The notes beneath the pieces were generated by a model. That model was given only the letters and a program-made list of their open reading frames with translations, was not told where the DNA came from and made no database searches. Below are positions 1 to 64,000 of a stretch of DNA of 64,000 bases, piece after piece. Source of the DNA: Pleurocapsa minor GSE-CHR-MK 17-07R (GTDB lineage Bacteria; Chloroflexota; Anaerolineae; Aggregatilineales; Phototrophicaceae); assembly GCA_019359125.1 (NCBI GenBank), contig JAHHHY010000010.1, positions 1 to 64,000 of the forward strand, in the 5' to 3' direction. A program made the translations under genes and the position numbers. Position 1 is the stretch's first letter. Each line of letters starts with the position of its first letter.

Positions 1-58
1 TCGCCAGCGCGGATGGTACTGCATGGGTGACTGTGTGGGAGAGTACGCCGCTGCCAAC
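1..58 (+). rRNA. rrf: 5S ribosomal RNA, 3' part only
   Basis: The first ~58 bases match the conserved 3' half of bacterial 5S rRNA. They include a GATGGTACTG loop-E/helix-IV segment, a GGGAGAGTA segment and the closing GCTGCC before the 3' end. The 5' half lies upstream of the window, so the exact end is judged by eye. A hairpin with a T-run follows at 140-165 and probably ends the rRNA transcript. Confidence 0.8.
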
Positions 59-139
59 CACTTCTTCTTTTCTCGTCTTTTTCGACACGAACTCGAAGGC
101 ACGCAAGGGTACAAACTGAATACAGCAGGGCAACAGGCG

Positions 140-165
140 AAGCGCACACATGTGGCGCTTTTTTT
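140..165 (+). terminator. Rho-independent terminator after 5S rRNA
   Basis: AAGCGC at 140-145 pairs with GCGCTT at 155-160, with a bulged A and a short inner CA/TG helix. It is followed directly by a run of seven T (159-165). The position fits the end of an rRNA operon and lies before the next gene at 218. Confidence 0.7.
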
Positions 166-217
166 GTTTTCGTGGTCTGGTATAGTGGAAATTCCTGTCA
201 GCACTGGAGCTGGTCGT

Positions 218-499
218 ATGAAGCATGAACTGGGCCCGAATACCTCATGGATGATCGTCTACGTTGCCGATAGCCAGCCAGAGGCGCATATCATCGTCGG
301 CAGGCTTGAAGCTTCCGGTATTCCGGCGTGGCTGCAACAGGAGCCGGTCGGTGAGATATATGGCTTTCTGCTCGGACGACTCAGCCAGGTCAAGGTGGTC
401 GTACGGCCAGTCGATTACGATGATGCCATGGCGCTGCTGGAAGACGACCCTGATGACGAGTCAGACTATCCCGAGCTGGATGAGGGCGAGGACGACTGA
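218..499 (+). CDS. DUF2007-like small protein
   Basis: 93 residues. The ATG at 218 is chosen because GGAG lies about 8 nt upstream; the open frame extends further 5' but would run through the terminator and the rRNA end. Residues ~10-75 match the DUF2007 pattern (putative prokaryotic signal-transducing protein): an opening strand (MIVYVADSQPEA), a central GIPAWLQ turn, then a KVVVRPVDYDDAMALL helix. The tail is a very acidic D/E stretch. The family is a ferredoxin-like fold of unknown function, often described as a regulatory or binding module. It stands alone, followed by the two-component pair at 635. Function beyond the family name is not known. Confidence 0.75.
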   Translation: MKHELGPNTSWMIVYVADSQPEAHIIVGRLEASGIPAWLQQEPVGEIYGFLLGRLSQVKVVVRPVDYDDAMALLEDDPDDESDYPELDEGEDD

Positions 500-523
500 T
501 CTCGTTGGACTAAAGCAGGGTTC

Positions 524-595
524 TTAACAAAACAGCGAACTATTGTTAAACTAAAGCCTGATGTCGTTAACGTGTGCTTAGCGATGCCTTGTTAA
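524..595 (+). promoter_or_regulatory. TTAACA-type repeat cluster before a response regulator
   Basis: Four related hexamers lie between 499 and 635: TTAACA at 524-529, TGTTAA at 544-549, GTTAAC at 566-571 and TGTTAA at 590-595. The response regulator that follows is PhoB/PhoP-like. TTAACA-type repeats are the known binding element of Firmicute PhoP, so an autoregulatory array is plausible. Spacing is irregular (about 20, 22 and 24 nt) and orientation is mixed, so this remains a hypothesis. Confidence 0.35.
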
Positions 596-634
596 ATTTC
601 ATCGTATTAAGAAAATGTCCAAGGCAGACGAACA

Positions 635-1321
635 ATGGCCAAAGTCCTGATTATCGAAGATGAAGAAACGCTGGCACGCACGTTGGCAGATAAGCTGCGC
701 GCTGACAGTTTCACCGTCATCACGGCGTTCGACGGCGAGGCTGGTCTTGAGAAAATCCGCGAAGAACGACCCGATCTGATCGTGCTGGATATCATGCTGC
801 CGAAGCTGGACGGGCTGTCGCTGTGCCGCATCGTGCGGCGCGACACCGCCACCGCGCACATTCCCATCATCATGCTGACGGCGCGTGGCACTGAGGTCGA
901 CAAGATCGTCGGGCTGGAAAGCGGCGCTGACGACTATGTGGTCAAGCCGCTGGCGCTGGGTGAATTCCTGGCCCGCGTGCGCGCTGTGATGCGCCGTGCG
1001 CCGGGCAGGCCCGCGCTGCAGGACGAGTTGGTTTCCAACGACCTGGTGCTCAGCCTGACCGGGCGTCGCCTGTATAAGGGCGATGAAGAGACCAAGCTGA
1101 GCAACAAGGAATTTGACCTGCTGGCCGAGCTGATGCGCAACAAAGGCGTCGTCTTGTCGCGCGACCTCATCCTGACCAAGGTGTGGGGTTATGACTACTT
1201 CGTCGACAAGCGCACCGTCGATGTGCACATCCGCTGGCTGCGCGAAAAGATTGAGGATGACGCCTCTGATCCAAAGCGTATCGTGACCGTGCGCGGTGTG
1301 GGCTATCGCTTTGAAGGCTAG
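635..1321 (+). CDS. OmpR/PhoB-family response regulator
   Basis: 228 residues. The receiver domain (about 3-118) has the acidic pair E8-D9, phospho-acceptor D52 (LIVLDIMLP), T82 (IMLTARG) and K104 (VVKPLALGE), so it should be phosphorylatable. A winged-helix DNA-binding domain (about 130-227) follows, with VDVHIRWLREKIE and a GVGYRF end. It acts in the cytosol as a transcription factor. A histidine kinase starts 4 nt downstream and is its likely partner. The pair resembles PhoB/PhoR, but the regulon is not shown by the sequence. The TTAACA-type repeats upstream may be its own target. Confidence 0.92.
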   Translation: MAKVLIIEDEETLARTLADKLRADSFTVITAFDGEAGLEKIREERPDLIVLDIMLPKLDGLSLCRIVRRDTATAHIPIIMLTARGTEVDKIVGLESGADDYVVKPLALGEFLARVRAVMRRAPGRPALQDELVSNDLVLSLTGRRLYKGDEETKLSNKEFDLLAELMRNKGVVLSRDLILTKVWGYDYFVDKRTVDVHIRWLREKIEDDASDPKRIVTVRGVGYRFEG

Positions 1322-1325
1322 AACC

Positions 1326-2615
1326 ATGCAACCCGAAAAGAAGCTGGATTCGCTGGATGCGGAAGTCGCAGAACGCGAACGCGCCCTGAATGAATTGAAG
1401 CAGTCGCTGGCCGAGCGCGAACAGGCCACAGAGTCACTGCGCCAGTCGCTGGAAAGCAGCGAATCGACCCTGCATCGGCTGCGCGAAAGCGTCGTCGCGC
1501 AGGAACATGCGCTGATCGCCATCCGCGAGACCAATGCGCATCGTGCGCGCCAGATGGAAGAGCTGGACCGCCTGCTGGCCGAGCGCGAGACCGACAGCGC
1601 CTTCAAGCTGTCGCTGTCCCTCACGCTGGCCAACGCATCCCAGGAAGCCCTGTTTGTGGTGAACAATGAATATCGCATCATGGCGATTAACAATGCGGCC
1701 GAGAACATCTTCAACGTGCAGCGGCCGATAGGCGCGCTGATTTCCGAGGTGACCCGACGCCCGGAAATAGACAGTCTGCTGGATGATGCGCTCACCAACG
1801 ACGATGAGGCGTTTGAGGAACAGATGCAGTTCGGCAAGCGTATTTATCGCGTGCGTGTGCAGGTCATCAAGCGCGAGGAACACCGCTTCATTTCGCTGGC
1901 GATGCAGGATGTCAGCGATCTGGTGCGCCTGAACCGCGCCCGCCGCGATATGGTGGCGAATATCAGCCATGAGCTGCGCACACCGATTGCCAATATTCGC
2001 CTGATTATCGAGAGCCTGTTTCACGAGCAGGAAAAGCCCAAGCGCAAGCAGAGCACGTCAGCGCTGAAGGCGATTGCCCGCGAGACGGATTCGCTGCTCT
2101 GGCTGGTGCAGGAGCTGCTGGACCTGTCGATGATCGAATCCGGACAGGCCATCCTGCGCATGGTCGAGACGCCGCTGACGCTGATGGTCGACGATTCGAT
2201 CGAGCGCATGATCGACCAGAGTGACCAGAAGGAAATCAATGTCGTCTCGACTGTGCCTTCCGGCATTCAGGTGCTGGCCGATGCTGATCAGGTGCGGCGC
2301 GTGCTGCTCAATCTGGTGCACAACGCGATCAAATGGTCGCCACCGGCCACGATCATCACGGTGACGGCTGAACTGGCGGGTGACGAAGTCGTGGTCAGCG
2401 TGATCGATCAGGGGCCCGGCGTGCAGGAAGACCAGACCGAACGCATCTTCGAGCGCTTCTATCAGGTCGATCCGTCGCGCTCTGGCGGGGAAGGGACCGG
2501 CCTGGGGCTGGCCATCTGCAAGCACATCATCGAGGCGCACGGCGGGCGCATCTGGGCCGAAAGCAATGCAGACGGCCGTGGCGGACACTTCTCGTTCACG
2601 CTGCCGCTGGCCTGA
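1326..2615 (+). CDS. Soluble PAS-domain histidine kinase
   Basis: 429 residues. The ATG at 1326, 4 nt after the response-regulator stop, is used; an in-frame ATG at 1296 lies inside the regulator. Residues 1-90 form a charged, Glu/Arg/Gln-rich coiled coil. A PAS domain (~95-195) precedes the HisKA dimerisation helix with H215 (ISHELRTP). A HATPase_c domain follows, with N-box LVHNAIKW, DQGPG and GTGLGLAICK. No membrane segment is present, so it is a cytosolic kinase and senses through the coiled coil/PAS region, unlike membrane-bound PhoR. It is co-transcribed with the regulator at 635. The gene ends at a strong bidirectional terminator (2641-2679). Confidence 0.92.
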   Translation: MQPEKKLDSLDAEVAERERALNELKQSLAEREQATESLRQSLESSESTLHRLRESVVAQEHALIAIRETNAHRARQMEELDRLLAERETDSAFKLSLSLTLANASQEALFVVNNEYRIMAINNAAENIFNVQRPIGALISEVTRRPEIDSLLDDALTNDDEAFEEQMQFGKRIYRVRVQVIKREEHRFISLAMQDVSDLVRLNRARRDMVANISHELRTPIANIRLIIESLFHEQEKPKRKQSTSALKAIARETDSLLWLVQELLDLSMIESGQAILRMVETPLTLMVDDSIERMIDQSDQKEINVVSTVPSGIQVLADADQVRRVLLNLVHNAIKWSPPATIITVTAELAGDEVVVSVIDQGPGVQEDQTERIFERFYQVDPSRSGGEGTGLGLAICKHIIEAHGGRIWAESNADGRGGHFSFTLPLA

Positions 2616-2640
2616 TTACCCGCGATATTTACGGTGAATG

Positions 2641-2679
2641 AAAAACGGGTGCGACCTCGCAGGAGGGGCACCCGTTTTT
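2641..2679. terminator. Bidirectional rho-independent terminator
   Basis: AAAAACGGGTGC (2641-2652) pairs perfectly with GCACCCGTTTTT (2668-2679), giving a 12-bp stem with A/T tracts on both sides. It separates the kinase gene ending at 2615 (+) from the importer gene ending at 2703 (-) and can stop transcription from both sides. Confidence 0.9.
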
Positions 2680-2702
2680 GTATATTCCAGTCTCAGCGTG
2701 AC

Positions 2703-3824
2703 TTACTCAGGCAGGAATGCGTTTGTGAAGGCCGCTTCGACGTCCTGTGCCTCGCTGATGGCGCCCATATCCAGCAGCACCTGCTGCGTCACTTCCCATG
2801 AGGCCGTGTCGGCCAGGCCCAGTGCATCGGCGTCCCACAGCGTGATGGTGGCCAGCAGCACGCGGAACTGTGTCAGGTCCGCCGCCGCAATGGTCTCGGC
2901 CAGCGCGGCCAGCATCGCGCCACGGCGTTCGGCCAGCGCGGCTCGGTCGATATAGGCGTCTGATGCCAGCCATGCATCCTGTTCGACGACAAGCGCCTCA
3001 AGCGCCGTCCGCAGGTCATCAGACAGCGGCAGATTATCCACATAGCCTGCGCTGGCGAGATAGGCCTCGGCCGGATTCTCGATGGCGCGCACCAGCCCGG
3101 CTGCAAAACCAGCAACGACCGCCTGCACCAGCTCCGGCTGATTGGCGATTGTGTCCTCGTTGGTGACCACGCCATTCGAGACCATATCGACGTAATCGCT
3201 CACATTCAGCACGCGCACGCCGGTCACATCGCCGCAGTCGCCACTTTGCGCCCGGTCTGCCACCTGCAATGGCTCGTTGTTCACATACACCACCGAGGCC
3301 TCAACGCCGCCCACGCAAATCACCTCCGGCGCGTTAAACCCGATTTCTTCCAGGTCGATATCGCTTTCCGCCAGATCATTGGCTGCCAGCAGCGCCAGCA
3401 GGCCAGCGTAGGACGCGCCAAAGCGCCCCGGAATGCCGACATTGCGGCCGACCAGATCGGCTGGCGTCACGATGTCCGAGAGCTCCGGGATGACGACCCC
3501 GACAGGATAGCTCTGGAACCATTCGTAAATCGATACGACCGGGCGGCCATTGGCGCGGGCGGCGATGACCTGTTCGCCGGAAATCAGCCCAAACTGGCGC
3601 TGGCCCGCCGCAATCAGATCGACGCCCACCGGCTCGTCGCCGTGCTCGATGGTGATCGCCAGGCCGTTTTCTGCGAAGTAGCCATTCTCGATGGCGACAT
3701 ACACGGGCGAAAACTGCACGTTCGGGATGAACGTCATGAAGAAGGGCACTTCGACCGGGTCCTGCGCCACAGCGCCCCCGGCCAGCAGCATGAGGATGAC
3801 AATCAGGGAAAACAGACGCTTCAA
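2703..3824 (-). CDS. ribY: RibY-like substrate-binding protein (NMT1/THI5 family), probable riboflavin importer
   Basis: 373 residues. It starts with TTG at 3824, supported by AGGAG 9 nt upstream. A Sec signal peptide (1-20, ending GGAVA|Q) has no lipobox cysteine. The mature part is a periplasmic-binding-protein fold of the NMT1/THI5-like (ThiY) type: IPNVQFSPVYVAIENGYF near the start, GRNVGIPGRFG in the middle. Members of this family bind HMP-type pyrimidines, while RibY from Chloroflexota is assigned to riboflavin. The assignment here rests on the FMN riboswitch at 4893-5095 controlling this gene and the permease 47 nt upstream. No ATPase gene is in the operon. Without the riboswitch the sequence alone could not separate flavin from thiamin-precursor uptake. 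Confidence 0.8.
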   Translation of the reverse strand: MKRLFSLIVILMLLAGGAVAQDPVEVPFFMTFIPNVQFSPVYVAIENGYFAENGLAITIEHGDEPVGVDLIAAGQRQFGLISGEQVIAARANGRPVVSIYEWFQSYPVGVVIPELSDIVTPADLVGRNVGIPGRFGASYAGLLALLAANDLAESDIDLEEIGFNAPEVICVGGVEASVVYVNNEPLQVADRAQSGDCGDVTGVRVLNVSDYVDMVSNGVVTNEDTIANQPELVQAVVAGFAAGLVRAIENPAEAYLASAGYVDNLPLSDDLRTALEALVVEQDAWLASDAYIDRAALAERRGAMLAALAETIAAADLTQFRVLLATITLWDADALGLADTASWEVTQQVLLDMGAISEAQDVEAAFTNAFLPE

Positions 3825-3871
3825 AATTCACAGCTCCTTGACATGCTAAAACCGATGAACAATCTGATGGA

Positions 3872-4717
3872 CTACTCGTCGATCAGCGAATACACAGGCG
3901 GACGCCAGCGCAGCAGTCGGCGCTCCAGCAGCGCGACCAGGCCGTATAAGCTGCGGGCGATCACCGCCAGCGTGATGACCGCGACGGCCACCAGCGCGGT
4001 GTCATACTGGTCGCGCGCCAGCTTGATCCAGAATCCCAGCCCGGCATTGGCGCTGATAAATTCGCCCACCACCGCGCCAATCACGGCCAGCGTCGCGCTG
4101 ACGCGCAGGCCCGCCATGATGACGCTGATCGCCGAGGGCAGCTCCAGCTTCAAATACCGTTCCGTATACGATGCGCCATACAGATTGAGCAGCTCGTGAT
4201 GCTCTGGCGCAACAGCGCGGATGCCAGACAGGGTGTTGACCATCATCGGGAAGAACACAATCAACGCGCAGATCAGCACCTTGCTGGTCGTGCCGGTGCC
4301 AAACCAGATCACCAGCACAGGCGCGTAAGCCACGATGGGGGTGGACTGGGCAGCCAGCAGCAGCGGCGACAGTGCGGCTTCCAGCGCGCGCGATTTTGCC
4401 AGCAGGCTGCCGACAAATATTCCAAGCGGCACGCCGACGCTCATGCCCAGCGCAATTTCACCCAGCGTGGTCGAGGCATGCAGCCACAGCCGGCCATCCT
4501 GCACAACCGTGATGAATTTCTCCCACACTTCGCCTGGCGGGGGGATGATGAAGGCGGGATACAGCTCCAGCCGCGTGATGACTTCCCACACGAGATAAAT
4601 CAGCAGGATGCCAATCACGCCGGCGGCCGTGCGCAGGCGAATGTGAAGGCGCGGCAGGCGGAGCCTGGCAGCGGGTGCGGGCTTTTGTTTGGTGCTGAGG
4701 AGAACATGCTGCTGCAT
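3872..4717 (-). CDS. ribX: RibX-like ABC transporter permease
   Basis: 281 residues. The ATG at 4717 is chosen because it lies directly after the riboswitch terminator; an upstream ATG at 4759 would put the terminator hairpin inside the coding region. About six membrane helices are seen, starting with GVIGILLIYLVWEVITRLEL. The cytoplasmic EAA loop is ELLNLYGASYTERYLKLELP, the site that docks the ATPase. It belongs to the ThiX/SsuC/TauC permease family. The FMN riboswitch upstream and the binding protein downstream indicate a riboflavin importer. The GGGG that would serve as ribosome site lies in the 3' arm of the terminator stem, so the hairpin may also hide it. Confidence 0.82.
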   Translation of the reverse strand: MQQHVLLSTKQKPAPAARLRLPRLHIRLRTAAGVIGILLIYLVWEVITRLELYPAFIIPPPGEVWEKFITVVQDGRLWLHASTTLGEIALGMSVGVPLGIFVGSLLAKSRALEAALSPLLLAAQSTPIVAYAPVLVIWFGTGTTSKVLICALIVFFPMMVNTLSGIRAVAPEHHELLNLYGASYTERYLKLELPSAISVIMAGLRVSATLAVIGAVVGEFISANAGLGFWIKLARDQYDTALVAVAVITLAVIARSLYGLVALLERRLLRWRPPVYSLIDE

Positions 4718-4753
4718 AAAAATACCCCATAGACCGATGCTGTCTACGGGGCA
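4718..4753 (-). terminator. Riboswitch expression platform: terminator abutting the ribX start codon
   Basis: On the minus strand TGCCCCGTAGAC (4753-4742) pairs with GTCTATGGGGTA (4734-4723) with one G-T pair, followed by TTTTT (4722-4718) and then the ATG at 4717. The T-run touches the start codon, and the 3' arm contains the only Shine-Dalgarno-like GGGG. Folding would therefore block both elongation and initiation when FMN is bound. Confidence 0.85.
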
Positions 4754-4892
4754 TGACATTGCTCACTGCTCACCTGGCTGGCGGGAAATGCAAACCACAC
4801 ATCTGCCCGGCACACCTGTGTGCTGATGCAATCATTCAGATATGCACCAAACTGCGCAGACAGCAAAACCGCTGCACGCATGCATATCTGTC

Positions 4893-5095
4893 GTCTTCTC
4901 CCATCCAGACTATACTGTCGGCTCTGGCCTCTCACCAGATCCACCGGCATGACCCCACAGGATCATGACTCACCAGCATGCCGCACACGAGAATCTCGGG
5001 TGTGCTGCACCGTATCACTGGTGAAACGGGTCGCGGGCTGTGCAGCGCACTGGCTGCAATACCGCCGGTAGGGAATCTCACCCTGCCCCGAAGAC
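4893..5095 (-). ncRNA. FMN riboswitch (RFN element)
   Basis: Read on the minus strand, the outer P1 helix pairs GTCTTC (5095-5090) with GAAGAC (4898-4893). All conserved blocks are present in order: GGGGCAGGGTGAGATTCCC, ACCGGCGGT, AGCCCGCGA, GATCTGGTGAGAG, GCCGACAGT and ATAGTCTGGATGGGAGAAG. The variable stems between AGCCCGCGA and GATCTGGTG are long, giving about 203 nt in all. It controls the ribXY-like genes downstream through the terminator at 4718-4753. About 140 nt (4754-4892) separate aptamer and terminator and probably contain the antiterminator strand. No gene is seen between 4754 and 5158. Confidence 0.96.
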
Positions 5096-5158
5096 ATATT
5101 GAATTAGTTTCACGATAACATAGTTTTGACGCGCTGGCAACGCAGGTTCATACATCTT

Positions 5159-6772
5159 TTAGTTAGCGGGCAGGGCGAGGGTCATGCCAAACAGGCTGCC
5201 GCGGCCGGGGCTGCTTTCCACATACACGCCGCCGCCGTGGGCCTCGGCAATCGCCTTCACCATGGCCAGCCCCAGGCCAACGCCGGATAGGCCGGACTCT
5301 GGCTGCGCGCGGTAGAAGCGCTCAAACAGGCGCGCCTGTGCCTCCAGTGGGATGCCCGGGCCGGCGTCCACCACTTCGATGTGCAGCCGCTGGTCACGCG
5401 GGAACACCCGCAGCGTGATTTGTCCGCCTTCCGGCGTGTGTTTGCACGCGTTGTCGAAATAGTTGTGCAGCGCGCGCAGCACCCAGCGCCGATCGATCAG
5501 GATGGGTGGTACGCGCTGCTGTGCCTCGACCACCAGGACCTGCTGGCGCAGCGACATCCGGCTGCGCGCCCACGATGTCGCCTCATACAGCAGCTCACCG
5601 ATATCGACTTCTTCCACGTCGATTTCGTAGCTGCTCTGGATCTGCTCCAGGCTGGCGATATCGTCAATCAGCGACTGGATGCGCGTGATGCCCATCGCCG
5701 CGATTTGCATGACTTCCTCGATGGTTTCGTCCGACTGATGCTGAATCAGCCGCCGCAGCAGCGAGAGCGCGTTCAGCGCCGCCGTCAGCGGATTACGCAT
5801 ATCATGCGCCGCCGCCTTGATGAATTGCGAACGCGCTACTTCCAGCTCTGCCATGTACGTCATATCCTGCAGCACGATCACCCAGCCATCCGTCTGCTGC
5901 GTGCTGCGTACCTGGCTTTCCACATAAATGGGCGAGACGACGCCGGATATTACGCGGCCGGAGCCGCTGGAGACGCGAAAGGACTTGGCGCGCGCCGCAA
6001 TCGGCTGATCGAGCGCGAACAACACGGCTTCGCGCACGCGCTCTTCCAGCGGCGCCTGGCGCAGCGGCAGGCCAATCAGGGTCTCTGCCTTTGCTTCCAG
6101 CAGCGCCTCGGCGGTCGCATTCATCATGCGGATTTTGCCGCTCTGGTCGGTGGCGAGGATGCCGTCGGCGCTGGATTGCAGCACGGCCGACAGGCTGCGC
6201 TGGCCTTCCTGCGTGGTTTCGTATAGACGGGCATTGTCCAGCGCGACACCCACCGCGTCGGCCACATTCTTCAGCACCGACACGTGGCCGTCGTCAAAGG
6301 CGTCTTCGACCGTGCTCATGATGCTGAGGATGCCGACGACGCGGCCGCGCGCATGCATCGGCACCATCACGATCGAGCGGAATTTCTCGTCGTGAAAGCT
6401 GTTTACGGCCAGCGGCTGGCTTTCGTCCAGATGGTTGTTGATGAAGACGGTGTCATTCAGGATGACGTGCCCGCTGATGCCCCTGCCCACAGGGAAGCGC
6501 ATCGGGTTTTCGTGGACGAAGTCTTTCACCCAGCCTTTTTGCGCTTTCAGCACGACCTCGTTTGTTTCCTCATCAATCATGCTGATGCCGCCAGCCTTCG
6601 CGCCAGTGACAGACAGCACCGCGCTGAGCGCTGTGTTCAGCGTCTGGTTCAGGTCCAGCGACTGGCTGATGGTGGTGGCCACCGCCGCGACAGCCGACAG
6701 CTCTTCGGCGCTGCGCTTGAGCGCGTCGCTGAGGGCCTGATTCTGCTGCTGAAGACTTTTTTGCTGATCCAT
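5159..6772 (-). CDS. Soluble GAF-PAS histidine kinase
   Basis: 537 residues, no membrane segment. A short coiled coil (1-30) leads to a GAF domain (~30-185; FPVGRGISGHVILNDTVFINN) and a PAS domain (~190-310; SADGILATDQSGKIRMMNATAEALL). A HisKA helix follows with H323 (AAHDMRNPL), then HATPase_c with the N-box FDNACKHT, DAGPGIP and GVGLGLAMVKAIAEAHGG. It senses an unknown ligand in the cytosol and passes phosphate to an unidentified regulator; no response regulator is adjacent. It stands as a single gene, tail toward the riboswitch leader and head toward the divergent gene at 6893. About 120 nt between the two heads must hold both promoters. Confidence 0.9.
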   Translation of the reverse strand: MDQQKSLQQQNQALSDALKRSAEELSAVAAVATTISQSLDLNQTLNTALSAVLSVTGAKAGGISMIDEETNEVVLKAQKGWVKDFVHENPMRFPVGRGISGHVILNDTVFINNHLDESQPLAVNSFHDEKFRSIVMVPMHARGRVVGILSIMSTVEDAFDDGHVSVLKNVADAVGVALDNARLYETTQEGQRSLSAVLQSSADGILATDQSGKIRMMNATAEALLEAKAETLIGLPLRQAPLEERVREAVLFALDQPIAARAKSFRVSSGSGRVISGVVSPIYVESQVRSTQQTDGWVIVLQDMTYMAELEVARSQFIKAAAHDMRNPLTAALNALSLLRRLIQHQSDETIEEVMQIAAMGITRIQSLIDDIASLEQIQSSYEIDVEEVDIGELLYEATSWARSRMSLRQQVLVVEAQQRVPPILIDRRWVLRALHNYFDNACKHTPEGGQITLRVFPRDQRLHIEVVDAGPGIPLEAQARLFERFYRAQPESGLSGVGLGLAMVKAIAEAHGGGVYVESSPGRGSLFGMTLALPAN

Positions 6773-6892
6773 AGCGGATGGTTATAGCCGCTTGTGCCCC
6801 GAAATGCAATCATCGTTGCGTGGTCTGCCTGTAACGCGCTACTCTACAGGCACGTTATATCTTGCCAACCTGTCCCCTGTATGGAGCCGTAA

Positions 6893-8128
6893 ATGAGTGC
6901 ATGGCCGATCGATGCCATCCGCGCGCAGTTTCCCTCGCTGACGCGCCCGTTTGACGCCAACCGCCCGGTTGTGTACTTTGATAATCCGGCAGGCACGCAG
7001 GTGCCGCGCCGCGTGATCGATGCCGTTAGCGGCTACTTTGAGCACAACAATGCCAATTCGGGCGGCGTGTTCGCCACCTCGATGGATTCAGATGCGATGG
7101 TGACGGCCACCCGCGAGAAGCTGGCGCTGTTCCTGAATGCGCCGCGCGCCGACGAAATCGTGCTCGGCCCGAATATGACCACGCTCAATTTCAGCCTCAG
7201 CCGTGCCATCGCGCAGACGCTGAATCCTGGCGACGAAATTGTGCTGACGCGCATGGACCATGACGCGAATGTGTCGCCGTGGCTGCGGATTGCCCAGGAT
7301 CGCGGACTGGTCGTGAAGTATGTCGAGCTGCGCCGCGAAGACTGCACGCTTGACCTGAACACGCTGGAAGCCGCCCTGACCGAAAAGACGAAGCTGGTCG
7401 CTACGGTGCATGCCTCCAATGCTGTGGGTACGGTGAACCCGGTCGCGCAGATTGCCGGCATGGCGCACGCAGCCGGCGCGTATCACGTGGTGGACGCTGT
7501 GCAGTCCGCGCCGCATGTCAGCATTGACGTGCAGGCCATCGGCTGTGACTTTTTGCTGTGTTCCGCCTACAAGTATTTTGGCCCGCACGTGGGCGTGATG
7601 TGGGGCAGGTATGACCTGCTGGCCAGTCTGCCAGCTTATAAAGTGCGCCCGTCGAAAGATGTGCCGCCCAACCGCTGGGAGACGGGCACGCCTGCCTTTG
7701 AACTGTATGCTGGGACGGGGGCCTGCATCGACTATCTGGCCTCGCTGAGCGGGTCAGACACGACCACGCGCGCCAGCCTGGTGACTGCCTACGAGCGCAT
7801 GGCTGACTATGAGCGTGAGCTGGCCGGGCATCTGCTGGACGTGCTGGCGCGCTTCCCGGCGGTGCATGTCGCTGGCATCACCGATGTCTCGCGCATGGCC
7901 GAGCGCGTGCCGACCGTGGTTTTCAGCGTGGATGGCATGACGCCGTCTGAAGTGGCCGAACATCTGGCGGGCCACGGCATCTTCGTGTGGGATGGCAACT
8001 ACTACGCCGTGGAAATCATGCGTGCGCTGGACAAGCCGGAAGGCATGGTGCGCGTCGGGCTGGCGCACTACAACACCCACGAGGAAATTGACCGTTTTGC
8101 CGAGGCGCTCGACGCCCTGTTAGCGTGA
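6893..8128 (+). CDS. Class V aminotransferase-fold protein, cysteine-desulfurase-like (VC1184 type)
   Basis: 411 residues, fold type I PLP enzyme. PLP lysine K227 lies in SAYKYFGPH, preceded by the cofactor-binding HVVDAVQSAPH. Length and fold match the SufS/CsdA-like group, and the sequence resembles the VC1184-type subfamily. In true desulfurases a catalytic cysteine sits in a GHHCA-type loop near the C-terminus; here the matching loop is DGNYYA (about 367-372), without cysteine. Cysteine desulfurase activity is therefore unlikely, and a lyase, racemase or transaminase role is more plausible. No suf or isc genes are nearby. The 3' end overlaps the opposite-strand gene ending at 8120 by 9 nt. 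Confidence 0.85.
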   Translation: MSAWPIDAIRAQFPSLTRPFDANRPVVYFDNPAGTQVPRRVIDAVSGYFEHNNANSGGVFATSMDSDAMVTATREKLALFLNAPRADEIVLGPNMTTLNFSLSRAIAQTLNPGDEIVLTRMDHDANVSPWLRIAQDRGLVVKYVELRREDCTLDLNTLEAALTEKTKLVATVHASNAVGTVNPVAQIAGMAHAAGAYHVVDAVQSAPHVSIDVQAIGCDFLLCSAYKYFGPHVGVMWGRYDLLASLPAYKVRPSKDVPPNRWETGTPAFELYAGTGACIDYLASLSGSDTTTRASLVTAYERMADYERELAGHLLDVLARFPAVHVAGITDVSRMAERVPTVVFSVDGMTPSEVAEHLAGHGIFVWDGNYYAVEIMRALDKPEGMVRVGLAHYNTHEEIDRFAEALDALLA

Positions 8129-8953
8129 GCGGGCCAGGTATGAGCCAAGCTGCGCGGCGATCAGCTCCAGCATGAGCACGTCACGCGCCGGAATATCGTT
8201 TGCATCGTCGCGGGCGGCCAGTAGTACGCCATAGCGCCGCGCCAGGCCCACCGGGATGATGGCGGCGGCGTGCAGTCGTCCGCGCTCTACCAGGGCAAAG
8301 CTCTCGTGCTTCTGCGCTGTCAGCAGCTCCAGCTGGCCAGACAGCGCACTGCGTGCCAGCACATGTCCGGCGGGCACCGGGCTGGGCAGGGCGGCGCGCA
8401 CATCGGCCGCGCCCTGATGCGTGACCAGCACCAGCGCATTGCCGCGCGATTCGTCCAGCTTGAAGACGGCGGCATCGCTGTAGCCCAGGTCTGCCACCAC
8501 ACCGATGGCCGCCTGCACGATGCCACTCTCGCTGCCGGCCTTGCGCATGCGTTGACCAAGGTCGCGCACGGGTGGCATGGCGTCTGCGCGCAGGGTTTCC
8601 ATCTTGCGGTCACCGATCAGCCGCTGAATCCTGCGCGCCAGATCATCATTTTCAAACGGGGTTGTGGTGACATCATCGGCCGCGCCGGGCATGGCGAAGT
8701 CAGCGCCTTCGTCAATCAGCATCATCAGCAGGCGCGGCATGCGAACGCGCAGCGCGCTCAGCCAGTCGTACGCGCCGTCAATCGACTTGTCGATGACCAG
8801 CATGTCGGGCGCAGTCGGCTCCGCCAGCCGTGCCGAGGCATCGTCCAGGGTGTGCAGAAAGGTAAGCTGCCAGCCCTCCAGCGACGACAAGGCCGCCCGG
8901 CTCCGTTCGTGCAGGGCAGGATTCAAAACCAGCAGGACCTGTGTGGTGCTCAT
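8120..8953 (-). CDS. Degenerate receiver + GAF protein
   Basis: 277 residues. Residues 1-~120 have a receiver-like alternation (VLLVLNP...DMLVIDKSIDG...LMMLIDEGAD...TTTPFENDDLARRI). However, the acidic pair is absent (LNPAL) and the usual KP lysine is replaced (TTPF). The aspartate at the phosphorylation strand (IDKS) remains. Residues ~125-275 resemble a GAF domain. There is no output domain for DNA binding or catalysis. The start codon overlaps the stop of the upstream M20 peptidase gene (ATGA), so the two are translationally coupled. It may be a ligand-sensing adaptor; its partner is not evident. Confidence 0.6.
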   Translation of the reverse strand: MSTTQVLLVLNPALHERSRAALSSLEGWQLTFLHTLDDASARLAEPTAPDMLVIDKSIDGAYDWLSALRVRMPRLLMMLIDEGADFAMPGAADDVTTTPFENDDLARRIQRLIGDRKMETLRADAMPPVRDLGQRMRKAGSESGIVQAAIGVVADLGYSDAAVFKLDESRGNALVLVTHQGAADVRAALPSPVPAGHVLARSALSGQLELLTAQKHESFALVERGRLHAAAIIPVGLARRYGVLLAARDDANDIPARDVLMLELIAAQLGSYLARSR

Positions 8954-10140
8954 GAGCCACTTCCTGACAGCGCGAGATGGTCGCAGGCCAGCGTCAGCAG
9001 GATGAGCTGATGCAGGCCCTTCTCGACCGGCGAGATTTCGATGAATTCGTCCAGGCGATGGGCGTTGCCGCCGCTGCTGATGCCAATCGTCACCGTGGGG
9101 ATGCCGTGCGTGAGCGGCACATTGCCATCGGTGCTGCCGCTTTCCAGCGCCCCGCGCAGATTGACCTGCGCCAGCGCACCCAGCGCCAGGCCCACCAGCG
9201 GGTGATTCGGGTCGATGCGGCCGGCCGGCCGGTCGCCCACCACTTCCAGCGTAACCTGCGACACTTCGGCGTTGTAGCGGTCGATGATGGCGCGCACCTG
9301 TCCCTCCAGCGCGTGCAGCTCGTCCGCCGATTCAGAGCGCAGGTCCAGCCACAGGCTGGCCTTCGATGCCAGCGCGTTGATGGCTGTGCCGCCATCGATC
9401 ATGCCGATGTTGTAGGTCGTGCGGGGCAGGGCCGTGGGCACGATCTGCGTGATTTCCGCGCCCAGCCGCATCAGCGTGTGAATCGCGCTGGGCCGGCCAA
9501 AGTGCAGCCAGCTGTGCCCGCCGGCAGCATGCGCGATGATATGCAGGCGGCGCACCGCGATGCCGATATGATACACGTGGCCCAGCGCCATGCCTTCCAG
9601 ATTGATGACCGCGCCGATGTCTTCCTTCAGCGTGGCGAATGCCGCCTTCATGCCGCGCAGGTCGCCCAGGCCTTCCTCGCCGGTGGTGGCCACGAACCAG
9701 ACGGACCGTTCCAGCGCGAACTCCGATGGCAGGGCGGACAGCGTACGCGCCAGCGCCAGCATCCCGCCTACGCCCAGGCTGTTGTCTCCCAGGCCCGGCC
9801 CGTAGATCAGGTCACCCTCGCGCCGGATATCCAGGTCTGTTTCCGCGGGAAACACCGTGTCCGTATGTGCGGTCACCATCAGCGCGGGCAGCGCAGGGTT
9901 GCTGCCGGGCAGGATGCCGTACACGTTATACACGTCATCAATTGAAACCTGTTTCAGCCCCAGCTCGCGAAACTGCGCCGCGACGAACTTTGCGCGGGCG
10001 CTCTCGTGAAAGGTGGGTGCGGGAATCTGCTGGAGCGAGATGCTCTGGGCGATCGTCCAGTCTGCCAGCACAGGCAGAAATTCCCAGTTCATCCTGTGGT
10101 CAATGTCAGCGAGCGTATTTGCCTGAAGCGGTGTTTTCAA
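8950..10140 (-). CDS. M20-family metallopeptidase
   Basis: 396 residues, close to the usual size of PepT/ArgE/DapE-type enzymes. Visible metal-site motifs are VTAHTDTVFP (first zinc ligand, His-x-Asp), GPGLGDNSLG (bridging Asp), ATTGEEGLGD (catalytic Glu and ligand) and NLEGMALG. A late HRLDE segment (ISSGGNAHRLDEF) supplies the last histidine. The central lid/dimerisation domain is around 200-310, with the typical GGHSW. It hydrolyses a small peptide or amidated amino acid in the cytosol; the substrate cannot be named. It is the first gene of a two-gene unit with the degenerate receiver-GAF protein. Confidence 0.88.
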   Translation of the reverse strand: MKTPLQANTLADIDHRMNWEFLPVLADWTIAQSISLQQIPAPTFHESARAKFVAAQFRELGLKQVSIDDVYNVYGILPGSNPALPALMVTAHTDTVFPAETDLDIRREGDLIYGPGLGDNSLGVGGMLALARTLSALPSEFALERSVWFVATTGEEGLGDLRGMKAAFATLKEDIGAVINLEGMALGHVYHIGIAVRRLHIIAHAAGGHSWLHFGRPSAIHTLMRLGAEITQIVPTALPRTTYNIGMIDGGTAINALASKASLWLDLRSESADELHALEGQVRAIIDRYNAEVSQVTLEVVGDRPAGRIDPNHPLVGLALGALAQVNLRGALESGSTDGNVPLTHGIPTVTIGISSGGNAHRLDEFIEISPVEKGLHQLILLTLACDHLALSGSGS

Positions 10141-10219
10141 GGGCGACCTGTGCCTGTTATGGTATCGAATCTGTCACAAAGATTACCGCATGATGCATAA
10201 AAGTGGCAGGGATAGGTGG

Positions 10220-10247
10220 TTGTACGATGCCCGCGCGCGGGTATAAT
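10220..10247 (+). promoter_or_regulatory. Sigma-70-type promoter for the regulator at 10294
   Basis: TTGTAC at 10220-10225, a 16-nt spacer and a perfect TATAAT at 10242-10247. Transcription would start near 10254, only a few bases before an in-frame GTG at 10258 and about 40 nt before the ATG at 10294. Confidence 0.65.
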
Positions 10248-10293
10248 GCGCTAACGAGTGAATTTTGCGGCGCACCAGATTGGCTGCCTTTGC

Positions 10294-10968
10294 ATGAGCC
10301 GAGCACGAATATTGCTGGTTGAACGACATCGCGCTGCCCACGAGTCGGTATTGTCTTCCCTGCAGAAAAAATACGACGTTACGACTGTCCAGAGTGGCAA
10401 ACAGGCTGCCGCGCAGGCGGCTACCGTGCTGCCGCAGGCGGTCATTATTGACGCATTGTCGATGAGCACGAATGGCGACCGCATCGTTCGCCAGGTGAAA
10501 AATGATATCGCTGGCGTGCCGGTGTTTCATCTGCGTCCGGCTGGCGAGGGCTCCAGCGGCGCCGATGTCGTGCTGACCAAGCCCTTTACGGCGCGCAAGC
10601 TGATCAATGCGCTGGAGCGCGTCTTTGAGTCACAACGGCCTGCCACGCGCGACGAGCGCATCCTCAGGCGCGGGAATTTCTCCCTGCAGCAGGATCGCCG
10701 CATCCTGACAGCCCACGGCATTGAAACCCAGCTGACGCCCAAGCTGGCGCTGCTGGTCGACCTGTTCTTTCAGCATCCCAACGAGACGCTCGATCGCAGC
10801 ACGCTGATGCAGAAGGTGTGGAACACCGACTACATCGGCGACACCCGCACGCTGGATGTGCATATCCGCTGGTTTCGCCGCGCTATCGAGAAGAATCCGG
10901 CCAGGCCCGTCTATCTGAAGACGGTGCGCGGCATAGGCTACCGCTTCGAGCCATCCGCCGACGCATAA
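10294..10968 (+). CDS. Winged-helix regulator with degenerate receiver domain
   Basis: 224 residues from the ATG at 10294; a GTG at 10258 would add 12 residues but leaves almost no leader after the promoter. The receiver-like region (1-~110) keeps an aspartate in VIIDALS and a lysine in VLTKPF. The acidic pair is replaced (LLVERH), and the T/S strand reads VFHLRPAG. The C-terminal OmpR-type winged helix (about 125-222) is intact: TLDVHIRWFRRAIE and TVRGIGYRFEP. It probably binds DNA independently of phosphorylation (atypical response regulator). No kinase is adjacent, and the strong promoter suggests steady expression. Confidence 0.8.
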   Translation: MSRARILLVERHRAAHESVLSSLQKKYDVTTVQSGKQAAAQAATVLPQAVIIDALSMSTNGDRIVRQVKNDIAGVPVFHLRPAGEGSSGADVVLTKPFTARKLINALERVFESQRPATRDERILRRGNFSLQQDRRILTAHGIETQLTPKLALLVDLFFQHPNETLDRSTLMQKVWNTDYIGDTRTLDVHIRWFRRAIEKNPARPVYLKTVRGIGYRFEPSADA

Positions 10969-11008
10969 CTTCGCCAGCCCACGACGCGACAGCAAATCCC
11001 ATACGCAT

Positions 11009-11038
11009 AAAAAGCCCGCCTGAGAGTCCCAGGCGGGC
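11009..11038 (-). terminator. Terminator of rpsT
   Basis: GCCCGCCTG (11014-11022) pairs with CAGGCGGGC (11030-11038). On the minus strand the stem is followed by a T-run (AAAAA at 11009-11013 on the plus strand). It ends the rpsT transcript, and it may also stop the plus-strand regulator gene, since GGTTTT follows on that side. Confidence 0.85.
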
Positions 11039-11071
11039 GATGGTTTTCGATGCGCTTAAACGCAGGCGTGA

Positions 11072-11341
11072 CTACTTGGCGCGTGCGGCGTTTAGGGCCT
11101 TCATCAGGCGGCTCTTGCGGCGGGCAGCATTGTTCTTGTGCAGCACGCCCTTGCTCACTGCCTTGTCCAGCTCGACAATGGCCTCGACTGCGGCAGCGGC
11201 CGCTGCATTGAGATCCTTGCCAGCCTGAAGCGTGCGGGCACGCTTGACAAAGGTGCGGGTACGGCTGCGATAGACACGGTTGTACGCACGGCGCTTTTCG
11301 GACTGGCCGATACGTTTGATTGCGGACTTGTGATTGGCCAT
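11072..11341 (-). CDS. rpsT: 30S ribosomal protein S20
   Basis: 89 residues, the usual size. Classic S20 features are MANHKSAIKRIGQSEKRR at the N-terminus and a basic helix ending GVLHKNNAARRKSRLMKAL. It binds 16S rRNA in the small subunit body. It is transcribed alone, with a recognisable promoter at 11415-11443 (-) and a terminator at 11009-11038. Confidence 0.97.
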   Translation of the reverse strand: MANHKSAIKRIGQSEKRRAYNRVYRSRTRTFVKRARTLQAGKDLNAAAAAAVEAIVELDKAVSKGVLHKNNAARRKSRLMKALNAARAK

Positions 11342-11414
11342 TGTTCTCTCTGTTTACTCTCAGGCGCCGCCTTCACAGGCTGCGGATGCTTAAATTAGGA
11401 CCTTAGGAATCTGC

Positions 11415-11443
11415 ATTTTATCAGGCGGGCTGTTGCCTGTCTA
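11415..11443 (-). promoter_or_regulatory. Promoter of rpsT
   Basis: Minus strand: TAGACA (11443-11438), exact 17-nt spacer, TAAAAT (11420-11415). Transcription would start near 11408, leaving a leader of ~65 nt before the rpsT ATG at 11341. Confidence 0.6.
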
Positions 11444-11450
11444 GGCAGTG

Positions 11451-12557
11451 TTAGGCGGGCGTGAGTAATTTCATGCCCAGCAGCACAGCCGCCCCGATAT
11501 TGGCGACCACCAGCAGCACCGCCAGCAGGCGCAGCAGAATCGGCGGACGCTCAATCGTGCCCGGCAGGCGCGTGATCGGGATCGAACGCGGAATCTGCGG
11601 GAACATGCTGTTCGGGTCTGGCGTGTCGTCTACAACCTTGTTTCTGCGGGCATCGCGCTTTTTCTCGGACGGCATTTCCAGCGTGTCGCCGCGCAGGTCG
11701 GCCATGCCATCATCGATAGCGGGTGACTTGCGCTTGACGTCGGTTAGCGGGGCTGTCTCGACCACCGGGGCCATCGCCATAAAGTCGGTTGGCGGTGGGC
11801 GATAGCCGATGGAATTGGCTGGCGGTATGGGCGTCGGGGGCGGGCGATCATCAAAAATAGCCGCATCGAAACCGCCGAATGCGCTGGGAGATGGCTCATT
11901 ATCGAACGGATTAGACGCGACCGGTTCGTCAAACGGGCTGGCGGCAGGTTCGTCCCCAAAGGCGCTGGGCGTTGAATTGTTGAAGGGGTTATTGTCCTGG
12001 AAGAATTCGTCATCGAAGCCCACGAACGGCGTTGGCGGGGCGGTGGTCGCATTCATTTGCTCGGCAAGCTGCTGCGGTGTGGGCGGTGGCGCGGCGGAAA
12101 TGCCCAGCCCGCTCACCCAGTCGTCGTACACTGCCGGGGATGGTTCGGGAGCAGCGCGATAGCTGGCGGACGGGCTGCTGGTCTCAGGGGCCGTGAAATC
12201 CCATTCCACGCTGGTGACGCTTCCGCCCGCCGAGGGTGCAGGTGGTGGGGCGGTATCGGCAAAGCTGGGCTGGTTGAAGCCGCTGCTAAAGCTGCTGCCG
12301 CCGCCGCTTTTCTTCTTCTTCAGATAGTCGAGGCCCTGCAGCGCGCGCTGGTTGGTAGGGTCGATGGTGAGTACATTTTCCAGACAGGTGCGCTGGTCAT
12401 CATCGGACTCCATGACGCCGCTCAGCCACAGCCAGCCCTCGGAATGATACGGATTCAGGTCGACGGCCTTGCTGAGCAGGGCACGTGCTTCGTCCTTGCG
12501 TCCGGCTTTGGCGGCTGCGATGCCTTCACGCACCATCGCCTCTACATTTGCTGACAT
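11451..12557 (-). CDS. TPR protein with NPF/DPF-rich disordered region and C-terminal membrane anchor
   Basis: 368 residues from the ATG at 12557; the frame is open further upstream, but no start there gives a recognisable protein. Residues 1-~80 hold two TPR-like repeats (AGRKDEARALLSKAVDLNPYHSEG, split here as a helix pair; then ENVLTIDPTNQRALQGLDYL) and a KKKK patch. Residues ~85-280 are Pro/Ser/Asp/Phe-rich low complexity with repeated NPF, SPF, SAFG and FDD motifs. The last ~25 residues are a single membrane helix (LLAVLLVVANIGAAVLLGMKLL), so the protein is tail-anchored with its bulk in the cytosol. This architecture suggests a scaffold with many short binding motifs. A TATAGT -10-like box lies about 50 nt upstream. 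Function unknown. Confidence 0.7.
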   Translation of the reverse strand: MSANVEAMVREGIAAAKAGRKDEARALLSKAVDLNPYHSEGWLWLSGVMESDDDQRTCLENVLTIDPTNQRALQGLDYLKKKKSGGGSSFSSGFNQPSFADTAPPPAPSAGGSVTSVEWDFTAPETSSPSASYRAAPEPSPAVYDDWVSGLGISAAPPPTPQQLAEQMNATTAPPTPFVGFDDEFFQDNNPFNNSTPSAFGDEPAASPFDEPVASNPFDNEPSPSAFGGFDAAIFDDRPPPTPIPPANSIGYRPPPTDFMAMAPVVETAPLTDVKRKSPAIDDGMADLRGDTLEMPSEKKRDARRNKVVDDTPDPNSMFPQIPRSIPITRLPGTIERPPILLRLLAVLLVVANIGAAVLLGMKLLTPA

Positions 12558-12725
12558 ACGAATAACCCTTTTTCGCTGGATGCCTGCGTCCTTAAGACTA
12601 TAACACGATAGCCCGACTGCGAAAACGAAAGCTGGACTGTTCATGCCGATGAAAATCCGGGCTGATCGCGGTACAACTATGCCTGAGCAGTTCGGGCAGG
12701 GCGGGGTAGCGGCATCGGAAATGGC

Positions 12726-13100
12726 ATGACACGTAAAAAGACGCGCGGAGAATACGAGGCAGAGTTCACACGGGCGATTATCAGGCTGGAGAAGGAATAC
12801 CTGGGGCGCGGGCCGCAGGATGTGCGTACGCTGTTTCTGGGAGACCTGATTGTGGTGCGCATCAAAGGCGTGCTGACCGTAGCGGAAGCGAAAATCTGCG
12901 AGACCACAGAAGGGCGTGCGCTCATCAAGGAGACGCGTCGTCAGCTTTTCGAGAGCGCCCGCGAGATGATCGAGGAATTTACCGTGGCGATCACCGGGGC
13001 CCATCTGGTCAGCCTGCACACGGATATGAGCACACGCACGGGCGAGCGTATGCTGGTGCTGGCGGTCGACCAGGATCTCGACCTGTTATTTCGCCCATAG
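12726..13100 (+). CDS. MpsC-like protein (DUF2294)
   Basis: 124 residues. The whole length fits the DUF2294/MpsC family: YEAEFTRAIIRLEKEYLGRGP at the start, DLIVVRIKGVLTVAEAKI in the middle, and a C-terminal MLVLAVDQDLDLLF strand. MpsC is named after a Na+-translocating membrane-potential system of staphylococci, but many family members occur without the other Mps subunits. None are seen here, so a role in that complex should not be assumed. The protein is soluble. The downstream P-type cation ATPase is separated by 268 nt and may be unrelated. Confidence 0.75.
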   Translation: MTRKKTRGEYEAEFTRAIIRLEKEYLGRGPQDVRTLFLGDLIVVRIKGVLTVAEAKICETTEGRALIKETRRQLFESAREMIEEFTVAITGAHLVSLHTDMSTRTGERMLVLAVDQDLDLLFRP

Positions 13101-13368
13101 ATGGCGTTATATTACGTAACATCCCCCTTTTACTAGGGGGCGATAAGGCGGAACAAATCCTGTATCCTCCTTCGTATAACTGTACAAAGCACTGACGGCA
13201 AGCTGGGCACAGCGTAGGTTTCAGACTTACCGAAACGGACGAGGCGCAGAGGGGGCCGGTGTACACGAAACGCGAACGGCACGTCTTTGGAAATCCAGAG
13301 ATGGGTTGGCGCTTCGCGGTGCGCCGGCCTTTTGTTATCTAAAGGCCAATGATCGAGATACGGGGACG
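13101..13368 (+). other. Intergenic leader before the P-type ATPase with several small hairpins
   Basis: No gene is seen. Visible inverted repeats are CCCCC/GGGGG around 13124-13140, GTTTC/GAAAC around 13218-13236, GGCGC (13308-13312)/GCGCC (13321-13325), and GGCCTTT (13326-13332)/AAAGGCC (13341-13347). The last two stack just before the ribosome site GGGGA at 13362. The segment could be a structured 5' leader, but it does not match the Mn2+, Mg2+, Ni/Co or c-di-GMP aptamer patterns by eye. Confidence 0.35.
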
Positions 13369-16230
13369 ATGATGCAGCAAACACTTCAAAAAACTGAGAG
13401 TAAGGGGAAAGCGGCGTCGGCCGGCAGCGAAGCGCATATCTGGCACGTGATGGAGGCAGACGCGACGCTGGCGCAGCTGAATGTGTCGCCTGCCGCCGGC
13501 CTGACAGAGACAGATGCACAGTCGCGCCTGGCCACTTACGGCCGCAACGAACTCACCGAGACGCCGGGCAAGAGCCCGCTGGCGATCCTGTGGGAACAGA
13601 TCACCAATCCGCTGGTGCTGCTGCTGATTTTTGCCGCGGTCATCTCAGCGATTCTGGGCAAGGCAGACAGCGTGATCGCCATCAGTGCGATCGTGATCCT
13701 CAATGCGATTCTGGGGGTCACGCAGGAATACCGCGCTGAGCAGGCGATGGCCGCGCTGAAGAAGATGGCCGCACCGGTCGTGCGCGTGCGCCGCGATGGC
13801 AAGCTGAAAGATGTCGCATCGGGTGATCTGGTGCCCGGCGATATTGTGCTGCTGGAAGCCGGCAGCGTCATCCCGGCTGACTCGCGCCTGTTCGAAAGCG
13901 CCAACCTGCGCGTGCAGGAAGCCGCCCTGACTGGCGAATCGCAGCCTGTGGACAAAGAGCCGTCGGCGCTTGGACAGGCGGATGCGCCGCTGGGTGACCG
14001 CTATAACATGCTCTATATGGGCACTTCTGTCACCTACGGGCGCGGGTCCGCGGTCGTCGTCGAGACGGGCATGAAGACCCAGCTTGGCCGCATCGCCAAC
14101 CTGATTCAGACCGTCGAAAGCGAGAAGACGCCGCTTCAGCGCCGTATGGACGAGCTGGGCGGGGTGCTGATTCGCGGTGCCATCGTCGTCATGATTATCG
14201 CCTTCATCGTCGGCATCATCACCGGCCAGCCCATTCTGCCGGATTCTGCCAATCCTGACAGCGAGTCGGTGCTGCTGAACGCTGTTGCTATCGCGGTGGC
14301 AGTGGTGCCGGAAGGCCTGCCCGCCGTCGTGACCATCGCGCTGGCGCTGGGTGCCCAGCGTATGCTGCGCCGCAATGCGCTCATCCGCAAGCTGCCCGCC
14401 GTGGAGACGCTCGGCTCGGTGACCACAATCTGCTCTGACAAGACGGGTACGCTGACCGAAAACCGCATGACCGTGACGGTTGTGGACGTGGCCGGTCACA
14501 CCAACCAGATTGATGAAGTGCTGAAACAGTCGCTGCCCACGATTGTCAGCGCGAACGGTAATGGCCGTAATGGCAAGACCGCCGCTCAGACGATTGTGCT
14601 GGCGGGCAGCGCGCTCTGCAATGACTCTGAGCTGGAGCGCGTCGCCACCGACATGAACGCTTTCACCGCAGTGGGCGACCCCACCGAAGGGGCGCTGGTG
14701 GTGGCTGCGGCACGCTATGGCCTGCTCAAGCCGTCGATGGAAGCCGCGTTCCCGCGCGTGGGCGAAGTGCCGTTTGAGAGCGACCGCAAGCGCATGACGA
14801 CCGTGCACAGCCTGCAGAATCCGGAATCGGCAGACGAAGCCCTGCGCTATCTGGGCGGGCTGGTGAAGCACAGCCAGGATAACTATATTGCCTTCACCAA
14901 AGGCGCGGCCGACTCGCTGCTGACCGTCAGCTCGCATGTGTGGCTGGATGGCGAGGTGATCGCGCTGACGCCGGAACTGCGCACGCGCATCGAAGCGGCC
15001 AATAACCAGCTGGCCCAGAATGGCCTGCGCGTGCTGGGCCTGGCCTATAAGATGGTTGCCTCGCTGCCCGCCAAGTGGTCGGTGGAGACGGTGGAATATG
15101 GCCTGACATTTGTCGGCATGGTCGGCATCATCGACCCGCCGCGCCGCGAAGTGAAAGATGCCGTTGCCACCTGTAAGGAAGCGGGCATCCGCCCGGTCAT
15201 GATTACCGGCGACCACCCGCTGACGGCTTTCGCCATCGCCAAGGAACTGGGCATCGCCAAAGAGGGCGACCGCGTGATGACCGGCCACGATCTGGCCGCG
15301 CTGTCGCAGCAGGAACTGGAAAATACCGTCGAGCACGTGGCCGTGTATGCCCGCGTGTCGCCGGAACACAAGCTGAATATCGTCAAGGCGCTGCAGGCAA
15401 AGGGCCATGTCGCGGCCATGACGGGCGACGGCGTGAACGACGCGCCTGCGCTGAAGGCGGCCAACATTGGCGTCGCGATGGGCATCACCGGCACGGCTGT
15501 GTCGAAAGAGGCCAGCGATATGGTGCTGGTGGACGACAACTTCGCCACCATCGTCAGCGCCGTCGAGGAAGGTCGCACGATTTACGACAATGTGCGCCGC
15601 TTCGTAAAGTATCTGCTGGCAAGCAACACCGGCGAGCTGTTCGTGCTGCTGGCGACGCAGCTCATCGCCGGCATGACGCTGCCGCTGACAACGCTGCAAA
15701 TCCTGTGGATGAACCTGATCACCGACGGCATCCCGGCGCTGGCGCTGGGCGTGGAAAAGCCGGAACGCGGCGTGATGAAGCGCACGCCGTATCTGCCCAA
15801 CGAGAGCCTGTTCGGTCGCGGCCTGGGCCGCCATATCGTGATCGTCGGCCTGCTGCTGGGCCTGACGGGCCTGGGCCTGGGCTACTGGGCCTTCAGCACG
15901 GGGCAGGTCGCCGCGAATGGCGACGTGGCCTGGAACACGATGGTGTTCATGTTCCTGACGATCGCGCAGATGGGCCATGCGCTGGGCCTGCGTTCGCATC
16001 GCGAGTCGCTCTTCAGCCTGAATTTCTTCGGCAACAGGCTGCTGCTTGGCGCTGTGGTGGTGACGGTCGTGCTCCAGCTCATGGCGATCTATCTGCCGTT
16101 CTTCAACGACCTGTTCAATACCGCGCCGCTGACGCTGGGCCAGCTTGCCATCTGTATGGCGCTCAGCTCGGTCGTGTTCATCGGCGTGGAGCTGGAGAAG
16201 CTGGCGATCCGTCGCGGCTGGCTGAGCTAG
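13369..16230 (+). CDS. P2A-type cation-transporting ATPase (Ca2+-ATPase-like)
   Basis: 953 residues. The ATG at 13369 (or 13372) is chosen for the GGGGA just upstream. An N-terminal cation-ATPase domain (~15-85) is followed by an actuator domain with TGES (188-191). The membrane segment carries VVPEGLPA, the phosphorylation site is D357 (CSDKTGTLTE), and the hinge is MTGDGVNDAPAL. The last membrane domain contains WMNLITDGIPALALG. PEGLP plus N...D in that helix is the SERCA/PMR1-like pattern, so Ca2+ (possibly Mn2+) export is most likely; Na+ cannot be excluded. It is a complete, single-gene unit in the cell membrane with an unusually long leader. Confidence 0.92.
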   Translation: MMQQTLQKTESKGKAASAGSEAHIWHVMEADATLAQLNVSPAAGLTETDAQSRLATYGRNELTETPGKSPLAILWEQITNPLVLLLIFAAVISAILGKADSVIAISAIVILNAILGVTQEYRAEQAMAALKKMAAPVVRVRRDGKLKDVASGDLVPGDIVLLEAGSVIPADSRLFESANLRVQEAALTGESQPVDKEPSALGQADAPLGDRYNMLYMGTSVTYGRGSAVVVETGMKTQLGRIANLIQTVESEKTPLQRRMDELGGVLIRGAIVVMIIAFIVGIITGQPILPDSANPDSESVLLNAVAIAVAVVPEGLPAVVTIALALGAQRMLRRNALIRKLPAVETLGSVTTICSDKTGTLTENRMTVTVVDVAGHTNQIDEVLKQSLPTIVSANGNGRNGKTAAQTIVLAGSALCNDSELERVATDMNAFTAVGDPTEGALVVAAARYGLLKPSMEAAFPRVGEVPFESDRKRMTTVHSLQNPESADEALRYLGGLVKHSQDNYIAFTKGAADSLLTVSSHVWLDGEVIALTPELRTRIEAANNQLAQNGLRVLGLAYKMVASLPAKWSVETVEYGLTFVGMVGIIDPPRREVKDAVATCKEAGIRPVMITGDHPLTAFAIAKELGIAKEGDRVMTGHDLAALSQQELENTVEHVAVYARVSPEHKLNIVKALQAKGHVAAMTGDGVNDAPALKAANIGVAMGITGTAVSKEASDMVLVDDNFATIVSAVEEGRTIYDNVRRFVKYLLASNTGELFVLLATQLIAGMTLPLTTLQILWMNLITDGIPALALGVEKPERGVMKRTPYLPNESLFGRGLGRHIVIVGLLLGLTGLGLGYWAFSTGQVAANGDVAWNTMVFMFLTIAQMGHALGLRSHRESLFSLNFFGNRLLLGAVVVTVVLQLMAIYLPFFNDLFNTAPLTLGQLAICMALSSVVFIGVELEKLAIRRGWLS

Positions 16231-16252
16231 GCTGTACCTGAAAGTCAAAAAT

Positions 16253-16274
16253 GCCCCGGACACGGGTTCGGGGC
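16253..16274. terminator. Hairpin between ATPase and htpX
   Basis: GCCCCG (16253-16258) pairs with CGGGGC (16269-16274). The T-run lies on the minus-strand side (CAAAAAT at 16246-16252), while the plus side has only GGTTT. It is at best a weak terminator for the ATPase transcript. Confidence 0.4.
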
Positions 16275-16329
16275 TGGTTTACCGTAATGCTGGACGCAGT
16301 AATGGAATCAAGTGAGAAAGGACAACAAG

Positions 16330-17349
16330 ATGGCGAATCAATTGAAAACCACCCTGCTGTTCGCTGGTCTGACCGGCCTGTTGCTGATGATTGGCTCGGG
16401 GCTGGGCGGAACGACCGGGTTGGTGATCGCGTTTGTGTTTGCCGGGGCAATCAACATGGGCGCGTGGTGGTACTCGGACAAGATTGCCCTGAAGTTCAGT
16501 GGCGCCCGTGAAGTGAGCGAATCCGAGCAGCCCGCGCTGCATCAGCAGGTGGCGGCGCTGGCGGCCAACGCAGGCCTCCCCAAGCCGAAGGTCTACCTGA
16601 TCGACTCGCCCGCGCCGAACGCGTTTGCCACCGGGCGTGACCCGGAACATGGGGTTGTCGCGGTGACCAGCGGCATCATGAACCTGCTCTCGAAAGACGA
16701 GCTGGGCGGCGTGATCGCCCATGAGCTGGCGCACATCAAGCATCGCGATACGCTGATCTCGTCGGTCACGGCGACGATGGCCGGGGCAATCAGCATGATC
16801 GCTGACATGATTATGTGGGCGGCCATCTTTGGCGGCTTCAGCAACAGCGATGATGAAGAAGGCGGCGGTTTCGTGGGCGGATTTGCGATGCTGATTATCG
16901 CGCCGATCGCGGCCATGCTGATTCAGCTGGCGATTTCGCGCTCCCGTGAATTCACGGCGGACGAGGGCGGCGCGCGCATCGCCGGGGATCCGCTGCCGCT
17001 GGCCCGTGCATTGGAAAAGATCGAAGCCTATGTGCAGCAGGGCAGGAATGCCCCGCCGACGGGTGGCACGCCGCAGCGCGCTCCCCAGCCTGCCCGGCAG
17101 CCGCAGCAGCGCCGCCAGGCCCAGACGCCCGGCTATGGCTTTGGCCGCTCGCCCATGCCCGCCCCGGCAATTGCCCCGCAGCTGGAGGCGCGCCCGGCGA
17201 CAGCGCACATGTACATCATCAATCCGCTGGCGGGCGGTGGCCTGATTGGCCTGTTCCGCACGCATCCTGAGACGGCCCAGCGCGTGGAGCGTCTGCACCT
17301 GCTGGCCGAACAGATGCGCTCGTCCTCACCGATCTCTGATCTGGTGTAG
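16330..17349 (+). CDS. htpX: HtpX-like M48 membrane metalloprotease
   Basis: 339 residues. The ATG at 16330 follows GAAAGGA. Two N-terminal membrane helices (~10-50) precede the zinc site HELAH (131-135; VIAHELAHIKH). Two more membrane helices (~140-200) follow, then RSREFTADEGGARI (third zinc ligand Glu) and a C-terminal FRTHPETAQRVERL. It degrades misfolded membrane proteins, with its active site in the cytosol. A Pro/Gln/Arg-rich insert of roughly 50 residues (about 245-295) sits before the last domain and makes it longer than typical HtpX (~290). It is first in an operon with a TfoX-like and a zinc-ribbon protein. Confidence 0.92.
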   Translation: MANQLKTTLLFAGLTGLLLMIGSGLGGTTGLVIAFVFAGAINMGAWWYSDKIALKFSGAREVSESEQPALHQQVAALAANAGLPKPKVYLIDSPAPNAFATGRDPEHGVVAVTSGIMNLLSKDELGGVIAHELAHIKHRDTLISSVTATMAGAISMIADMIMWAAIFGGFSNSDDEEGGGFVGGFAMLIIAPIAAMLIQLAISRSREFTADEGGARIAGDPLPLARALEKIEAYVQQGRNAPPTGGTPQRAPQPARQPQQRRQAQTPGYGFGRSPMPAPAIAPQLEARPATAHMYIINPLAGGGLIGLFRTHPETAQRVERLHLLAEQMRSSSPISDLV

Positions 17350-17363
17350 CCAGGAGGCGTGAT

Positions 17364-17717
17364 ATGCCTGCTGCAGCCCTGAATCATCGGCCCGAAATCA
17401 AGCGCGCGCTGGACGAAATGCTGCTCGGCTCGCGCGAAATGAGTGCCGGCAGGGCATTCGGGTATCCCTGCTATAAAGTGTTCGGCAAGGTGTTCGTGTT
17501 TGTGGGTGGCAGCGGGCTGGGTGTCAAGCTGCCTCCCGCACGCGTGCAGGAGCTGATCGAATCGGATGATCGCTGCCAGCCTTTCGAACCAAAGGAAGGC
17601 CTGGTGTGGAAGAATTGGGTCAGCATTCGACCGCTGACGCCGCTGGAATGTGTGGGACTGGCACCTTTACTGGATGAATCGGCCGAGTATGTAGTGGAGA
17701 AGGAGTTGTCTGGATGA
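17364..17717 (+). CDS. TfoX/YjbR-like small protein
   Basis: 117 residues. AGGAGG lies just upstream, 14 nt after htpX. The pattern of an N-terminal helix, a central GYPCYKVFGKVFVFV strand pair, GLGVKLPPARVQELIE and a late WVSIRPLTPLE resembles the TfoX N-terminal/YjbR (MmcQ) fold, a small alpha/beta DNA-binding-like module. No activity is known for most members. Its stop overlaps the next start (ATGA at 17714), so it is translationally coupled to the zinc-ribbon gene. The family call is by eye and moderate. Confidence 0.6.
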   Translation: MPAAALNHRPEIKRALDEMLLGSREMSAGRAFGYPCYKVFGKVFVFVGGSGLGVKLPPARVQELIESDDRCQPFEPKEGLVWKNWVSIRPLTPLECVGLAPLLDESAEYVVEKELSG

Positions 17718-18049
17718 ACTGCCCGATTGATGGGACAGCACTGGTCATGGCTGACCGGAATGGCATCGAGATTGATTACTGCCCGCAGTGCCGCGGTGTG
17801 TGGCTGGACCGCGGTGAGCTGGACAAAATCATCGAACGCTCTGCAGCCTATGAGACGCAGATGCGCGGGGGTGCGCCGCTGGGACAGGCGGCGGCTGAGC
17901 AGCGCCCGCCCGCCCCGCCGCGCTATCGGGAAGACGATGATGACTATCGTCGCAAGCCCGATTATGATGACGACGACTACAAGCGCTATCCGCAGTACAA
18001 GAAGAAGAAGGGCGGTTTCCTCGGAGATATGTTCGATATCTTCGACTAG
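17714..18049 (+). CDS. Zf-TFIIB-type zinc-ribbon protein
   Basis: 111 residues. The first 45 carry two CxxC-type knuckles, CPIDGTAL near the start (one cysteine) and CPQCRGVWLDRGEL, the hallmark of the small Zf-TFIIB domain family; WLDRGEL is diagnostic. The rest is disordered, rich in Asp/Tyr/Lys/Arg (DDDDY and YKRYPQYKKKK segments), ending with an amphipathic GGFLGDMFDIFD. It overlaps the preceding gene by 4 nt and is the last of the htpX operon. The function of this family is unknown. Confidence 0.8.
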   Translation: MNCPIDGTALVMADRNGIEIDYCPQCRGVWLDRGELDKIIERSAAYETQMRGGAPLGQAAAEQRPPAPPRYREDDDDYRRKPDYDDDDYKRYPQYKKKKGGFLGDMFDIFD

Positions 18050-18170
18050 GCAGACCCGGCAGGCATGTGCCTGAACTCAACTGGGGTCAATGCAGGGTAT
18101 GGGCCAGTTCCGTACCCTGCGTTTGTGTGTCATGTGCAGGTGTTATATCGATGGTTGGGGGGAGTTCACG

Positions 18171-19631
18171 ATGGTGGCAGCGAACAGCACGGCAATCACA
18201 GTGGCGTATGGGGATGGCATCGGGCCGGAAATCATGCGCGCTGCGCTGCAGGTGATGCAGGCAGCGGGCGCCCGGCTGGATATTGAGGAAATCGAGATTG
18301 GCGAGCAGGTGTACAAGCGCGGCTTCACTTCTGGCATCGAGCCGAAGGCATGGGACAGCCTGCGCCGCACGAAAGTATTCTTCAAAGCGCCGATCACGAC
18401 GCCCCAGGGTGGCGGCTACAAAAGCCTGAATGTGACCATCCGCAAGACGCTGGGCCTGTATGCCAATGTGCGGCCGTGTGTGAGCTATGCGCCGTTTGTC
18501 GAGACGCATCACCCGAAGATGGACCTGGTGATCGTGCGCGAAAACGAGGAAGACCTGTACGCGGGCATCGAGCATCGCCAGAGCGACGAAGTCTTTCAGT
18601 GCCTGAAGCTGATTTCGCGCCCCGGCTGCGAGAAGATCGTGCGCTATGCGTTTGAATATGCGCGCGCCAACAAGCGGCGCAAGGTGAGCTGCTTCACCAA
18701 AGACAACATCATGAAGATGACCGACGGCCTGTTTCACAAGGTGTTTGATGAAATCGGCGCCGAGTATCCGGATATCGAGAAAGACCACTGGATCATCGAC
18801 ATCGGCATGGCGCGCGTGGCCACGCACCCCGAACGCTTTGACGTGATTGTCACGCCGAATCTGTATGGCGATATATTGTCGGATGTGACGGCTGAGCTGG
18901 CGGGTTCGGTCGGGCTGGCCGGGTCTGCCAACATCGGCGACCATGTGGCGATGTTCGAGGCGATTCACGGCACCGCGCCGGATATCGCCGGAAAGAACCT
19001 GGCCAACCCGTCTGGTCTGCTGCTGGCTGGCGTGATGATGCTGGCGCATATCGGCCAGCCGGAAGTCGCCACCAACATCCACAATGCCTGGCTGCGCACG
19101 ATTGAAGATGGCATCCACACCAGGGATTTGTATAACGCCGAGCTGACGCGCCATCTGGTGGGGACCGACGCCTTTACCGAGGCGGTCATCGCGCGGCTGG
19201 GACAGCTTCCCAATACGTTCAAGCCGGTGGCCTATGTCGAGGCGGCCACGCAGAAGGTCAAGGCCAGCGTCGTCGCCCGTGAGCCGGCCAAACGCGAGCT
19301 GGTGGGCGTGGATGTATTCCTCGACCATGAAAATCGCGACCCGCAGGCACTGGGCGAAGGCCTGCGTCAGGTGTCTGATGGCGGTTCGCTGGCCCTGAAC
19401 ATGATCACCAACCGCGGCGTGAAGGTGTATCCGAATGGCTTCCCGGAGACCTTCTGCACCGACCACTGGCGCTGCCGTTTCATGGCGGCGGAGCCGGGCG
19501 AGCGCGTGAAGCACTCGCAGGTGCTGGCCCTGCTGGCGCGCCTGATTGACGCCGGCTATGAAGTCATCAAGACCGAGTACTTGTTCAAGTTCGATGGTGA
19601 GCCTGGCTATTCGCTGGGGCAGGGCCAGTAA
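18171..19631 (+). CDS. icd: Isocitrate dehydrogenase, Thermus-like type with C-terminal extension
   Basis: 486 residues. The ATG at 18171 is chosen for GGGGGGAG 7 nt upstream. The dehydrogenase core (1-~330) shows YGDGIGPEIM, the substrate loop LNVTIRKTLGLYANVRP, VIVRENEEDLYAGIEH, the YGDILSD metal site and EAIHGTAPDIAGKNLANP. An extra ~150-residue C-terminal domain follows (from ~335), as in Thermus-type enzymes of ~496 residues; most bacterial ICDs end at ~415. It oxidises isocitrate to 2-oxoglutarate in the TCA cycle. NAD+ versus NADP+ preference cannot be fixed by eye. It is a single gene followed by a long GC palindrome. Confidence 0.9.
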   Translation: MVAANSTAITVAYGDGIGPEIMRAALQVMQAAGARLDIEEIEIGEQVYKRGFTSGIEPKAWDSLRRTKVFFKAPITTPQGGGYKSLNVTIRKTLGLYANVRPCVSYAPFVETHHPKMDLVIVRENEEDLYAGIEHRQSDEVFQCLKLISRPGCEKIVRYAFEYARANKRRKVSCFTKDNIMKMTDGLFHKVFDEIGAEYPDIEKDHWIIDIGMARVATHPERFDVIVTPNLYGDILSDVTAELAGSVGLAGSANIGDHVAMFEAIHGTAPDIAGKNLANPSGLLLAGVMMLAHIGQPEVATNIHNAWLRTIEDGIHTRDLYNAELTRHLVGTDAFTEAVIARLGQLPNTFKPVAYVEAATQKVKASVVAREPAKRELVGVDVFLDHENRDPQALGEGLRQVSDGGSLALNMITNRGVKVYPNGFPETFCTDHWRCRFMAAEPGERVKHSQVLALLARLIDAGYEVIKTEYLFKFDGEPGYSLGQGQ

Positions 19632-19668
19632 TCCCGGTCATAAGCGTGCAGGGACTTAAAGGGCATGG

Positions 19669-19692
19669 GCGGGCGCGTCGCGACGCGCCCGC
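19669..19692. terminator. 24-bp GC palindrome after icd
   Basis: GCGGGCGCGTCG (19669-19680) is followed directly by its exact reverse complement (19681-19692). It would form a strong hairpin 38 nt after the icd stop. Only ACTTTCC follows, so it is an atypical terminator. The remaining ~190 nt before the next gene (19693-19885) hold C-rich repeats of CCTGCCCA type and no gene. Confidence 0.5.
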
Positions 19693-19885
19693 TGACTTTC
19701 CAGACGCGTCCATGCCCGGCCTGCCCACAGCCATTATGCCGCGTAGCGTGCCCCAACCTGCCCAGGTCCACCTGTCCCGCCTGTTCGCAATTTAACATGC
19801 TTTACAACATACTTTGTCTCACTGCCCGGCAGGGCATCAACGACAGTCTTTATCCCGCCTGATACACCAAAAACTGGAAAATCTG

Positions 19886-22800
19886 ATGCAGCGACATCCG
19901 CAGATTACGCGTAACCGCCTGAATAAATTCATCGATAGCCTGAGGACACAGTTGTACGAGGATGCCCGTCCGCTGGCGCTGGAGCATTATGCCGCGCCGG
20001 ACCGGATTCCGTTTGCGCAGGCTGCCGCAGGGCAATATGCCCCGATCAGCTTGGGCCAGACCATCGGGCCAAACTGGTCCACGCACTGGTTCCGGCTGCA
20101 CGTATCCGTGCCGGAGGCCTGGCGCGGTCAGGAAGTCCATCTGCGCTGGGACTCGTCGTGCGAGGCGTGCGTGTGGCAGGATGGCCAGCCGATGCAGGGG
20201 CTGAGCGGCACCGCTGATTATTACCACGCGCCGTATCATGATGCCTACACGGTCAGCGACAGCGCGCGCGGTGGCGAGTCGCTCACGCTGTATATCGAGG
20301 CCGCTGCCAATCATCCATTCGGGGTGACCGAGGGCCACTACGTCGATCGCGTCGGTTTGCTGCGCATGGCTGAAATCGCCGTGTTCCGCCGCGATATCGC
20401 CGACCTGCTGTGGGATATGGTCACGATTGCCGGCATGGCAGAACACCTGCCGTCCGACAGCCCGCGCGCGGGACAGGCGCTGATGACGGCCAATGCGATT
20501 GTCAACGCCTATCTCCCCGGCGATGACGGTTCCATTCGCGACTGCCGCGATCTGGCGCGCGACTTCCTGATGGCGCAGACGGGTGACGGACAGCACGAGA
20601 TTACCGCGATTGGCCATGCACACATCGACACCGCCTGGCTGTGGCCGCTGGCCGAGACGCACCGCAAGTGCATCCGCACGTTCTCCACTGTCATGCGCAT
20701 GATGGAGCGCTATCCCGACTATAAATTCGTGTGTTCGCAGGCGCAGCAGCTGGCCTGGGTGAAAGAAGAACAGCCCGGCCTGTACGCGCAGATCGTGCAG
20801 CGCATCAAAGAGGGGCGCTTCATTCCCACGGGTGGCGCCTGGGTCGAGCCAGACTGTAACCTGCCATCGGGCGAATCGCTGGTGCGCCAGTTCGTGTACG
20901 GACAGAAGTTCTACCAGTCGGAATACGGCTGGATGCCGGGTATTTTCTGGCTGCCTGACACCTTTGGCTATCCGGCGGCCCTGCCGCAGATTATGCGCGG
21001 TGCGGGCATTGAATATTTCCTGACGCAGAAGCTGTCGTGGAACCAGTTCAACAAGCCTAATTTCAGCACCTTTATCTGGCAGGGGCTGGATGGCAGCGAA
21101 GTGCTGACGCATTTCCCCCCGGCCGATACCTACAATGCCATCGCCACCGTGGACGAAGTGCTGCACAGCGTGAAAAACTTCCGCGATCACGGGCGCTCGG
21201 ACAGCAGTTTGTATGTCTACGGCTTTGGCGATGGCGGCGGCGGCCCCACGGTGGACATGGTGGAGCGGCTGATGCGCCTGCGCGATGTGGATGGCATGCC
21301 CCGCGTGCAGATGGCCTCGCCGGAGAGCTTCTTTGAGGGCGTCAAACAGGATGTCGATAACCTGACGACGTGGGTGGGCGAGCTGTATTTTGAGCTGCAT
21401 CGCGGCACATATACCACCCAGGCCTATAACAAGTATGCCAACCGCCGCAGCGAGCTGCTGCTGCGCGATGTGGAGTTCCTGTCTGTGCTGGGCGGGCAAT
21501 ACCCGTCTGACGCGCTGGAACGCCTGTGGAAGCTGGTGCTGCTCAACCAGTTCCACGACATCCTGCCGGGGTCATCGATCAACGAAGTCTATCAGGATTC
21601 CTCGGCAGATTATGCCGCGATCCTGTCTGAAGGCGATGACCTGCGCGACGATGCGCTGGCCAACTTGCTGCCCCCGGCGGGCACGGGTATCGCGCTGGTG
21701 AACACGCTCAGCTTTGCGCGCACCGAAGTGATCGAACTGCCGTTTGAGAACACCAGTCCGTATCGCAGCGCCGCCGGTCATCCGCTGATGATGGTCAGCG
21801 CACCGTCGATGGGTACTGCCCCTGCGCCGAGCGCATCGTTTGCTGGCGAGCTGGTTCGCCTGATCGAAACAGACGGGGCGTTCGTGCTGGAAAACAGCCG
21901 CCTGCGCGCCGTGCTGGATGCAGGCGGTTCGCTGGTCAGCCTGCTGGACAAGCGCCGCAACCGTGAGTCGATCACTGGTCCTGGCAGCAGCTACGTGCTG
22001 TTTGAGGACAAGCCGATCAAGTGGGACGCGTGGGATATGGACGTGTATCACCTGGAGAAGCCGCTCTCGCGCCCGGCGGCGACTGCTGCCCGCGTGATTG
22101 AGAAGGGCGGGCTGCGTGCTGCCGTGGAATTCACGATTCCGCTGAGCGATGTCAGTATGCTGGTGCAGGTCGTGTCGCTGTCCGCAGACAGCCCGCATCT
22201 CGATTTCACCTGCGCCGCCGAATGGCACGAGCGCGAGAAATTCCTCAAGGTGGAATTCCCGCTGGTGGTGCACACGCACAACGCCGTGTACGAGACGCAA
22301 TATGGTATTGTCGAGCGCCCGACGCACTTCAATACGCCGTACGATGTCGCGCGCTTTGAAGTGTGTGCCCAGCGCTGGGGCGCCTTGCGCGAGTATGGCT
22401 TTGGCGTGGCGCTGCTGAATGACAGCAAGTATGGCTACAGCGCTCGCGGGAACATGCTCTCACTGTCGCTGCTGCGGGGACCCAAATGGCCGGATGCCGA
22501 GGCCGACCAGGGAGCGCACCGTTTCCGTTTTGCGCTGCTGCCGTTTGCTGGCGACCTGGCCCCGGTGGTGCAGGCCGGGCTGGCCTTCAATGTGCCGCTG
22601 CTTCCTGTGGCCGATGCGTCTGTGCCGGAAACCAGCTATTTCTCGCTGGATCGTGACACGTGCGTGATTGATGCGGTCAAGCAGGCTGAAGATGGTCAGG
22701 ATGTGGTCGTCCGCCTCTACGAAGCAGTCGGTGGCCGCGGCCGTGTCACGCTGACGGTTGCGCCCGCTTTGGGCATCACCAGCGCGATCCAAACCGACCT

Positions 22801-22900
22801 GCTGGAGCGCCCGATTGAGGCGCCGGTGGCCATCGACGGAAATGCAGTGTCGTTCGATATTCAGCCGTTCCAGATCATCACCCTGAGATTGGGAAGATAG
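19886..22900 (+). CDS. GH38 alpha-mannosidase
   Basis: 1004 residues from the ATG at 19886; an in-frame ATG at 19814 would add 24 residues without support. An N-terminal beta domain (1-~240) precedes the GH38 catalytic core: AIGHAHIDTAWLWPLAETHRK (zinc ligands His-x-Asp), FWLPDTFGYPAALPQIM (nucleophile Asp) and QFHDILPGSSINEVY (third zinc region), then C-terminal beta domains. There is no signal peptide, so it acts in the cytosol on imported manno-oligosaccharides. It trims terminal alpha-mannose with retention, using Zn2+ or Co2+. Length fits the bacterial/vacuolar class II group (~1000). The gene for ModA starts 16 nt downstream. Confidence 0.93.
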   Translation: MQRHPQITRNRLNKFIDSLRTQLYEDARPLALEHYAAPDRIPFAQAAAGQYAPISLGQTIGPNWSTHWFRLHVSVPEAWRGQEVHLRWDSSCEACVWQDGQPMQGLSGTADYYHAPYHDAYTVSDSARGGESLTLYIEAAANHPFGVTEGHYVDRVGLLRMAEIAVFRRDIADLLWDMVTIAGMAEHLPSDSPRAGQALMTANAIVNAYLPGDDGSIRDCRDLARDFLMAQTGDGQHEITAIGHAHIDTAWLWPLAETHRKCIRTFSTVMRMMERYPDYKFVCSQAQQLAWVKEEQPGLYAQIVQRIKEGRFIPTGGAWVEPDCNLPSGESLVRQFVYGQKFYQSEYGWMPGIFWLPDTFGYPAALPQIMRGAGIEYFLTQKLSWNQFNKPNFSTFIWQGLDGSEVLTHFPPADTYNAIATVDEVLHSVKNFRDHGRSDSSLYVYGFGDGGGGPTVDMVERLMRLRDVDGMPRVQMASPESFFEGVKQDVDNLTTWVGELYFELHRGTYTTQAYNKYANRRSELLLRDVEFLSVLGGQYPSDALERLWKLVLLNQFHDILPGSSINEVYQDSSADYAAILSEGDDLRDDALANLLPPAGTGIALVNTLSFARTEVIELPFENTSPYRSAAGHPLMMVSAPSMGTAPAPSASFAGELVRLIETDGAFVLENSRLRAVLDAGGSLVSLLDKRRNRESITGPGSSYVLFEDKPIKWDAWDMDVYHLEKPLSRPAATAARVIEKGGLRAAVEFTIPLSDVSMLVQVVSLSADSPHLDFTCAAEWHEREKFLKVEFPLVVHTHNAVYETQYGIVERPTHFNTPYDVARFEVCAQRWGALREYGFGVALLNDSKYGYSARGNMLSLSLLRGPKWPDAEADQGAHRFRFALLPFAGDLAPVVQAGLAFNVPLLPVADASVPETSYFSLDRDTCVIDAVKQAEDGQDVVVRLYEAVGGRGRVTLTVAPALGITSAIQTDLLERPIEAPVAIDGNAVSFDIQPFQIITLRLGR

Positions 22901-22916
22901 TTCAGGAGACAGCTCC

Positions 22917-23717
22917 ATGCCCTTGTTTCGCCGCGTTCTTGTGCTGGTCATCACCCTGCTGATGTTTGTCTTGCCCGCAGGTGCGCAGGATGAGCCGGTG
23001 ACACTCACGGTCTATGCCGCGGCATCGCTGACCGATGCGTTCGAGGACATCGGGGGGGCGTTTCAGGCAGCGTATCCGCAGGTGACGATCGTGTTCAACT
23101 TCGGCAGCTCGTCAGACCTGGCAGCCCAGCTTGCTGAAGGCGCGCCGGGAGATGTCTTTGCCAGCGCGAATCGGCGTCAGCTCGCGGCAGCACGCGAGGC
23201 AGGGCGCATTGACGGGGCTTCGTTTGTATTTGCGCGCAATCGGCTGGTTGTCGCGCTGCCGGGGGACAATCCGGCGGGCATCCAGACGCTGAGTGACCTG
23301 GCGAATCCTGGCGTGCGCCTGGTGATTGCCGCGCCTGACGTGCCCGTGCGCGATTATACCGACACGATGCTGGCGCGCATAGCCGAGGACAGCGCGTATG
23401 GGCCAGCGTTTAGCGAGGCTGTGCTGGCGAATGTGGTGTCTGAAGAAGGCAATGTGCGCCAGGTGGCGGCAAAAGTCGCGCTGGGCGAGGCCGATGCCGG
23501 CATCGTGTATGCCTCGGATATCACCGCCGATATTCGCGACCAGGTGGTCACGCTGGATGTGCCGGATGCGTTTAACACGCTGGCGACCTATCCGATCGGC
23601 ATCACTGACGACACGGCGCAGCCTGAATGGGCGCGCATGTTTGTCCAGTTTGTACTGTCCGAGGCTGGGCAGGCGGCGCTGGCCGACGCCGGATTCATCC
23701 CCGTGCGCAGGTTTTAA
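22917..23717 (+). CDS. modA: ModA-like molybdate-binding protein
   Basis: 266 residues, with AGGAGA upstream of the ATG. The signal peptide (1-23, ending LPAGA|Q) has no lipobox. The mature part shows the ModA pattern VYAAASLTDAFEDIGGAF, FGSSSDLAAQLAEGAPGDVFASAN and late EADAGIVYASD. It would capture molybdate or tungstate outside the membrane for a ModBC transporter, but no modB or modC lies in the window. Placement 16 nt behind a mannosidase gene is unusual. Confidence 0.85.
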   Translation: MPLFRRVLVLVITLLMFVLPAGAQDEPVTLTVYAAASLTDAFEDIGGAFQAAYPQVTIVFNFGSSSDLAAQLAEGAPGDVFASANRRQLAAAREAGRIDGASFVFARNRLVVALPGDNPAGIQTLSDLANPGVRLVIAAPDVPVRDYTDTMLARIAEDSAYGPAFSEAVLANVVSEEGNVRQVAAKVALGEADAGIVYASDITADIRDQVVTLDVPDAFNTLATYPIGITDDTAQPEWARMFVQFVLSEAGQAALADAGFIPVRRF

Positions 23718-23718
23718 G

Positions 23719-23737
23719 GCGCTGTTTAACCCAGCGC
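23719..23737. terminator. Small hairpin between convergent modA and CAP-protein genes
   Basis: GCGCTG (23719-23724) pairs with CAGCGC (23732-23737) in the 34-nt gap between convergent genes. No clear T-run on either side. Confidence 0.35.
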
Positions 23738-23751
23738 GCATCAATATTTGA

Positions 23752-25041
23752 CTAGGGCCAGGTGATGACACACTGGCCCGCCAGCGCGTCACAGGTGCCC
23801 ACGGTGACCTGATTGTTGGTGATCGTCACGGTGGTATCGCGCCAGAAGGCCCGGTCGGGCGTAAATTGCACGCTGCTGAGCAGATAACGGCAGCCACTGG
23901 TATTGGCACCTCCACCCGAAGTGGTCACAGCGACACAGTCGCGCGAGCCGAAACGGGTCGTGTTGAACTGCGCCACGCGGGTCCAGTTTGAAATCGAAAT
24001 GCGCCCAGTCGCTGACGAAATTTCCAGCCCAGTGACATCCAGCGGGACCGCCGATGTGTTTTGCATGAGCAGGCTGTTGCGCGTGAAGGTGATCGTCAGC
24101 GTATTGCCGCCAGACGCTGCCGCCGTTGGCGTCGCGGGTGCTGGTGGCGGGGCCACTGGCGCGGCGCCTGCTGTCGTGGCCTGCGCCCCTGGGGTTACGC
24201 TGGGTGCTGTCGGGGTTGGCGGCGGGCTGGTTGGCGTTGGCATGGCAGCCTGTGCCGGGGCCTCCAGCACGGCGATATCCTTGCTGAGATCGACGATGTC
24301 CAGGGATTGCGCGCTGCCGGTCGTATACAGCACGGTGACTTGTCCTGATGTGCCGGGCGGCAGGGGTATGGTGGGCGCCCAGGGCATGTCGCCTCCCAGC
24401 GGGCGGCCCGCTGCATCGAACAGGCGGACGCGGGTTTCTGCTGCTGTCGCAGCATAACGCGACTGCTCACGCGAGAGATAGAGCGTGTTTGCATTTGGGG
24501 CGAGCATGGCCGGCAGCACCTCTGGGCGGGCGCCAAACACGATATAGAAAATGTAGCCGTTGCGCACGGGCAGCGCGGCAACGCCAACCTCGCGGTAGGC
24601 AGGATTCAACGCAGTGCGCCTGTGGATGGACGATCCCTGCCAGAAGCCCACCGCTGAGGCGACGCTGCCTTCAGCGGCATTCTCGCCGATCTCCACCCGG
24701 TCTGCGTTCTGGTAAAACGGCCAGTTGTAGGCCTGCACGCCGCGCACGCGCGGATCACGCCCGCTGGCATCCTGATGATACAACCCCTGCGCTGCGATGC
24801 GGGTCCAGTTTGGATACACATAGCGCGCCTGGTCGAGGGCCATCTGGGCCAGTGTTTCATTTTCGGCCAGCGGAAACAGCCCCTGGCTGACGCGCCAGCT
24901 GTTCACGCGGGCCAGCACCTCTAGCGCGATCGTTCGATTGGTGGGCGGGATGTCCTGGGCCAGCAGGGCTGGCAGCCCGGCAACACCCAGCAAAAGCAGC
25001 AGCATTCCGGTCAGCAGCACCACAACGCGTTTCGGCATCAT
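23752..25041 (-). CDS. Secreted CAP (SCP/PR1)-domain protein with Thr/Pro linker
   Basis: 429 residues from the ATG at 25041 (25038 also possible). Signal peptide of ~28 residues ends LPALLA|Q. A CAP domain (~35-175) shows VLARVNSWRVSQGLFPLAENETLAQMALDQA, YHQDASG, an ENAA segment and a late YIFYIVFGAR. A beta segment (~185-250), a Pro/Thr/Ala-rich linker (~255-310) and a C-terminal beta domain (~315-429) with four cysteines follow. CAP proteins bind lipids or act in cell-surface processes; the bacterial role is unclear. An own promoter with TATAAT is seen at 25116-25142. The linker and the extra domain suggest a cell-surface protein. Confidence 0.8.
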   Translation of the reverse strand: MMPKRVVVLLTGMLLLLLGVAGLPALLAQDIPPTNRTIALEVLARVNSWRVSQGLFPLAENETLAQMALDQARYVYPNWTRIAAQGLYHQDASGRDPRVRGVQAYNWPFYQNADRVEIGENAAEGSVASAVGFWQGSSIHRRTALNPAYREVGVAALPVRNGYIFYIVFGARPEVLPAMLAPNANTLYLSREQSRYAATAAETRVRLFDAAGRPLGGDMPWAPTIPLPPGTSGQVTVLYTTGSAQSLDIVDLSKDIAVLEAPAQAAMPTPTSPPPTPTAPSVTPGAQATTAGAAPVAPPPAPATPTAAASGGNTLTITFTRNSLLMQNTSAVPLDVTGLEISSATGRISISNWTRVAQFNTTRFGSRDCVAVTTSGGGANTSGCRYLLSSVQFTPDRAFWRDTTVTITNNQVTVGTCDALAGQCVITWP

Positions 25042-25073
25042 TTCAGGCGGCTTTTCTTCACCATCAGGCACAC

Positions 25074-25113
25074 AGTTCAGGACAGAAGTATTACAGCGCT
25101 TCTGCCCTGAACT
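25074..25113. repeat. Interrupted inverted repeat in the leader of the CAP-protein gene
   Basis: AGTTCAGG (25074-25081) and AGAAG (25084-25088) pair with CTTCT (25099-25103) and CCTGAACT (25106-25113). It lies between the -10 box at 25116 and the start at 25041, so it would be at the very 5' end of the mRNA. It may act as a stabilising hairpin or operator. Confidence 0.5.
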
Positions 25114-25115
25114 TT

Positions 25116-25142
25116 ATTATACGCGGGTAGTAATTTGTGCAA
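25116..25142 (-). promoter_or_regulatory. Promoter of the CAP-protein gene
   Basis: Minus strand: TTGCAC (25142-25137), 15-nt spacer, perfect TATAAT (25121-25116). It lies behind the stop of the epimerase gene (25160), so the CAP gene has its own transcript. Confidence 0.5.
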
Positions 25143-25159
25143 GTGGGGAACTATTAAGG

Positions 25160-26098
25160 TCAGACGGCTGAGGCGGTTCTGAAGTGTGCGATCGTCTGGC
25201 GAATGCCTTCTTCAAGCGGCGTCTCGAATACTTCGCTGAAGTGTCTGACGATGCCATCGCCCGTGAAACCCGTGGGGAACGGGAGCTTGTTTGTCGCCAC
25301 ATCGATGCGAATTTCAGGCACGATGCGCATGATGATGTCGGCAACCTCGGCCACTTCCACCGGCACTGTGTTGAAGTTAAACACGAACGCGCCATCCAGC
25401 GGTTGCAGCGCCGCCTGAATGAACTGGCGCGCCACATCCGAACCCCATTGGAACTGCATCTTTCCGCCGAATGGGATGCTGTAATGTTCGCCCTTCGCGG
25501 CGGCCAGCATCGCCTTGGTCGGTTCGCTGGTCAGACCCTGGTCGCGCCCGACGCCATAGACCGTGAATGGTCGCAGGCCGGTGCTGGTGATGCCGTGATC
25601 CTCAAAATACACGCGGGCCGTTTCTTCGTTGCAGATCTTGTACGCGCCATACAGCGTGTGCGGGATGCGTGGGGCATCATCGGGCAGTAGTTCATACGGA
25701 TACTCGTCCGCGCGGCCGTACACAGCGATTGACGAGGCATAGGCGATATGCTGGATGCCCCGTTCGCGGGCAGCCTCAAACAGGTTGATGGTGCCGGTCA
25801 CATTCACTGCGCTGCCCAGGATCGGATTGGCCTTGCAGGAAGGCACCTGCAGCGCGCCCAGGTGAATGATGTGCGTGACGTTTTCCAGTGCGGCGTCCAC
25901 CTGCGCCTTGCTGGTGATATCCCCCTGCACAAACTGGATGCTCGACTGCTGGTCTTTGGGCAGCAGCATGTCCAGTCGTCCGCTGTTTGCCCCCACGTCA
26001 AAGCAAACAGCCCGTTCGCCCTGCCGCGCCAGATGATACAGCGTCCACGCGCCGATAAATCCCAGCCCGCCGGTGATCAGAAAACGGCGTTCTGTCAT
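25160..26098 (-). CDS. NAD-dependent epimerase/dehydratase (extended SDR)
   Basis: 312 residues from the ATG at 26098, chosen for AGGAGAAG just upstream. Rossmann motif ITGGLGFIGAW is at the N-terminus, D for NAD ribose in VCFDVGANSG, active-site S-S plus YxxxK (YGAYK) in the middle, and substrate-binding LRPFTVYG. It acts on a nucleotide sugar or related sugar, probably a 4-epimerase or dehydratase; the substrate cannot be read. It lies 43 nt downstream of the CE7 esterase gene on the same strand and may be in its operon. Confidence 0.85.
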   Translation of the reverse strand: MTERRFLITGGLGFIGAWTLYHLARQGERAVCFDVGANSGRLDMLLPKDQQSSIQFVQGDITSKAQVDAALENVTHIIHLGALQVPSCKANPILGSAVNVTGTINLFEAARERGIQHIAYASSIAVYGRADEYPYELLPDDAPRIPHTLYGAYKICNEETARVYFEDHGITSTGLRPFTVYGVGRDQGLTSEPTKAMLAAAKGEHYSIPFGGKMQFQWGSDVARQFIQAALQPLDGAFVFNFNTVPVEVAEVADIIMRIVPEIRIDVATNKLPFPTGFTGDGIVRHFSEVFETPLEEGIRQTIAHFRTASAV

Positions 26099-26141
26099 CA
26101 CTTCTCCTGCCTGCATCTGCTGCCCCCTTACTTGAAAGATC

Positions 26142-27122
26142 TTACGCCTGCATCCACTTGTCGCGCAGCCACAGAATCTTCTTCATGGTGTGCAGATCAC
26201 CACCGCCTTCGTGTCCGTTGTACTTATACACATGGATTTCTTTTTCCACGCCGTCTGGAATGTGGTTGTAGGCCGCATACACGCACGAGGGCGGGCATAT
26301 CATGTCCATCAGGCTGGTGGAGAAATAACTCGCGGCCCGGATGCGTGAGGCGAAGCTGACGCCGTCAAAGTACGAGAGCGTCTTCAATGCCTGCGCTTCA
26401 GACTGGCGGTGGATGCTGAGATATTTGACGATTTCGTCATATACGCCGCCGATCAGCGTGATGGCGCGGTGAATCTCGCACAGGAAGGGCACATCGGGCA
26501 GCGACGCGCTCACCAGCTCCGGTGCCAGGCCGCTGGCCGCCAGCGTGATCGCGCCGCCCTGGCTGCCGCCGGTCGCGGCGATGCGGGTGCGGTCCACTGC
26601 CGGGTGGCTGGCGACCGCTTCCAGCGCGCGCACGGCGTCTGTGTACAGGCGGCGATAGTAGTACGTCTCCGGGCTGAGGATGCCCTGGGTGGTGAAACCG
26701 GGGAAAAACGGGTTCGCCCCGTCGGGCAGGTCTGGGGTGTCACCGGATGCCCACGTGCTGCCTTGCCCACGCGTGTCCATGACCAGATAGGCGAATCCGG
26801 CACTGACCCATTTCAGCCACGCATAGGGCAGGCTGCGGCCGCCGCCATAGCCGATATATTCCACCACGCACGGCAGCGGCTCTGAACGCTGCTTCGGCAA
26901 CATGAACCAGCCCTTGATGCGCTGGCCGCCGTAGCCGGAAAACTCGGCGTCAAATACATCCGCAGTGACGATGCCCATGTCTACAGGGGTCACCGTGAAG
27001 TCCAGCGGATACGACCGTGCTTCCGCCCGGGTGCGCGCCCAGAAGCTGTCGAAATCGGGCTGTTCCGGGCTGGCGGGCTTGTAACGCTGCATATCATCAA
27101 AAGGCAAATCAAAATACGGCAT
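26142..27122 (-). CDS. Acetyl xylan esterase / cephalosporin-C deacetylase family (CE7)
   Basis: 326 residues from the ATG at 27122 with AGGAAAG upstream; size is typical of CE7 (~320). The alpha/beta-hydrolase core shows the family RGQGS motif (MDTRGQGSTW), nucleophile elbow TGGSQGGAI, acid SLMDMICPPSC and late NGHEGGG histidine. It has no signal peptide. CE7 enzymes remove acetyl groups from imported xylo-oligosaccharides and other small esters in the cytosol. The gene fits a glycan-use role together with the nearby epimerase and the GH38 enzyme. It is divergent from the LarA-like gene at 27281. Confidence 0.92.
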   Translation of the reverse strand: MPYFDLPFDDMQRYKPASPEQPDFDSFWARTRAEARSYPLDFTVTPVDMGIVTADVFDAEFSGYGGQRIKGWFMLPKQRSEPLPCVVEYIGYGGGRSLPYAWLKWVSAGFAYLVMDTRGQGSTWASGDTPDLPDGANPFFPGFTTQGILSPETYYYRRLYTDAVRALEAVASHPAVDRTRIAATGGSQGGAITLAASGLAPELVSASLPDVPFLCEIHRAITLIGGVYDEIVKYLSIHRQSEAQALKTLSYFDGVSFASRIRAASYFSTSLMDMICPPSCVYAAYNHIPDGVEKEIHVYKYNGHEGGGDLHTMKKILWLRDKWMQA

Positions 27123-27280
27123 GATCGACTTTCCTAGGATAGAAAATAAGAGAACACTGGATGAAGCATCAGGCAAAAGAGTGTGACCTGTCCGCGCCTT
27201 AAAGTAAAGGTCCTTCCGGCATGGTCCTGCACGTGTGCGGTACACTCGTGGCATACAGGCGAAGCAGCGGGGAAAGACAC

Positions 27281-28546
27281 ATGGGCATTCGGGCACAGGC
27301 GACAGCACAGGACGGGGCGCTGCTGACGGCAGCACAGATCAGGGAGACGCTGGCGCACGGCCTGTCCGGGGCGCTGAATGGGGCGCGCGTGCTGGCGCTG
27401 ATTCCCGATCATACGCGCACGATTCCGCTGCCGCTGCTGTTTCGCCTGCTGACGGACATGCTGCGCGATACGCGCCAGCTTGATTTCATGGTGGCGCTGG
27501 GCACGCATCCGCCGCTGAGCGAGGCGTCGCTGTGCAAACTGGTGGGCATCAGCGCAGATGAGCGTGCCGGCATTTATCGTCATATTGGCCTGCTGAACCA
27601 TGAGTGGGAAAACCCGGATGCGCTGATGCAGGTTGGCACGCTGGAACAGGCGCAGATTCAGGCCATCGCGGGCGACCTGTGGCACCCGTCGCTGGGTGGG
27701 GACACCCCTGTGCGCATCAATCGGCGCATCAGCGACTACGACCACATCCTGATCGTGGGGCCGACGTTCCCGCACGAGGTGGTCGGCTTCAGCGGGGGCG
27801 CGAAATATCTGTTCCCTGGCATTTCCGGCGCAGACATGATCAATACCACGCACTGGCTGGGGGCGCTGGCGGGTATCCTGGACATCATCGGCATTAAAAA
27901 CACACCCGTGCGCGCGGTCATCCATGCGGCGGCTGATTTTGTGCGCACGCCCGTCACGCTGATCAGCATGGTCGTCGTCGGTGATGGGCTGGCCGGGCTG
28001 TTCGTGGGCGACCTGTACGAGGCCTGGTCAGCGGCGGCAGATTTATCAGCGCAGCGGCATATCACCTGGGTGGACAGGCCGTTTCAGCGCGTGCTGTCGT
28101 GTGCGCCGCCCATGTATGACGAGCTGTGGACGGCCGCCAAGGCGATGTACAAGCTAGAACCAGCCGTCGCGGATGGCGGCGAAATCGTGATCTACGCGCC
28201 GCACCTGGACACGGTCAGCCATGTGCATGGCCGCTATATCTATCAGGCGGGCTATCATGTGCGCGATTACTACCTCAGGCAGTGGGAGCGCTTTGGCCAG
28301 ATTCCGCTGGGCGTGCTGGCCCATGGCACGCACCTGCGCGGCGGCGGCAGTTATGCCGATGGCGTGGAACGGGCGCGCATCCGGGTCACGCTGGCCACGC
28401 GCATCCCGCAGGCGGACTGCGAGGTGTTGTCGCTGGGCTACCTCGACCCGGAGTCGATCCATCCGGCGGACTGGGCCGGACGCGAGTCCGAGGGCGTGCT
28501 GCTGGTGCCTAAGGCCGGTGAGATGCTGTACCGCCTGCGCCCATGA
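27281..28546 (+). CDS. LarA-like nickel-pincer racemase/epimerase family protein
   Basis: 421 residues from the ATG at 27281 with GGGGAAAG 6 nt upstream. Motifs of the LarA family are clear: IPDHTRTIPLP, ALGTHPPLS, and FSGGAKYLFPGISG with the lysine that carries the nickel-pincer nucleotide in LarA. LarA itself racemises lactate, while many homologues act on other 2-hydroxy acids or sugar acids. The pincer-making genes larB, larC and larE are not in the window, so they would have to be elsewhere. The 3' end overlaps the opposite gene by 38 nt. Confidence 0.85.
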   Translation: MGIRAQATAQDGALLTAAQIRETLAHGLSGALNGARVLALIPDHTRTIPLPLLFRLLTDMLRDTRQLDFMVALGTHPPLSEASLCKLVGISADERAGIYRHIGLLNHEWENPDALMQVGTLEQAQIQAIAGDLWHPSLGGDTPVRINRRISDYDHILIVGPTFPHEVVGFSGGAKYLFPGISGADMINTTHWLGALAGILDIIGIKNTPVRAVIHAAADFVRTPVTLISMVVVGDGLAGLFVGDLYEAWSAAADLSAQRHITWVDRPFQRVLSCAPPMYDELWTAAKAMYKLEPAVADGGEIVIYAPHLDTVSHVHGRYIYQAGYHVRDYYLRQWERFGQIPLGVLAHGTHLRGGGSYADGVERARIRVTLATRIPQADCEVLSLGYLDPESIHPADWAGRESEGVLLVPKAGEMLYRLRP

Positions 28547-29336
28547 CTGCGCCCGTCCCAGCGCGTGCGCCAAACATGCGCGTCGTCGGATGGATGAACA
28601 GAAAGTAGGCCGCCATCAGGCCGCTGTAGGCGACCACAGCGGTATACACATACAGTCCCAGCCGGTACTGTTCATCTACCGTTGCCAGACGTGTGACGAA
28701 CGGCACGATGAGTACCACATCATAGGCTAGAAAACCCATCAGCTGCCCGCCTGAATTGATCCAGCTGGGCCGCAGCAGCGAATACGTGAAATAGGCGGCA
28801 GCGCCGAGGAACATCCAGCCATATACGACGCCGCCCTCGGTCGTGATGCGCCACGGCAGCACATTCGGCGTCTTCAGCACCAGCGACCCGCCCACCAGCA
28901 GCAGTGCGACGATGAACACCACGAAAGAATAGCGGACCAGCCGGGGCTGTGGCCGCGGATCGGTGATGGCATACTGGCGGCTCCAGAACAGCAGCGCGAC
29001 GCCAAAGGCCAGCCCCAGCGCCAGCGAGACTGCAAAGGCGAGAATGGCCGAGCTGCCATTGGCGATTTGCAGCATGAACACGATCAGTGGCACAAAGATG
29101 GTGATGTAATCCAGCGCGATGCCCACCAATGCGCCGTTTTCGCGAATATACAGGCAGTAGAGCTGGGCAGCCCCGGCAGCGGCGAAAATCGAGCCGATGA
29201 ACAAAAAGGACAAGGGGGTGGTGTCTGGCAGCGGCCAGATCGCGGTCACGGCCGCCACCTGGAAGGCGAAACCTGCGGCCAGTATGAGCTGTATGATGCT
29301 GAAGATGATCAGGGCTGTTTTGAACAGTCGTGCCAT
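28509..29336 (-). CDS. Multi-pass membrane protein of unknown function
   Basis: 275 residues with about seven to eight hydrophobic helices. The first is LFKTALIIFSIIQLILAAGFAF; later ones include LSFLFIGSIFAAAGAAQLYCL, IFVPLIVFMLQIA, VVFIVALLLVGGSLV and VVAYSGLMAAYFLFI. No known transporter or enzyme motif was recognised. It overlaps the LarA-like gene tail-to-tail by 38 nt and is divergent from the GAF gene at 29502. Between them (29337-29501) no gene is seen. Confidence 0.65.
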   Translation of the reverse strand: MARLFKTALIIFSIIQLILAAGFAFQVAAVTAIWPLPDTTPLSFLFIGSIFAAAGAAQLYCLYIRENGALVGIALDYITIFVPLIVFMLQIANGSSAILAFAVSLALGLAFGVALLFWSRQYAITDPRPQPRLVRYSFVVFIVALLLVGGSLVLKTPNVLPWRITTEGGVVYGWMFLGAAAYFTYSLLRPSWINSGGQLMGFLAYDVVLIVPFVTRLATVDEQYRLGLYVYTAVVAYSGLMAAYFLFIHPTTRMFGARAGTGAVMGAGGTASHRP

Positions 29337-29501
29337 CAGGGGAACTCCGCGCTATCTATCGGACAGGTATGGCCAGTATCGGGGTAAATTGCGAGAAGGG
29401 CAATTTGCACGCGGCCAGCTACCAGAATTGTTAGTAGTAGGACATAGTATCCCCTGCTAAAGTGTGCGGATGGAACCGCCTAATCGATGAGGGAAAATTC
29501 A

Positions 29502-30098
29502 ATGGCAGATGTATCCAGCAGCGCATACAACGTGTATTCCAACGTGGTGACCGGGGCGACGGTCAATCCGGTGATGCAGAATCCGGATGAGATTGATGAG
29601 GTTTTCGCGCAGGGTGCTAACGACGTGCTGAAGCGCGCGGCTGAAATTGCCCGGCTGGTGGTGGGTGCACATCAGTCCGCCATCGCCATCATCGTCGATA
29701 AAGACTGGGGCAGTGTGCGCAAGTACTTCTCGCTGTCCGAGAAATATAAGGACTGGGCGGGATATGCCGCGCCGGCGAAAGGCTTCGGTACGCATGCCTG
29801 GCTGCTGGAGCATAACCAGACCGTGCGCTTCACCCAGGCCGAGCTGGAAGCGCATCCCGCCTGGATGAACTTTGGCACCGAGTCTGCCGCGCATCCGCCT
29901 ATGCGTGGGTGGATGGCCACGCCGCTGGTGGACCGCGATGGCCGCAACTGGGGATTATTCCAGCTTTCGGACAAATATGAAGGTGACTTTACCGAAGCGG
30001 ACGAGGCGCACTTCGTCATGCTGGCGCAGCTGGTGGCGATTGCGCTGGAGTCGCTGTGGGAAGTGCGCAACTTGCAGAAGGCCGCCCGCGAGGCATAA
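29502..30098 (+). CDS. GAF-domain protein
   Basis: 198 residues. The ATG at 29502 is chosen because GAGGGA lies 7 nt upstream. Nearly the whole protein is one GAF domain: an N-terminal helix pair (DVLKRAAEIARLVVGAHQSAIAII), a central WMATPLVDRDGRNWGLFQLSD strand pair and a final EADEAHFVMLAQLVAIALESLW helix. No output domain is attached. It may act as a single-domain sensor for a separate partner such as one of the soluble kinases. An inverted repeat at 30112-30147 follows. Confidence 0.8.
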   Translation: MADVSSSAYNVYSNVVTGATVNPVMQNPDEIDEVFAQGANDVLKRAAEIARLVVGAHQSAIAIIVDKDWGSVRKYFSLSEKYKDWAGYAAPAKGFGTHAWLLEHNQTVRFTQAELEAHPAWMNFGTESAAHPPMRGWMATPLVDRDGRNWGLFQLSDKYEGDFTEADEAHFVMLAQLVAIALESLWEVRNLQKAAREA

Positions 30099-30111
30099 CA
30101 CACGGGACACA

Positions 30112-30147
30112 GCATGGGTGCTGATTGCGCATAGTCAGCACCCATGC
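30112..30147. terminator. 13-bp perfect hairpin between convergent genes
   Basis: GCATGGGTGCTGA (30112-30124) pairs perfectly with TCAGCACCCATGC (30135-30147). It separates the GAF gene (+) and the TlpA-like gene (-). There is no T-run on either side, so it is a strong stem but an atypical terminator. Confidence 0.6.
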
Positions 30148-30168
30148 ACACAGACCGTCGCAAGTGAA

Positions 30169-30819
30169 TCAGCCGCGCGCTGCGTTAATCTGCTCGATGA
30201 TCTGTGCGCTAGACTCAATGCCGGTGATGAGCGAGGTGGCTGTGCCGTCTGGCCGGATCAGGAAATGGGGCGTAGACGGTGGATTATTGATGGTGAAGCC
30301 GAATGCGTTTGTCAGCGCACCCAGCATATCGGGTGTGAGCACTGCGAAGGTCCAGCCGAAGCCATTGCGGTCGGCATAGGCGGCCAGGTCTGTGGCCGTG
30401 ATATTGGTCTCGACGCTGAGCGCCACAAAGACGACGCCTTGCCCGGCCAATTGTTCGCGGGCACTAGCCACGTTGCCAAGCTGGGCACGGCAGTTGGTGC
30501 ACCAGGTCGCCATGGGTTCCACAAAAACCGTCTGCCCGGCATAGTCTGCAAAGGTGAAGGTCGCGCCGGTGCGCGCATCGGTCAGCGGCAGCGTCTGCCA
30601 CGCGGGTAGAGCGGCACTCGCGGGCGGTGCCGGCTCGCTCGTCGCCGGGAGGTCTGTCGACTGTGGCTGGGTGGGCTGCGCCATCTGTTCGGTCGCTGGC
30701 GCAGTTGGCTGGGTGAGCACAACTTCTGCTGCTGTGGTCGGGGCCTGTACTGCCGGGGATTCACTCGCGCATCCGGCCAGCAACAGCCCCAGCGCGATGA
30801 GTCGTTTCATAGCGATCAT
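30169..30819 (-). CDS. TlpA/thioredoxin-like lipoprotein
   Basis: 216 residues; AGGAA supports the ATG at 30819 (30810 also possible). Lipobox LLAGC near residue 17 predicts a membrane-anchored lipoprotein. A Thr/Pro/Gln-rich linker (~20-70) leads to a thioredoxin-like domain with active site WCTNC and a late cis-Pro region PSTPHFLI. It would act outside the membrane as a thiol reductant or oxidase, as in cytochrome c or copper-site maturation. Its neighbour on the same strand (starting at 31347) is a Met-rich secreted protein; the gap is 75 nt, so a common transcript is possible. Confidence 0.85.
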   Translation of the reverse strand: MIAMKRLIALGLLLAGCASESPAVQAPTTAAEVVLTQPTAPATEQMAQPTQPQSTDLPATSEPAPPASAALPAWQTLPLTDARTGATFTFADYAGQTVFVEPMATWCTNCRAQLGNVASAREQLAGQGVVFVALSVETNITATDLAAYADRNGFGWTFAVLTPDMLGALTNAFGFTINNPPSTPHFLIRPDGTATSLITGIESSAQIIEQINAARG

Positions 30820-30894
30820 ATTTTGTTCCTGACTCTATTGTCGATAAGCGGGCCGGAGCATCCACGAAAACAGCCCCGGCCTCTGGCGGCCAGA

Positions 30895-31347
30895 TCAGCC
30901 GTCGGACATCATCATCATGCCTTCTGTCAGTGTGGTGAACAGGAAGGCATCCAGTTCGGTGCGCAGTTCGGTGCAGGCCGGGTCTTCATCAGCAACGTGG
31001 CCGGGCGCCAGCGCGACCATTTCCATCATGCTGGTTTCAGCCATTTCTTCGCTTTCCATCATGGCTTCTTCGGTCGCCATCATGTCATCGCCTTCCATCA
31101 TGGCTTCTTCACCCATCATGCTCATCATCGCCTCGAACAGTGGCGCATACTGGCCCTTTTCGAAAGTGGAAAGGTCGGCCGACATCGGCACGAAACCATA
31201 ATCGTGCTCGGCGATATACAGCAGGGCGATCAGCGTGGAATCGCACACATGCGTCATCATGTCGTCCTGCGCCTGGGCTGTACGGGGGGTGGCCCCGGCT
31301 GTGATCAGGCCGAGGGAAAGCGCAGCAGCAGTCAGCAAACGTTTCAT
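30895..31347 (-). CDS. Small secreted Met/Glu-rich protein
   Basis: 150 residues. Signal peptide (1-26, ending TAQA|Q). The mature protein opens with a conserved-looking helix containing one Cys (HVCDSTLIALLYIAEHDYGF) and closes with another Cys region (DPACTELRTELDAFLF). Between them (~70-115) runs a tract of paired methionines with acidic residues (MMSMMGEEAMMEGDDMM type), and the tail has MMMM. Met-rich clusters are known in copper- and silver-handling exported proteins. That role here is only inferred, though the nearby thioredoxin-like lipoprotein fits it. No family was recognised. Confidence 0.7.
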   Translation of the reverse strand: MKRLLTAAALSLGLITAGATPRTAQAQDDMMTHVCDSTLIALLYIAEHDYGFVPMSADLSTFEKGQYAPLFEAMMSMMGEEAMMEGDDMMATEEAMMESEEMAETSMMEMVALAPGHVADEDPACTELRTELDAFLFTTLTEGMMMMSDG

Positions 31348-31455
31348 TAGAATAGGCTCCTGAATCTGATTAAGACGGTCATTTTTAACGCCGCCATTCC
31401 TGTGGAGCTTACGCTGAAGATCTTGCGCAGAGGTGACAGATTCCTTGCAAAAGTA

Positions 31456-32742
31456 TTACGGGTGGGGCAGGGTGAAGCTGAAGGTAGTGCCCTGCTCAGG
31501 CGCGCTGACCACGTTGACTGTGCCCCCGTGAGCCTCGACAAATCCGCGTACGATCGCCAGCCCCAGCCCGGTGCCGCGCTTGCCGGCGTGCTGTGTGCGT
31601 GAAGGCTCTCCGCGGTAGAAACTTTCAAATACATACGGGAGGTCGTGCGTGGGGATGGTGCTGCCGGTATTGTGCACGCGCACGGTCACCCATTTACCCT
31701 CGCGCTGCGCCTGAATCGAGACGGTCCCGCCGCGCGGCGTATGATCGAGCGCGTTATCGAGCAGGTTATAGAGCACGCGCTGAATTTTGTCTGGCGCGAC
31801 GCGCACCATATCCAGTCCTGGGTCAAGTTGTCCCTTCAGGTGGATTCCCGTCTGCGACGCTTTTGCAGTCATCGCCCCGATGGTGTCGGAAATCAGGTCA
31901 TGCAGCGATGCGTCCACCAGGGTCAGCGCGAAGCTGCCTGCGTCCAGCTGCGCCAGCTCAAACAGGTCGTCGATCATCTTGTTCAGGTGGAACAGCTCAG
32001 TCTGAATGGTCTGGATGTAGCGGTTGCGCGTTTCTTCATCGGCCACGACGCCATCGAGAATCGACTCGTTCATGGCGCGGATGCCTGCCAGCGGCGTGCG
32101 CAGGTCGTGCGATACCCAGGCCACCAGATCGCGGCGCGTCTGCTCAAGATGACGCTTCTGCGTTTCCACAGCCTGCAGGCCGCTGACCATCTGGTTGAAC
32201 GCGGTCGTGAGCTGGGCCAGCTCGTCGTTGCCGTGTACGGGCAGGCTGCCGCTCAGATCGCCAGACTGCATGCGCCGTGCGGCTTCCCCCAGTCGATGAA
32301 TGCGGCCGATCCACGCATTGGAGACGAAGAAGATGCAGATGGTGCTGACGACGCCCGCGAAAATCAGCAGCGCCAGCGTGAGGATAAAGTCGTGCTGGCT
32401 GATGAACATCAGCTGCGCTGTCAGCCACACATTGAGGAAGATGATCAGCACCAGCAGCACGATATTGGCCAGCATCGCCCAGCGCAAACTGGTGAAGCGC
32501 TCGAAGACACCCAGCCGATTGAAGATATACACGCTGCCCACGCTGATGCTGCCGCTGCCCAGCATGAACACGAACAATAGCTGAACATCACTTTCGGGTG
32601 GATTCAGGTTGAGGATGACGATCGCCAGGCTGATGCCCAGCGCGCCCAACATGCCGGCAAACAGGCCAAGCGGATAGAACAGACTAGGAATCGCCTTCCT
32701 GCGGTTCAAATTTGTATCCCACTCCCCACACTGTTTGCACAT
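31456..32742 (-). CDS. Membrane histidine kinase with HAMP domain
   Basis: 428 residues from the ATG at 32742, which overlaps the response regulator by 59 nt; a later start is possible but the ATG at residue 31 would cut the first helix. Four membrane helices lie at ~20-45, 55-75, 90-112 and 118-142 with almost no external loop. HAMP follows at ~143-195, HisKA with H212 (WVSHDLRTPLAG), and HATPase_c with LLDNALDHT and GTGLGLAIVRGFVEAHGG. Without an outer sensor domain it likely senses a membrane-linked cue. It is translated together with the regulator gene upstream. Confidence 0.88.
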   Translation of the reverse strand: MCKQCGEWDTNLNRRKAIPSLFYPLGLFAGMLGALGISLAIVILNLNPPESDVQLLFVFMLGSGSISVGSVYIFNRLGVFERFTSLRWAMLANIVLLVLIIFLNVWLTAQLMFISQHDFILTLALLIFAGVVSTICIFFVSNAWIGRIHRLGEAARRMQSGDLSGSLPVHGNDELAQLTTAFNQMVSGLQAVETQKRHLEQTRRDLVAWVSHDLRTPLAGIRAMNESILDGVVADEETRNRYIQTIQTELFHLNKMIDDLFELAQLDAGSFALTLVDASLHDLISDTIGAMTAKASQTGIHLKGQLDPGLDMVRVAPDKIQRVLYNLLDNALDHTPRGGTVSIQAQREGKWVTVRVHNTGSTIPTHDLPYVFESFYRGEPSRTQHAGKRGTGLGLAIVRGFVEAHGGTVNVVSAPEQGTTFSFTLPHP

Positions 32743-33418
32743 ACTGCGGGCTGGACGGATCTGCTTCCAGCTTTTCGCGCATGCGGCGGATGTGCACCGT
32801 CACCGTGCTATCGTCGCCATAGTATTCCTGTCCCCACACACGGTCAAGCAGTTGGTCGCGGGTGAAGACCTGGCGCGGATACGATGCCAGCAGCCAGAGC
32901 AGGTCAAATTCGCGGGCTGTCAGCGTGATGGCGCGTTCGTGGATGGACACCCTGCGCTGCAATGGATCGATGCACAGCGGGCCATAGACGAGCGGTCTGG
33001 GCGTGTCCTCGGTGGTACCTGGCCTGGCGCGGCGCAGCACGGCCTTCACGCGGGCGACCAGCTCGCGCGGGCTGAACGGCTTGAGCACGTAATCATCCAC
33101 GCCCAGCGCAAAGCCCTCGATGCGGTCCGCCTCGCTGCTGCGCGAGGTCAGCGCAATAATGGGGATGCCGCCGCCCGCATGGGGCTCCGTCACCTCACTA
33201 CCGTGGCGCAGCACGCGCATCAGCGTGAAGCCATCCAGCCCCGGCAGCATGATGTCCAGCAAAATCAGGTCGGCGGGCTGCTCGCGCAGAAGCTGAAGCG
33301 CCTGCGGGCCGGTTTCGGCCTCAATCACCTGAAAGCCGTCATGCTCCAGGTAGCGCCGAACCACCTCGCGCAGCGTGGCCTCATCGTCAACAATACAGAT
33401 AATCGGTGATTTCGACAT
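32684..33418 (-). CDS. OmpR-family response regulator
   Basis: 244 residues from the ATG at 33418. The receiver domain shows CIVDDEATL (acidic pair), ADLILLDIMLPGLDG (phospho-acceptor), IIALTSRSSEADR and YVLKPFSPREL, all intact. The winged-helix domain ends TVHIRRMREKLE and GVGYKFEPQ. It is first in a two-gene operon with the HAMP kinase. Its target genes are unknown; the Met-rich and TlpA-like genes lie directly downstream on the same strand and are candidates. Confidence 0.92.
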   Translation of the reverse strand: MSKSPIICIVDDEATLREVVRRYLEHDGFQVIEAETGPQALQLLREQPADLILLDIMLPGLDGFTLMRVLRHGSEVTEPHAGGGIPIIALTSRSSEADRIEGFALGVDDYVLKPFSPRELVARVKAVLRRARPGTTEDTPRPLVYGPLCIDPLQRRVSIHERAITLTAREFDLLWLLASYPRQVFTRDQLLDRVWGQEYYGDDSTVTVHIRRMREKLEADPSSPQYVQTVWGVGYKFEPQEGDS

Positions 33419-33497
33419 GCCCGCCACTTTGTCACGAAATGATTGCAGGAGTCTTACGGCCTGTGATTACATCTCCAACGCACTGCTGTGACGCTTA

Positions 33498-33600
33498 GAG
33501 CCTGTTAGGGACCTATTTCGACAGGGAAGCGGAGCCATTGTTGCAGCATGAGAATGGCGAAGTCGACGATGCAGCTTATCGATGCTGAAAATAGAAAATG
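33498..33600 (-). mobile_element. Possible transposase-end remnant
   Basis: On the minus strand a short open stretch ends with the residues DFAILMLQQWLRFPVEIGP and a stop at ~33505. GAGCCTGTTAGGGACC lies right at the stop (33498 onward) and looks like an IS terminal inverted repeat; a transposase stop lying inside the terminal repeat is common in insertion sequences. No other end and no catalytic part were found. It borders the AT-rich gene at 33604-34728. The IS family could not be assigned. Confidence 0.4.
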
Positions 33601-33603
33601 TCT

Positions 33604-34728
33604 TCAACAAATAGCGAAACTGTCTGTGGAGTTAGCGATCAAATGTTCAGGTTGTGGATGTGCTCTCCATGATATCGGGGATGATTGTAAAAGAAACGGA
33701 TCCACTTCCGAACTAAATACTAGAATCTGGTCAGCAAGTACAACAGACTGATGCGTAGAATAATCGAACAAACACAAACTCGACCGCGCGTGTTGACCTT
33801 GTGAAAAGAATGCGATGTAGCGTCCAGATGGTGCCCATGCTGGGGATATCGCATATCGGTTGCGCGTTGGTAGTTCCGCAATGAGGTGATTCAGTAAATC
33901 AACCACATAGATTCGATAACCCTCGACTGAACCAGCAGCGAACGCGACTTCCAAGTTTCGTGGCGACCAGGACATTGGAGGACTTGCGCTGCTCTCAACC
34001 AACAATTGTTCAATATTTGCTGTGGCGGTATCGAAAAGATAGATACCATCACTGCTAGAAATTGTAAAATATCCGATATAATTTCCCGAAGGTGACCATG
34101 CGGGAAACCATGTTGCCTCCTCTGAATCAAGCAATCGTGATCTTTCTCCAGTTGTAAAATTGAAGACATAAGGCATTAATGATGCTGAACTATTCCCAGA
34201 CACGAAAACAATTTCTGAGCCATGTGATGACCAGTTAGGGGAAAAGTCTGGATTTGCGTCATTTGTGATATTTGATAGCGAATTATTCAATACGTCATAA
34301 ATAAAGATATCGCCTTGCGCATGATTTTGAGTAGAGACGAAGGCGAAGTACCTGCTGTCAGGTGACCAAGCAATAGGTGCAATATTCGTTGCACCATTAT
34401 TTGTCACTCGAATATCTATTTCACCAGTCCTAATATAGACATCCCCTTGTGGGTTTGAGCGTGTTGAAATAAAAGCTAAGATCTGCCCATTTGGTGACCA
34501 GCTAGGAGCAAGATCATCAAAGGGGTTTGAAGTCAAATTTTGTATACAGCTTCCATCTAAATTGATAGTGTAGATTTCATAATTTCCGTCTATGTCTGCT
34601 ATGAATGCAACTGACTCGCTCGCTGAGACGTCGCAAACTGCGTCTTGGGCACTTAATGCAGCCACATTTACTGCTAACATCATCACTATGACGAACAAAC
34701 TGGTCTGCTTACCCAGAATTCTTAGCAT
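33604..34728 (-). CDS. Secreted TolB-like beta-propeller (PD40/WD40-like) protein
   Basis: 374 residues. Signal peptide (~1-28, ending AALSA|Q). About six repeats of the PD40 type follow, each with a W-[SA]-P-x-[GS] core: SWSPNGQILAF, AWSPDSRYFAFVS, NWSSHGSEIVFVS, AWSPSGNYIGYF, SWSPRNLEVAF and AWAPSGRYIAFFS. An N-terminal NYEIYTINLDG blade precedes them. The fold is a beta-propeller outside the membrane; it is not a full TolB (no N-terminal domain) and no Tol genes are near. The gene is clearly more AT-rich than its neighbours and lies beside a transposase remnant, which suggests recent acquisition. Confidence 0.78.
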   Translation of the reverse strand: MLRILGKQTSLFVIVMMLAVNVAALSAQDAVCDVSASESVAFIADIDGNYEIYTINLDGSCIQNLTSNPFDDLAPSWSPNGQILAFISTRSNPQGDVYIRTGEIDIRVTNNGATNIAPIAWSPDSRYFAFVSTQNHAQGDIFIYDVLNNSLSNITNDANPDFSPNWSSHGSEIVFVSGNSSASLMPYVFNFTTGERSRLLDSEEATWFPAWSPSGNYIGYFTISSSDGIYLFDTATANIEQLLVESSASPPMSWSPRNLEVAFAAGSVEGYRIYVVDLLNHLIAELPTRNRYAISPAWAPSGRYIAFFSQGQHARSSLCLFDYSTHQSVVLADQILVFSSEVDPFLLQSSPISWRAHPQPEHLIANSTDSFAIC

Positions 34729-34904
34729 TTTACTGAATGTGTCCTTTGGGCAATGTTTCTCACCCGAATTAGCAGCACAAAGTCGATCCTATTTAAACAG
34801 TGGTTTGCGTTGTCTGTAGATGAGAATTCGACGCAGTCGCGAGAACAGGACACCTGCTGTCAGAATTCGAGCAGCAGGTGCACCGTGCCTGCTTAAAGAT
34901 AGCA

Positions 34905-37900
34905 TCACTGCATCGCGTCATCCAAGCCCGTAACGTTAGAAATGATTGTCGGAGGCCTGCCAGGATTCTCCGAAAGATAGTGATGCCGGCCAGACGGCGA
35001 CAGCCACATCACCTGATAGGGTGCCACGCGCAGGGGCTGGCCCATCTCCACAACAGCGCCGTTCAGCGTGTCCGTCCAGCGGCCTTCACCTGGCAGCGCG
35101 ACGACGATTGTATCGCCGGTCACGTTGTGGACGGCCAGCATGCGCTCCCGGCCATTCGGTGAAATGCGCTCCAGCACGAACAATCCCGGATGAACATCAT
35201 GAACGGTTTGCATGCCCAGCGGGTGGAAGGCGGGCTCAAGCGTGCGCACCAACAGTAGATGCCGGTAGCGCAGATGCACGTTGTATCTGAATGTTCCGGG
35301 TGTCTGCAGTTCTTTCAGCAGCGCGTCAGCATCCAGCTTCTCGCGGTTGATCGAGCGGAAGCGGCCGGTCGCCTCGACGCCCGCATGGTCGTTGCGCGAG
35401 CCAAACAGGCTGTGGAAGTAGATGCCAGGCACGCCCAGCATGGCCAGCATGATGGCCTGCGACACCATGAAGCGGTCGATGGCGATATCTGGCCGCTCGG
35501 CGGTGACCTCCGGCGCGGTGATCGCATCGAACCAGGTGATATTCATCTCATACGGGCTTTGCGTGCCGTCGCTGTTGTTCTTCATCGAGACATGCCCGCC
35601 GTGCGCCAGCGTGCGCGCCACCAGCGCAGCAACTTCGTCGGCGCTCAGGATGTCCTGCACGGGGCGCAGGCCGATGCCGTCATGCGACGCGGTGAAGTTG
35701 AAAAACGTGCTGCGGTCGCTCACCCGCGTGATCGTTTTGGCCCACGCGGACAGGTGACCGGCGTCGCCCGTCGCCAGCGTGTGCAGCACCAGCGGCGGCA
35801 GCGCGAAGTTGTACACCATCTGGGCTTCGTCGGTGCCATCGCCAAAATACGAGATATTTTCGACGTGCGGCACATTGGTCTCGGTGATGAGCATCACGTC
35901 CGGCGCGATGATATCCAGCACATCGCGCCAGAGCTGGATGATGAGGTGCGTCTCCGGCAGATGGATGCTGGTGGTGCCGACGATTTTCCACAGGAAGGCA
36001 ATCGCATCCAGCCGGATATACTGCGCGCCCTGCTCGACATAAAAGCGCAGCGCGCGCGTGAGCGCCACCAGCACGTCCGGGTTGGCCGCATTCAGGTCGA
36101 TCTGGTCGGCGCTGAAGGTCGTCCACACATGCCGGGTGCCGCTGGCGGTCTCGAACGGCGTGAGCAGCGGATGCGTGCGCGGGCGCGTGACCAGCGAGAC
36201 ATCCGTGCCTTCCGGCAGCGCCACGAAATACGCGTCATACGGGGCTTCGCCGCGCAGGAACGCCTGGAACCAGTCGCTGCCCGCCGAAATGTGGTTGAAC
36301 ACGGCGTCGAACATCAGGCGGTAGCGCCTGCCGATCTGGCGTACATCGTCCCATGTCCCCAGCGCCGGATCGACCTGGAAGTAGTCGATGACGGAAAAGC
36401 CGTCGTCGGACGACCACGGGTAAAAGGGCAGGATGTGCAGGCTGGATACCGGCGGACTGTCCCTGTAAAGCGTATGCAGCAGATTGTTCAGCGTGCGCAG
36501 CGGCGCTTCGCCTTCGCGCCGCACATGGTCGCCATACGCGATCAGCATCACGTCTTTCTCGCTCAGCGGCAGGTTGCCGCTCTTGCCGGGCGAGACAGGC
36601 GCAAGCAGCGGCTCCAGCGCGGCATAGGTCCCCACCGCCAGATCTGCGCCATACAGGGTGGTCAGTTTTTCGCGGATGCGTGCGTGAGCATCGATGTTCA
36701 CAGGCATTTCCTCTCGCGGGCTAAAGGCGTTGAGGACCGTGCAGGCGTAGGCGGCATTCGGCCAGGCGAACCACGCCCGCGAGGCCACCGCGCCGGTTTC
36801 CGGGTCGCTGGCTTCGGGCAGGCTGCCATCAGGCTGCGCGGCATGCCGCAGGCGGGCGACGGCCGCGGCCTCGCGGGCTGCATCGCCCAGCGCACGCGCC
36901 ACCAGCATGTCCTGCACATCGCCCAGCGGCCAGGGCGCACGCGTGTGCACAGACCCCAGTCGCCCATTGTACACGCCGTCTTTGTTGGCGTCTGAAAAGG
37001 CGAACTCCATGGTCGCCCGCCAGACCGGGTCATCGGCGCTGCAAAAGCCCCACGCGGGGGCCAGCACGGTCGGGAAGTCGTTGGCATCATGATACAGGTG
37101 CATGCCGCCATGCCCGTCGGTCGCATACGCCCAAACGGTCGCGCCGTCCAGGTTAGTCGAAAAATAGCGCGTGACGGCGGCCCGAATCTCGTCCGCCATG
37201 CCCCTCACCGGCATCCCAAGCTGATCCAGCCGGTCGAGCACCTTCCAGAACAGAATATGGCTCGACAGGTGGTAGGGTAAGGCGATCGGGTCGTCGGCGG
37301 GCGTCTCGTCGGTGGGAAACAGCGCAGCGTCCGGCGCACGACGCGCCATCAGCATGTCCAGCACCTGCTGTACCACGGGCTTCAGCCGGGCGAATGTGAC
37401 CCTGTCGCCGGTCATCAGCATATAGTCGGTCAGCTCCAGCAGCGGAAACAACTGCTGGTCAAGCTGAAACGCCGGGTCCTTGATGCGCCCGTTGGCCAGA
37501 TAGCAGCGGCCCCATGCGCCGTCAGGCCGGTCTGCGCGCTCGAACATCCACAGCAGATGCCGCCGCACGATCTCGCGCATTTCCGCCGGGCGCCCCGGCC
37601 AGTGCAGCAGCGCCAGCGCGACATAATAGGCATCGCGGTTCCACGACAGGGGCAGCAGCATGTGGTCCGTCAGCAGGCAGGTGGTGTCGTCGACGGGCAC
37701 TGCCATGTGATAGCCATACGACAAGCCGCGGCGCAACAGCGGATCAGCGGGCACAGCCGCCCACCACGCATCCCAGCGACGGCTGACACGTTCCAATGCG
37801 GGTGTAAGGGTGCGTTGCAGGTGAAAGTATGCTGGCCCGCCACGATCTTCTTCGCAGAACGCAAACTCGATCGTGGCATGGTTGACCGGTTCGCGAGGAT

Positions 37901-38426
37901 AGCCACGGACAATTACTGCGCCTATGGCTTCATTGCGAATGCGCCAGCAATCCAGAAACCGATCCGAGCTGGTTTCGATCGGAGGCATGGGCAGCGGCCC
38001 GCCCTCGGTGAGCTGGGTATAGGCACAGCGCATCAGCTGGTAATTTTCCGAGAAGCTGAGCGTACAGCCCTCGGCCTCCCAGTGCTGCACCACGATGCCT
38101 CCGGCTACATAAGTGACCACGCTGCATCGTGCTGATTCGCCGGCCAGCTCCTGGCGCACGCAGATTCCGTCACTGGTCGCGCTGACGGGCTCCAGCGGCA
38201 CACTGGGATTGATACCGAAACCCTCCAGATTGGCCAGCGCGGCCCGGTACGCCCGCACCGCCGACGGATCATAGCGTTTCGATTCGTCGAAGGGCGGCGC
38301 GCTGGTCAGCGTGGCGTAGCCGTGCTTGTGATGATAGAAATTCAGCGCGATGATGCGTCCGTAGGCATCCACGCTGCCATTAATCCCGTTTCCGCCAAAG
38401 TCCAGCGGTTTGGGTTGTGCTTTCAT
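34905..38426 (-). CDS. Fusion: six-hairpin (GH125-like) glycosidase + GH13_18 sugar phosphorylase
   Basis: 1173 residues. The N-terminal half (1-~570) is an (alpha/alpha)6-type glycosidase; SWNRDAYYVALALLHW, FQLDQQLFPLLELTDYM and GSVHTRAPWPLGDVQDM resemble GH125 most, but the subfamily call is by eye. The C-terminal half (~575-1150) is a GH13_18 phosphorylase-type TIM barrel: SSLHILPFYPWSSDDGFSV, nucleophile in YIRLDAIAFLWK (~805), acid/base in LITETNVPHVENIS (~848) and FTASHDGIG. GH13_18 members split sucrose, glucosylglycerol or glucosylglycerate with phosphate; the NVPHVENISYFGDG run recalls the glucosylglycerate branch. It is last in the LacI-ABC operon, starting 1 nt after the ATPase stop. 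The hydrolase may trim an imported glycoside before the phosphorylase saves its bond energy. Confidence 0.82.
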   Translation of the reverse strand: MKAQPKPLDFGGNGINGSVDAYGRIIALNFYHHKHGYATLTSAPPFDESKRYDPSAVRAYRAALANLEGFGINPSVPLEPVSATSDGICVRQELAGESARCSVVTYVAGGIVVQHWEAEGCTLSFSENYQLMRCAYTQLTEGGPLPMPPIETSSDRFLDCWRIRNEAIGAVIVRGYPREPVNHATIEFAFCEEDRGGPAYFHLQRTLTPALERVSRRWDAWWAAVPADPLLRRGLSYGYHMAVPVDDTTCLLTDHMLLPLSWNRDAYYVALALLHWPGRPAEMREIVRRHLLWMFERADRPDGAWGRCYLANGRIKDPAFQLDQQLFPLLELTDYMLMTGDRVTFARLKPVVQQVLDMLMARRAPDAALFPTDETPADDPIALPYHLSSHILFWKVLDRLDQLGMPVRGMADEIRAAVTRYFSTNLDGATVWAYATDGHGGMHLYHDANDFPTVLAPAWGFCSADDPVWRATMEFAFSDANKDGVYNGRLGSVHTRAPWPLGDVQDMLVARALGDAAREAAAVARLRHAAQPDGSLPEASDPETGAVASRAWFAWPNAAYACTVLNAFSPREEMPVNIDAHARIREKLTTLYGADLAVGTYAALEPLLAPVSPGKSGNLPLSEKDVMLIAYGDHVRREGEAPLRTLNNLLHTLYRDSPPVSSLHILPFYPWSSDDGFSVIDYFQVDPALGTWDDVRQIGRRYRLMFDAVFNHISAGSDWFQAFLRGEAPYDAYFVALPEGTDVSLVTRPRTHPLLTPFETASGTRHVWTTFSADQIDLNAANPDVLVALTRALRFYVEQGAQYIRLDAIAFLWKIVGTTSIHLPETHLIIQLWRDVLDIIAPDVMLITETNVPHVENISYFGDGTDEAQMVYNFALPPLVLHTLATGDAGHLSAWAKTITRVSDRSTFFNFTASHDGIGLRPVQDILSADEVAALVARTLAHGGHVSMKNNSDGTQSPYEMNITWFDAITAPEVTAERPDIAIDRFMVSQAIMLAMLGVPGIYFHSLFGSRNDHAGVEATGRFRSINREKLDADALLKELQTPGTFRYNVHLRYRHLLLVRTLEPAFHPLGMQTVHDVHPGLFVLERISPNGRERMLAVHNVTGDTIVVALPGEGRWTDTLNGAVVEMGQPLRVAPYQVMWLSPSGRHHYLSENPGRPPTIISNVTGLDDAMQ

Positions 38427-38427
38427 G

Positions 38428-39540
38428 TTAAGCCAGTGCCTTTTCCGTTTCGGCCGCGAGTGCCCGCCCTGTGTCGGCGTCCATATAGCGCACCTTGTTT
38501 TCCGGGAAGCGCAGCCAGATGGTTTCGCCCGCCGAGACGGTGAAGTCGGGATGGGTGGATACCTTGATCGTGTCCTGGCCGATGCGCGCCGTGAGTAAAT
38601 TCTGCGCGCCCAGGGGCTCCACCACGTCGATGGTGACCGGCACGGCGTCTGGTGAGGCCGTCTTCATCGGCTCCATACACTCGGCGCGGATGCCGATGAT
38701 GACCGGTTTGTCGCGCTGCTGTGCCAGCGCCGGATGCACGTCCTGCGGCGGCGTCAGCGAGAAATCGCCCAGCCTGACCACATAGCCCGCGCCATTCTGA
38801 TGCACATGCCCGTGCAGGAAGTTCATCGGCGGGGTGCCGATAAATCCGCCGACGAACTGATCGACCGGCAGGTCATACACCTTCGTCGGCTGGTCCAGCT
38901 GGAGGACCTTGCCATTGCGCATGACAGCGATGCGGTCGCCCATGCTCATCGCCTCGATCTGGTCGTGCGTGACATAGATCGTGGTCACGCCCAGCCGTTT
39001 GAGCAGCGTCTTCAGCTCGGCGCGCATTTCCAGGCGCAGCAGCGCGTCCAGGTTGCTCAGCGGCTCGTCCATCAGCACGATGCCCGATTCCACGGCAATC
39101 GCCCGGGCGACGGCGATGCGCTGACGCTGGCCGCCCGACATCTGGCTGGGGAAGCGGTCCAGCATGGTCTCGATATGCAGCAGTTTGGCGGCGTTTTCCA
39201 CGCGTTCCTGAATCTGCGCTTTGGGCGCCTTTTGCATCTTCAGCCCGAAGGCGATGTTGTCGAACACCTTCATGTGCGGGAAGATGGCGTAGTTCTGAAA
39301 CACCATCGAGATGCCGCGTTCGCGTGGCGCCAGATAGGTCACGTCTTTGCCGCCGATGATGATGCGCCCGCTGTCCAGCATCCCCAGCCCGGCGATGGCG
39401 CGCAGCAGCGTCGTCTTGCCACAGCCGGACGGGCCCAGCAGCACCAGGAATTCATGCTCGTGCACGGTCAGGCTGACATTATCGATGGCGGTGAACTTGC
39501 CGAATTTCTTGACGGCATTTTCGATCACAATTTCGGCCAT
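38428..39540 (-). CDS. Sugar ABC transporter ATPase (MalK/UgpC/MsmK type)
   Basis: 370 residues. Walker A GPSGCGKTT, Q-loop VFQNYAIFPHM, signature MSGGQRQR, Walker B IVLMDEPLSNLDA and H-loop YVTHDQIEAMSMGDR are intact. A C-terminal OB/TOBE regulatory domain (~235-365) is typical of the CUT1 family. It drives the two permeases at 39554-41596. Such ATPases can serve several importers, which matters because two other importers in this window lack an ATPase. The fusion enzyme gene follows after 1 nt. Confidence 0.95.
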   Translation of the reverse strand: MAEIVIENAVKKFGKFTAIDNVSLTVHEHEFLVLLGPSGCGKTTLLRAIAGLGMLDSGRIIIGGKDVTYLAPRERGISMVFQNYAIFPHMKVFDNIAFGLKMQKAPKAQIQERVENAAKLLHIETMLDRFPSQMSGGQRQRIAVARAIAVESGIVLMDEPLSNLDALLRLEMRAELKTLLKRLGVTTIYVTHDQIEAMSMGDRIAVMRNGKVLQLDQPTKVYDLPVDQFVGGFIGTPPMNFLHGHVHQNGAGYVVRLGDFSLTPPQDVHPALAQQRDKPVIIGIRAECMEPMKTASPDAVPVTIDVVEPLGAQNLLTARIGQDTIKVSTHPDFTVSAGETIWLRFPENKVRYMDADTGRALAAETEKALA

Positions 39541-39553
39541 GTGGCTTCACCCC

Positions 39554-40444
39554 TTATTTGTTGATCTGGCCCCACATGTTGAACAGGTAGCGCCGGATGA
39601 AGAAGATAAAAATCAGCGATGGCACCAGCATCACGAATGCCGATGCAAATTTGAACGGGTCGCTCGACTTGTCGAGGTTGTACAGGATGTGCGCGGGCAG
39701 CGTGCGGTTGGACAGCGTGAGCAGGATGGCCGCGAACACTTCGTTCCACGATAGCACGAACGTCAGGATGGCGGATGCCGCGATGCCCGGCAGCGCCAGC
39801 GGCAGCACCACCTGGAAGAAGGCCTGTAAGGGCGTGCAGCCAAACACCTGCGCCGCTTCCTCGAATTCAAACGGGACGCTGGCGAATACGCTGGAGATGA
39901 CCAGGATGGTGGTGGGCAGGGTGAGGGCGGTGTGCATCAGCGCCAGCGTGAACGGCTGGTCGAAGATGCCCAGCTGCAGGAAGATGACCGCCAGCGGCAC
40001 GGCCAGCACCACGATCGGGAAGGCGCGCACCGACAGCATCACCAGGCGGATGGCGTCGCGCCCGCGAAAGACGTAGCGTGCAATGGCGTATCCGGCGGGC
40101 ACCGCCAGAATGGTGGACAGCACGACCGTCACGATGGCGACAAAGATGCTGTTTCCGGTCGATGGGATGATGCCCTGTGCGTTGAGGAAGAACGAGATCG
40201 ATTCCAGCGAGATCGGGTTCGGGAAGAACGATTTCGGGAAGGCGCGCACATCCTGCGGGGTGCTGAAGGCCATATTGGCGATCAGCCAGATGGGCAGCAG
40301 GATCCAGACGGCCAGCGCGACCGCCACGACATACACACCTGCCCGCCGCAGGCGTAGCTGGATGCGCGCCCGCCGCCGCTGGGCGTCCCATGCCTGCGCC
40401 TGCGCCACGCTGACCGGGGCATTGGAGAACGTTTCTGCACTCAT
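39554..40444 (-). CDS. Sugar ABC permease, MalG type
   Basis: 296 residues, six membrane helices starting after a ~30-residue basic N-terminus (VYVVAVALAVWILLPIWLI). The EAA loop EFEEAAQVFGCTPLQAFFQVVLP docks the ATPase. It is the second permease of a CUT1 (oligosaccharide/glycoside) importer. It lies 18 nt after the MalF-type gene and 13 nt before the ATPase gene. Confidence 0.93.
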   Translation of the reverse strand: MSAETFSNAPVSVAQAQAWDAQRRRARIQLRLRRAGVYVVAVALAVWILLPIWLIANMAFSTPQDVRAFPKSFFPNPISLESISFFLNAQGIIPSTGNSIFVAIVTVVLSTILAVPAGYAIARYVFRGRDAIRLVMLSVRAFPIVVLAVPLAVIFLQLGIFDQPFTLALMHTALTLPTTILVISSVFASVPFEFEEAAQVFGCTPLQAFFQVVLPLALPGIAASAILTFVLSWNEVFAAILLTLSNRTLPAHILYNLDKSSDPFKFASAFVMLVPSLIFIFFIRRYLFNMWGQINK

Positions 40445-40462
40445 GACATCATCTCCCGGCGG

Positions 40463-41596
40463 CTAGGTGGCCGACTTGGTTGCTTCGTCCTGCGATCGGA
40501 CTGCGCGCATGTAGAACAGGGAAATGGCCAGCGAAACGATCATGATGAAGCCGGCATAGACCGCTGCAACGCTGGGATTGTTGAACCGCGCAGGGTCGTA
40601 CCAGCGGAAAGTTTCGTTGGAAAGCACCGTCAGGATGTCGCCGCCGGTGATGGCGATGACCACGGCGAATACCTGGAACGCCAGAATCGTGCGCAGGATA
40701 AGCGCCACTTGCAGGCTGGGTTTCAGCAGCGGCAGGATGATATGGCGCAGGCGCTGCCACATGCTGGCGCCAAACACCTCGCCTGCCTCCAGATAGTCTT
40801 TCGGGATGGCCTGCAGGCCGCTGACGACGATGATCATGACGATCGAGGTGGCGCGCCAGATTTCGGCCAGCACGATGATGCTGATCATCCATGAAATATT
40901 CTCGGCGCGGATGAAGATGAAGGGCAGGTCGATCAGCCCGGCTGAGACCATCAACGAATTCAGGAAGCCGCGCTGCGTGAAAATGGCGAACCACAGGATG
41001 CCTGCCACCAGGTCGGAAATGCCCAGTGGGATGGCATAGATATACAGGAACATGCTGCTGCCGCGCACCTGGCTTTGCAGTACCAGCGCCATGATGATCG
41101 CCAGCACAAACTGCGCCGGGATAATCAGCACCATCAGCAGCAGGGTGGTGGAGATGGCCGAGCTGAAACGGAAGTCCGTCAGCATGCGGTTGACATGCTC
41201 GAATGTCCATTCGCGGGTTGCCTCGCCACCGGTGACGCGTGCCGTTTCTGACGTGCGGCGGTTTTCGATGAAGATGCTGCGCTGGCTGGCCCAGCCTTCC
41301 ACCGTCTCGCCAGCCAGGTCCGTCCCCTGAATCAGATACCAGAAGCTGGGGCGGGTGCCGCCATTGGGCAGCGTCTCGTCCAGCTGCTGGCGGTCGAGCA
41401 CGACGACTTCTGTTTGCAGCTCCAGTGCCCCGGTTGTGGCCGCCGACTCAACGGGCTCTGCACGCAGGCTGAGCGTTTGCGTCTCGCGGCTGAAGGCCAG
41501 CCCGAAAGCCTGCGTCATCGGGTAGAGGAAAAACAGCGCCAGATAAAACAGCGATGGAACCAGAAGCAGGTAGGGTGTCCATTTCGCGCGTCTCAT
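40463..41596 (-). CDS. Sugar ABC permease, MalF type with outer loop domain
   Basis: 377 residues, longer than a minimal MalF-type permease (~290). After the first helix (YLLLVPSLFYLALFFLYP) comes a ~100-residue outside region (about 38-140) rich in Glu/Thr, comparable in place to the MalF P2 loop that contacts the binding protein. Five or more helices follow, with the EAA loop YLEAGEVFGASMWQRLRHIILP. A 163-nt gap with a 14-bp hairpin (41708-41749) separates it from the binding-protein gene. Confidence 0.92.
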   Translation of the reverse strand: MRRAKWTPYLLLVPSLFYLALFFLYPMTQAFGLAFSRETQTLSLRAEPVESAATTGALELQTEVVVLDRQQLDETLPNGGTRPSFWYLIQGTDLAGETVEGWASQRSIFIENRRTSETARVTGGEATREWTFEHVNRMLTDFRFSSAISTTLLLMVLIIPAQFVLAIIMALVLQSQVRGSSMFLYIYAIPLGISDLVAGILWFAIFTQRGFLNSLMVSAGLIDLPFIFIRAENISWMISIIVLAEIWRATSIVMIIVVSGLQAIPKDYLEAGEVFGASMWQRLRHIILPLLKPSLQVALILRTILAFQVFAVVIAITGGDILTVLSNETFRWYDPARFNNPSVAAVYAGFIMIVSLAISLFYMRAVRSQDEATKSAT

Positions 41597-41707
41597 AAAA
41601 AGTATCTTTCGCTAAACGAATAACGAAATTGTTGGGGTGTGCGCCCTGCACGAGCGAGGGGCGGCCGGGCGAACCGCATATAAACGCGGCCCACCCGGAT
41701 GCGCTGA

Positions 41708-41749
41708 CTCGCCTGCCTGTCAGTTGTGTAGTGCCGACAGGCAGGCGAG
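41708..41749 (-). repeat. 14-bp intercistronic hairpin between binding protein and permease genes
   Basis: CTCGCCTGCCTGTC (41708-41721) pairs perfectly with GACAGGCAGGCGAG (41736-41749). It begins 11 nt after the stop of the binding-protein gene and has no T-run. Such stems protect the upstream message and lower downstream expression, which fits the higher need for binding protein. Partial termination is the other possibility. Confidence 0.65.
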
Positions 41750-41759
41750 CGTGTCTGAG

Positions 41760-43061
41760 TTACATGCCACCCGTGGCGATCTGGCACGGGCCTTCGCTGG
41801 CCGGGTCAGGTGCCCAGCATGAAGCACCCGTCTCGTTCAGCAGCGCCTGCAGGCGTTCTGCTTCGCTGTCCAGCACGGTCTGGATGTCTTCACCGTCGAT
41901 GATGACACGGGTGAACGTGTTGATGTAGATTTCGTTGATCTCACCACCACGTGCACCCAGGCCCACCGGCAGCAGCGACGGGATGCCGTCTTCAGAAGCG
42001 GACTGCGCAGCCACAGCCGCAGCCTGGAGCGCCGCGCCTGCGGGCAGGCTGGCGACGTCCACTTCACCGATGACGGGGTAGAAGCCGAGCTGTTCCAGCA
42101 CCTGCGCCTGCACTTCCGGCGACAGCATGTAGCGGATCAGGTCTTCGGCGGCCGCGACATCACCCGTGGTATACGGGATGCCCAGGCCAGCGACGATCGG
42201 CATAAAGCCACGGCCAGCCGGGCCGGCTGGCGCGGGGAAGGCGATGAAGTCTTCAGGGGCCTGGTCAAAGGCCGGCTTCAGGCGTGCCACATGGTCAAAC
42301 GCGACCCACACTTCGCCCGACAGCAGCGGTTCGTTCATGAAGGCATAGCTGATCGACTGCGGATTGACGTACGGCCACAGGTCATCGCGCAGGAAGGCCA
42401 GCATTTCGGCGGCTTCGGGGCTGTTGAACTGCGTCACCATGCCGCCCGTGAAGGACGGGAACATATAGCCCTGCATGAAGCGGTGGATCAGGCCGGCGAC
42501 CGGCAGGCCCATCTTGGCTTCGCCCGTGGCGTCGAACATCGCCTGTGCCCATTCAGCCATCTGGTCCCAGGTCAGCGCGTTGATATCAGCGCCTTCGGGC
42601 AGATACTGGAGCGCCTCGTTGTTGGCGGCCATCGTCAGGGTCGCCTGCATCCACGGCACATAGTACTGGAAGTCTTCCGTGCCCATACGGCCCAGCTCGA
42701 CGTAGGCATCGTTGATGTCGGCGGAAGCTTCGATATCCGCCAGCAGGTCGGTCAGGTCAAACAGCAGGTCTTCACCGGCCAGTGTGGGGAAGGTGCCATG
42801 CAGCGCGCCCATGACGTCCTGCACGCCCTGTCCGGACTGTGCTTCGGCGCGCAGCAGGTCAATCGCCGGGCCTTCTTCGGACACCACGAATTCCACGCCG
42901 CTGCCAAACGCCTGCACGATCGCGCGGGCGCGTTCTGCTTCTTCCACCACGTTGAACTGGGTGGAGATAAAGGTGACGGGATCTTCCTGGCTGAGTGCTG
43001 GAGGAACGACCAGCGCCATTGCTGCCAGCGCCATAAGGGACAACCGAATTTTTGTGTTCAT
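41760..43061 (-). CDS. Sugar ABC substrate-binding protein (CUT1 family)
   Basis: 433 residues. Signal peptide (~1-24, ending PALS|Q) without lipobox. The mature part has the extracellular solute-binding type 1 pattern: an early QFNVVEEAERARAIVQAF, MGALHGTFPTLA, PWMQATLTMAANNEAL, LTWDQMAEWAQAM, a hinge MPIVAGLGIPYTTGD and a helical end with a Cys pair (SCWAPDP and GPCQIA). It captures a sugar or glycoside outside the membrane for the permeases that follow. The ligand is best guessed from the fusion enzyme: a glucoside such as glucosylglycerate or sucrose. It is the first structural gene after the LacI regulator. Confidence 0.9.
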   Translation of the reverse strand: MNTKIRLSLMALAAMALVVPPALSQEDPVTFISTQFNVVEEAERARAIVQAFGSGVEFVVSEEGPAIDLLRAEAQSGQGVQDVMGALHGTFPTLAGEDLLFDLTDLLADIEASADINDAYVELGRMGTEDFQYYVPWMQATLTMAANNEALQYLPEGADINALTWDQMAEWAQAMFDATGEAKMGLPVAGLIHRFMQGYMFPSFTGGMVTQFNSPEAAEMLAFLRDDLWPYVNPQSISYAFMNEPLLSGEVWVAFDHVARLKPAFDQAPEDFIAFPAPAGPAGRGFMPIVAGLGIPYTTGDVAAAEDLIRYMLSPEVQAQVLEQLGFYPVIGEVDVASLPAGAALQAAAVAAQSASEDGIPSLLPVGLGARGGEINEIYINTFTRVIIDGEDIQTVLDSEAERLQALLNETGASCWAPDPASEGPCQIATGGM

Positions 43062-43118
43062 ATCAACCTCGCTAAACAGTCTCGAATTTTGAGAACGATA
43101 CGGGACAAGGGCGTTTGC

Positions 43119-44165
43119 TCAGGCCGATGGCCAGTCTCCTTTCCGGGACGATGAAGCCCCGCATGACTCCCGCACAATGAGCTGGGTTGGGAGCAGAATT
43201 TGGGTCTCCTGCGGTGGCCGACCCAGAATGATCGGCAGCAGAAGCTCGACCAGACGCCGGCCAATGTCATAAATTGGCTGACGAACGGTGGTAAGGGGAG
43301 GGTTGGCATGTTCCGAGATGGGCAGGTCGTCGAAGCCGACGATAGCCATGTCATGCCCGATGCGGTATCCGCGCCCCTGGGCCGCCTGCATCGCGCCCAG
43401 GGCCATCAGGTCGTTGCTGCACACCACCGCGGTGAGCCCCGCCTGGGTCTCGATGAAGTGTCGCATACAGGCCGCGCCGCCAGAGCGCATCAGGTCGCCA
43501 TGCAGCACCAGGCCGGCATCATAGGGGATGCCTGCGGCGGCCAGCGCATCGGCGTAGCCACGGTGGCGAAATTCTGTGTAAGCGATTTCAGGCGGCGGCA
43601 GCACCAGCCCGATGCGCGTGTGCCCCAGCGCGATCAGGTGCGCGGTCGCATGCTGGATGCCTGCCTGGCTGTCGACGTCGATAAACGGGAAATCGGTCGC
43701 TTCATCGGGCGCGGCGCGGCCCGACACGACAAACGGCATTTTGGCTTTGCGCAGATAGGCGATGCGCTCGTCGTGATGGCGCGTGCGCGCCAGAATCAGG
43801 CCATCCACACGATTCCCGCCCACGATGCGCTTGTAGGATTCCATTTCGTCATCACCGGCAGCGCGCGCGCTCACCAGCACATCAAAGCGCGACTCGCCGG
43901 CAGCATCCCCGATGCCGCGCATGAGCTGGTCGAAAAAGCCTTCTGAAAATGGCTGGTCGTGGGTGGGGATAATCAGGCCGATGGTTTGCGTGCGCTGGGC
44001 GCGCAGCTGGCGGGCGACTTCGTTGGGCTGGTAGCCCATTTCCTGGGCGGCGCGGATGATCTGCTGGCGCGTTTGCTCGTTGACATCGTCGTAGCCGGCC
44101 AGCGCGCGCGAGATGGTGGTGATGGAAAAGCCCGTTTTAAGCGATAAATCTTTCAGTCTGGTCAT
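43119..44165 (-). CDS. LacI-family transcriptional regulator
   Basis: 348 residues. The N-terminal helix-turn-helix is TRLKDLSLKTGFSITTISRAL with hinge helix NEVARQLRAQRTQTIGLI. The periplasmic-binding-like sensor domain shows RVDGLILARTRHHDER, AIVGFDDLPISEHANPPLTTVRQP and TQLIVRESCG. It should repress the sugar locus and release on binding an imported sugar or product. A perfect LacI-type palindrome at 44212-44227 lies 47 nt upstream of its start, so it controls its own promoter. The structural genes follow 57 nt downstream on the same strand. Confidence 0.94.
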   Translation of the reverse strand: MTRLKDLSLKTGFSITTISRALAGYDDVNEQTRQQIIRAAQEMGYQPNEVARQLRAQRTQTIGLIIPTHDQPFSEGFFDQLMRGIGDAAGESRFDVLVSARAAGDDEMESYKRIVGGNRVDGLILARTRHHDERIAYLRKAKMPFVVSGRAAPDEATDFPFIDVDSQAGIQHATAHLIALGHTRIGLVLPPPEIAYTEFRHRGYADALAAAGIPYDAGLVLHGDLMRSGGAACMRHFIETQAGLTAVVCSNDLMALGAMQAAQGRGYRIGHDMAIVGFDDLPISEHANPPLTTVRQPIYDIGRRLVELLLPIILGRPPQETQILLPTQLIVRESCGASSSRKGDWPSA

Positions 44166-44451
44166 ATGTTGTCATAGTGTCGTTGTAATAAAATCTCTTT
44201 TATCAGATTATTCCAAAACGTTTTGGATGTCAAATTTTGCTCTGGCTAAGAATCCTGTGCCTGTGTCATTCACGTTTCAGGCTGAATGGCGCATAAAGCC
44301 TGCAAATGGCAAAAATTGCAGATTTGGACTCCGGCTTTTTAAGCATGGTGCGGTCAACCCGATGATGTGCCAGCGCATCATGCGCCTGAAACGGGCATTA
44401 GTGGTTTTGTAAGGCTGAAAATTTGCACCTGATTTGAAGAAAGGACTGGCG
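44166..44451. other. Intergenic region with LacI operator
   Basis: 286 nt between divergent genes. Besides the operator at 44212-44227, an AT-rich stretch (44180-44210) is the likely promoter of the LacI gene. AAAGCC...GGCTTTTT around 44297-44342 may form a weak hairpin that would end any plus-strand read-through. No gene is seen. Confidence 0.5.
44212..44227. promoter_or_regulatory. LacI-family operator
   Basis: TCCAAAACGTTTTGGA is a perfect 16-bp palindrome with the central CG that LacI-family hinge helices intercalate. It lies 47 nt before the LacI gene start at 44165, in the position of the promoter, so autorepression is expected. Confidence 0.85.
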
Positions 44452-44679
44452 ATGAATTCGCAGCAGGACGCTGAGGTGGATTTTCCGAAGGCGATTGGCC
44501 GACCCGCGACGAATGCCCTGAAGGCCGCTGGCTATACGCGTTTGGCGCAGTTGGCCGGGGTGACGGAGAGTGACCTGCTGAAGCTGCACGGCGTGGGCCC
44601 GAAGGCGGTCGGCATCCTGCGCGATGCGCTGGCCGAACGCGGCCTGTCATTTGCGCAGGGGGATGTGCCGGAAAAGTGA
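44452..44679 (+). CDS. Small helix-hairpin-helix DNA-binding-like protein
   Basis: 75 residues from the ATG at 44452, with AAAGGA upstream; a TTG at 44434 would add 6 residues. The core (~18-70) is RPATNALKAAGYTRLAQLAGVTE and LLKLHGVGPKAVGILRDAL, a double helix-hairpin-helix as in the RNA-polymerase alpha C-terminal domain and other non-specific DNA binders. Such tiny proteins are common and uncharacterised. It is separated by 7 nt from the convergent membrane-protein gene. Confidence 0.8.
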   Translation: MNSQQDAEVDFPKAIGRPATNALKAAGYTRLAQLAGVTESDLLKLHGVGPKAVGILRDALAERGLSFAQGDVPEK

Positions 44680-44686
44680 GCTTTGC

Positions 44687-45283
44687 TCAGGCGTCGGGCA
44701 GCAGTTCTGCCGAGACGATCCAGGCGGTCTCCGGCACGGTGTAGAGGGCATAGGTGCGGCCTTCGATGAGCTTCCACAGCCGTTCATCTTCGTCAGCGGC
44801 GACATCGCTGGTGAGCTCGACTTCGCCGATCATGACGAACTGATGCTCTCCATCAGAGGGGAAGTCGATTGGGCCGACGATTCGCGTCACCTGGCCATGG
44901 TCTATCGTCTGAAGATACGCAGTGTTGACGACGCGCAGACGCATCAGCAGCGGATGAAGTACGTTGTCTCCGACGATGCGGCGCAGCAGCCGGCGTGTCA
45001 GCGCGCTCACGGGAAACACCAGCAGCAGCACCAGCACCAGCAGGACAAGCAGCACCCACGGCCCCAGCTCGACACCGCGAAATACGCCGAACACGCTGAA
45101 GGCCAGGATGCCCAGCGGCAGCATAAACAGCGTCAGCGACACAGCCGCCTTTTCAAGCGATGCGGCATGCACCTGCTGCCTGAAGCGCACCCGCTGCGCA
45201 TTCGACAGGCGTCCGCTGCGATTGGCCTCCAGATCGTTCTCGGTAAACTCAAACAACGACCGAAGCGCTTCATTGCTGGCCAT
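44687..45283 (-). CDS. Membrane protein of unknown function
   Basis: 198 residues. The ATG at 45283 is chosen for GGGGGA 7 nt upstream; the frame is open to a GTG at 45334, which would overlap the upstream gene by 4 nt. An N-terminal cytosolic stretch (FTENDLEANRSGRLSNAQRVRF) is followed by two adjacent membrane helices (AAVSLTLFMLPLGILAFSVFGV; WVLLVLLVLVLLLVFPVSAL). A C-terminal beta-rich domain (~115-198) comes last. No family was recognised. It is next to the M23 peptidase gene on the same strand and may be co-transcribed. Confidence 0.65.
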   Translation of the reverse strand: MASNEALRSLFEFTENDLEANRSGRLSNAQRVRFRQQVHAASLEKAAVSLTLFMLPLGILAFSVFGVFRGVELGPWVLLVLLVLVLLLVFPVSALTRRLLRRIVGDNVLHPLLMRLRVVNTAYLQTIDHGQVTRIVGPIDFPSDGEHQFVMIGEVELTSDVAADEDERLWKLIEGRTYALYTVPETAWIVSAELLPDA

Positions 45284-45330
45284 CGTCACATCCCCCACCA
45301 CTCCCCGCATACTGGAGAGTATAGCGACGT

Positions 45331-46299
45331 TCACCGATTCGCGGCATCGCTGGCGGATGAGACATGGGTACCCATCACCAGGTACGCGGACGACTGCGCG
45401 GGCCCGTCATCCACGCGCACATGGTCGAAGGCGACCGGCAGTCCGGCAGCCTGGAAGAAATCGGCCCGGTCCTGAACCTGAAAGTGCAGATGCGGCTCGG
45501 TCGAGTGGCCTGAATTGCCGCAGCGCCCGATGGTTTGCCCCTGCGTGACGTGATCGCCCGGACTGACCGTGATGCTGCCTGCGAGAAGATGCGCCAGAAA
45601 ACTGTATTCATGCTCGGCATGCTGGATGATGAGGCTGTTTCCCGGAAAATGCCGCGTCAGCACATCGATCCAGCCGGTGCCTACGCCCGGCGCATCGCGC
45701 ACCCCATCCACCACGCTGATGACCTCGCCATCGGCGGGCGCGAGAATGGGCAGGCCGTAGGCCAGATAATCCTCGACCTGCCTGCCATCGGTGCGCCAGC
45801 GCCGCAGTGCGTCGTCGGCCACGACAAAGTCGTAGGCGTAACGCTGGCCGATGATGTCCCACGAATGCGAGGTTTCCGGCGTGATGCCGCCGACAATCAC
45901 ATACCATGTGCCCTCAAACGGCAGGCGATAACGGGCCTTCTGCTGATACCCGTCCGGTCCCTCGATGGCGCGCTTCATGGCGGCATCCTGTCCGCGAATC
46001 TGCCGGATAATCTGCACGAACATGGCCGGTACAAACAGCGTCAGGAACGTTGCCACGGTACTACGCATATCCATGAGGAAGCTGCCGCCTGATGGCGGGG
46101 GCAACGGTTCTTTGCGCTTTGGGGCAGGGGGCCGCACGTCCTGATCGGGCTGCTTTCGCAGTTGGGCGATGAAGGTCCGAATCGCTGGCACAAACAGGAA
46201 CAGGTTGAGCAGCCTGAGCGCGGCGGGCAGTCCCGGCACATAGCCCAGGAAACCGACCAGGCCAATGATCAGCCACCAGTTTCGGAACCTCTCTGTCAT
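45331..46299 (-). CDS. Membrane-anchored M23-family peptidase
   Basis: 322 residues. One or two N-terminal membrane helices (WWLIIGLVGFLGYVPG; LFLFVPAIRTFI) and another near 80-100 (TVATFLTLFVPAMFV) anchor it. The C-terminal M23 domain (~115-315) shows SHSWDIIGQRYAYDF (His and Asp zinc ligands), PADGEVISVVDG, VTQGQTIGRCGNSG and the closing HLHFQ. These enzymes cut peptide cross-links of the cell wall. The domain would have to face outside the membrane, which the helix count allows but does not prove. 202 nt upstream (46300-46501) hold no other gene. Confidence 0.86.
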   Translation of the reverse strand: MTERFRNWWLIIGLVGFLGYVPGLPAALRLLNLFLFVPAIRTFIAQLRKQPDQDVRPPAPKRKEPLPPPSGGSFLMDMRSTVATFLTLFVPAMFVQIIRQIRGQDAAMKRAIEGPDGYQQKARYRLPFEGTWYVIVGGITPETSHSWDIIGQRYAYDFVVADDALRRWRTDGRQVEDYLAYGLPILAPADGEVISVVDGVRDAPGVGTGWIDVLTRHFPGNSLIIQHAEHEYSFLAHLLAGSITVSPGDHVTQGQTIGRCGNSGHSTEPHLHFQVQDRADFFQAAGLPVAFDHVRVDDGPAQSSAYLVMGTHVSSASDAANR

Positions 46300-46501
46300 G
46301 GCATCCTCCCTTATATTATACGGCCCTCGGTCGGCTACTGTAGCCTGCTATCCTGCCGGCCATCACCCTGAACAATGCAGAATGGGCCGACTGGCAGGGC
46401 GTAATGAAGGCCGCAATAGGATACACTAAGAGTATAGCGGATGTGATTCGAAGCGTACTCTTGCGCAAATCTCACAACCGTAAGAAAGCCGTGCAGTACT
46501 T

Positions 46502-49426
46502 ATGACAGAACCGAACGAGACTAAAGCACCCGTGCCCGCGACGTTTCCCGTGGTGGGGCTGGGCGCATCGGCTGGCGGGCTGGAGGCGCTGAACGCCTTT
46601 TTTGAGGCGGTGCCAGCCGCCACGGGTATGGCATTCGTGGTGGTGCAGCATCTGTCTCCCAACCAGGACAGCATCCTGCATAACCTCATCCAGCGGCATA
46701 CCACGCTCAATGTGCGCCGTATTGAAGACAATGACATCGTGCAGCCGAATATGGTGTATGTGCTGCCGTCAGGATCTTTGCTGGCGATAGAGGGGGGCTG
46801 CCTGCGCCTGTCCCCGATGCCAGTCAGCGAGGGCTGGCCGGAGACGATCAACCAGTTCTTTTCGTCGCTGGCCATGGACCGCGGCGAAAATGCTGTGGCC
46901 ATCGTGCTCTCCGGCGCTGGACATGACGGCACCGACGGCGCTGCGCAGGTGAAAAGCCATGGCGGGCTGGTGATGGCCCAGGACCTGGAAACGGCCTCGC
47001 AGAGCAGTATGCCGTTCAGCCTGACTGATGCCGGACTGGCTGATTTCGTGCTGCCGCCGGAACTGATGCCCGGGTATCTGCTCAGTCACTTTGCGATTGA
47101 CCTGCCGCAAACGCCTGAAGTCGATGACCTGACCGGCGAGATTACCGATGACGACCTGAAGCGCATCAGCCGCGTGGTGCGCAAACAAACCGGCTATAAC
47201 TTCGTCGATTATAAGGTGAGCACGATGCGCAGGCAGATTGCCCGGCGCATGGGCGTGCATCAGCTTAGCCTGGTGGCCGACTATCTGGCGCTGCTGGAGC
47301 ATCAGCCCGGTGAATCCAGCCAGCTTGTCAAAGGGCTGCTGATTCATGTGACCAGCTTCTTTCGGGATGCCAATGCGTTTGAGGCGCTCAGGGCTGGCCC
47401 GCTGATGGCGCTGCTGCAAAAACTGTCGATCGATGATGTGTTTCGTGTATGGGTGCCGGGATGCGCCAGCGGCGAAGAAGCGGTCTCGATTGCGATCCTG
47501 ATTTATGAATGCCTGCGCGAGCTGAACCGCACCGAGATGGAGGTGCGCATCTTTGCCACTGACCTCAACCGCGAGCTGGTGCAGCGCGCACGTGCCGGCC
47601 AGTACACCGTCGCCAGCACCGAGCACATCAGCGAGGCGCGCCTGCGCGATCATTTCATCCGCACGGATGAATGCTTCCAGGTGCGGGCGCACATCGCACG
47701 GATGATCGTGTGGGCAGAGCACAACCTGATCGAGCATCCCCCTTTCTCGAACCTGTACCTGATCAGCTGCCGCAATGTGATGATTTATTTCCAGCCGCGC
47801 CTGCAGGAACGCATCCGCGCGCTGTTTCAGTTTGCGCTGCGTCCGGAGGGCATCCTGTTTCTGGGATCATCCGAGGCCATGCCAGAGGCCTCAGACATGT
47901 TCAGCGTGCTGGACAGCAAGCATAAAATCTATCAGCGCACCAGCAGCCCATCCCAGCAGTGGATGCGCCTGGACCATCCGCTGTATTCCAGGGGCCCTGC
48001 GGCCGCGGAGGAGACGATGACTACGCCGAAACTTCCCCAGCGTGACAGCGAAGATGAGTATCTGCGCGTGATCCGCGAGATGCTGCTGACGCATTACGAC
48101 TCGACCTGCGCGATCATCGATGAGCGCTATCACATGCGCTATGCCTACGGCCAGATTGACCAGTATTTTCGCCTGGTGGCTGGCGGCGAAGCCCAGCAGA
48201 GCGTCCTCAATATGGCGCGCGAAGGGCTGGATGTGGAGCTGACGATTGCGCTGTATGAGGCGTTTGAGGGCAGCAGGGAAATCGTGCGCCGGGGCGTGCA
48301 GGTGAAGACGAATGGCGAAGACCGGCTGATCAACCTGATCGTCAAGCCGGTGGAGGGCATTCCGGCAGGGGGGCGCCTGCGTCTGCTGATTCTTGAGCCG
48401 GGCAGCACACCCGGACAGCCCGTGGATGACGCGGCGTACCAGGCCACCATAGAGGAGGGGGCCACCATCACCTCATTACGGGGTGAGGTGCAGCAGGCGC
48501 GCATGGCCCTGCAAAGCGCGACACAGGCGCTGCAGGCCAAGAGCGAGGAGCTGACGTCCTCGATGGAAGAAATCGGCTCTGCCAATGAGGAAATCCAGAC
48601 GACCAACGAGGAGCTGCGCACGTCCAAGGAAGAACTGGAGTCGATGAACGAGGAGCTGAATACGCTCAACACGCAGCTCAGCAACCAGAATCACGAGCTG
48701 TCGCACGCCAACAATGCGCTGTACAACTTTCTTCAGTCCACCGCGATTGGTGTCATTTTCCTCGACCAGAACCTGGCCATCCGCGAATACACCCAGGCAG
48801 TCACGGCCATTTTCAGCCTGCGCAAATCGGATGTTGGCCGCCCGCTGTCTGAAATCAAGGCGCAGCTGACCTATGAAACCCTGATTGCGGATGCGTCGGC
48901 GGTGCTGGATACGCTGGCCAACCATGAGCGCGAATTGCAGACGACCGATGGCCGCTGGTACATGATGGAAATTCGGCCGTACCGCACGATGAATAATATC
49001 GTCGATGGGCTGGTGCTCACCTTCAGCGAAATCACCCTGCAAAAGCTGGCCCAGCAGCAGGCCGAACACACCTCGGATTACGTGCGCCAGGTGATCGACA
49101 CGATGGAAAGCAGCGTGCTGGAGCTGGACAGCAAGCTGCACGTGCTGGCGGCGAACACGGCATTTTATGCACAGTTTCAATACAGCCCCGAAGATACGAT
49201 CGGACGCCCGCTGTACGAGCTGGGCAGCGGCCAGTGGGATATCCCCGAGCTGCGCCGCCTGCTGGGGAAGATTATCCCGCAGCGGACGTTTGTGAGCGAC
49301 TACACTGTCACCCACGACTTTCCGAATCTGGGCCGCTATACCATGCGCCTGAACGCGCGCCAGGTGAAGGCGATGAACCGCATTTTGCTGGTCATCACAG
49401 ACTTTGTGGAAGCCCCTGTGCCGTGA
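46502..49426 (+). CDS. CheB-CheR fusion with coiled coil and PAS domains
   Basis: 974 residues. The CheB methylesterase domain (~15-195) has GLGASAGGLEAL (catalytic Ser), VVVQHLSP (His) and LSGAGHDGTDGA (Asp). The CheR methyltransferase (~215-480) shows RRQIARRMGVHQ, WVPGCASGEEAVS (SAM site) and LISCRNVMIYF. A segment around 520-650 precedes a coiled coil (~655-740; Gln/Glu/Asn-rich heptads). PAS domains at ~745-860 and ~870-970 follow. The CheB receiver and any kinase domain are missing. It modifies glutamates of chemoreceptor-like proteins, but no receptor, CheA or CheW gene is in the window. Its stop lies 18 nt from the convergent PAS kinase. Confidence 0.93.
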   Translation: MTEPNETKAPVPATFPVVGLGASAGGLEALNAFFEAVPAATGMAFVVVQHLSPNQDSILHNLIQRHTTLNVRRIEDNDIVQPNMVYVLPSGSLLAIEGGCLRLSPMPVSEGWPETINQFFSSLAMDRGENAVAIVLSGAGHDGTDGAAQVKSHGGLVMAQDLETASQSSMPFSLTDAGLADFVLPPELMPGYLLSHFAIDLPQTPEVDDLTGEITDDDLKRISRVVRKQTGYNFVDYKVSTMRRQIARRMGVHQLSLVADYLALLEHQPGESSQLVKGLLIHVTSFFRDANAFEALRAGPLMALLQKLSIDDVFRVWVPGCASGEEAVSIAILIYECLRELNRTEMEVRIFATDLNRELVQRARAGQYTVASTEHISEARLRDHFIRTDECFQVRAHIARMIVWAEHNLIEHPPFSNLYLISCRNVMIYFQPRLQERIRALFQFALRPEGILFLGSSEAMPEASDMFSVLDSKHKIYQRTSSPSQQWMRLDHPLYSRGPAAAEETMTTPKLPQRDSEDEYLRVIREMLLTHYDSTCAIIDERYHMRYAYGQIDQYFRLVAGGEAQQSVLNMAREGLDVELTIALYEAFEGSREIVRRGVQVKTNGEDRLINLIVKPVEGIPAGGRLRLLILEPGSTPGQPVDDAAYQATIEEGATITSLRGEVQQARMALQSATQALQAKSEELTSSMEEIGSANEEIQTTNEELRTSKEELESMNEELNTLNTQLSNQNHELSHANNALYNFLQSTAIGVIFLDQNLAIREYTQAVTAIFSLRKSDVGRPLSEIKAQLTYETLIADASAVLDTLANHERELQTTDGRWYMMEIRPYRTMNNIVDGLVLTFSEITLQKLAQQQAEHTSDYVRQVIDTMESSVLELDSKLHVLAANTAFYAQFQYSPEDTIGRPLYELGSGQWDIPELRRLLGKIIPQRTFVSDYTVTHDFPNLGRYTMRLNARQVKAMNRILLVITDFVEAPVP

Positions 49427-49444
49427 TGGCTACCCGCCGCGCGG

Positions 49445-50719
49445 TCAGGCGATCTGCGCGCTGGCATGTCGCGGCAGCACGACTGTGAACTCCGTCCCCT
49501 GTTCCAGGTGCGATTCGCAGCTGATGCTGCCCGCATGGGCATTCACAGCGCGCTTCACGATGTACATCCCGATGCCCATGCCGGGGATAAACTCCGCGTT
49601 GTGACCCCGAAAGAACAGGTCGTACATGTGTTGCTGGTCCGCCTCGGCGATGCCGATGCCGTGATCGATGAACTTCAACAGCACGCTGTCACCCTCAAAG
49701 CTGACCTTGAAATCGACCGCCGCTTTCGAGTAATTCAGCGCGTTATGCAGCAGATTGATGACGATCCGGCGCAGCAGATGCTGGTCCCAGGTCACCATTT
49801 CAGTCTCATTTGCCGAGTTCATGGTCAGCACGACGCGCTTTTCTGAATCTTCCAGCACTTCAACGTCGCGGGTGAGCTGGCGTAAATATTCAAGCAATTT
49901 AAACGTGGTCGGGCTAAATGACATCGGCTCACTGTCGCTGCCGACGCTGCGGGCATCGTGCACGGTGTCGTTCATGTGCCAGACGAAGTTACGCATGGTC
50001 TGATAGCGATGCTGTTTTTGTTCGGGCGTCATGCGGTCGCCATAGCGCTCCAGCGCATCGACTGACGCCAGCATGATCGTCAGCGGTGTGCGGAATTCAT
50101 GGGCGATGACGTTCAGCACGCGCAGGCGGATGTCATTGACTTCCTGCTCATGGGTCAGTGCCCGGCGCAGGGATTCCTCGGCCTGCTTGATGGTTGTGAT
50201 ATTGGTGACGGCAGTGCGCAGCGTCTCGGATGCGTGATCGGGCAGGTCGATCGTGAGCTGTGCATGGAAGATGGATCCATCGCTGCGCAGGATCTGCACC
50301 TCGCAGGCATGTGACTGGCGCGAGGACATCACGGCACGCCGGCACAGATGGTAAATATCGCGCGAGGGCACGGTGATGAACTCGGCGAAATTGGCTTTCT
50401 CCATATCCTCGCGGCGGACGCTGAGCATGCTGCTCACGGTCAGGTTTGCTTTCTGGATGACGCCCAGTTTGTCGGTCACGATGTAGCCGACCGGCGCGAA
50501 GTCAAACAGGTTTGTATAGCGTTCCTGCGCAATTTCCAGGGCGCGAAAAGACTGCTGTAAATCTTCAAGCTGAATTTCCAGCTCAACATGATAAACGTTT
50601 AGTTCGTGGGCGACTTCTTCGATGCTTTGGACGGTTTTCGGTGGCGCATCGACCGCCTGCTTTAGTACCGCCTCAGCGCGGGTGCGCAGCTGGGCGAGCT
50701 TTTCATGCTTTGTGATCAT
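49445..50719 (-). CDS. Soluble PAS histidine kinase
   Basis: 424 residues from the ATG at 50719 with a G-run upstream; the open frame continues far upstream but without a credible protein. The N-terminal helical part (~1-70) is rich in heptads (HELNVYHVELEIQLEDLQQ), then a PAS domain (FDFAPVGYIVTDKLGVIQKANL) and PAC. HisKA has the His in VIAHEFRTPLTIM, and HATPase_c has NLLHNALNYSK, DHGIGIAEAD and GMGIGMYIVKRAV. It is cytosolic. The N-terminal part is close to that of kinases often seen with CheB-CheR-PAS proteins, and the convergent CheB-CheR gene is 18 nt away, so the two may share a pathway. Confidence 0.88.
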   Translation of the reverse strand: MITKHEKLAQLRTRAEAVLKQAVDAPPKTVQSIEEVAHELNVYHVELEIQLEDLQQSFRALEIAQERYTNLFDFAPVGYIVTDKLGVIQKANLTVSSMLSVRREDMEKANFAEFITVPSRDIYHLCRRAVMSSRQSHACEVQILRSDGSIFHAQLTIDLPDHASETLRTAVTNITTIKQAEESLRRALTHEQEVNDIRLRVLNVIAHEFRTPLTIMLASVDALERYGDRMTPEQKQHRYQTMRNFVWHMNDTVHDARSVGSDSEPMSFSPTTFKLLEYLRQLTRDVEVLEDSEKRVVLTMNSANETEMVTWDQHLLRRIVINLLHNALNYSKAAVDFKVSFEGDSVLLKFIDHGIGIAEADQQHMYDLFFRGHNAEFIPGMGIGMYIVKRAVNAHAGSISCESHLEQGTEFTVVLPRHASAQIA

Positions 50720-50866
50720 GGGGTCCCCCCTGTGTATTTTCAGTATACTCCAAATTAAGAGTTCCATTGTGTGCCGCGCACGGCGCTGCTTCAGTGGACT
50801 GCGCTGGCTTGTATGCCCGCAGGGTATACTCTCGCTTATCAGGGTTGGCGTAAAAGGCGGGTGACG

Positions 50867-51565
50867 ATGCGCATACACGAGATGCACTGGCAGCAGCTGG
50901 AAGATTATCTGAAGCATGATGATCGCTGCGTGCTGCCGCTGGGCAGTACCGAGCAGCATGCCTGGCTCAGCCTGGGCACGGACAATATCCTGTCCGAGCG
51001 CGTGGCGGCCGAGGCGGCCGAGCCGCTGGGCATTCCCGTTTTCCCTGTGCTCAATTACGGCATCACCCCGTATTTTCGCGCGTTTCCGGGCAGCATCAGC
51101 CTGCGCGTGGAGACATATCTGCGTGTCGTCGGTGATGTGCTGGACGGGCTGTATGAACAGGGTTTCCGGCGCATCGTGATCGTCAACGGGCACGGGGGCA
51201 ATCGGCCCGCCGCGACTTTCGCCATCGAGTGGGTGGCTGAACATCCCGACGCGCAGGTGAGATTTCACAACTGGTGGGCCGCGCCGAAAACGTGGGCGCA
51301 GGTGATGGCCATCGACCCGGTGGCGTCGCATGCGTCGTGGATGGAAAATTTCCCGTGGACGCGCCTGCCTGGCGTGGTTCAGCCGACGACGCAGAAGCCG
51401 CCGGTCGATTCAGACCATCTGACCACGCTCAGCCCGGCGCGTGCGCGTGCCTATCTGGGTGATGGCAACTACGCGGGCTACTATCAGCGCCCCGATGCGG
51501 ATATGGAAACCATCTGGCGCGTCGCCATTGATGAAACGCGCGCGCTGCTGACGGAAGGCTGGTAA
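50867..51565 (+). CDS. Creatininase-family amidohydrolase
   Basis: 232 residues from the ATG at 50867 (GTG at 50861 possible). The family's metal-site motifs are clear: LPLGSTEQHAWLSLGTDN (Glu and Asp ligands) and VIVNGHGGNRPAA (His ligand), plus FRAFPGSISLRVETYL. Family members open cyclic amides such as creatinine or act in F420/riboflavin and mycofactocin biosynthesis. Nothing here points to one of these. An SDR gene begins 4 nt after the stop, so the two form an operon. A TATACT -10-like box is at 50825-50830. Confidence 0.85.
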   Translation: MRIHEMHWQQLEDYLKHDDRCVLPLGSTEQHAWLSLGTDNILSERVAAEAAEPLGIPVFPVLNYGITPYFRAFPGSISLRVETYLRVVGDVLDGLYEQGFRRIVIVNGHGGNRPAATFAIEWVAEHPDAQVRFHNWWAAPKTWAQVMAIDPVASHASWMENFPWTRLPGVVQPTTQKPPVDSDHLTTLSPARARAYLGDGNYAGYYQRPDADMETIWRVAIDETRALLTEGW

Positions 51566-51569
51566 CCCC

Positions 51570-52340
51570 ATGATGGAGATTACATTTACGGGGCACACGG
51601 TCATCGTGACCGGCGCGGGGCACGGCATCGGGCGGGCGTTGTGCGTCGCATTTGCCGCGCACGGGGCGCATGTGTGGGCGACGGACATTCTGGCCGGCCC
51701 GCTGGACGAGACGCAGGCGGCCTGTGAAGCAGCAGGCGGCATGTGCACCACGCGCGTCGTCGATGTGCGCGACCGCGACGGGGCGATTCAGCTGGCTGAA
51801 CAGGCGTCGGCCGAACACGGGCATGTGTCGGTGCTGGTCTATAACGCGGGCGGCGTGCTGGGGCAGGTGGGCAAGCCGATGGACGAGGTCACGCCCGATG
51901 AGTGGCAGGGTATCCTCGATGTCAATCTGTCGGGCGCATTCTGGTTTGCGCAGGCGGTCGTGCCGGGCATGAAACGCGCGGGCCACGGCCGCATCATCAC
52001 GATTTCCAGCGGTGCCGGTCTGAACATCAGCCTGACCGGGATTCAGGCCTACGCCACGGCCAAGGCAGGCATCATTCACCTGTCGCGCCAGCTGGCCCAT
52101 GAACTTGGCCAGTTTGGCATCACGGTGAACAGCATCGCGCCGGGCTTCATCCGTTCCAACCCGAACACGGAGCGTCAGTGGCAGTCCTACGGGGAAGCCG
52201 GGCAGCGCGCGCTGGTGGAGGGCATCGCCATGCGTCGGCTGGGCCTGCCTGAAGATATCGCGCACGGAGCGCTGTTTCTGGCCTCAGACTATGCGGGCTG
52301 GATCACCGGCCAGGTGCTGCCCATCGACGGCGGTAAGTAG
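51570..52340 (+). CDS. SDR-family oxidoreductase
   Basis: 256 residues. Cofactor motif VTGAGHGIGRAL, NNAG-equivalent VYNAGGV, catalytic Ser in TISSGAG and YxxxK in YATAKAG (classical SDR), then a SIAPGFIRSN segment and a final GQVLPIDGGK. NAD(P)H-linked oxidoreductase on an alcohol or sugar-type substrate. It is in a two-gene operon with the creatininase-family gene. The gene cluster on the opposite strand across 52341-52554 also ends with an SDR. Confidence 0.9.
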   Translation: MMEITFTGHTVIVTGAGHGIGRALCVAFAAHGAHVWATDILAGPLDETQAACEAAGGMCTTRVVDVRDRDGAIQLAEQASAEHGHVSVLVYNAGGVLGQVGKPMDEVTPDEWQGILDVNLSGAFWFAQAVVPGMKRAGHGRIITISSGAGLNISLTGIQAYATAKAGIIHLSRQLAHELGQFGITVNSIAPGFIRSNPNTERQWQSYGEAGQRALVEGIAMRRLGLPEDIAHGALFLASDYAGWITGQVLPIDGGK

Positions 52341-52429
52341 GCCTGCCTGTGCTGTAAAAAAGCAACAGGGTCACTCGCAAAGAGTGCCCCATTGGCACCC
52401 AGTTAAAGAGGGTTCTTCTCCAATTTACC

Positions 52430-52540
52430 GGGCGGACACGCAGATCCGCCCCTACATTCCTCGCGGACAAACACGTGTAACGATGAGTTTTCTCCTTCAA
52501 ATCCGAGCGACTCCGAGGGGCGGACCTATGTATCCGCCCT
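52430..52540. repeat. REP-like inverted pair
   Basis: Two ~24-bp units flank ~60 nt: one at 52430-52453 (GGGCGGA...TCCGCCCCT) and an inverted, diverged copy at 52516-52540 (AGGGGCGGA...TCCGCCCT). Each unit is itself an imperfect palindrome. They lie in the 214-nt gap between two convergent operons (52341-52554), where no gene is seen. The form is that of a dispersed REP/MITE-like element; hairpins here could also end both transcripts. Confidence 0.7.
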
Positions 52541-52554
52541 GGAGGACTCGTGCC

Positions 52555-53286
52555 TCAGCCCATCGACTGTGACAGCTCCCACGCGTTCAGGCGTTCGCCC
52601 GTGCCGTCGGCGGCATGCAGGCGCGCCAGATGCACGAACGCGGGGGCCAGCAGCGCCGGGTCTTTCCAGCCACGCTTGTATTCTTCGGTATAGTTTTCTT
52701 CGGACATCGGCGTGTGCATGGGTGCCCCCGGCGTGATCGTGTTGACGGCGATGCCAAACGGCTCACCCTCGATGGCCAGCGACTTCATCAGCCCTTCCTG
52801 GCCGTGTTTGGCCGGGCAGTAGGCGATTTCCTTCTCGAAGCCTTTGATGCCGGAACCGGACGATACATACACGATGCTGCCGCCGCCTGCCGCGATCATT
52901 GGCTCCCATACGGCCTTGCTGAGCAGAAAGGCCGCCTGGATGATGATGTCGCTTTCCAGCCGCCACTGCGCGAAGGTAATCTCGCGCATCGACCGCTGTT
53001 TGAGCAGCGCGGCATTGTGCACCAGCACGCAGGGCGCCCCATAGGCCGCCAGCGCGGCATCAGCTGCCGCCTGCGTCGCTGCTGCATCCGACAGGTCCAC
53101 CAGCAGCGGCAATGCTTCTCCGCCCAGCGCGCGCACTTCCTGCGCAGTTTCTTCCAGCGGGCCGGACGCGATGTCCAGCAGCGCGATTTTCATGCCCTGC
53201 GCGGCATAGGCGCGCACGATGGCGCGCCCCAGCCCCTGCGCCGCGCCGGTGACGATGGCGGCCTGTCCCTTGAGCGACTCGATCAT
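52555..53286 (-). CDS. SDR-family oxidoreductase
   Basis: 243 residues. VTGAAQGLGRAIVRAYA cofactor motif, VHNAALL, catalytic Ser in VYVSSGSGI and YxxxK in YCPAKHG; the C-terminal region has NTITPGAPMHTPMSEE. It is the last gene of the ten-gene minus-strand locus and begins 2 nt after the aminotransferase stop, so it is co-translated with it. It probably oxidises or reduces an intermediate of the pathway that the locus encodes; the substrate is unknown. Confidence 0.88.
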   Translation of the reverse strand: MIESLKGQAAIVTGAAQGLGRAIVRAYAAQGMKIALLDIASGPLEETAQEVRALGGEALPLLVDLSDAAATQAAADAALAAYGAPCVLVHNAALLKQRSMREITFAQWRLESDIIIQAAFLLSKAVWEPMIAAGGGSIVYVSSGSGIKGFEKEIAYCPAKHGQEGLMKSLAIEGEPFGIAVNTITPGAPMHTPMSEENYTEEYKRGWKDPALLAPAFVHLARLHAADGTGERLNAWELSQSMG

Positions 53287-53288
53287 GG

Positions 53289-54458
53289 TCAGGCGTTGCC
53301 CCGCAGCGTGCGAATGAAGTCAGCGAAACGCTCCAGGCCTTCCTCAAACTTGGGCGAGCCGGTCGTCAGCGCGCCGCGAATGAAGCCTTCACCCGCGCCG
53401 CCACCGATGGTGCCGGGCTGAAAGACCAATCGGGCTTCTTCACGCGCTTTGGCGACAAACTGGGCGCTCGTCAGCCCCGTGGGACGAATGTCGATGAAGA
53501 TGTAGTAGGCGCCCTGCGGCTTGCTGTAGGGCAGGTTGATGCTGTCCAGCATCTGCATCCACGCTTTGCGGCGGCGGTCATATTCGGCCAGGATGTCTTT
53601 GAACCAGTCGCGCGGCTGGCTGAGCACGGCCACGCCGCCGTACTGCGTGACGACGTTGGCGCAGATCATCATCGCGTGGTGGAACGGCAGCAGCGCCTCG
53701 ATGATGGGCGCGGGCGCGGCGATATAGCCGAGGCGCATGCCCGTCATGGCGAAGCTCTTGGAGAAGCTGTTGATCGTGATCGTGCGTTCTTTCAGGCCGG
53801 GCAGCGACGCCATGCTGACGTGCCGGTTCTCGTCAAACACGTAGTATTCGTAGATTTCATCGCTGATGATGAGCAGGTCATGTTTCACGGCCAGCTCGCC
53901 GATGGCCACCAGCGTCTCGCGGGGGAGCACGGTGCCCGTCGGGTTGTTCGGCGTCACCACGATGATGGCGCGGGTGCGCGGCGTGATAGCCGCTTCCAGG
54001 TCGGCCACATTGATCGTAAAGTTCGATTCCGGCGTGGTGGGCACAGGCACCAGCGTGCCATGCAGGATTTTGGCGTCGCGGGTGTATTCGTCGTAGTTGG
54101 GCGAGGGCGTCAGCACTTCGTCGCCTTCGTTCAGCAGCGCCATCAGCACAGCCATCAGGGCTTCCTGCGCGCCGCTGGTCACGACGAGTTCGCTGTCGGG
54201 ATCGACCTCGACGCCATTCTCGGTTTTGAGTTTGTCGGCAATCGCGCGGCGCAGCTCCGGGATGCCCGTCCATGCCGTATACTGGATTTTGCCCTCGTCC
54301 AGCGCCTGGCGCATCGCGTCAAAGACGAACCCCGGCGGCTTGAAGTCAGGCGTGCCGCTGCCCATGTTGATCAGGCCGGGGATGGGCACAGACGTCTGTT
54401 TGCCCAGCGACCCATGCAGCTCTTTGGCGCGGTTTGAAAGAAATTTCTGGTAGTCCAC
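53289..54458 (-). CDS. Class I/II PLP aminotransferase
   Basis: 389 residues. Fold type I enzyme with the PLP lysine in NSFSKSFAMTGMRLGY, preceded by VTPNNPTGTVLPRE (Asn/Pro motif) and ISDEIYEYYVF. The closest general pattern is the aspartate/aromatic aminotransferase subgroup I-gamma. It carries amino groups between an amino acid and a keto acid. Within this locus it sits between an oxidoreductase and an SDR, so it may act on a keto intermediate they produce. Confidence 0.9.
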   Translation of the reverse strand: MDYQKFLSNRAKELHGSLGKQTSVPIPGLINMGSGTPDFKPPGFVFDAMRQALDEGKIQYTAWTGIPELRRAIADKLKTENGVEVDPDSELVVTSGAQEALMAVLMALLNEGDEVLTPSPNYDEYTRDAKILHGTLVPVPTTPESNFTINVADLEAAITPRTRAIIVVTPNNPTGTVLPRETLVAIGELAVKHDLLIISDEIYEYYVFDENRHVSMASLPGLKERTITINSFSKSFAMTGMRLGYIAAPAPIIEALLPFHHAMMICANVVTQYGGVAVLSQPRDWFKDILAEYDRRRKAWMQMLDSINLPYSKPQGAYYIFIDIRPTGLTSAQFVAKAREEARLVFQPGTIGGGAGEGFIRGALTTGSPKFEEGLERFADFIRTLRGNA

Positions 54459-54479
54459 AGTGTTCTGTTCCTTCGGATG

Positions 54480-55550
54480 TCAGGAGAGCGTGATCCAGCG
54501 GCGTTCCTGCCACGACTGGCGGATGGCGTCCATCGCGAGCTGGCATTTCAGGCCGTCGACAAAGGTGGCCGCCGTGCTGACCTTGCCGCCTGAGCGAATC
54601 GCGCCGGTGATTTCCTGCATCATCGCCACCACCGAGACATTCCAGATGCCCTTGTTGATGCCGGGCAGCGAGGCATTCGGGTCAGCGACCGTCATATCGA
54701 CAAAATCTTCGCCTGCGCGGGCGACCCACAGCGTTTCGTCGGCGTCGGCCAGCTTGATCGTGCCTTCGCTGCCGAATACCCACGAGCTGTTGCCGATGCC
54801 GTGGCGCGCTGCGCCGCTGAGGAACACGCTGACGAGCGCGCCGCTGGTCATTTCAGCCGTGAAGCTGACCTGATCGTCGGCCGTCGCTGTCCACGGTTCG
54901 CCGGTATGCTTGTCCATGCGGTCTGGCACCATGGTGGTCACCTGTCCGCTGATGGCGCCGACATCGCCCAGCCAGTAGCGCAGCAGGTCGATCTGGTGCG
55001 AGCCGTTGGCACCCAGGCGTCCGCCGCCCATGCTCTCCAGCGACCACCAGTCGCCTTTCGGGCGCGAGGCCGGGTCGCCCCACGACGGATTCACGCTGAG
55101 GATATTGGCGTGGCGCACCTTGCCGATGTATCCCTCGGCGATGAGCTGGCGGATTTTGGCGCGGTTCGGGTTGAAGCGCAGTTCGTGGCCGACGGTATGC
55201 ACGCGGCCCAGCGCCTCTGCGCGGTCCAGCATGGCCTGTGCTTCAGCGGCATTCATGGCCATCGGTTTTTCGCACAGCACATGGGCGCCGGCATCCAGCG
55301 CATCCAGCACCATCGGCGCATGATGCACGGTCGGCGTGGCAATACCCACGAAGTCGATATCGTGCTTTTCCAGCATCTCGCGATAGTCGGTATAGGCATG
55401 GGGCACGCCAAACGCATTGGCGGCGTCCTGCGCGCTTTCCATGCGGGCGCTGGACACCGCGACGATTTCGACGTCCTCGATGGTCTTCAGCGCGGGTAAA
55501 TAGGCGGCGCGGGCAAAACTCGCGCCAATCACTGCTGCTTTAATCGTCAT
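54480..55550 (-). CDS. Gfo/Idh/MocA-family oxidoreductase (second copy in locus)
   Basis: 356 residues. Rossmann start AAVIGASFARAAYLPAL, family motif CEKPMAMN, and catalytic-region GSHQIDLLRYW. The C-terminal beta-sheet domain binds the sugar. Such enzymes oxidise or reduce sugars, inositols or related polyols with NAD(P). It lies 21 nt before the aminotransferase and 4 nt after the TIM-barrel gene. It is only distantly similar to the other Gfo/Idh/MocA protein at 60684, so they probably do different steps. Confidence 0.9.
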   Translation of the reverse strand: MTIKAAVIGASFARAAYLPALKTIEDVEIVAVSSARMESAQDAANAFGVPHAYTDYREMLEKHDIDFVGIATPTVHHAPMVLDALDAGAHVLCEKPMAMNAAEAQAMLDRAEALGRVHTVGHELRFNPNRAKIRQLIAEGYIGKVRHANILSVNPSWGDPASRPKGDWWSLESMGGGRLGANGSHQIDLLRYWLGDVGAISGQVTTMVPDRMDKHTGEPWTATADDQVSFTAEMTSGALVSVFLSGAARHGIGNSSWVFGSEGTIKLADADETLWVARAGEDFVDMTVADPNASLPGINKGIWNVSVVAMMQEITGAIRSGGKVSTAATFVDGLKCQLAMDAIRQSWQERRWITLS

Positions 55551-55554
55551 CTGT

Positions 55555-56934
55555 TTAGCTCCACAGTCCGCGTTCTTTGAGCACAGTCCCCACGGCTTGC
55601 AGACTGCTCAGGTCTGCCTCCGAGTAATTGCGCGAGAGCAGCAGCCCGCTGGCGCCGCCTTCAAATGCGGCATGGCTGGAGGCGCTGATTTCTTCGGGCG
55701 TAATCGCCTTGCTGTTGCCACCGTCGCCCACGCCCACACCGATACCAGGATAGACCTTGCAGCCGGTGTCCGCGATCAGATTCTGCGTCCACTCTTTGAC
55801 ATACTCCGGCGTGAAACCGGCCATCGGGGCGTCGCTCAGCGGCGCGATGAATTCTTCCAGGCCGAGGATGTTGGCCAGCGCGTTATAGGCGCCATCCGGC
55901 GTCGCATCGGCCAGCACGCCCTTCTGCCACGACTTGCTGAATTCGGCAAAGCGCATACCGGCAGGCGTGTTATACAGCACGGGCTTCAGCCAGTCGGCAT
56001 AGCGGCCGTAATCAGACTGGTCGTACTGCGCGCGCAGGTAGGGGTTATAGGTGTTGATGAGCTGCCAGATGCCGAGGCCGACTTCGTGCTTCGGGTCTGA
56101 GAAGCGGATCATGCCCGTCACTTCGTGGTACATGTCCTGATGCGCATCCAGCCACATCTTCTCCCACATCAGCACTTCAGGATAGTGCAGCAGGTGGCGC
56201 AGCAGCGTGATGAACACGCCGTCACGCGGGCGGTCACCCTTGCGGACGCCCTGCAGGAACAGGTCAACCTTGCGGTAGCCCTCGATGGCGCGCTCGACGT
56301 TGATGCCGCGTGCGCGGGCCTCGGCCACGAAGAATTCATCGAAGCCGGTGCTGCTGTCGGCGCGGAAGATGTCCATCAGCGGGCTTTGGCGCTCGATGCC
56401 CCACAGCATGCCATCCAGCGCATGATTGCTGAACCAGTCATCGATGACCGAGCGCCACAGGTTGCGGTAAGCCGGATTCATCAACGACGGACGGGTGGCC
56501 GTACGTCCCCAGTGGTCGCGGTCGAGATACTGATGGAAGCCGGGCTGCCAGATGTGTCGGATGGCCGAACTGCTGGTTTCGCAGTAGTAGGTATACACCT
56601 TCATGCCGCGTTTCTTGGCCGCCGGAATCACATCGGCCAGCGTGTCAAACCCCTTGAGCAGCGGGTCCGGCGCGAGCAGATTATTCGGGTCGGACGTGTA
56701 ATAGGCAGGATTTGGTTTCCAGAAAGCGCCGCCCTGCAGGTTATCGGGTTCCTGGGCGCCATGATCGGGAAAGCCATACAGGGCGCGGCCTGCATTGCCG
56801 CGGCTCCACGACAGCGCCGAAATCAGCAGCGCATTGACGCCGGCAGTCGATTCCAGCGTGTCGAGCACCTGCTCCACGCCTTCATCGACAAAGCTGATAG
56901 CGCCAATCTGAATACCTACAAATGGTCTGGTCAT
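55555..56934 (-). CDS. TIM-barrel-like protein of unknown function
   Basis: 459 residues, no signal peptide. An alpha/beta pattern with ALLISALSWSRG, a GMKVYTYYCETS strand, DWFSNHALDGMLWGIERQSP and a late FEGGASGLLLSRNYSEADL looks like a (beta/alpha)8 barrel of the glycoside-hydrolase-like kind. No certain catalytic pair was identified; the Glu in MLWGIERQ and Asp in the preceding helix are candidates. It is unique to the centre of the locus, between the permeases and the second Gfo/Idh/MocA gene, and may be the enzyme that defines the pathway. The family is not recognised. Confidence 0.6.
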   Translation of the reverse strand: MTRPFVGIQIGAISFVDEGVEQVLDTLESTAGVNALLISALSWSRGNAGRALYGFPDHGAQEPDNLQGGAFWKPNPAYYTSDPNNLLAPDPLLKGFDTLADVIPAAKKRGMKVYTYYCETSSSAIRHIWQPGFHQYLDRDHWGRTATRPSLMNPAYRNLWRSVIDDWFSNHALDGMLWGIERQSPLMDIFRADSSTGFDEFFVAEARARGINVERAIEGYRKVDLFLQGVRKGDRPRDGVFITLLRHLLHYPEVLMWEKMWLDAHQDMYHEVTGMIRFSDPKHEVGLGIWQLINTYNPYLRAQYDQSDYGRYADWLKPVLYNTPAGMRFAEFSKSWQKGVLADATPDGAYNALANILGLEEFIAPLSDAPMAGFTPEYVKEWTQNLIADTGCKVYPGIGVGVGDGGNSKAITPEEISASSHAAFEGGASGLLLSRNYSEADLSSLQAVGTVLKERGLWS

Positions 56935-56953
56935 AAGGGTTATCCTTTAAGAG

Positions 56954-57913
56954 TTACCGATCGCGCAGACGCGGATCGAGGAAATCGCGCAGCCAGTCGC
57001 CCATGATGTTGAGCGAGAGCACCGTGAGCATGATGGCCACGCCGGGGAAGACGGCCAGCCACCAGCTGCCACCCAGCAGTTGATCGCGGCTTTCCGCCAG
57101 GATGCCGCCCCAGGTGGGCACGGTCGGCGGGACGCCGAGGCCGAGGAACGACAGCGAGGCTTCGGTCAGAATCACGCTGGCGACATTGAACGACGCGATG
57201 ACGGTGAGCGGGGCAATCACATTCGGGAAAATCTGCAGGGCGATGATGCGCAGGCTGCTGGCGCCCAGGCAGCGCGCCGCCTCCACATATTCTTTTTCGC
57301 GCTGGCTGACGGTGCTGCCGCGCACAATGCGCGCATACGTCACCCATTGGCCTATCGCGAGCACAATAATCAGGTTGCCCACGCCCGCGCCCAGCACGAC
57401 CAGCACCATGATCGTCAGCAGGATGAACGGGAAAGCCAGCTGAATGTCGGCGAGGCGCATGATGATATCGTCCACTGCGCCGCCAAAATAGCCGGCGGCC
57501 AGGCCGGCCACTGTGCCGATGATGCCGCCGATGAGCACCGCAGCGATACCCACGAAGATCGAGACACGCGCCCCGTAAATCATGCGCGAGTATACGTCGC
57601 GGCCCAGACCATCCGTGCCGAGCGGGAAATCGACGCCGCCGGTTCTTTCATTCACCTGAAACGGAGGCTGAAGACGCTCAATCAGGCTGTTGCGATTCGG
57701 GTCCTTCGGCGCAATCGACGGCCCAAAGACGGCCAGAAAGAACATCGCGACCAGGATGATGAGGGCCACAAGCGGCCAGCGCCCCTTGATGATACTCATT
57801 CTTGCCCGCTTCCACGCAGACAGCGTGTTGACGCGGGCGGCGCTATCCAGTGCTACCACCTGCGAGGCATTGGTGGGAAGGACAGGTTTAGGAGTGTTGC
57901 CGGAAGCCTGCAT
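56954..57913 (-). CDS. Dipeptide/oligosaccharide ABC permease, DppC type
   Basis: 319 residues. An N-terminal cytosolic stretch precedes the first helix (WPLVALIILVAMFFLAVFGPSIAP). Then comes the family's outside region with FPLGTDGLGRDVYSRMIYGAR, five more helices and the EAA loop EYVEAARCLGASSLRIIALQIFPN. It pairs with the DppB-type permease 15 nt upstream. No DppD/DppF ATPase gene is in the window. Confidence 0.93.
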   Translation of the reverse strand: MQASGNTPKPVLPTNASQVVALDSAARVNTLSAWKRARMSIIKGRWPLVALIILVAMFFLAVFGPSIAPKDPNRNSLIERLQPPFQVNERTGGVDFPLGTDGLGRDVYSRMIYGARVSIFVGIAAVLIGGIIGTVAGLAAGYFGGAVDDIIMRLADIQLAFPFILLTIMVLVVLGAGVGNLIIVLAIGQWVTYARIVRGSTVSQREKEYVEAARCLGASSLRIIALQIFPNVIAPLTVIASFNVASVILTEASLSFLGLGVPPTVPTWGGILAESRDQLLGGSWWLAVFPGVAIMLTVLSLNIMGDWLRDFLDPRLRDR

Positions 57914-57928
57914 GGCGCACCTTATGCT

Positions 57929-58906
57929 TTACTTGAGACGAATTCGCGGGTCAATCTGCACGTAGATCAGGTCTACGATCAGATTCAACGCGACGAACAG
58001 GAAAGAGAACAGCACGACCGCGGTTTGAACGAGCGGGATATCGCGCTGATTGATGGCATTGAAAACCAGACGTCCCACGCCGGGCCATGAGAATACAGTT
58101 TCCGCGACGACCACGCCGCTGAGCAGGAAGCCGAATTCGAGGCCGATCAGGGTGACGATCGGGATGAGCGCGTTGCGCAGGGCATGGCGCAGCACGATGG
58201 TGCGTTCGCGCAGACCCTTCGAACGTGCGGTCTGGATGTAGTCCAGCGACAGCACCTCAAGCATCGACGACCGCACCAGGCGCGCATTGCGCGAGAGCGA
58301 GAAGACGCCGACAGTGATGCCCGGCAGAATCAGATGCCGGATTGCGGACGGAAGATTGCCAAAAGCGGTGCTGACATCTCCCTGAAGCAGAGGCTCCAGG
58401 AAAGGCACGTGGCCGCTGATGGGCAGCAGTCGTAACTGTAAGCCGACAAACAGCACCAGCATCAGGCCGAGCCAGAAGCCAGGGATCGATTGGCCCAGCA
58501 TGGCCAGCAGCATCACGCCGCCGTCCACCGCTGTACCGCGCCGCATGGCCGAAATAATGCCGATGGGAATCGCCAGGGTCAGCGATAAAATCATCGCAAA
58601 AAAAGTCAGTTCCAGGGTGGCAGGCAGGCGATCCAACACCAGTTCAATGGTTGGTTCACGCGCGCGCAGGGAATCGCCAAAATCGCCCTGCAACAGCCCA
58701 CCAATGTAATTCAGGTATTGCTCAGGCAGCGGACGGTCGAAGCCGAGCCGCTGGCGCGCATCAATGATTTCCTGTTCGGACGCGCGCTCACTGACGTACA
58801 GATAAGTCGGGTCGCCAGCCAGGTGAAGCGTTATAAACGCCAGCAGCGTCACGCCGAGAATTACAAGTACAGACTGAGCCAGACGGCGACCGATATAAGC
58901 CCACAT
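57929..58906 (-). CDS. Dipeptide/oligosaccharide ABC permease, DppB type
   Basis: 325 residues. The first helix (LAQSVLVILGVTLLAFITLHLAGDP) is followed by the external region with QRLGFDRPLPEQYLNYIGGLLQGDFG, then five helices and the loop DYIQTARSKGLRERTIVLRHALRN. This is the classical DppB/OppB pattern. Such importers also carry oligosaccharides, which would suit the sugar enzymes around it. A strong hairpin (58929-58955) lies between this gene and the binding-protein gene. Confidence 0.94.
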   Translation of the reverse strand: MWAYIGRRLAQSVLVILGVTLLAFITLHLAGDPTYLYVSERASEQEIIDARQRLGFDRPLPEQYLNYIGGLLQGDFGDSLRAREPTIELVLDRLPATLELTFFAMILSLTLAIPIGIISAMRRGTAVDGGVMLLAMLGQSIPGFWLGLMLVLFVGLQLRLLPISGHVPFLEPLLQGDVSTAFGNLPSAIRHLILPGITVGVFSLSRNARLVRSSMLEVLSLDYIQTARSKGLRERTIVLRHALRNALIPIVTLIGLEFGFLLSGVVVAETVFSWPGVGRLVFNAINQRDIPLVQTAVVLFSFLFVALNLIVDLIYVQIDPRIRLK

Positions 58907-58928
58907 AGGTATCCACTTCGATTACGAT

Positions 58929-58955
58929 GGGGGTGCGCCATACAGACGCACCCCC
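58929..58955 (-). repeat. 9-bp hairpin between binding-protein and permease genes
   Basis: GGGGGTGCG (58929-58937) pairs perfectly with CGCACCCCC (58947-58955), 26 nt after the stop of the binding-protein gene. There is no T-run. Position and form match the stem at 41708-41749 in the other importer operon. Confidence 0.65.
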
Positions 58956-58981
58956 AAACGGCTCACTAAAAGGGTGTTCGA

Positions 58982-60556
58982 TTACTCGGACAGCGTGGCG
59001 TTGTAGAGCACGATCTGCTCGTCACGACGTGCCTGCCAGTCGAGGCGGTCACTCACACCGTAGAAGTCCGGCTGGAAGTACAGCAGCAGCCACGGCGGAT
59101 CGTTGTAGAAGATTTCGAGCATCTGGTTGATCAGTTCACGCTCGGTTTCCGGATCGGCACCCGAAGTCTGGTCCCACAGCGTGAACCACTCTTCGTTGGC
59201 CCAGTTGGTGTAGTTGGTGCCGGAAGTCGGCGAGCTCAGGTCGGCCATGTCGTACAGGGCGCTCCAGGTGCTGCCGCCGGTGCCCAGGAAGAACAGCGGG
59301 CCCACTTCCTTGGCGCGAACGAGCGGCAGGTAGTCTGACGCCCAGTCACGGATGTCCACGGTGGTGTTGACGCCGATGTCCGTCAGGTACTGCGCGATCA
59401 CCTGTACGACAGCAGCGTCGTTCAGATAGCGGCCGCGCGGGCCCATCAGGGTGATGTCGAAGCGGACGCCGTCTTCACCACGCGGCCAGCCGGCTTCGTC
59501 GAGCATCTGTTCGGCCATGGCCGGGTCATACGGGTACGGGGTCAGGTTCGGGTTGTTGTTCGGCGGATTCACCATGCTCGAGGCGCGTTCGCATTCGGTG
59601 CCCAGCAGCGTGGAGCAGATGGTGGGGACGTCGATCGCGTACTGCAGCGCCACGCGCACATCCGTGTTCTGGATGGCTTCGTAGCCGGGCGAGTCAGCGA
59701 AGGCTTCGCCGAACTGGAAGCCGACATACATACGGCGGGTACCAGCCACAGCCTGGACAGCAGCCGAGCCAGAGTTGTTGATGGCGTCCACCTGATCCGG
59801 CGGGACGTTCGAGATTACGTCGACGTTACCGGCGATCAGCTCGGCAGTACGAGTCGAGGCTTCAGGAATCACGCGCCAGTAGATGGTGTCGAAGGCGGGT
59901 TCCAGCAGCGTGAAGTTCTCTGCGCGCTCGATCAGCACATAGTCATCGCGCACCCATTCGACAAAGCGGTACGGGCCGCTACCAACAGGTGCTGCGGCTG
60001 CCGTAGCCAGGTCGATGCTCTCGTAGTAGTCCTTGCAGTGCAGGTAGACTTCGGAGAGCAGGCCGAGACGCAGCGGCTCAGACTGAGCGCGGTCGGTGAC
60101 GATCGTCACTTCCAGTTCGCTGTCCGCGCGGGCTTCCAGGAAACCAACCGACGGGAAAATGAAACCGACTGTGTTGCCGGTGAAGGCGTTGGCCGGGTCG
60201 GCTGCACGCATGAACGTATACGCGACGTCCTCAGCGGTCAGGGCTTCGCCGTCGTGGCAGGTCAGGCCTTCATTGAGGGTGAAGGTCCACTCGGTGCCAT
60301 CTTCTGAAATGGTGTAGCCCGTGGCGAGGAACGGAGTCAGCTCGCCCGTTTCCTGAATGTCATACAGCGTACCAAAGACATGACCGAAAATATTTGATTC
60401 GGCGCGAGAGCCGACGAGGGCAGGTTCCAGTGCTGCAACGTCCACACTCTGGGCAACGACCAGCGTGGTTTCGTCGGGTAACTGGGCACTGACGGGTAAT
60501 ACTGCGGCGAAAAGTGCTGCTGTCGCCGCGAGCATCATAAAGCGGGTACGTGCCAT
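58982..60556 (-). CDS. Dpp-type ABC substrate-binding protein (family 5)
   Basis: 524 residues. Signal peptide (1-24, ending LPVSA|Q) without lipobox. The mature part follows the SBP_bac_5 pattern: VAALEPALVGSRAESNIFGHVFGTLYD, GTEWTFTLNEGLTCHDGEALTAEDVAYTF (read as two adjoining blocks), GSGPYRFVEWVRDDYVLIERAE and DVRVALQYAIDVPTI. It binds a peptide, oligosaccharide or similar ligand outside the membrane. Two cysteines in SPT...ICSTLLGTECERA-type region might form a disulfide. The Gfo/Idh/MocA and epimerase genes upstream suggest a sugar-like ligand. Confidence 0.93.
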   Translation of the reverse strand: MARTRFMMLAATAALFAAVLPVSAQLPDETTLVVAQSVDVAALEPALVGSRAESNIFGHVFGTLYDIQETGELTPFLATGYTISEDGTEWTFTLNEGLTCHDGEALTAEDVAYTFMRAADPANAFTGNTVGFIFPSVGFLEARADSELEVTIVTDRAQSEPLRLGLLSEVYLHCKDYYESIDLATAAAAPVGSGPYRFVEWVRDDYVLIERAENFTLLEPAFDTIYWRVIPEASTRTAELIAGNVDVISNVPPDQVDAINNSGSAAVQAVAGTRRMYVGFQFGEAFADSPGYEAIQNTDVRVALQYAIDVPTICSTLLGTECERASSMVNPPNNNPNLTPYPYDPAMAEQMLDEAGWPRGEDGVRFDITLMGPRGRYLNDAAVVQVIAQYLTDIGVNTTVDIRDWASDYLPLVRAKEVGPLFFLGTGGSTWSALYDMADLSSPTSGTNYTNWANEEWFTLWDQTSGADPETERELINQMLEIFYNDPPWLLLYFQPDFYGVSDRLDWQARRDEQIVLYNATLSE

Positions 60557-60683
60557 AGCTTATGAACTCCCCTGTTACTGTAACCAATTGCTAACGAACG
60601 TGATGTGCTGCGTGTCTTTGATCGGCTCTTCAGTCAATTTTCCTTTCGCTGCGATGATCAGGATGACGGTCCTTCGTATCTGC

Positions 60684-61715
60684 CTACATCCCGTGAAGGA
60701 TTTCGGCAAGCAATACGCTGCGTTTCTGGCGGCTGGAGAGCGCGCACGCCTCCACCATTGCCAGGGAAACCAGATGGTCGCGGCCGCTGCACTCCAGCGG
60801 GGCGCCGTCCAGTACATGATTCAGGAAGGCCTCCAGCAGGCCGCTTGTTTCGGTGATCCACAGCTCGTGTGGGGGAAGCTCGATTGGGGTGGGCGTGGTG
60901 TCATGCTTTCTGGCAAACGAAAGCTCGCCAAACTGGTTATGCTGCAGCGAGACGCCGTTGGTGCAGTCGGTGCGCCATTCAAAGGCGGGTTCCTGCCAGC
61001 CGCTCTGCCATGTACCCTGGTAATTCACGATCATGCCGGTGCCCATCTCGAACAGCGCGGCCACATTGGCGTCGCTCTCGTACATGCTCCACGGCGGGTT
61101 CCAGGTATGCGACATCACGCTCACCGGATCGCTGCCATACACATAGCGCATCAGGTCGAAATGATGGATGGACTGTTCCCACAGCATGGGCTGGTCCATC
61201 GTCAGGGGATATTTGTTCAGGTCGGGGCGATTTCCGTCACGATAGCGCTCGTAGGTGAACCGCGCAAACGAGGGCTGGCCGATGGTGCCGGAAGCGAATA
61301 GCTCCATCATAGCACGGGTCACACCCAGATAGCGGAAATTCAGGCCGACCATCAGCGCGGTGCTGGCGGAAGCGGCCGTGCGCACCAGCGAGGCCGCTTC
61401 CGCCACGCTCAGCCCCAGCGGCTTCTCGATCAGCATGGGGATGCCGCGCTCGGCACAGGCGTTCACCTGGGCATCACGGCCAATCGGCGGATTTGCCAGC
61501 ACCAGGCCACCAATACCCTCGGCAGACAGTGCGTCCAGGGCCTCGTCCAGCGTGGCGAAGGCCGGTCGTGCACCGTACTGCTCGGCGGCACGCGCCTGCA
61601 TCGCCGGATTGGGGTCCACATAAGCGGCGATTTCAGCGCGGCCTGAGCGCGTGATAACTTCGGCCCAGTGCCTGCCACGCACGCCCAAACCAGCAAGGAT
61701 CAAACGCAGCGTCAT
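60684..61715 (-). CDS. Gfo/Idh/MocA-family oxidoreductase (first copy in locus)
   Basis: 343 residues. Rossmann start RLILAGLGVRGRHWAEV, family motif LIEKPLGLSV and QSIHHFDLMRY in the catalytic region. NAD(P)-dependent oxidoreductase on sugars or related compounds. Its start overlaps the epimerase stop by 4 nt. A 127-nt gap without gene separates it from the binding-protein gene, where a separate promoter could lie. Confidence 0.9.
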   Translation of the reverse strand: MTLRLILAGLGVRGRHWAEVITRSGRAEIAAYVDPNPAMQARAAEQYGARPAFATLDEALDALSAEGIGGLVLANPPIGRDAQVNACAERGIPMLIEKPLGLSVAEAASLVRTAASASTALMVGLNFRYLGVTRAMMELFASGTIGQPSFARFTYERYRDGNRPDLNKYPLTMDQPMLWEQSIHHFDLMRYVYGSDPVSVMSHTWNPPWSMYESDANVAALFEMGTGMIVNYQGTWQSGWQEPAFEWRTDCTNGVSLQHNQFGELSFARKHDTTPTPIELPPHELWITETSGLLEAFLNHVLDGAPLECSGRDHLVSLAMVEACALSSRQKRSVLLAEILHGM

Positions 61716-62671
61716 GAGTGTTGCGCTCCAGTCAGGAAGAATTGCATCTGTTCAATACACTGCCGGATGCCAGCATCCAGCGGTGTCCATGCGTCAAAGC
61801 CGTAGTCGGCGCGCAGGCGATCATTCGTCAGCCAGCCGCGCCGGGTCAGGGGCGGCACATCGGCCTGGGCCTGATCGTGCGCCTGAATGTCGATAGCGGG
61901 CAGGGCGGCCTGTACCGCGCTGGCAATCTGCAAATTGGTGACAACCTGCGCGGCGGCCACGTTATAGAGCGCATGTGGCGGCAGCGGCCCGCAGATCATT
62001 TGCGTGATGACCTCGGCCACGTCCGGCGCAAACGTCCAGTCGCGCGTTTCTCCCGGCAGCGCCACGTCAATCTTTCCGGTCGTGAGGGCCTGCTGGATAT
62101 AGCGACCGACCAGGCTGATGCGTGGGCGTGACGCCCGTGGCTGTTCCTCCGGCCCGTAGATGTTGCTCAGGCGGATACAGGCCACATCACGCCCATACTG
62201 TTCTTTGAGCGTGGTGATGTAGGCCTCGGTGAAGGCTTTGGCGACGGCATAGGTGCCGGCCGGCGTCGGGCGTTCGTCTTCGCTGACGGGGCCGTGGGTG
62301 GCGCGGAAAATGCCGCTGGAGCTCATCACGATGGCGCGGCCGGCATAGCGACTGGCCCATTCCAGCACATTCAGAGTGGGCAGCACATTGGCGCGCAGAT
62401 TTTCTTCCGGCGATTCGCCGCGTTCCTCAGGCGATGCGGTAATCGCTGCGCCATGCACGATGGCATCGTAATGCTCACTGGGCAGGGCTTCGGTCGAGCC
62501 TTCGATCCAGCGAATCTGGTCGCCAAAGGCAGACCAGCCCGCCGTCAGCGAAGGGTCGAAGGCGAGATCGATCGCCAGCACCTGCATGCCGTGCTTCAGC
62601 GCGGCGGCGACGATTGCGCGTGGGATGAACCCACCAGCGCCGGTGATTACAACGCGCATCGATGTCGTCAT
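61712..62671 (-). CDS. NAD-dependent epimerase/dehydratase (extended SDR)
   Basis: 319 residues. The ATG at 62671 overlaps the GntR stop (ATGA), so it is translationally coupled; an ATG four codons later is possible. Cofactor motif ITGAGGFIPRAIV, with Pro in place of the usual third Gly. VHGAAITAS, YxxxK in the YAVAKAF context, and IRLSNIYGPEE follow. It acts on a sugar or sugar nucleotide. It is the second gene of the locus. Confidence 0.88.
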   Translation of the reverse strand: MTTSMRVVITGAGGFIPRAIVAAALKHGMQVLAIDLAFDPSLTAGWSAFGDQIRWIEGSTEALPSEHYDAIVHGAAITASPEERGESPEENLRANVLPTLNVLEWASRYAGRAIVMSSSGIFRATHGPVSEDERPTPAGTYAVAKAFTEAYITTLKEQYGRDVACIRLSNIYGPEEQPRASRPRISLVGRYIQQALTTGKIDVALPGETRDWTFAPDVAEVITQMICGPLPPHALYNVAAAQVVTNLQIASAVQAALPAIDIQAHDQAQADVPPLTRRGWLTNDRLRADYGFDAWTPLDAGIRQCIEQMQFFLTGAQHS

Positions 62672-63372
62672 GGTGCTGTTTCTTCCGTGCTGGCTTCCGC
62701 GCCGTCATCCCACAGCTCGACGATCAGGTCAAGCGACGTGACGACGTGTTTCTCGATCAGGTCCATGGCTTCGCTTTCGCTGCCACGGGCAACGGCCTCA
62801 ATGATGGGCACATGGTTGTAGGCAATCTGCGTCAGGTCGCTGTTGCGCCGGTTGCGCAGCGCCATCACCTGGCGCACACGCAGGGTGACGGTGCTCCATG
62901 TTTCGGTCAGCAGGTGATGCTGGCTGAGCGCGATCAGCGTGTCGTGGAAATGGCGGTCGATCTCGTTGACTGCTTTCAGGTTGCCCTGTACTGCGGCGGC
63001 CAGCATTTCCTCGTAAATGCCGCGTAGTGTGGCGACATCTTCGATGTGTCCGGCGGCAATCACGCGGCGGATGGCAAACTGCTCCAGCACGCAGCGCAGG
63101 GTATACAGCTCTTCGATATCCTGACGGGAAAGATGACGAACGATAGTGCCTTTATAAGGAATGGTCTCGACCAGACCTTCGCTTGCCAGAATCTGGAACG
63201 CCTCGCGCAGCGGTGCCCGGCTGACGCCAAGCTGGGCGGCCAGGTCGTTTTCCAGCAGCGGGTGGCCGGGCTTGAAGTCTCCACTGACGATTGCTTCGCG
63301 CAGCGTGTCCAGAATCTTCTCTCGGAGAGGTTTATTGTCCACGTGCTGGAGCAAAACGCCTTTTGTTGACAT
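62668..63372 (-). CDS. GntR-family regulator with FCD domain
   Basis: 234 residues from the ATG at 63372. The N-terminal winged helix (~10-75; LREKILDTLREAIVSGDFKPGHPL and LGVSRAPLREAFQILASEGLVE, split as two blocks) is followed by an all-helical FCD sensor (~85-225). In the FCD part EIDRHFHDTLIALSQHHLL contains the His/Asp metal residues. It likely represses its own operon and the divergent DUF4438 gene until a sugar acid or similar effector binds. The shared upstream region (63373-63538) contains two promoters and an inverted repeat. Confidence 0.93.
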   Translation of the reverse strand: MSTKGVLLQHVDNKPLREKILDTLREAIVSGDFKPGHPLLENDLAAQLGVSRAPLREAFQILASEGLVETIPYKGTIVRHLSRQDIEELYTLRCVLEQFAIRRVIAAGHIEDVATLRGIYEEMLAAAVQGNLKAVNEIDRHFHDTLIALSQHHLLTETWSTVTLRVRQVMALRNRRNSDLTQIAYNHVPIIEAVARGSESEAMDLIEKHVVTSLDLIVELWDDGAEASTEETAP

Positions 63373-63394
63373 GCTTTTGTCCAAACCCTATAAT
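63366..63394 (+). promoter_or_regulatory. Promoter toward the DUF4438 gene, first copy
   Basis: Perfect TTGACA at 63366-63371, 17-nt spacer, perfect TATAAT at 63389-63394. It points rightward to the gene at 63539, and its -35 box overlaps the start codon of the GntR gene. Confidence 0.6.
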
Positions 63395-63410
63395 GCCTGT
63401 CGTTTGTCGT

Positions 63411-63439
63411 TTGTCTACTGTCGACAATTGACGTATAAT
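63411..63439 (+). promoter_or_regulatory. Promoter with GntR-type operator
   Basis: TTGTCT at 63411-63416, 17-nt spacer, perfect TATAAT at 63434-63439, pointing to the DUF4438 gene. The inverted repeat TTGTC (63411-63415), 7-nt spacer, GACAA (63423-63427) covers the -35 box and spacer. It is the best candidate binding site for the adjacent GntR/FCD regulator. Tandem GTCGTTT repeats lie just upstream (63400-63412). Confidence 0.55.
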
Positions 63440-63538
63440 GAGCATAATAGTTAACATGTCCGCGCCCCCTTGTCAAGAAATCTGGGTGGGAACAACCAAA
63501 ACCTAACCTCAGGGCAGGTGTTTAGAAGGGAACCGTCA

Positions 63539-64000
63539 ATGCAGTTACGAACAAACGAGTCAAGGCTGGTCGCCACGGCGGTCATGGGCGCCATCAGCCA
63601 GCCCAGTCTGCGCTATCCCGGCTACACCCTGGACGCGCAGGGCATGGGCGCAGTGCTGCCCGGCATGAGCGGTGTGGTCTATAACGCGCGTGTGGGCGAT
63701 CCCGCCTTCGGGTGGGCGGGCGATCATGTGGAACCGGGGGTGAGCATTGCCAACAGCGACCCCGCCGCCGACATGGCGCTGCATTACCTGACCTGCATGG
63801 GCAACCGGGCGATCGTGACCAGCGGCATGGCCAAAGGCGCTGAAGGCATCGTCACCGGCGAGCATGCGCGCCTGCTGGTCGATTTTGCGCCGGATGTCAA
63901 CGAAATGCTGTGCGTCGGCGACACCATCCAGATCATTGCGCTGGGCCGCGGCCTGATGCTGGAAGATTTTCCCCAGATTGAAGTTAAAAAGATGAGCCCA
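63539..64000 (+). CDS. DUF4438-family protein, N-terminal part (runs off the window)
   Basis: 154 codons are visible and no stop is reached. The ATG at 63539 has AAGGGA about 9 nt upstream. The residues LVATAVMGAISQPSL, a central VLPGMSGVVYNARVGDP, GWAGDHVEPGVSIAN and GNRAIVTSGMAKGAEG match the N-terminal pattern of DUF4438, a family of unknown function. It is divergent from the GntR-led operon and shares its control region, so it is probably part of the same catabolic system. Confidence 0.75.
   Translation, partial: MQLRTNESRLVATAVMGAISQPSLRYPGYTLDAQGMGAVLPGMSGVVYNARVGDPAFGWAGDHVEPGVSIANSDPAADMALHYLTCMGNRAIVTSGMAKGAEGIVTGEHARLLVDFAPDVNEMLCVGDTIQIIALGRGLMLEDFPQIEVKKMSP

Follow-up and report, generated by a model that had tools for sequence, protein, structure and literature searches.

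A GH125-like hydrolase fused to a GGaP-like phosphorylase in an importer operon: a candidate system for mannosylglucosylglycerate breakdown in Chloroflexota

The gene described here lies in a window of 64,000 nucleotides (the whole stretch of DNA that was analysed) from contig JAHHHY010000010.1 of Pleurocapsa minor GSE-CHR-MK 17-07R, a member of the Chloroflexota in the GTDB lineage. It is a single open frame on the minus strand that starts with ATG and codes for 1173 residues (Table 1). Five genes upstream on the same strand code for a LacI-family regulator and for a solute-binding protein, two permeases and an ATPase of an importer which we take to be of the CUT1 type; the gaps from the LacI gene down to the fusion, which is the last gene of the operon, are 57, 163, 18, 13 and 1 bp in order. 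In a Pfam scan, the GH125 model PF06824 matches residues 376-565 of the fusion (59.4 bits, cut-off 23.4), covering only model positions 214-414 of 414, and the Alpha-amylase model matches residues 661-878 (74.5 bits). These results bear out the sequence-only reading of a GH125-like hydrolase and a GH13_18 phosphorylase joined in one chain of this length, last in a complete importer operon with a LacI regulator, and the HMM check that it had proposed for each half returned GH125 in the N part and Alpha-amylase in the C part.

Table 1. Features of the fusion gene and its operon within the window
Feature	Positions	Strand	Basis
Fusion gene, 1173 aa: GH125-like half and GH13_18 (GGaP-like) half	34905..38426	-	ORF and Pfam
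N half, residues 1-573: N-terminal beta domain and (alpha/alpha)6 barrel, GH125-like	36708..38426	-	Profile, structure model, alignments
N-half W262	37641-37643	-	Role by alignment
N-half R264-D265	37632-37637	-	Role by alignment
N-half D378, acid	37293-37295	-	Role by alignment
N-half N449	37080-37082	-	Role by alignment
N-half E538, base	36813-36815	-	Role by alignment
Junction: N-half end, AGAGGA ribosome-site-like stretch, M574, GTG576	36699..36725	-	Sequence
C half, residues 574-1173: GH13_18	34905..36707	-	Family models, alignment
C-half D807, nucleophile	36006-36008	-	Role by alignment
C-half E849, acid/base, in TETN motif	35880-35882	-	Role by alignment
C-half D916	35679-35681	-	Role by alignment
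C-half E960, loop A	35547-35549	-	Role by alignment
Importer ATPase, MalK type	38428..39540	-	Pfam, with MalK OB domain
Importer permease 1 (BPD_transp_1)	39554..40444	-	Pfam
Importer permease 2 (BPD_transp_1)	40463..41596	-	Pfam
Solute-binding protein (SBP_bac_1)	41760..43061	-	Pfam
LacI-family regulator	43119..44165	-	Pfam: LacI DNA-binding and periplasmic-binding-like domains

Among 21 genomes with both halves on one contig, the fused form occurs in the window only, with separate genes in the relatives; one genome in which the halves at first appeared fused (G136) has two genes, and fusion as a general trait was dropped. Because the fusion is seen only here, and because a one-base change at the junction would yield two overlapping genes, the joined frame may have arisen recently or through faulty assembly. 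An erroneous one-base indel joining two overlapping genes, which would leave the function of the halves unchanged, fits the junction itself, where no linker separates the halves and GTG576 shares bases with a next-frame TGA (GTGA) behind the AGAGGA stretch, as well as the lack of a second fused case among the 21 genomes. But the other five genes of the operon are intact and of usual length, and the assembly consists of 23 contigs at 98.02% completeness; we regard such an error as rather unlikely. It is compatible with the best explanation given below, and the probabilities of the readings thus do not sum to one. No related account of a fusion between GH125 and a phosphorylase was found in the literature, as judged from bibliographic entries.

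A PDB profile search with 16 N halves, the window's included, ranked GH125 enzymes first (best E 1.6e-18), and the structure prediction suggested with the first reading gave a model (pLDDT 84.9) whose nine top structural matches are all GH125 (Z 32.2-33.3, 338-348 residues aligned). A loss of the catalytic acids had been considered for this half; instead, D378 and E538 align with the acid D220 and the base E393 of CpGH125, and N449 with its N302 (positions counted by hand in the alignment). Residues W262, R264 and D265 align with glucodextranase W330, R332 and D333 in one weak alignment (E 0.016), and these correspond to CpGH125 W62, R64 and D65 (PMC9883506), so that the mapping onto CpGH125 runs solely through glucodextranase. 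All six residues are invariant in 16/16 and 8/8 aligned N proteins, the two alignments having three members in common. The N half is probably a GH125-like hydrolase whose catalytic acids are intact, and the alignments and the model predict an alpha-mannosidase. An alpha-glucosidase of GH15 or GH63 type is less likely, as the profile search puts GH125 first and position 449 holds the Asn of GH125 where GH15 glucodextranase has Arg (PMC9883506); yet GH15-type structures follow closely (Z 29.6-30.7), and Foldseek alone places the glucan-acting 7vma and 1lf6 at ranks 1 and 2, with GH125 from rank 3.

In the C half, D807, E849 and D916 presumably have the catalytic roles of GH13 residues, and this half is 42% identical to E. 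coli YcjM, an annotated glucosylglycerate phosphorylase (GGaP), with catalytic residues common to both. The published GGaP signature, a (T/S)ETN motif together with a Glu in loop A (PMC7178133, excerpt), is present in both its parts as T848-E849-T850-N851 and E960. Computation thus supports the prediction of a GGaP-type GH13_18 phosphorylase. Sucrose phosphorylase was rejected on the TIGR03852 score (182 bits, below the cut-off of 334.4) and on the presence of the GGaP motifs. The stretch ENISYFGDG had been taken as the pointer to the glucosylglycerate branch; the branch stands, on TETN and E960, but ENISYFGDG lies just after TETN and is not the motif given in the excerpted text of PMC7178133.

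Computation also supports the common importer and the proposal that a hydrolase and a phosphorylase could cut two glycosidic bonds in series, and the compatible-solute or manno-glucoside route suggested at first is narrowed by gene context to mannosylglucosylglycerate (MGG) as the candidate substrate. MGG is alpha-Man-(1,2)-alpha-Glc-(1,2)-glycerate. Our preferred reading, which we hold to be reasonably probable, is that the operon imports and breaks down MGG or a closely similar alpha-mannosyl-glucosylglycerate. The importer would take up the MGG-type solute, the N half would act as an inverting GH125-like alpha-mannosidase that hydrolyses off the terminal mannose, and the C half would convert the glucosylglycerate with phosphate to alpha-glucose-1-phosphate and glycerate. 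The genes, folds, catalytic and subsite residues and operon linkage behind this scheme were computed; we infer which compound is the substrate, in what order the steps run, that the N half is specific for the 1,2 linkage, and that the LacI regulator exerts control. Some features of the N half count against MGG: GH125 is known for alpha-1,6 bonds and the MGG bond is alpha-1,2, the half has an extra GH15-like beta domain, and Foldseek alone ranks glucan-acting enzymes ahead of GH125.

The survey proposed for separate copies of the halves beside the same ABC genes found them in the relatives. Genes for the N half (N genes) have the importer ATPase directly upstream in 41 of 44 testable loci, with 3-107 bp between alignment ends; the exceptions are L123, L200 and L206, and four loci (L120, L198, L199 and L209), in each of which the contig stops 171 bp or less upstream of N, were left out. 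Since 19 of the first 20 relative loci were chosen for having N and C on one contig, the N-C linkage there is no free test, but 22 further N-hit loci, which complete the 42 N-bearing genomes, and six loci from more distant genomes make the importer count a fair one. The loci are not independent, as L209 and L210 come from separate contigs of a single genome and L128, L131 and L132 are close kin. In a set of 151 genomes, N is accompanied by C in 41 of the 42 that bear it. Far from being unrelated elsewhere, the two halves share operons and partners in other genomes. N-C adjacency changes three times on a tree of C, a count that cannot separate gain from loss and that comes from a quick method with several weakly supported forks (six rows were dropped as duplicates of fetched loci; "unlinked" rows have N on another contig or absent, with G010, row L022, uncertain as its N lies at a contig end). 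A search for the N half outside Chloroflexota, run without a positive control, gave 0/39 genomes at E 1e-30; these genomes had been chosen for a locus found in them earlier, and four are Chloroflexota or Dormibacteraeota by title.

These data bear on the possibility that the substrate of the N half is a different alpha-mannoside or a manno-gluco-oligosaccharide (e.g., the alpha-1,6-mannose of glycans or lipids) and the phosphorylase a mere neighbour, as the known GH125 members that cut alpha-1,6-mannosides would suggest (PMC9425025, in part). The presence of GGaP in 41/42 N-bearing relatives, the three adjacency changes and the other recurrent partners, which are nearest to glucosylglycerate-metabolism families, make this very improbable.

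The choice of MGG follows from the neighbourhood in relatives, where GGaP, GH63 genes near glucosylglycerate hydrolase and GT4 genes near MGG synthase occur. For the operon GT4s, MGG synthase is the nearest NCBIfam family (L119, 238 bits against 20 for the next family; L123, 219 against 19), with the best score, 272.3 bits, below the NF041101 cut-off of 640. No MGG synthase GT4 was matched in the window's own genome at E 1e-25; a different GT4 there, beside glucosyl-3-phosphoglycerate synthase, is nearest to TIGR04047, under its cut-off. Among C-bearing genomes, GT4 occurs in 28/41 with N and 23/43 without N, with no significant association (P = 0.19, Fisher test with related genomes counted as independent). 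The low GT4 scores with none in the own genome, and this non-significant association, count against MGG, as does the finding that neither of the two glycerate kinase families sought, PF13660 and PF02595, is present in the own genome. On the side of MGG, a 2-hydroxyacid dehydrogenase gene lies 19 bp past the stop of C in one locus (L122). GH63 genes lie downstream of N by 6 bp (L130), 54 bp (L197) and 42 bp (L200); the L130 protein, the one scanned of these three, is nearest to glucosylglycerate hydrolase (157 bits, cut-off 550).

Five genomes, all of one family, have N without GGaP, which counts against MGG, and the importer is present in the four that were fetched. This would suit an importer of several hexosylglycerates feeding two parallel one-bond reactions, in which N hydrolyses mannosylglycerate and C phosphorolyses glucosylglycerate; mannosylglycerate is also the better researched solute (PMC11009771, in part). 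Against this, in four of these five genomes the second step could fall to a GH63 whose nearest family is glucosylglycerate hydrolase, the fifth (G312) giving only weaker GH63 matches, and the GT4 partner points to MGG. Where GH63 adjoins N, it could already use mannosylglycerate and N would be spare, since a mycobacterial GH63 enzyme was studied with both glucosylglycerate and mannosylglycerate as substrates (PMC6608630, excerpt). Parallel reactions thus appear improbable to us.

A wider proposal, to which we give slightly less than an even chance, is that of a dedicated MGG import-and-breakdown system with a new GH125-like class (MGG alpha-mannosidase) across several Chloroflexota groups, with MGG as an ordinary traded solute. 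In Verrucomicrobia, GT4 lies near GGaP together with glucosyl-3-phosphoglycerate synthase-like and HAD genes, and bacteria of this kind, with the synthase-like, MGG-synthase-like and GGaP-like genes, would be the producers. MGG, called extremely rare in excerpts of PMC4555173, would then be ordinary. If MGG is the substrate, it is food for uncultured Chloroflexota, a GH125-like branch as yet uncharacterised gains a testable substrate, and a natural two-enzyme chain becomes usable for making or reading out such solutes. The consulted part of PMC7178133 raises the puzzle of organisms that carry GGaP genes without being believed to accumulate glucosylglycerate; such genes would then serve a catabolic chain as its second step. 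No enzyme described for MGG breakdown was found in the open literature, a search that did not take in the primary Petrotoga paper and is no proof of absence.

Among known systems, the MGG biosynthesis of Petrotoga (MGG synthase, NF041101) offers the nearest curated family of the related-operon GT4s, which score under its cut-off, but it is a system of synthesis and the operon in the window would be one of breakdown. The GH63 enzymes MgH and GgH hydrolyse hexosylglycerates, and such genes lie beside N in some relatives, but they belong to a different family from the N half, which matched PF06824 and not PF22422 in the Pfam scan. The GH125 exo-alpha-1,6-mannosidases CpGH125 and SpGH125 have the barrel, acid, base and mannose-side residues of the N half at about 15-20% identity; unlike them, the N half has a GH15-like N-terminal beta domain, is linked to importer and glucosylglycerate-type genes, and likely acts on another glycosidic linkage. 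The C half resembles GGaP (GH13_18, EC 2.4.1.352) of E. coli (YcjM), Meiothermus silvanus and Spirochaeta thermophila in its catalytic residues, TETN and loop-A Glu, but unlike known GGaP it is fused to a hydrolase. In E. coli, as in the window, ycjM has ABC-importer genes beside it, and also the repressor gene ycjW, whose product we take to be of the LacI type; the E. coli stretch has no annotated GH125-like gene, whereas the phosphorylase of the window is linked to a GH125-like part.

The fused frame was found as the sequence-only reading had described it: it is open over its 1173 residues, and it lies behind genes on the same strand for LacI, a binding protein, two permeases and an ATPase, in that order, with gaps of 57, 163, 18 and 13 bp among them and 1 bp between the ATPase and the fusion gene. 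The N half (residues 1-573, GH125-like) and the C half (residues 574-1173, GH13_18) meet without a linker, the end of the former and the start of the latter matching those of relatives. At the junction, a TGA in the next frame overlaps GTG576, with AGAGGA in front of it, so a single-base change, whether genuine or an artefact, could have produced the fused frame. GTG576, preceded by AGAGGA, is also a possible internal start from which a separate phosphorylase could conceivably be made.

Coordinates of the fusion gene, its junction and two composite frames in loci of the window's own genome and of a relative
Feature	Location	Strand
Fusion gene, open frame of 1173 aa	34905-38426	minus
Junction of N and C halves	36699-36725	
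N (GH125-like) fused to MGG-synthase-like GT4, 1080-aa frame, genome G021	L123:8816-12055	minus
Frame of 633 aa with C-terminal glucosyl-3-phosphoglycerate synthase, own genome (C3)	L170:9048-10946	minus

Matches to the fusion protein at E 1e-60 or better occur in 85 of 151 genomes; sorted by part, N is present in 42 of the 151, C in 84 and both in 41. N and C share a contig in 21 of the 42 N-bearing genomes, where they are separate frames in 19, separated by another gene in one (G018) and fused in the window only, so that the fusion as such is not widespread. The case for a functional link of the two halves does not depend on it. Of 48 N loci, we took the 44 with at least 1100 bp upstream as testable; N immediately follows the importer ATPase in 41 of them, the alignment ends being 3-107 bp apart. 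The survey for separate halves beside the same ABC genes, which had been proposed from the sequence, thus came out positively for N, which is primarily an importer-linked gene. A search of 400 genomes found N in seven further Chloroflexota genomes besides the window's own, two with glucosylglycerate phosphorylase (GGaP) and five, of one family, lacking it; the importer was found in all four of these five that were fetched. Four of the five carry a strong GH63 gene (nearest NCBIfam model glucosylglycerate hydrolase, 152-162 bits, cut-off 550) and the fifth, G312, weaker GH63 matches only. In genomes that have importer and N but lack GGaP (loci L164, L165 and L166), a TIGR00725 (SLOG-type) gene directly follows N, assigned from scans of L164 and L166, L165 having a frame of the same size. 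A search lacking a positive control found no N gene in 39 genomes, mostly of other phyla, that hold C-half loci from named records. GGaP-like genes with no N in the stretch (L041, L044, L046, L048 and L073) have in their vicinity a different ABC importer, with a permease 27-35% identical to the window's, and in some of them GH63 or GT4 is also present.

Adjacency of N and C, taken as a distance of at most 2.5 kb, was mapped on a tree inferred from 49 C proteins by a quick method, some forks of which are weak. It requires three changes: in a clade of nine, in the pair L125/L126 and in the window; the nearest relative of the window, L009 (66%), carries N on a different contig. Although the count of changes is blind to gain versus loss, three gains would be the simplest history. 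That this pair of genes came together repeatedly is an argument for a substrate common to both.

Mannosylglucosylglycerate (MGG), described as alpha-mannosyl-(1,2)-alpha-glucosyl-(1,2)-glycerate (PMC4555173) and reported in Petrotoga and Rhodopirellula (PMC3694870), is the likely substrate. Being glucosylglycerate with a terminal mannose, it contains both of the bonds predicted to be cleaved, one by each half. The earlier idea of a substrate with two bonds cut in series is probably right. The importer would bring MGG in, the N half would release mannose as a mannosidase, and the C half would finally yield glucose-1-phosphate and glycerate by phosphorolysis, which would save one phosphorylation otherwise lost with hydrolysis.

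MGG synthesis has reportedly been studied in Petrotoga mobilis. Among the first 20 loci, 10 have a GT4 gene in the same stretch; those of L119 and L123 score 238 and 219 bits with the MGG synthase family NF041101, versus 20 and 19 for the next family. NF041101 matches at E 1e-25 in 54 of the 151 genomes, exceeding the cut-off in none, and at that threshold it is absent from the window's own genome. Among C-bearing genomes, GT4 is found in 28 of 41 with N versus 23 of 43 lacking N, an association that is not significant (P = 0.19). These GT4 results count against the MGG reading, as do the five N-bearing genomes lacking GGaP, the 39 genomes in which N was not found and the glycerate kinase result given below. 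The L123 fusion (see table) unites in a single protein the enzymes predicted to break and to make one and the same bond. At five verrucomicrobial loci (L051, L059, L063, L064 and L067) a GGaP-like gene occurs with an MGG-synthase-like GT4 and with frames from three further clusters; among the members scanned, a glucosyl-3-phosphoglycerate synthase-like (GpgS-like) gene was identified at three of the loci (297-314 bits against a cut-off of 700), a HAD protein and a second GT4 in two, and the MGG-synthase-like GT4 in one. These clusters are candidate MGG producers. A GH63 gene, belonging to the domain family of mannosylglycerate hydrolase-like proteins, follows N immediately in L130, L197 and L200 and is found at a greater distance in five others; glucosylglycerate hydrolase is the nearest model for those of L130 and L128, well below its cut-off, and that of L127 fits it and an alpha-glucosidase equally. 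In L122, a 2-hydroxyacid dehydrogenase gene, whose product could take glycerate, lies 19 bp behind C.

The window's own genome has GpgS (385 bits, cut-off 262) and by this prediction would make glucosyl-3-phosphoglycerate. The first 300 residues of the 633-aa frame containing the synthase have no NCBIfam match at E 0.01, and a GT4 frame lies just upstream of, and overlaps, it. Glycerate kinase, sought as two families, was not found in this genome.

The C half matches GH13_18 enzymes and is 42% identical to E. coli YcjM, annotated as a glucosylglycerate phosphorylase. It carries the TETN motif and loop-A Glu, which are described as marks of GGaP (PMC7178133); these, with the likeness to YcjM, favor the proposed phosphorylase of glucosylglycerate type as the predicted activity. 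Sucrose phosphorylase was rejected as a candidate, the score lying under that family's cut-off. The closest C halves in named records are mostly from Chloroflexota/Anaerolineae assemblies.

For the N half, the proposed likeness to GH125 is upheld by agreement of Pfam (GH125 on residues 376-565), a PDB profile search with 16 N halves including the window's (best seven rows GH125 enzymes) and a structure model (pLDDT 84.9, pTM 0.90). Nine GH125 structures gave the model's best structural alignments (6rqk: Z 33.3, rmsd 2.7, 338 residues, 15% identity); GH15-type enzymes came next (9ju0: Z 30.7, 502 residues; 1ug9: Z 30.2, 488), their alignments being longer and covering the N-terminal beta domain as well. 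Foldseek alone placed an amylo-alpha-1,6-glucosidase and a glucoamylase at the top and GH125 only from rank 3. In CpGH125, Asp220 is given as the acid and Glu393 as the base, with Trp62 stacking on mannose, Arg64 and Asp65 contacting O3/O4 and Asn302 contacting O2, whereas glucose-acting glucodextranase has Arg567 in place of Asn302 (PMC9883506). Profile alignment, with positions counted by hand, pairs D378, E538 and N449 of the N half with D220, E393 and N302, so that both acid and base are retained; W262, R264 and D265 stand opposite the corresponding glucodextranase residues in a weak alignment (E 0.016). All six are invariant among the 16 N halves and in a second alignment of eight N proteins, which shares three members with the first and brings in more distant genomes. 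This invariance and the GH125 alignments indicate that the N half is equipped as an inverting mannosidase of the GH125 type would be, and it is predicted from sequence and model to carry a GH15-like front domain. It shares its acid, base and mannose-side residues with CpGH125 and a similar front beta domain with GH15-type enzymes, and the C half has the TETN motif, loop-A Glu and catalytic residues in common with E. coli YcjM.
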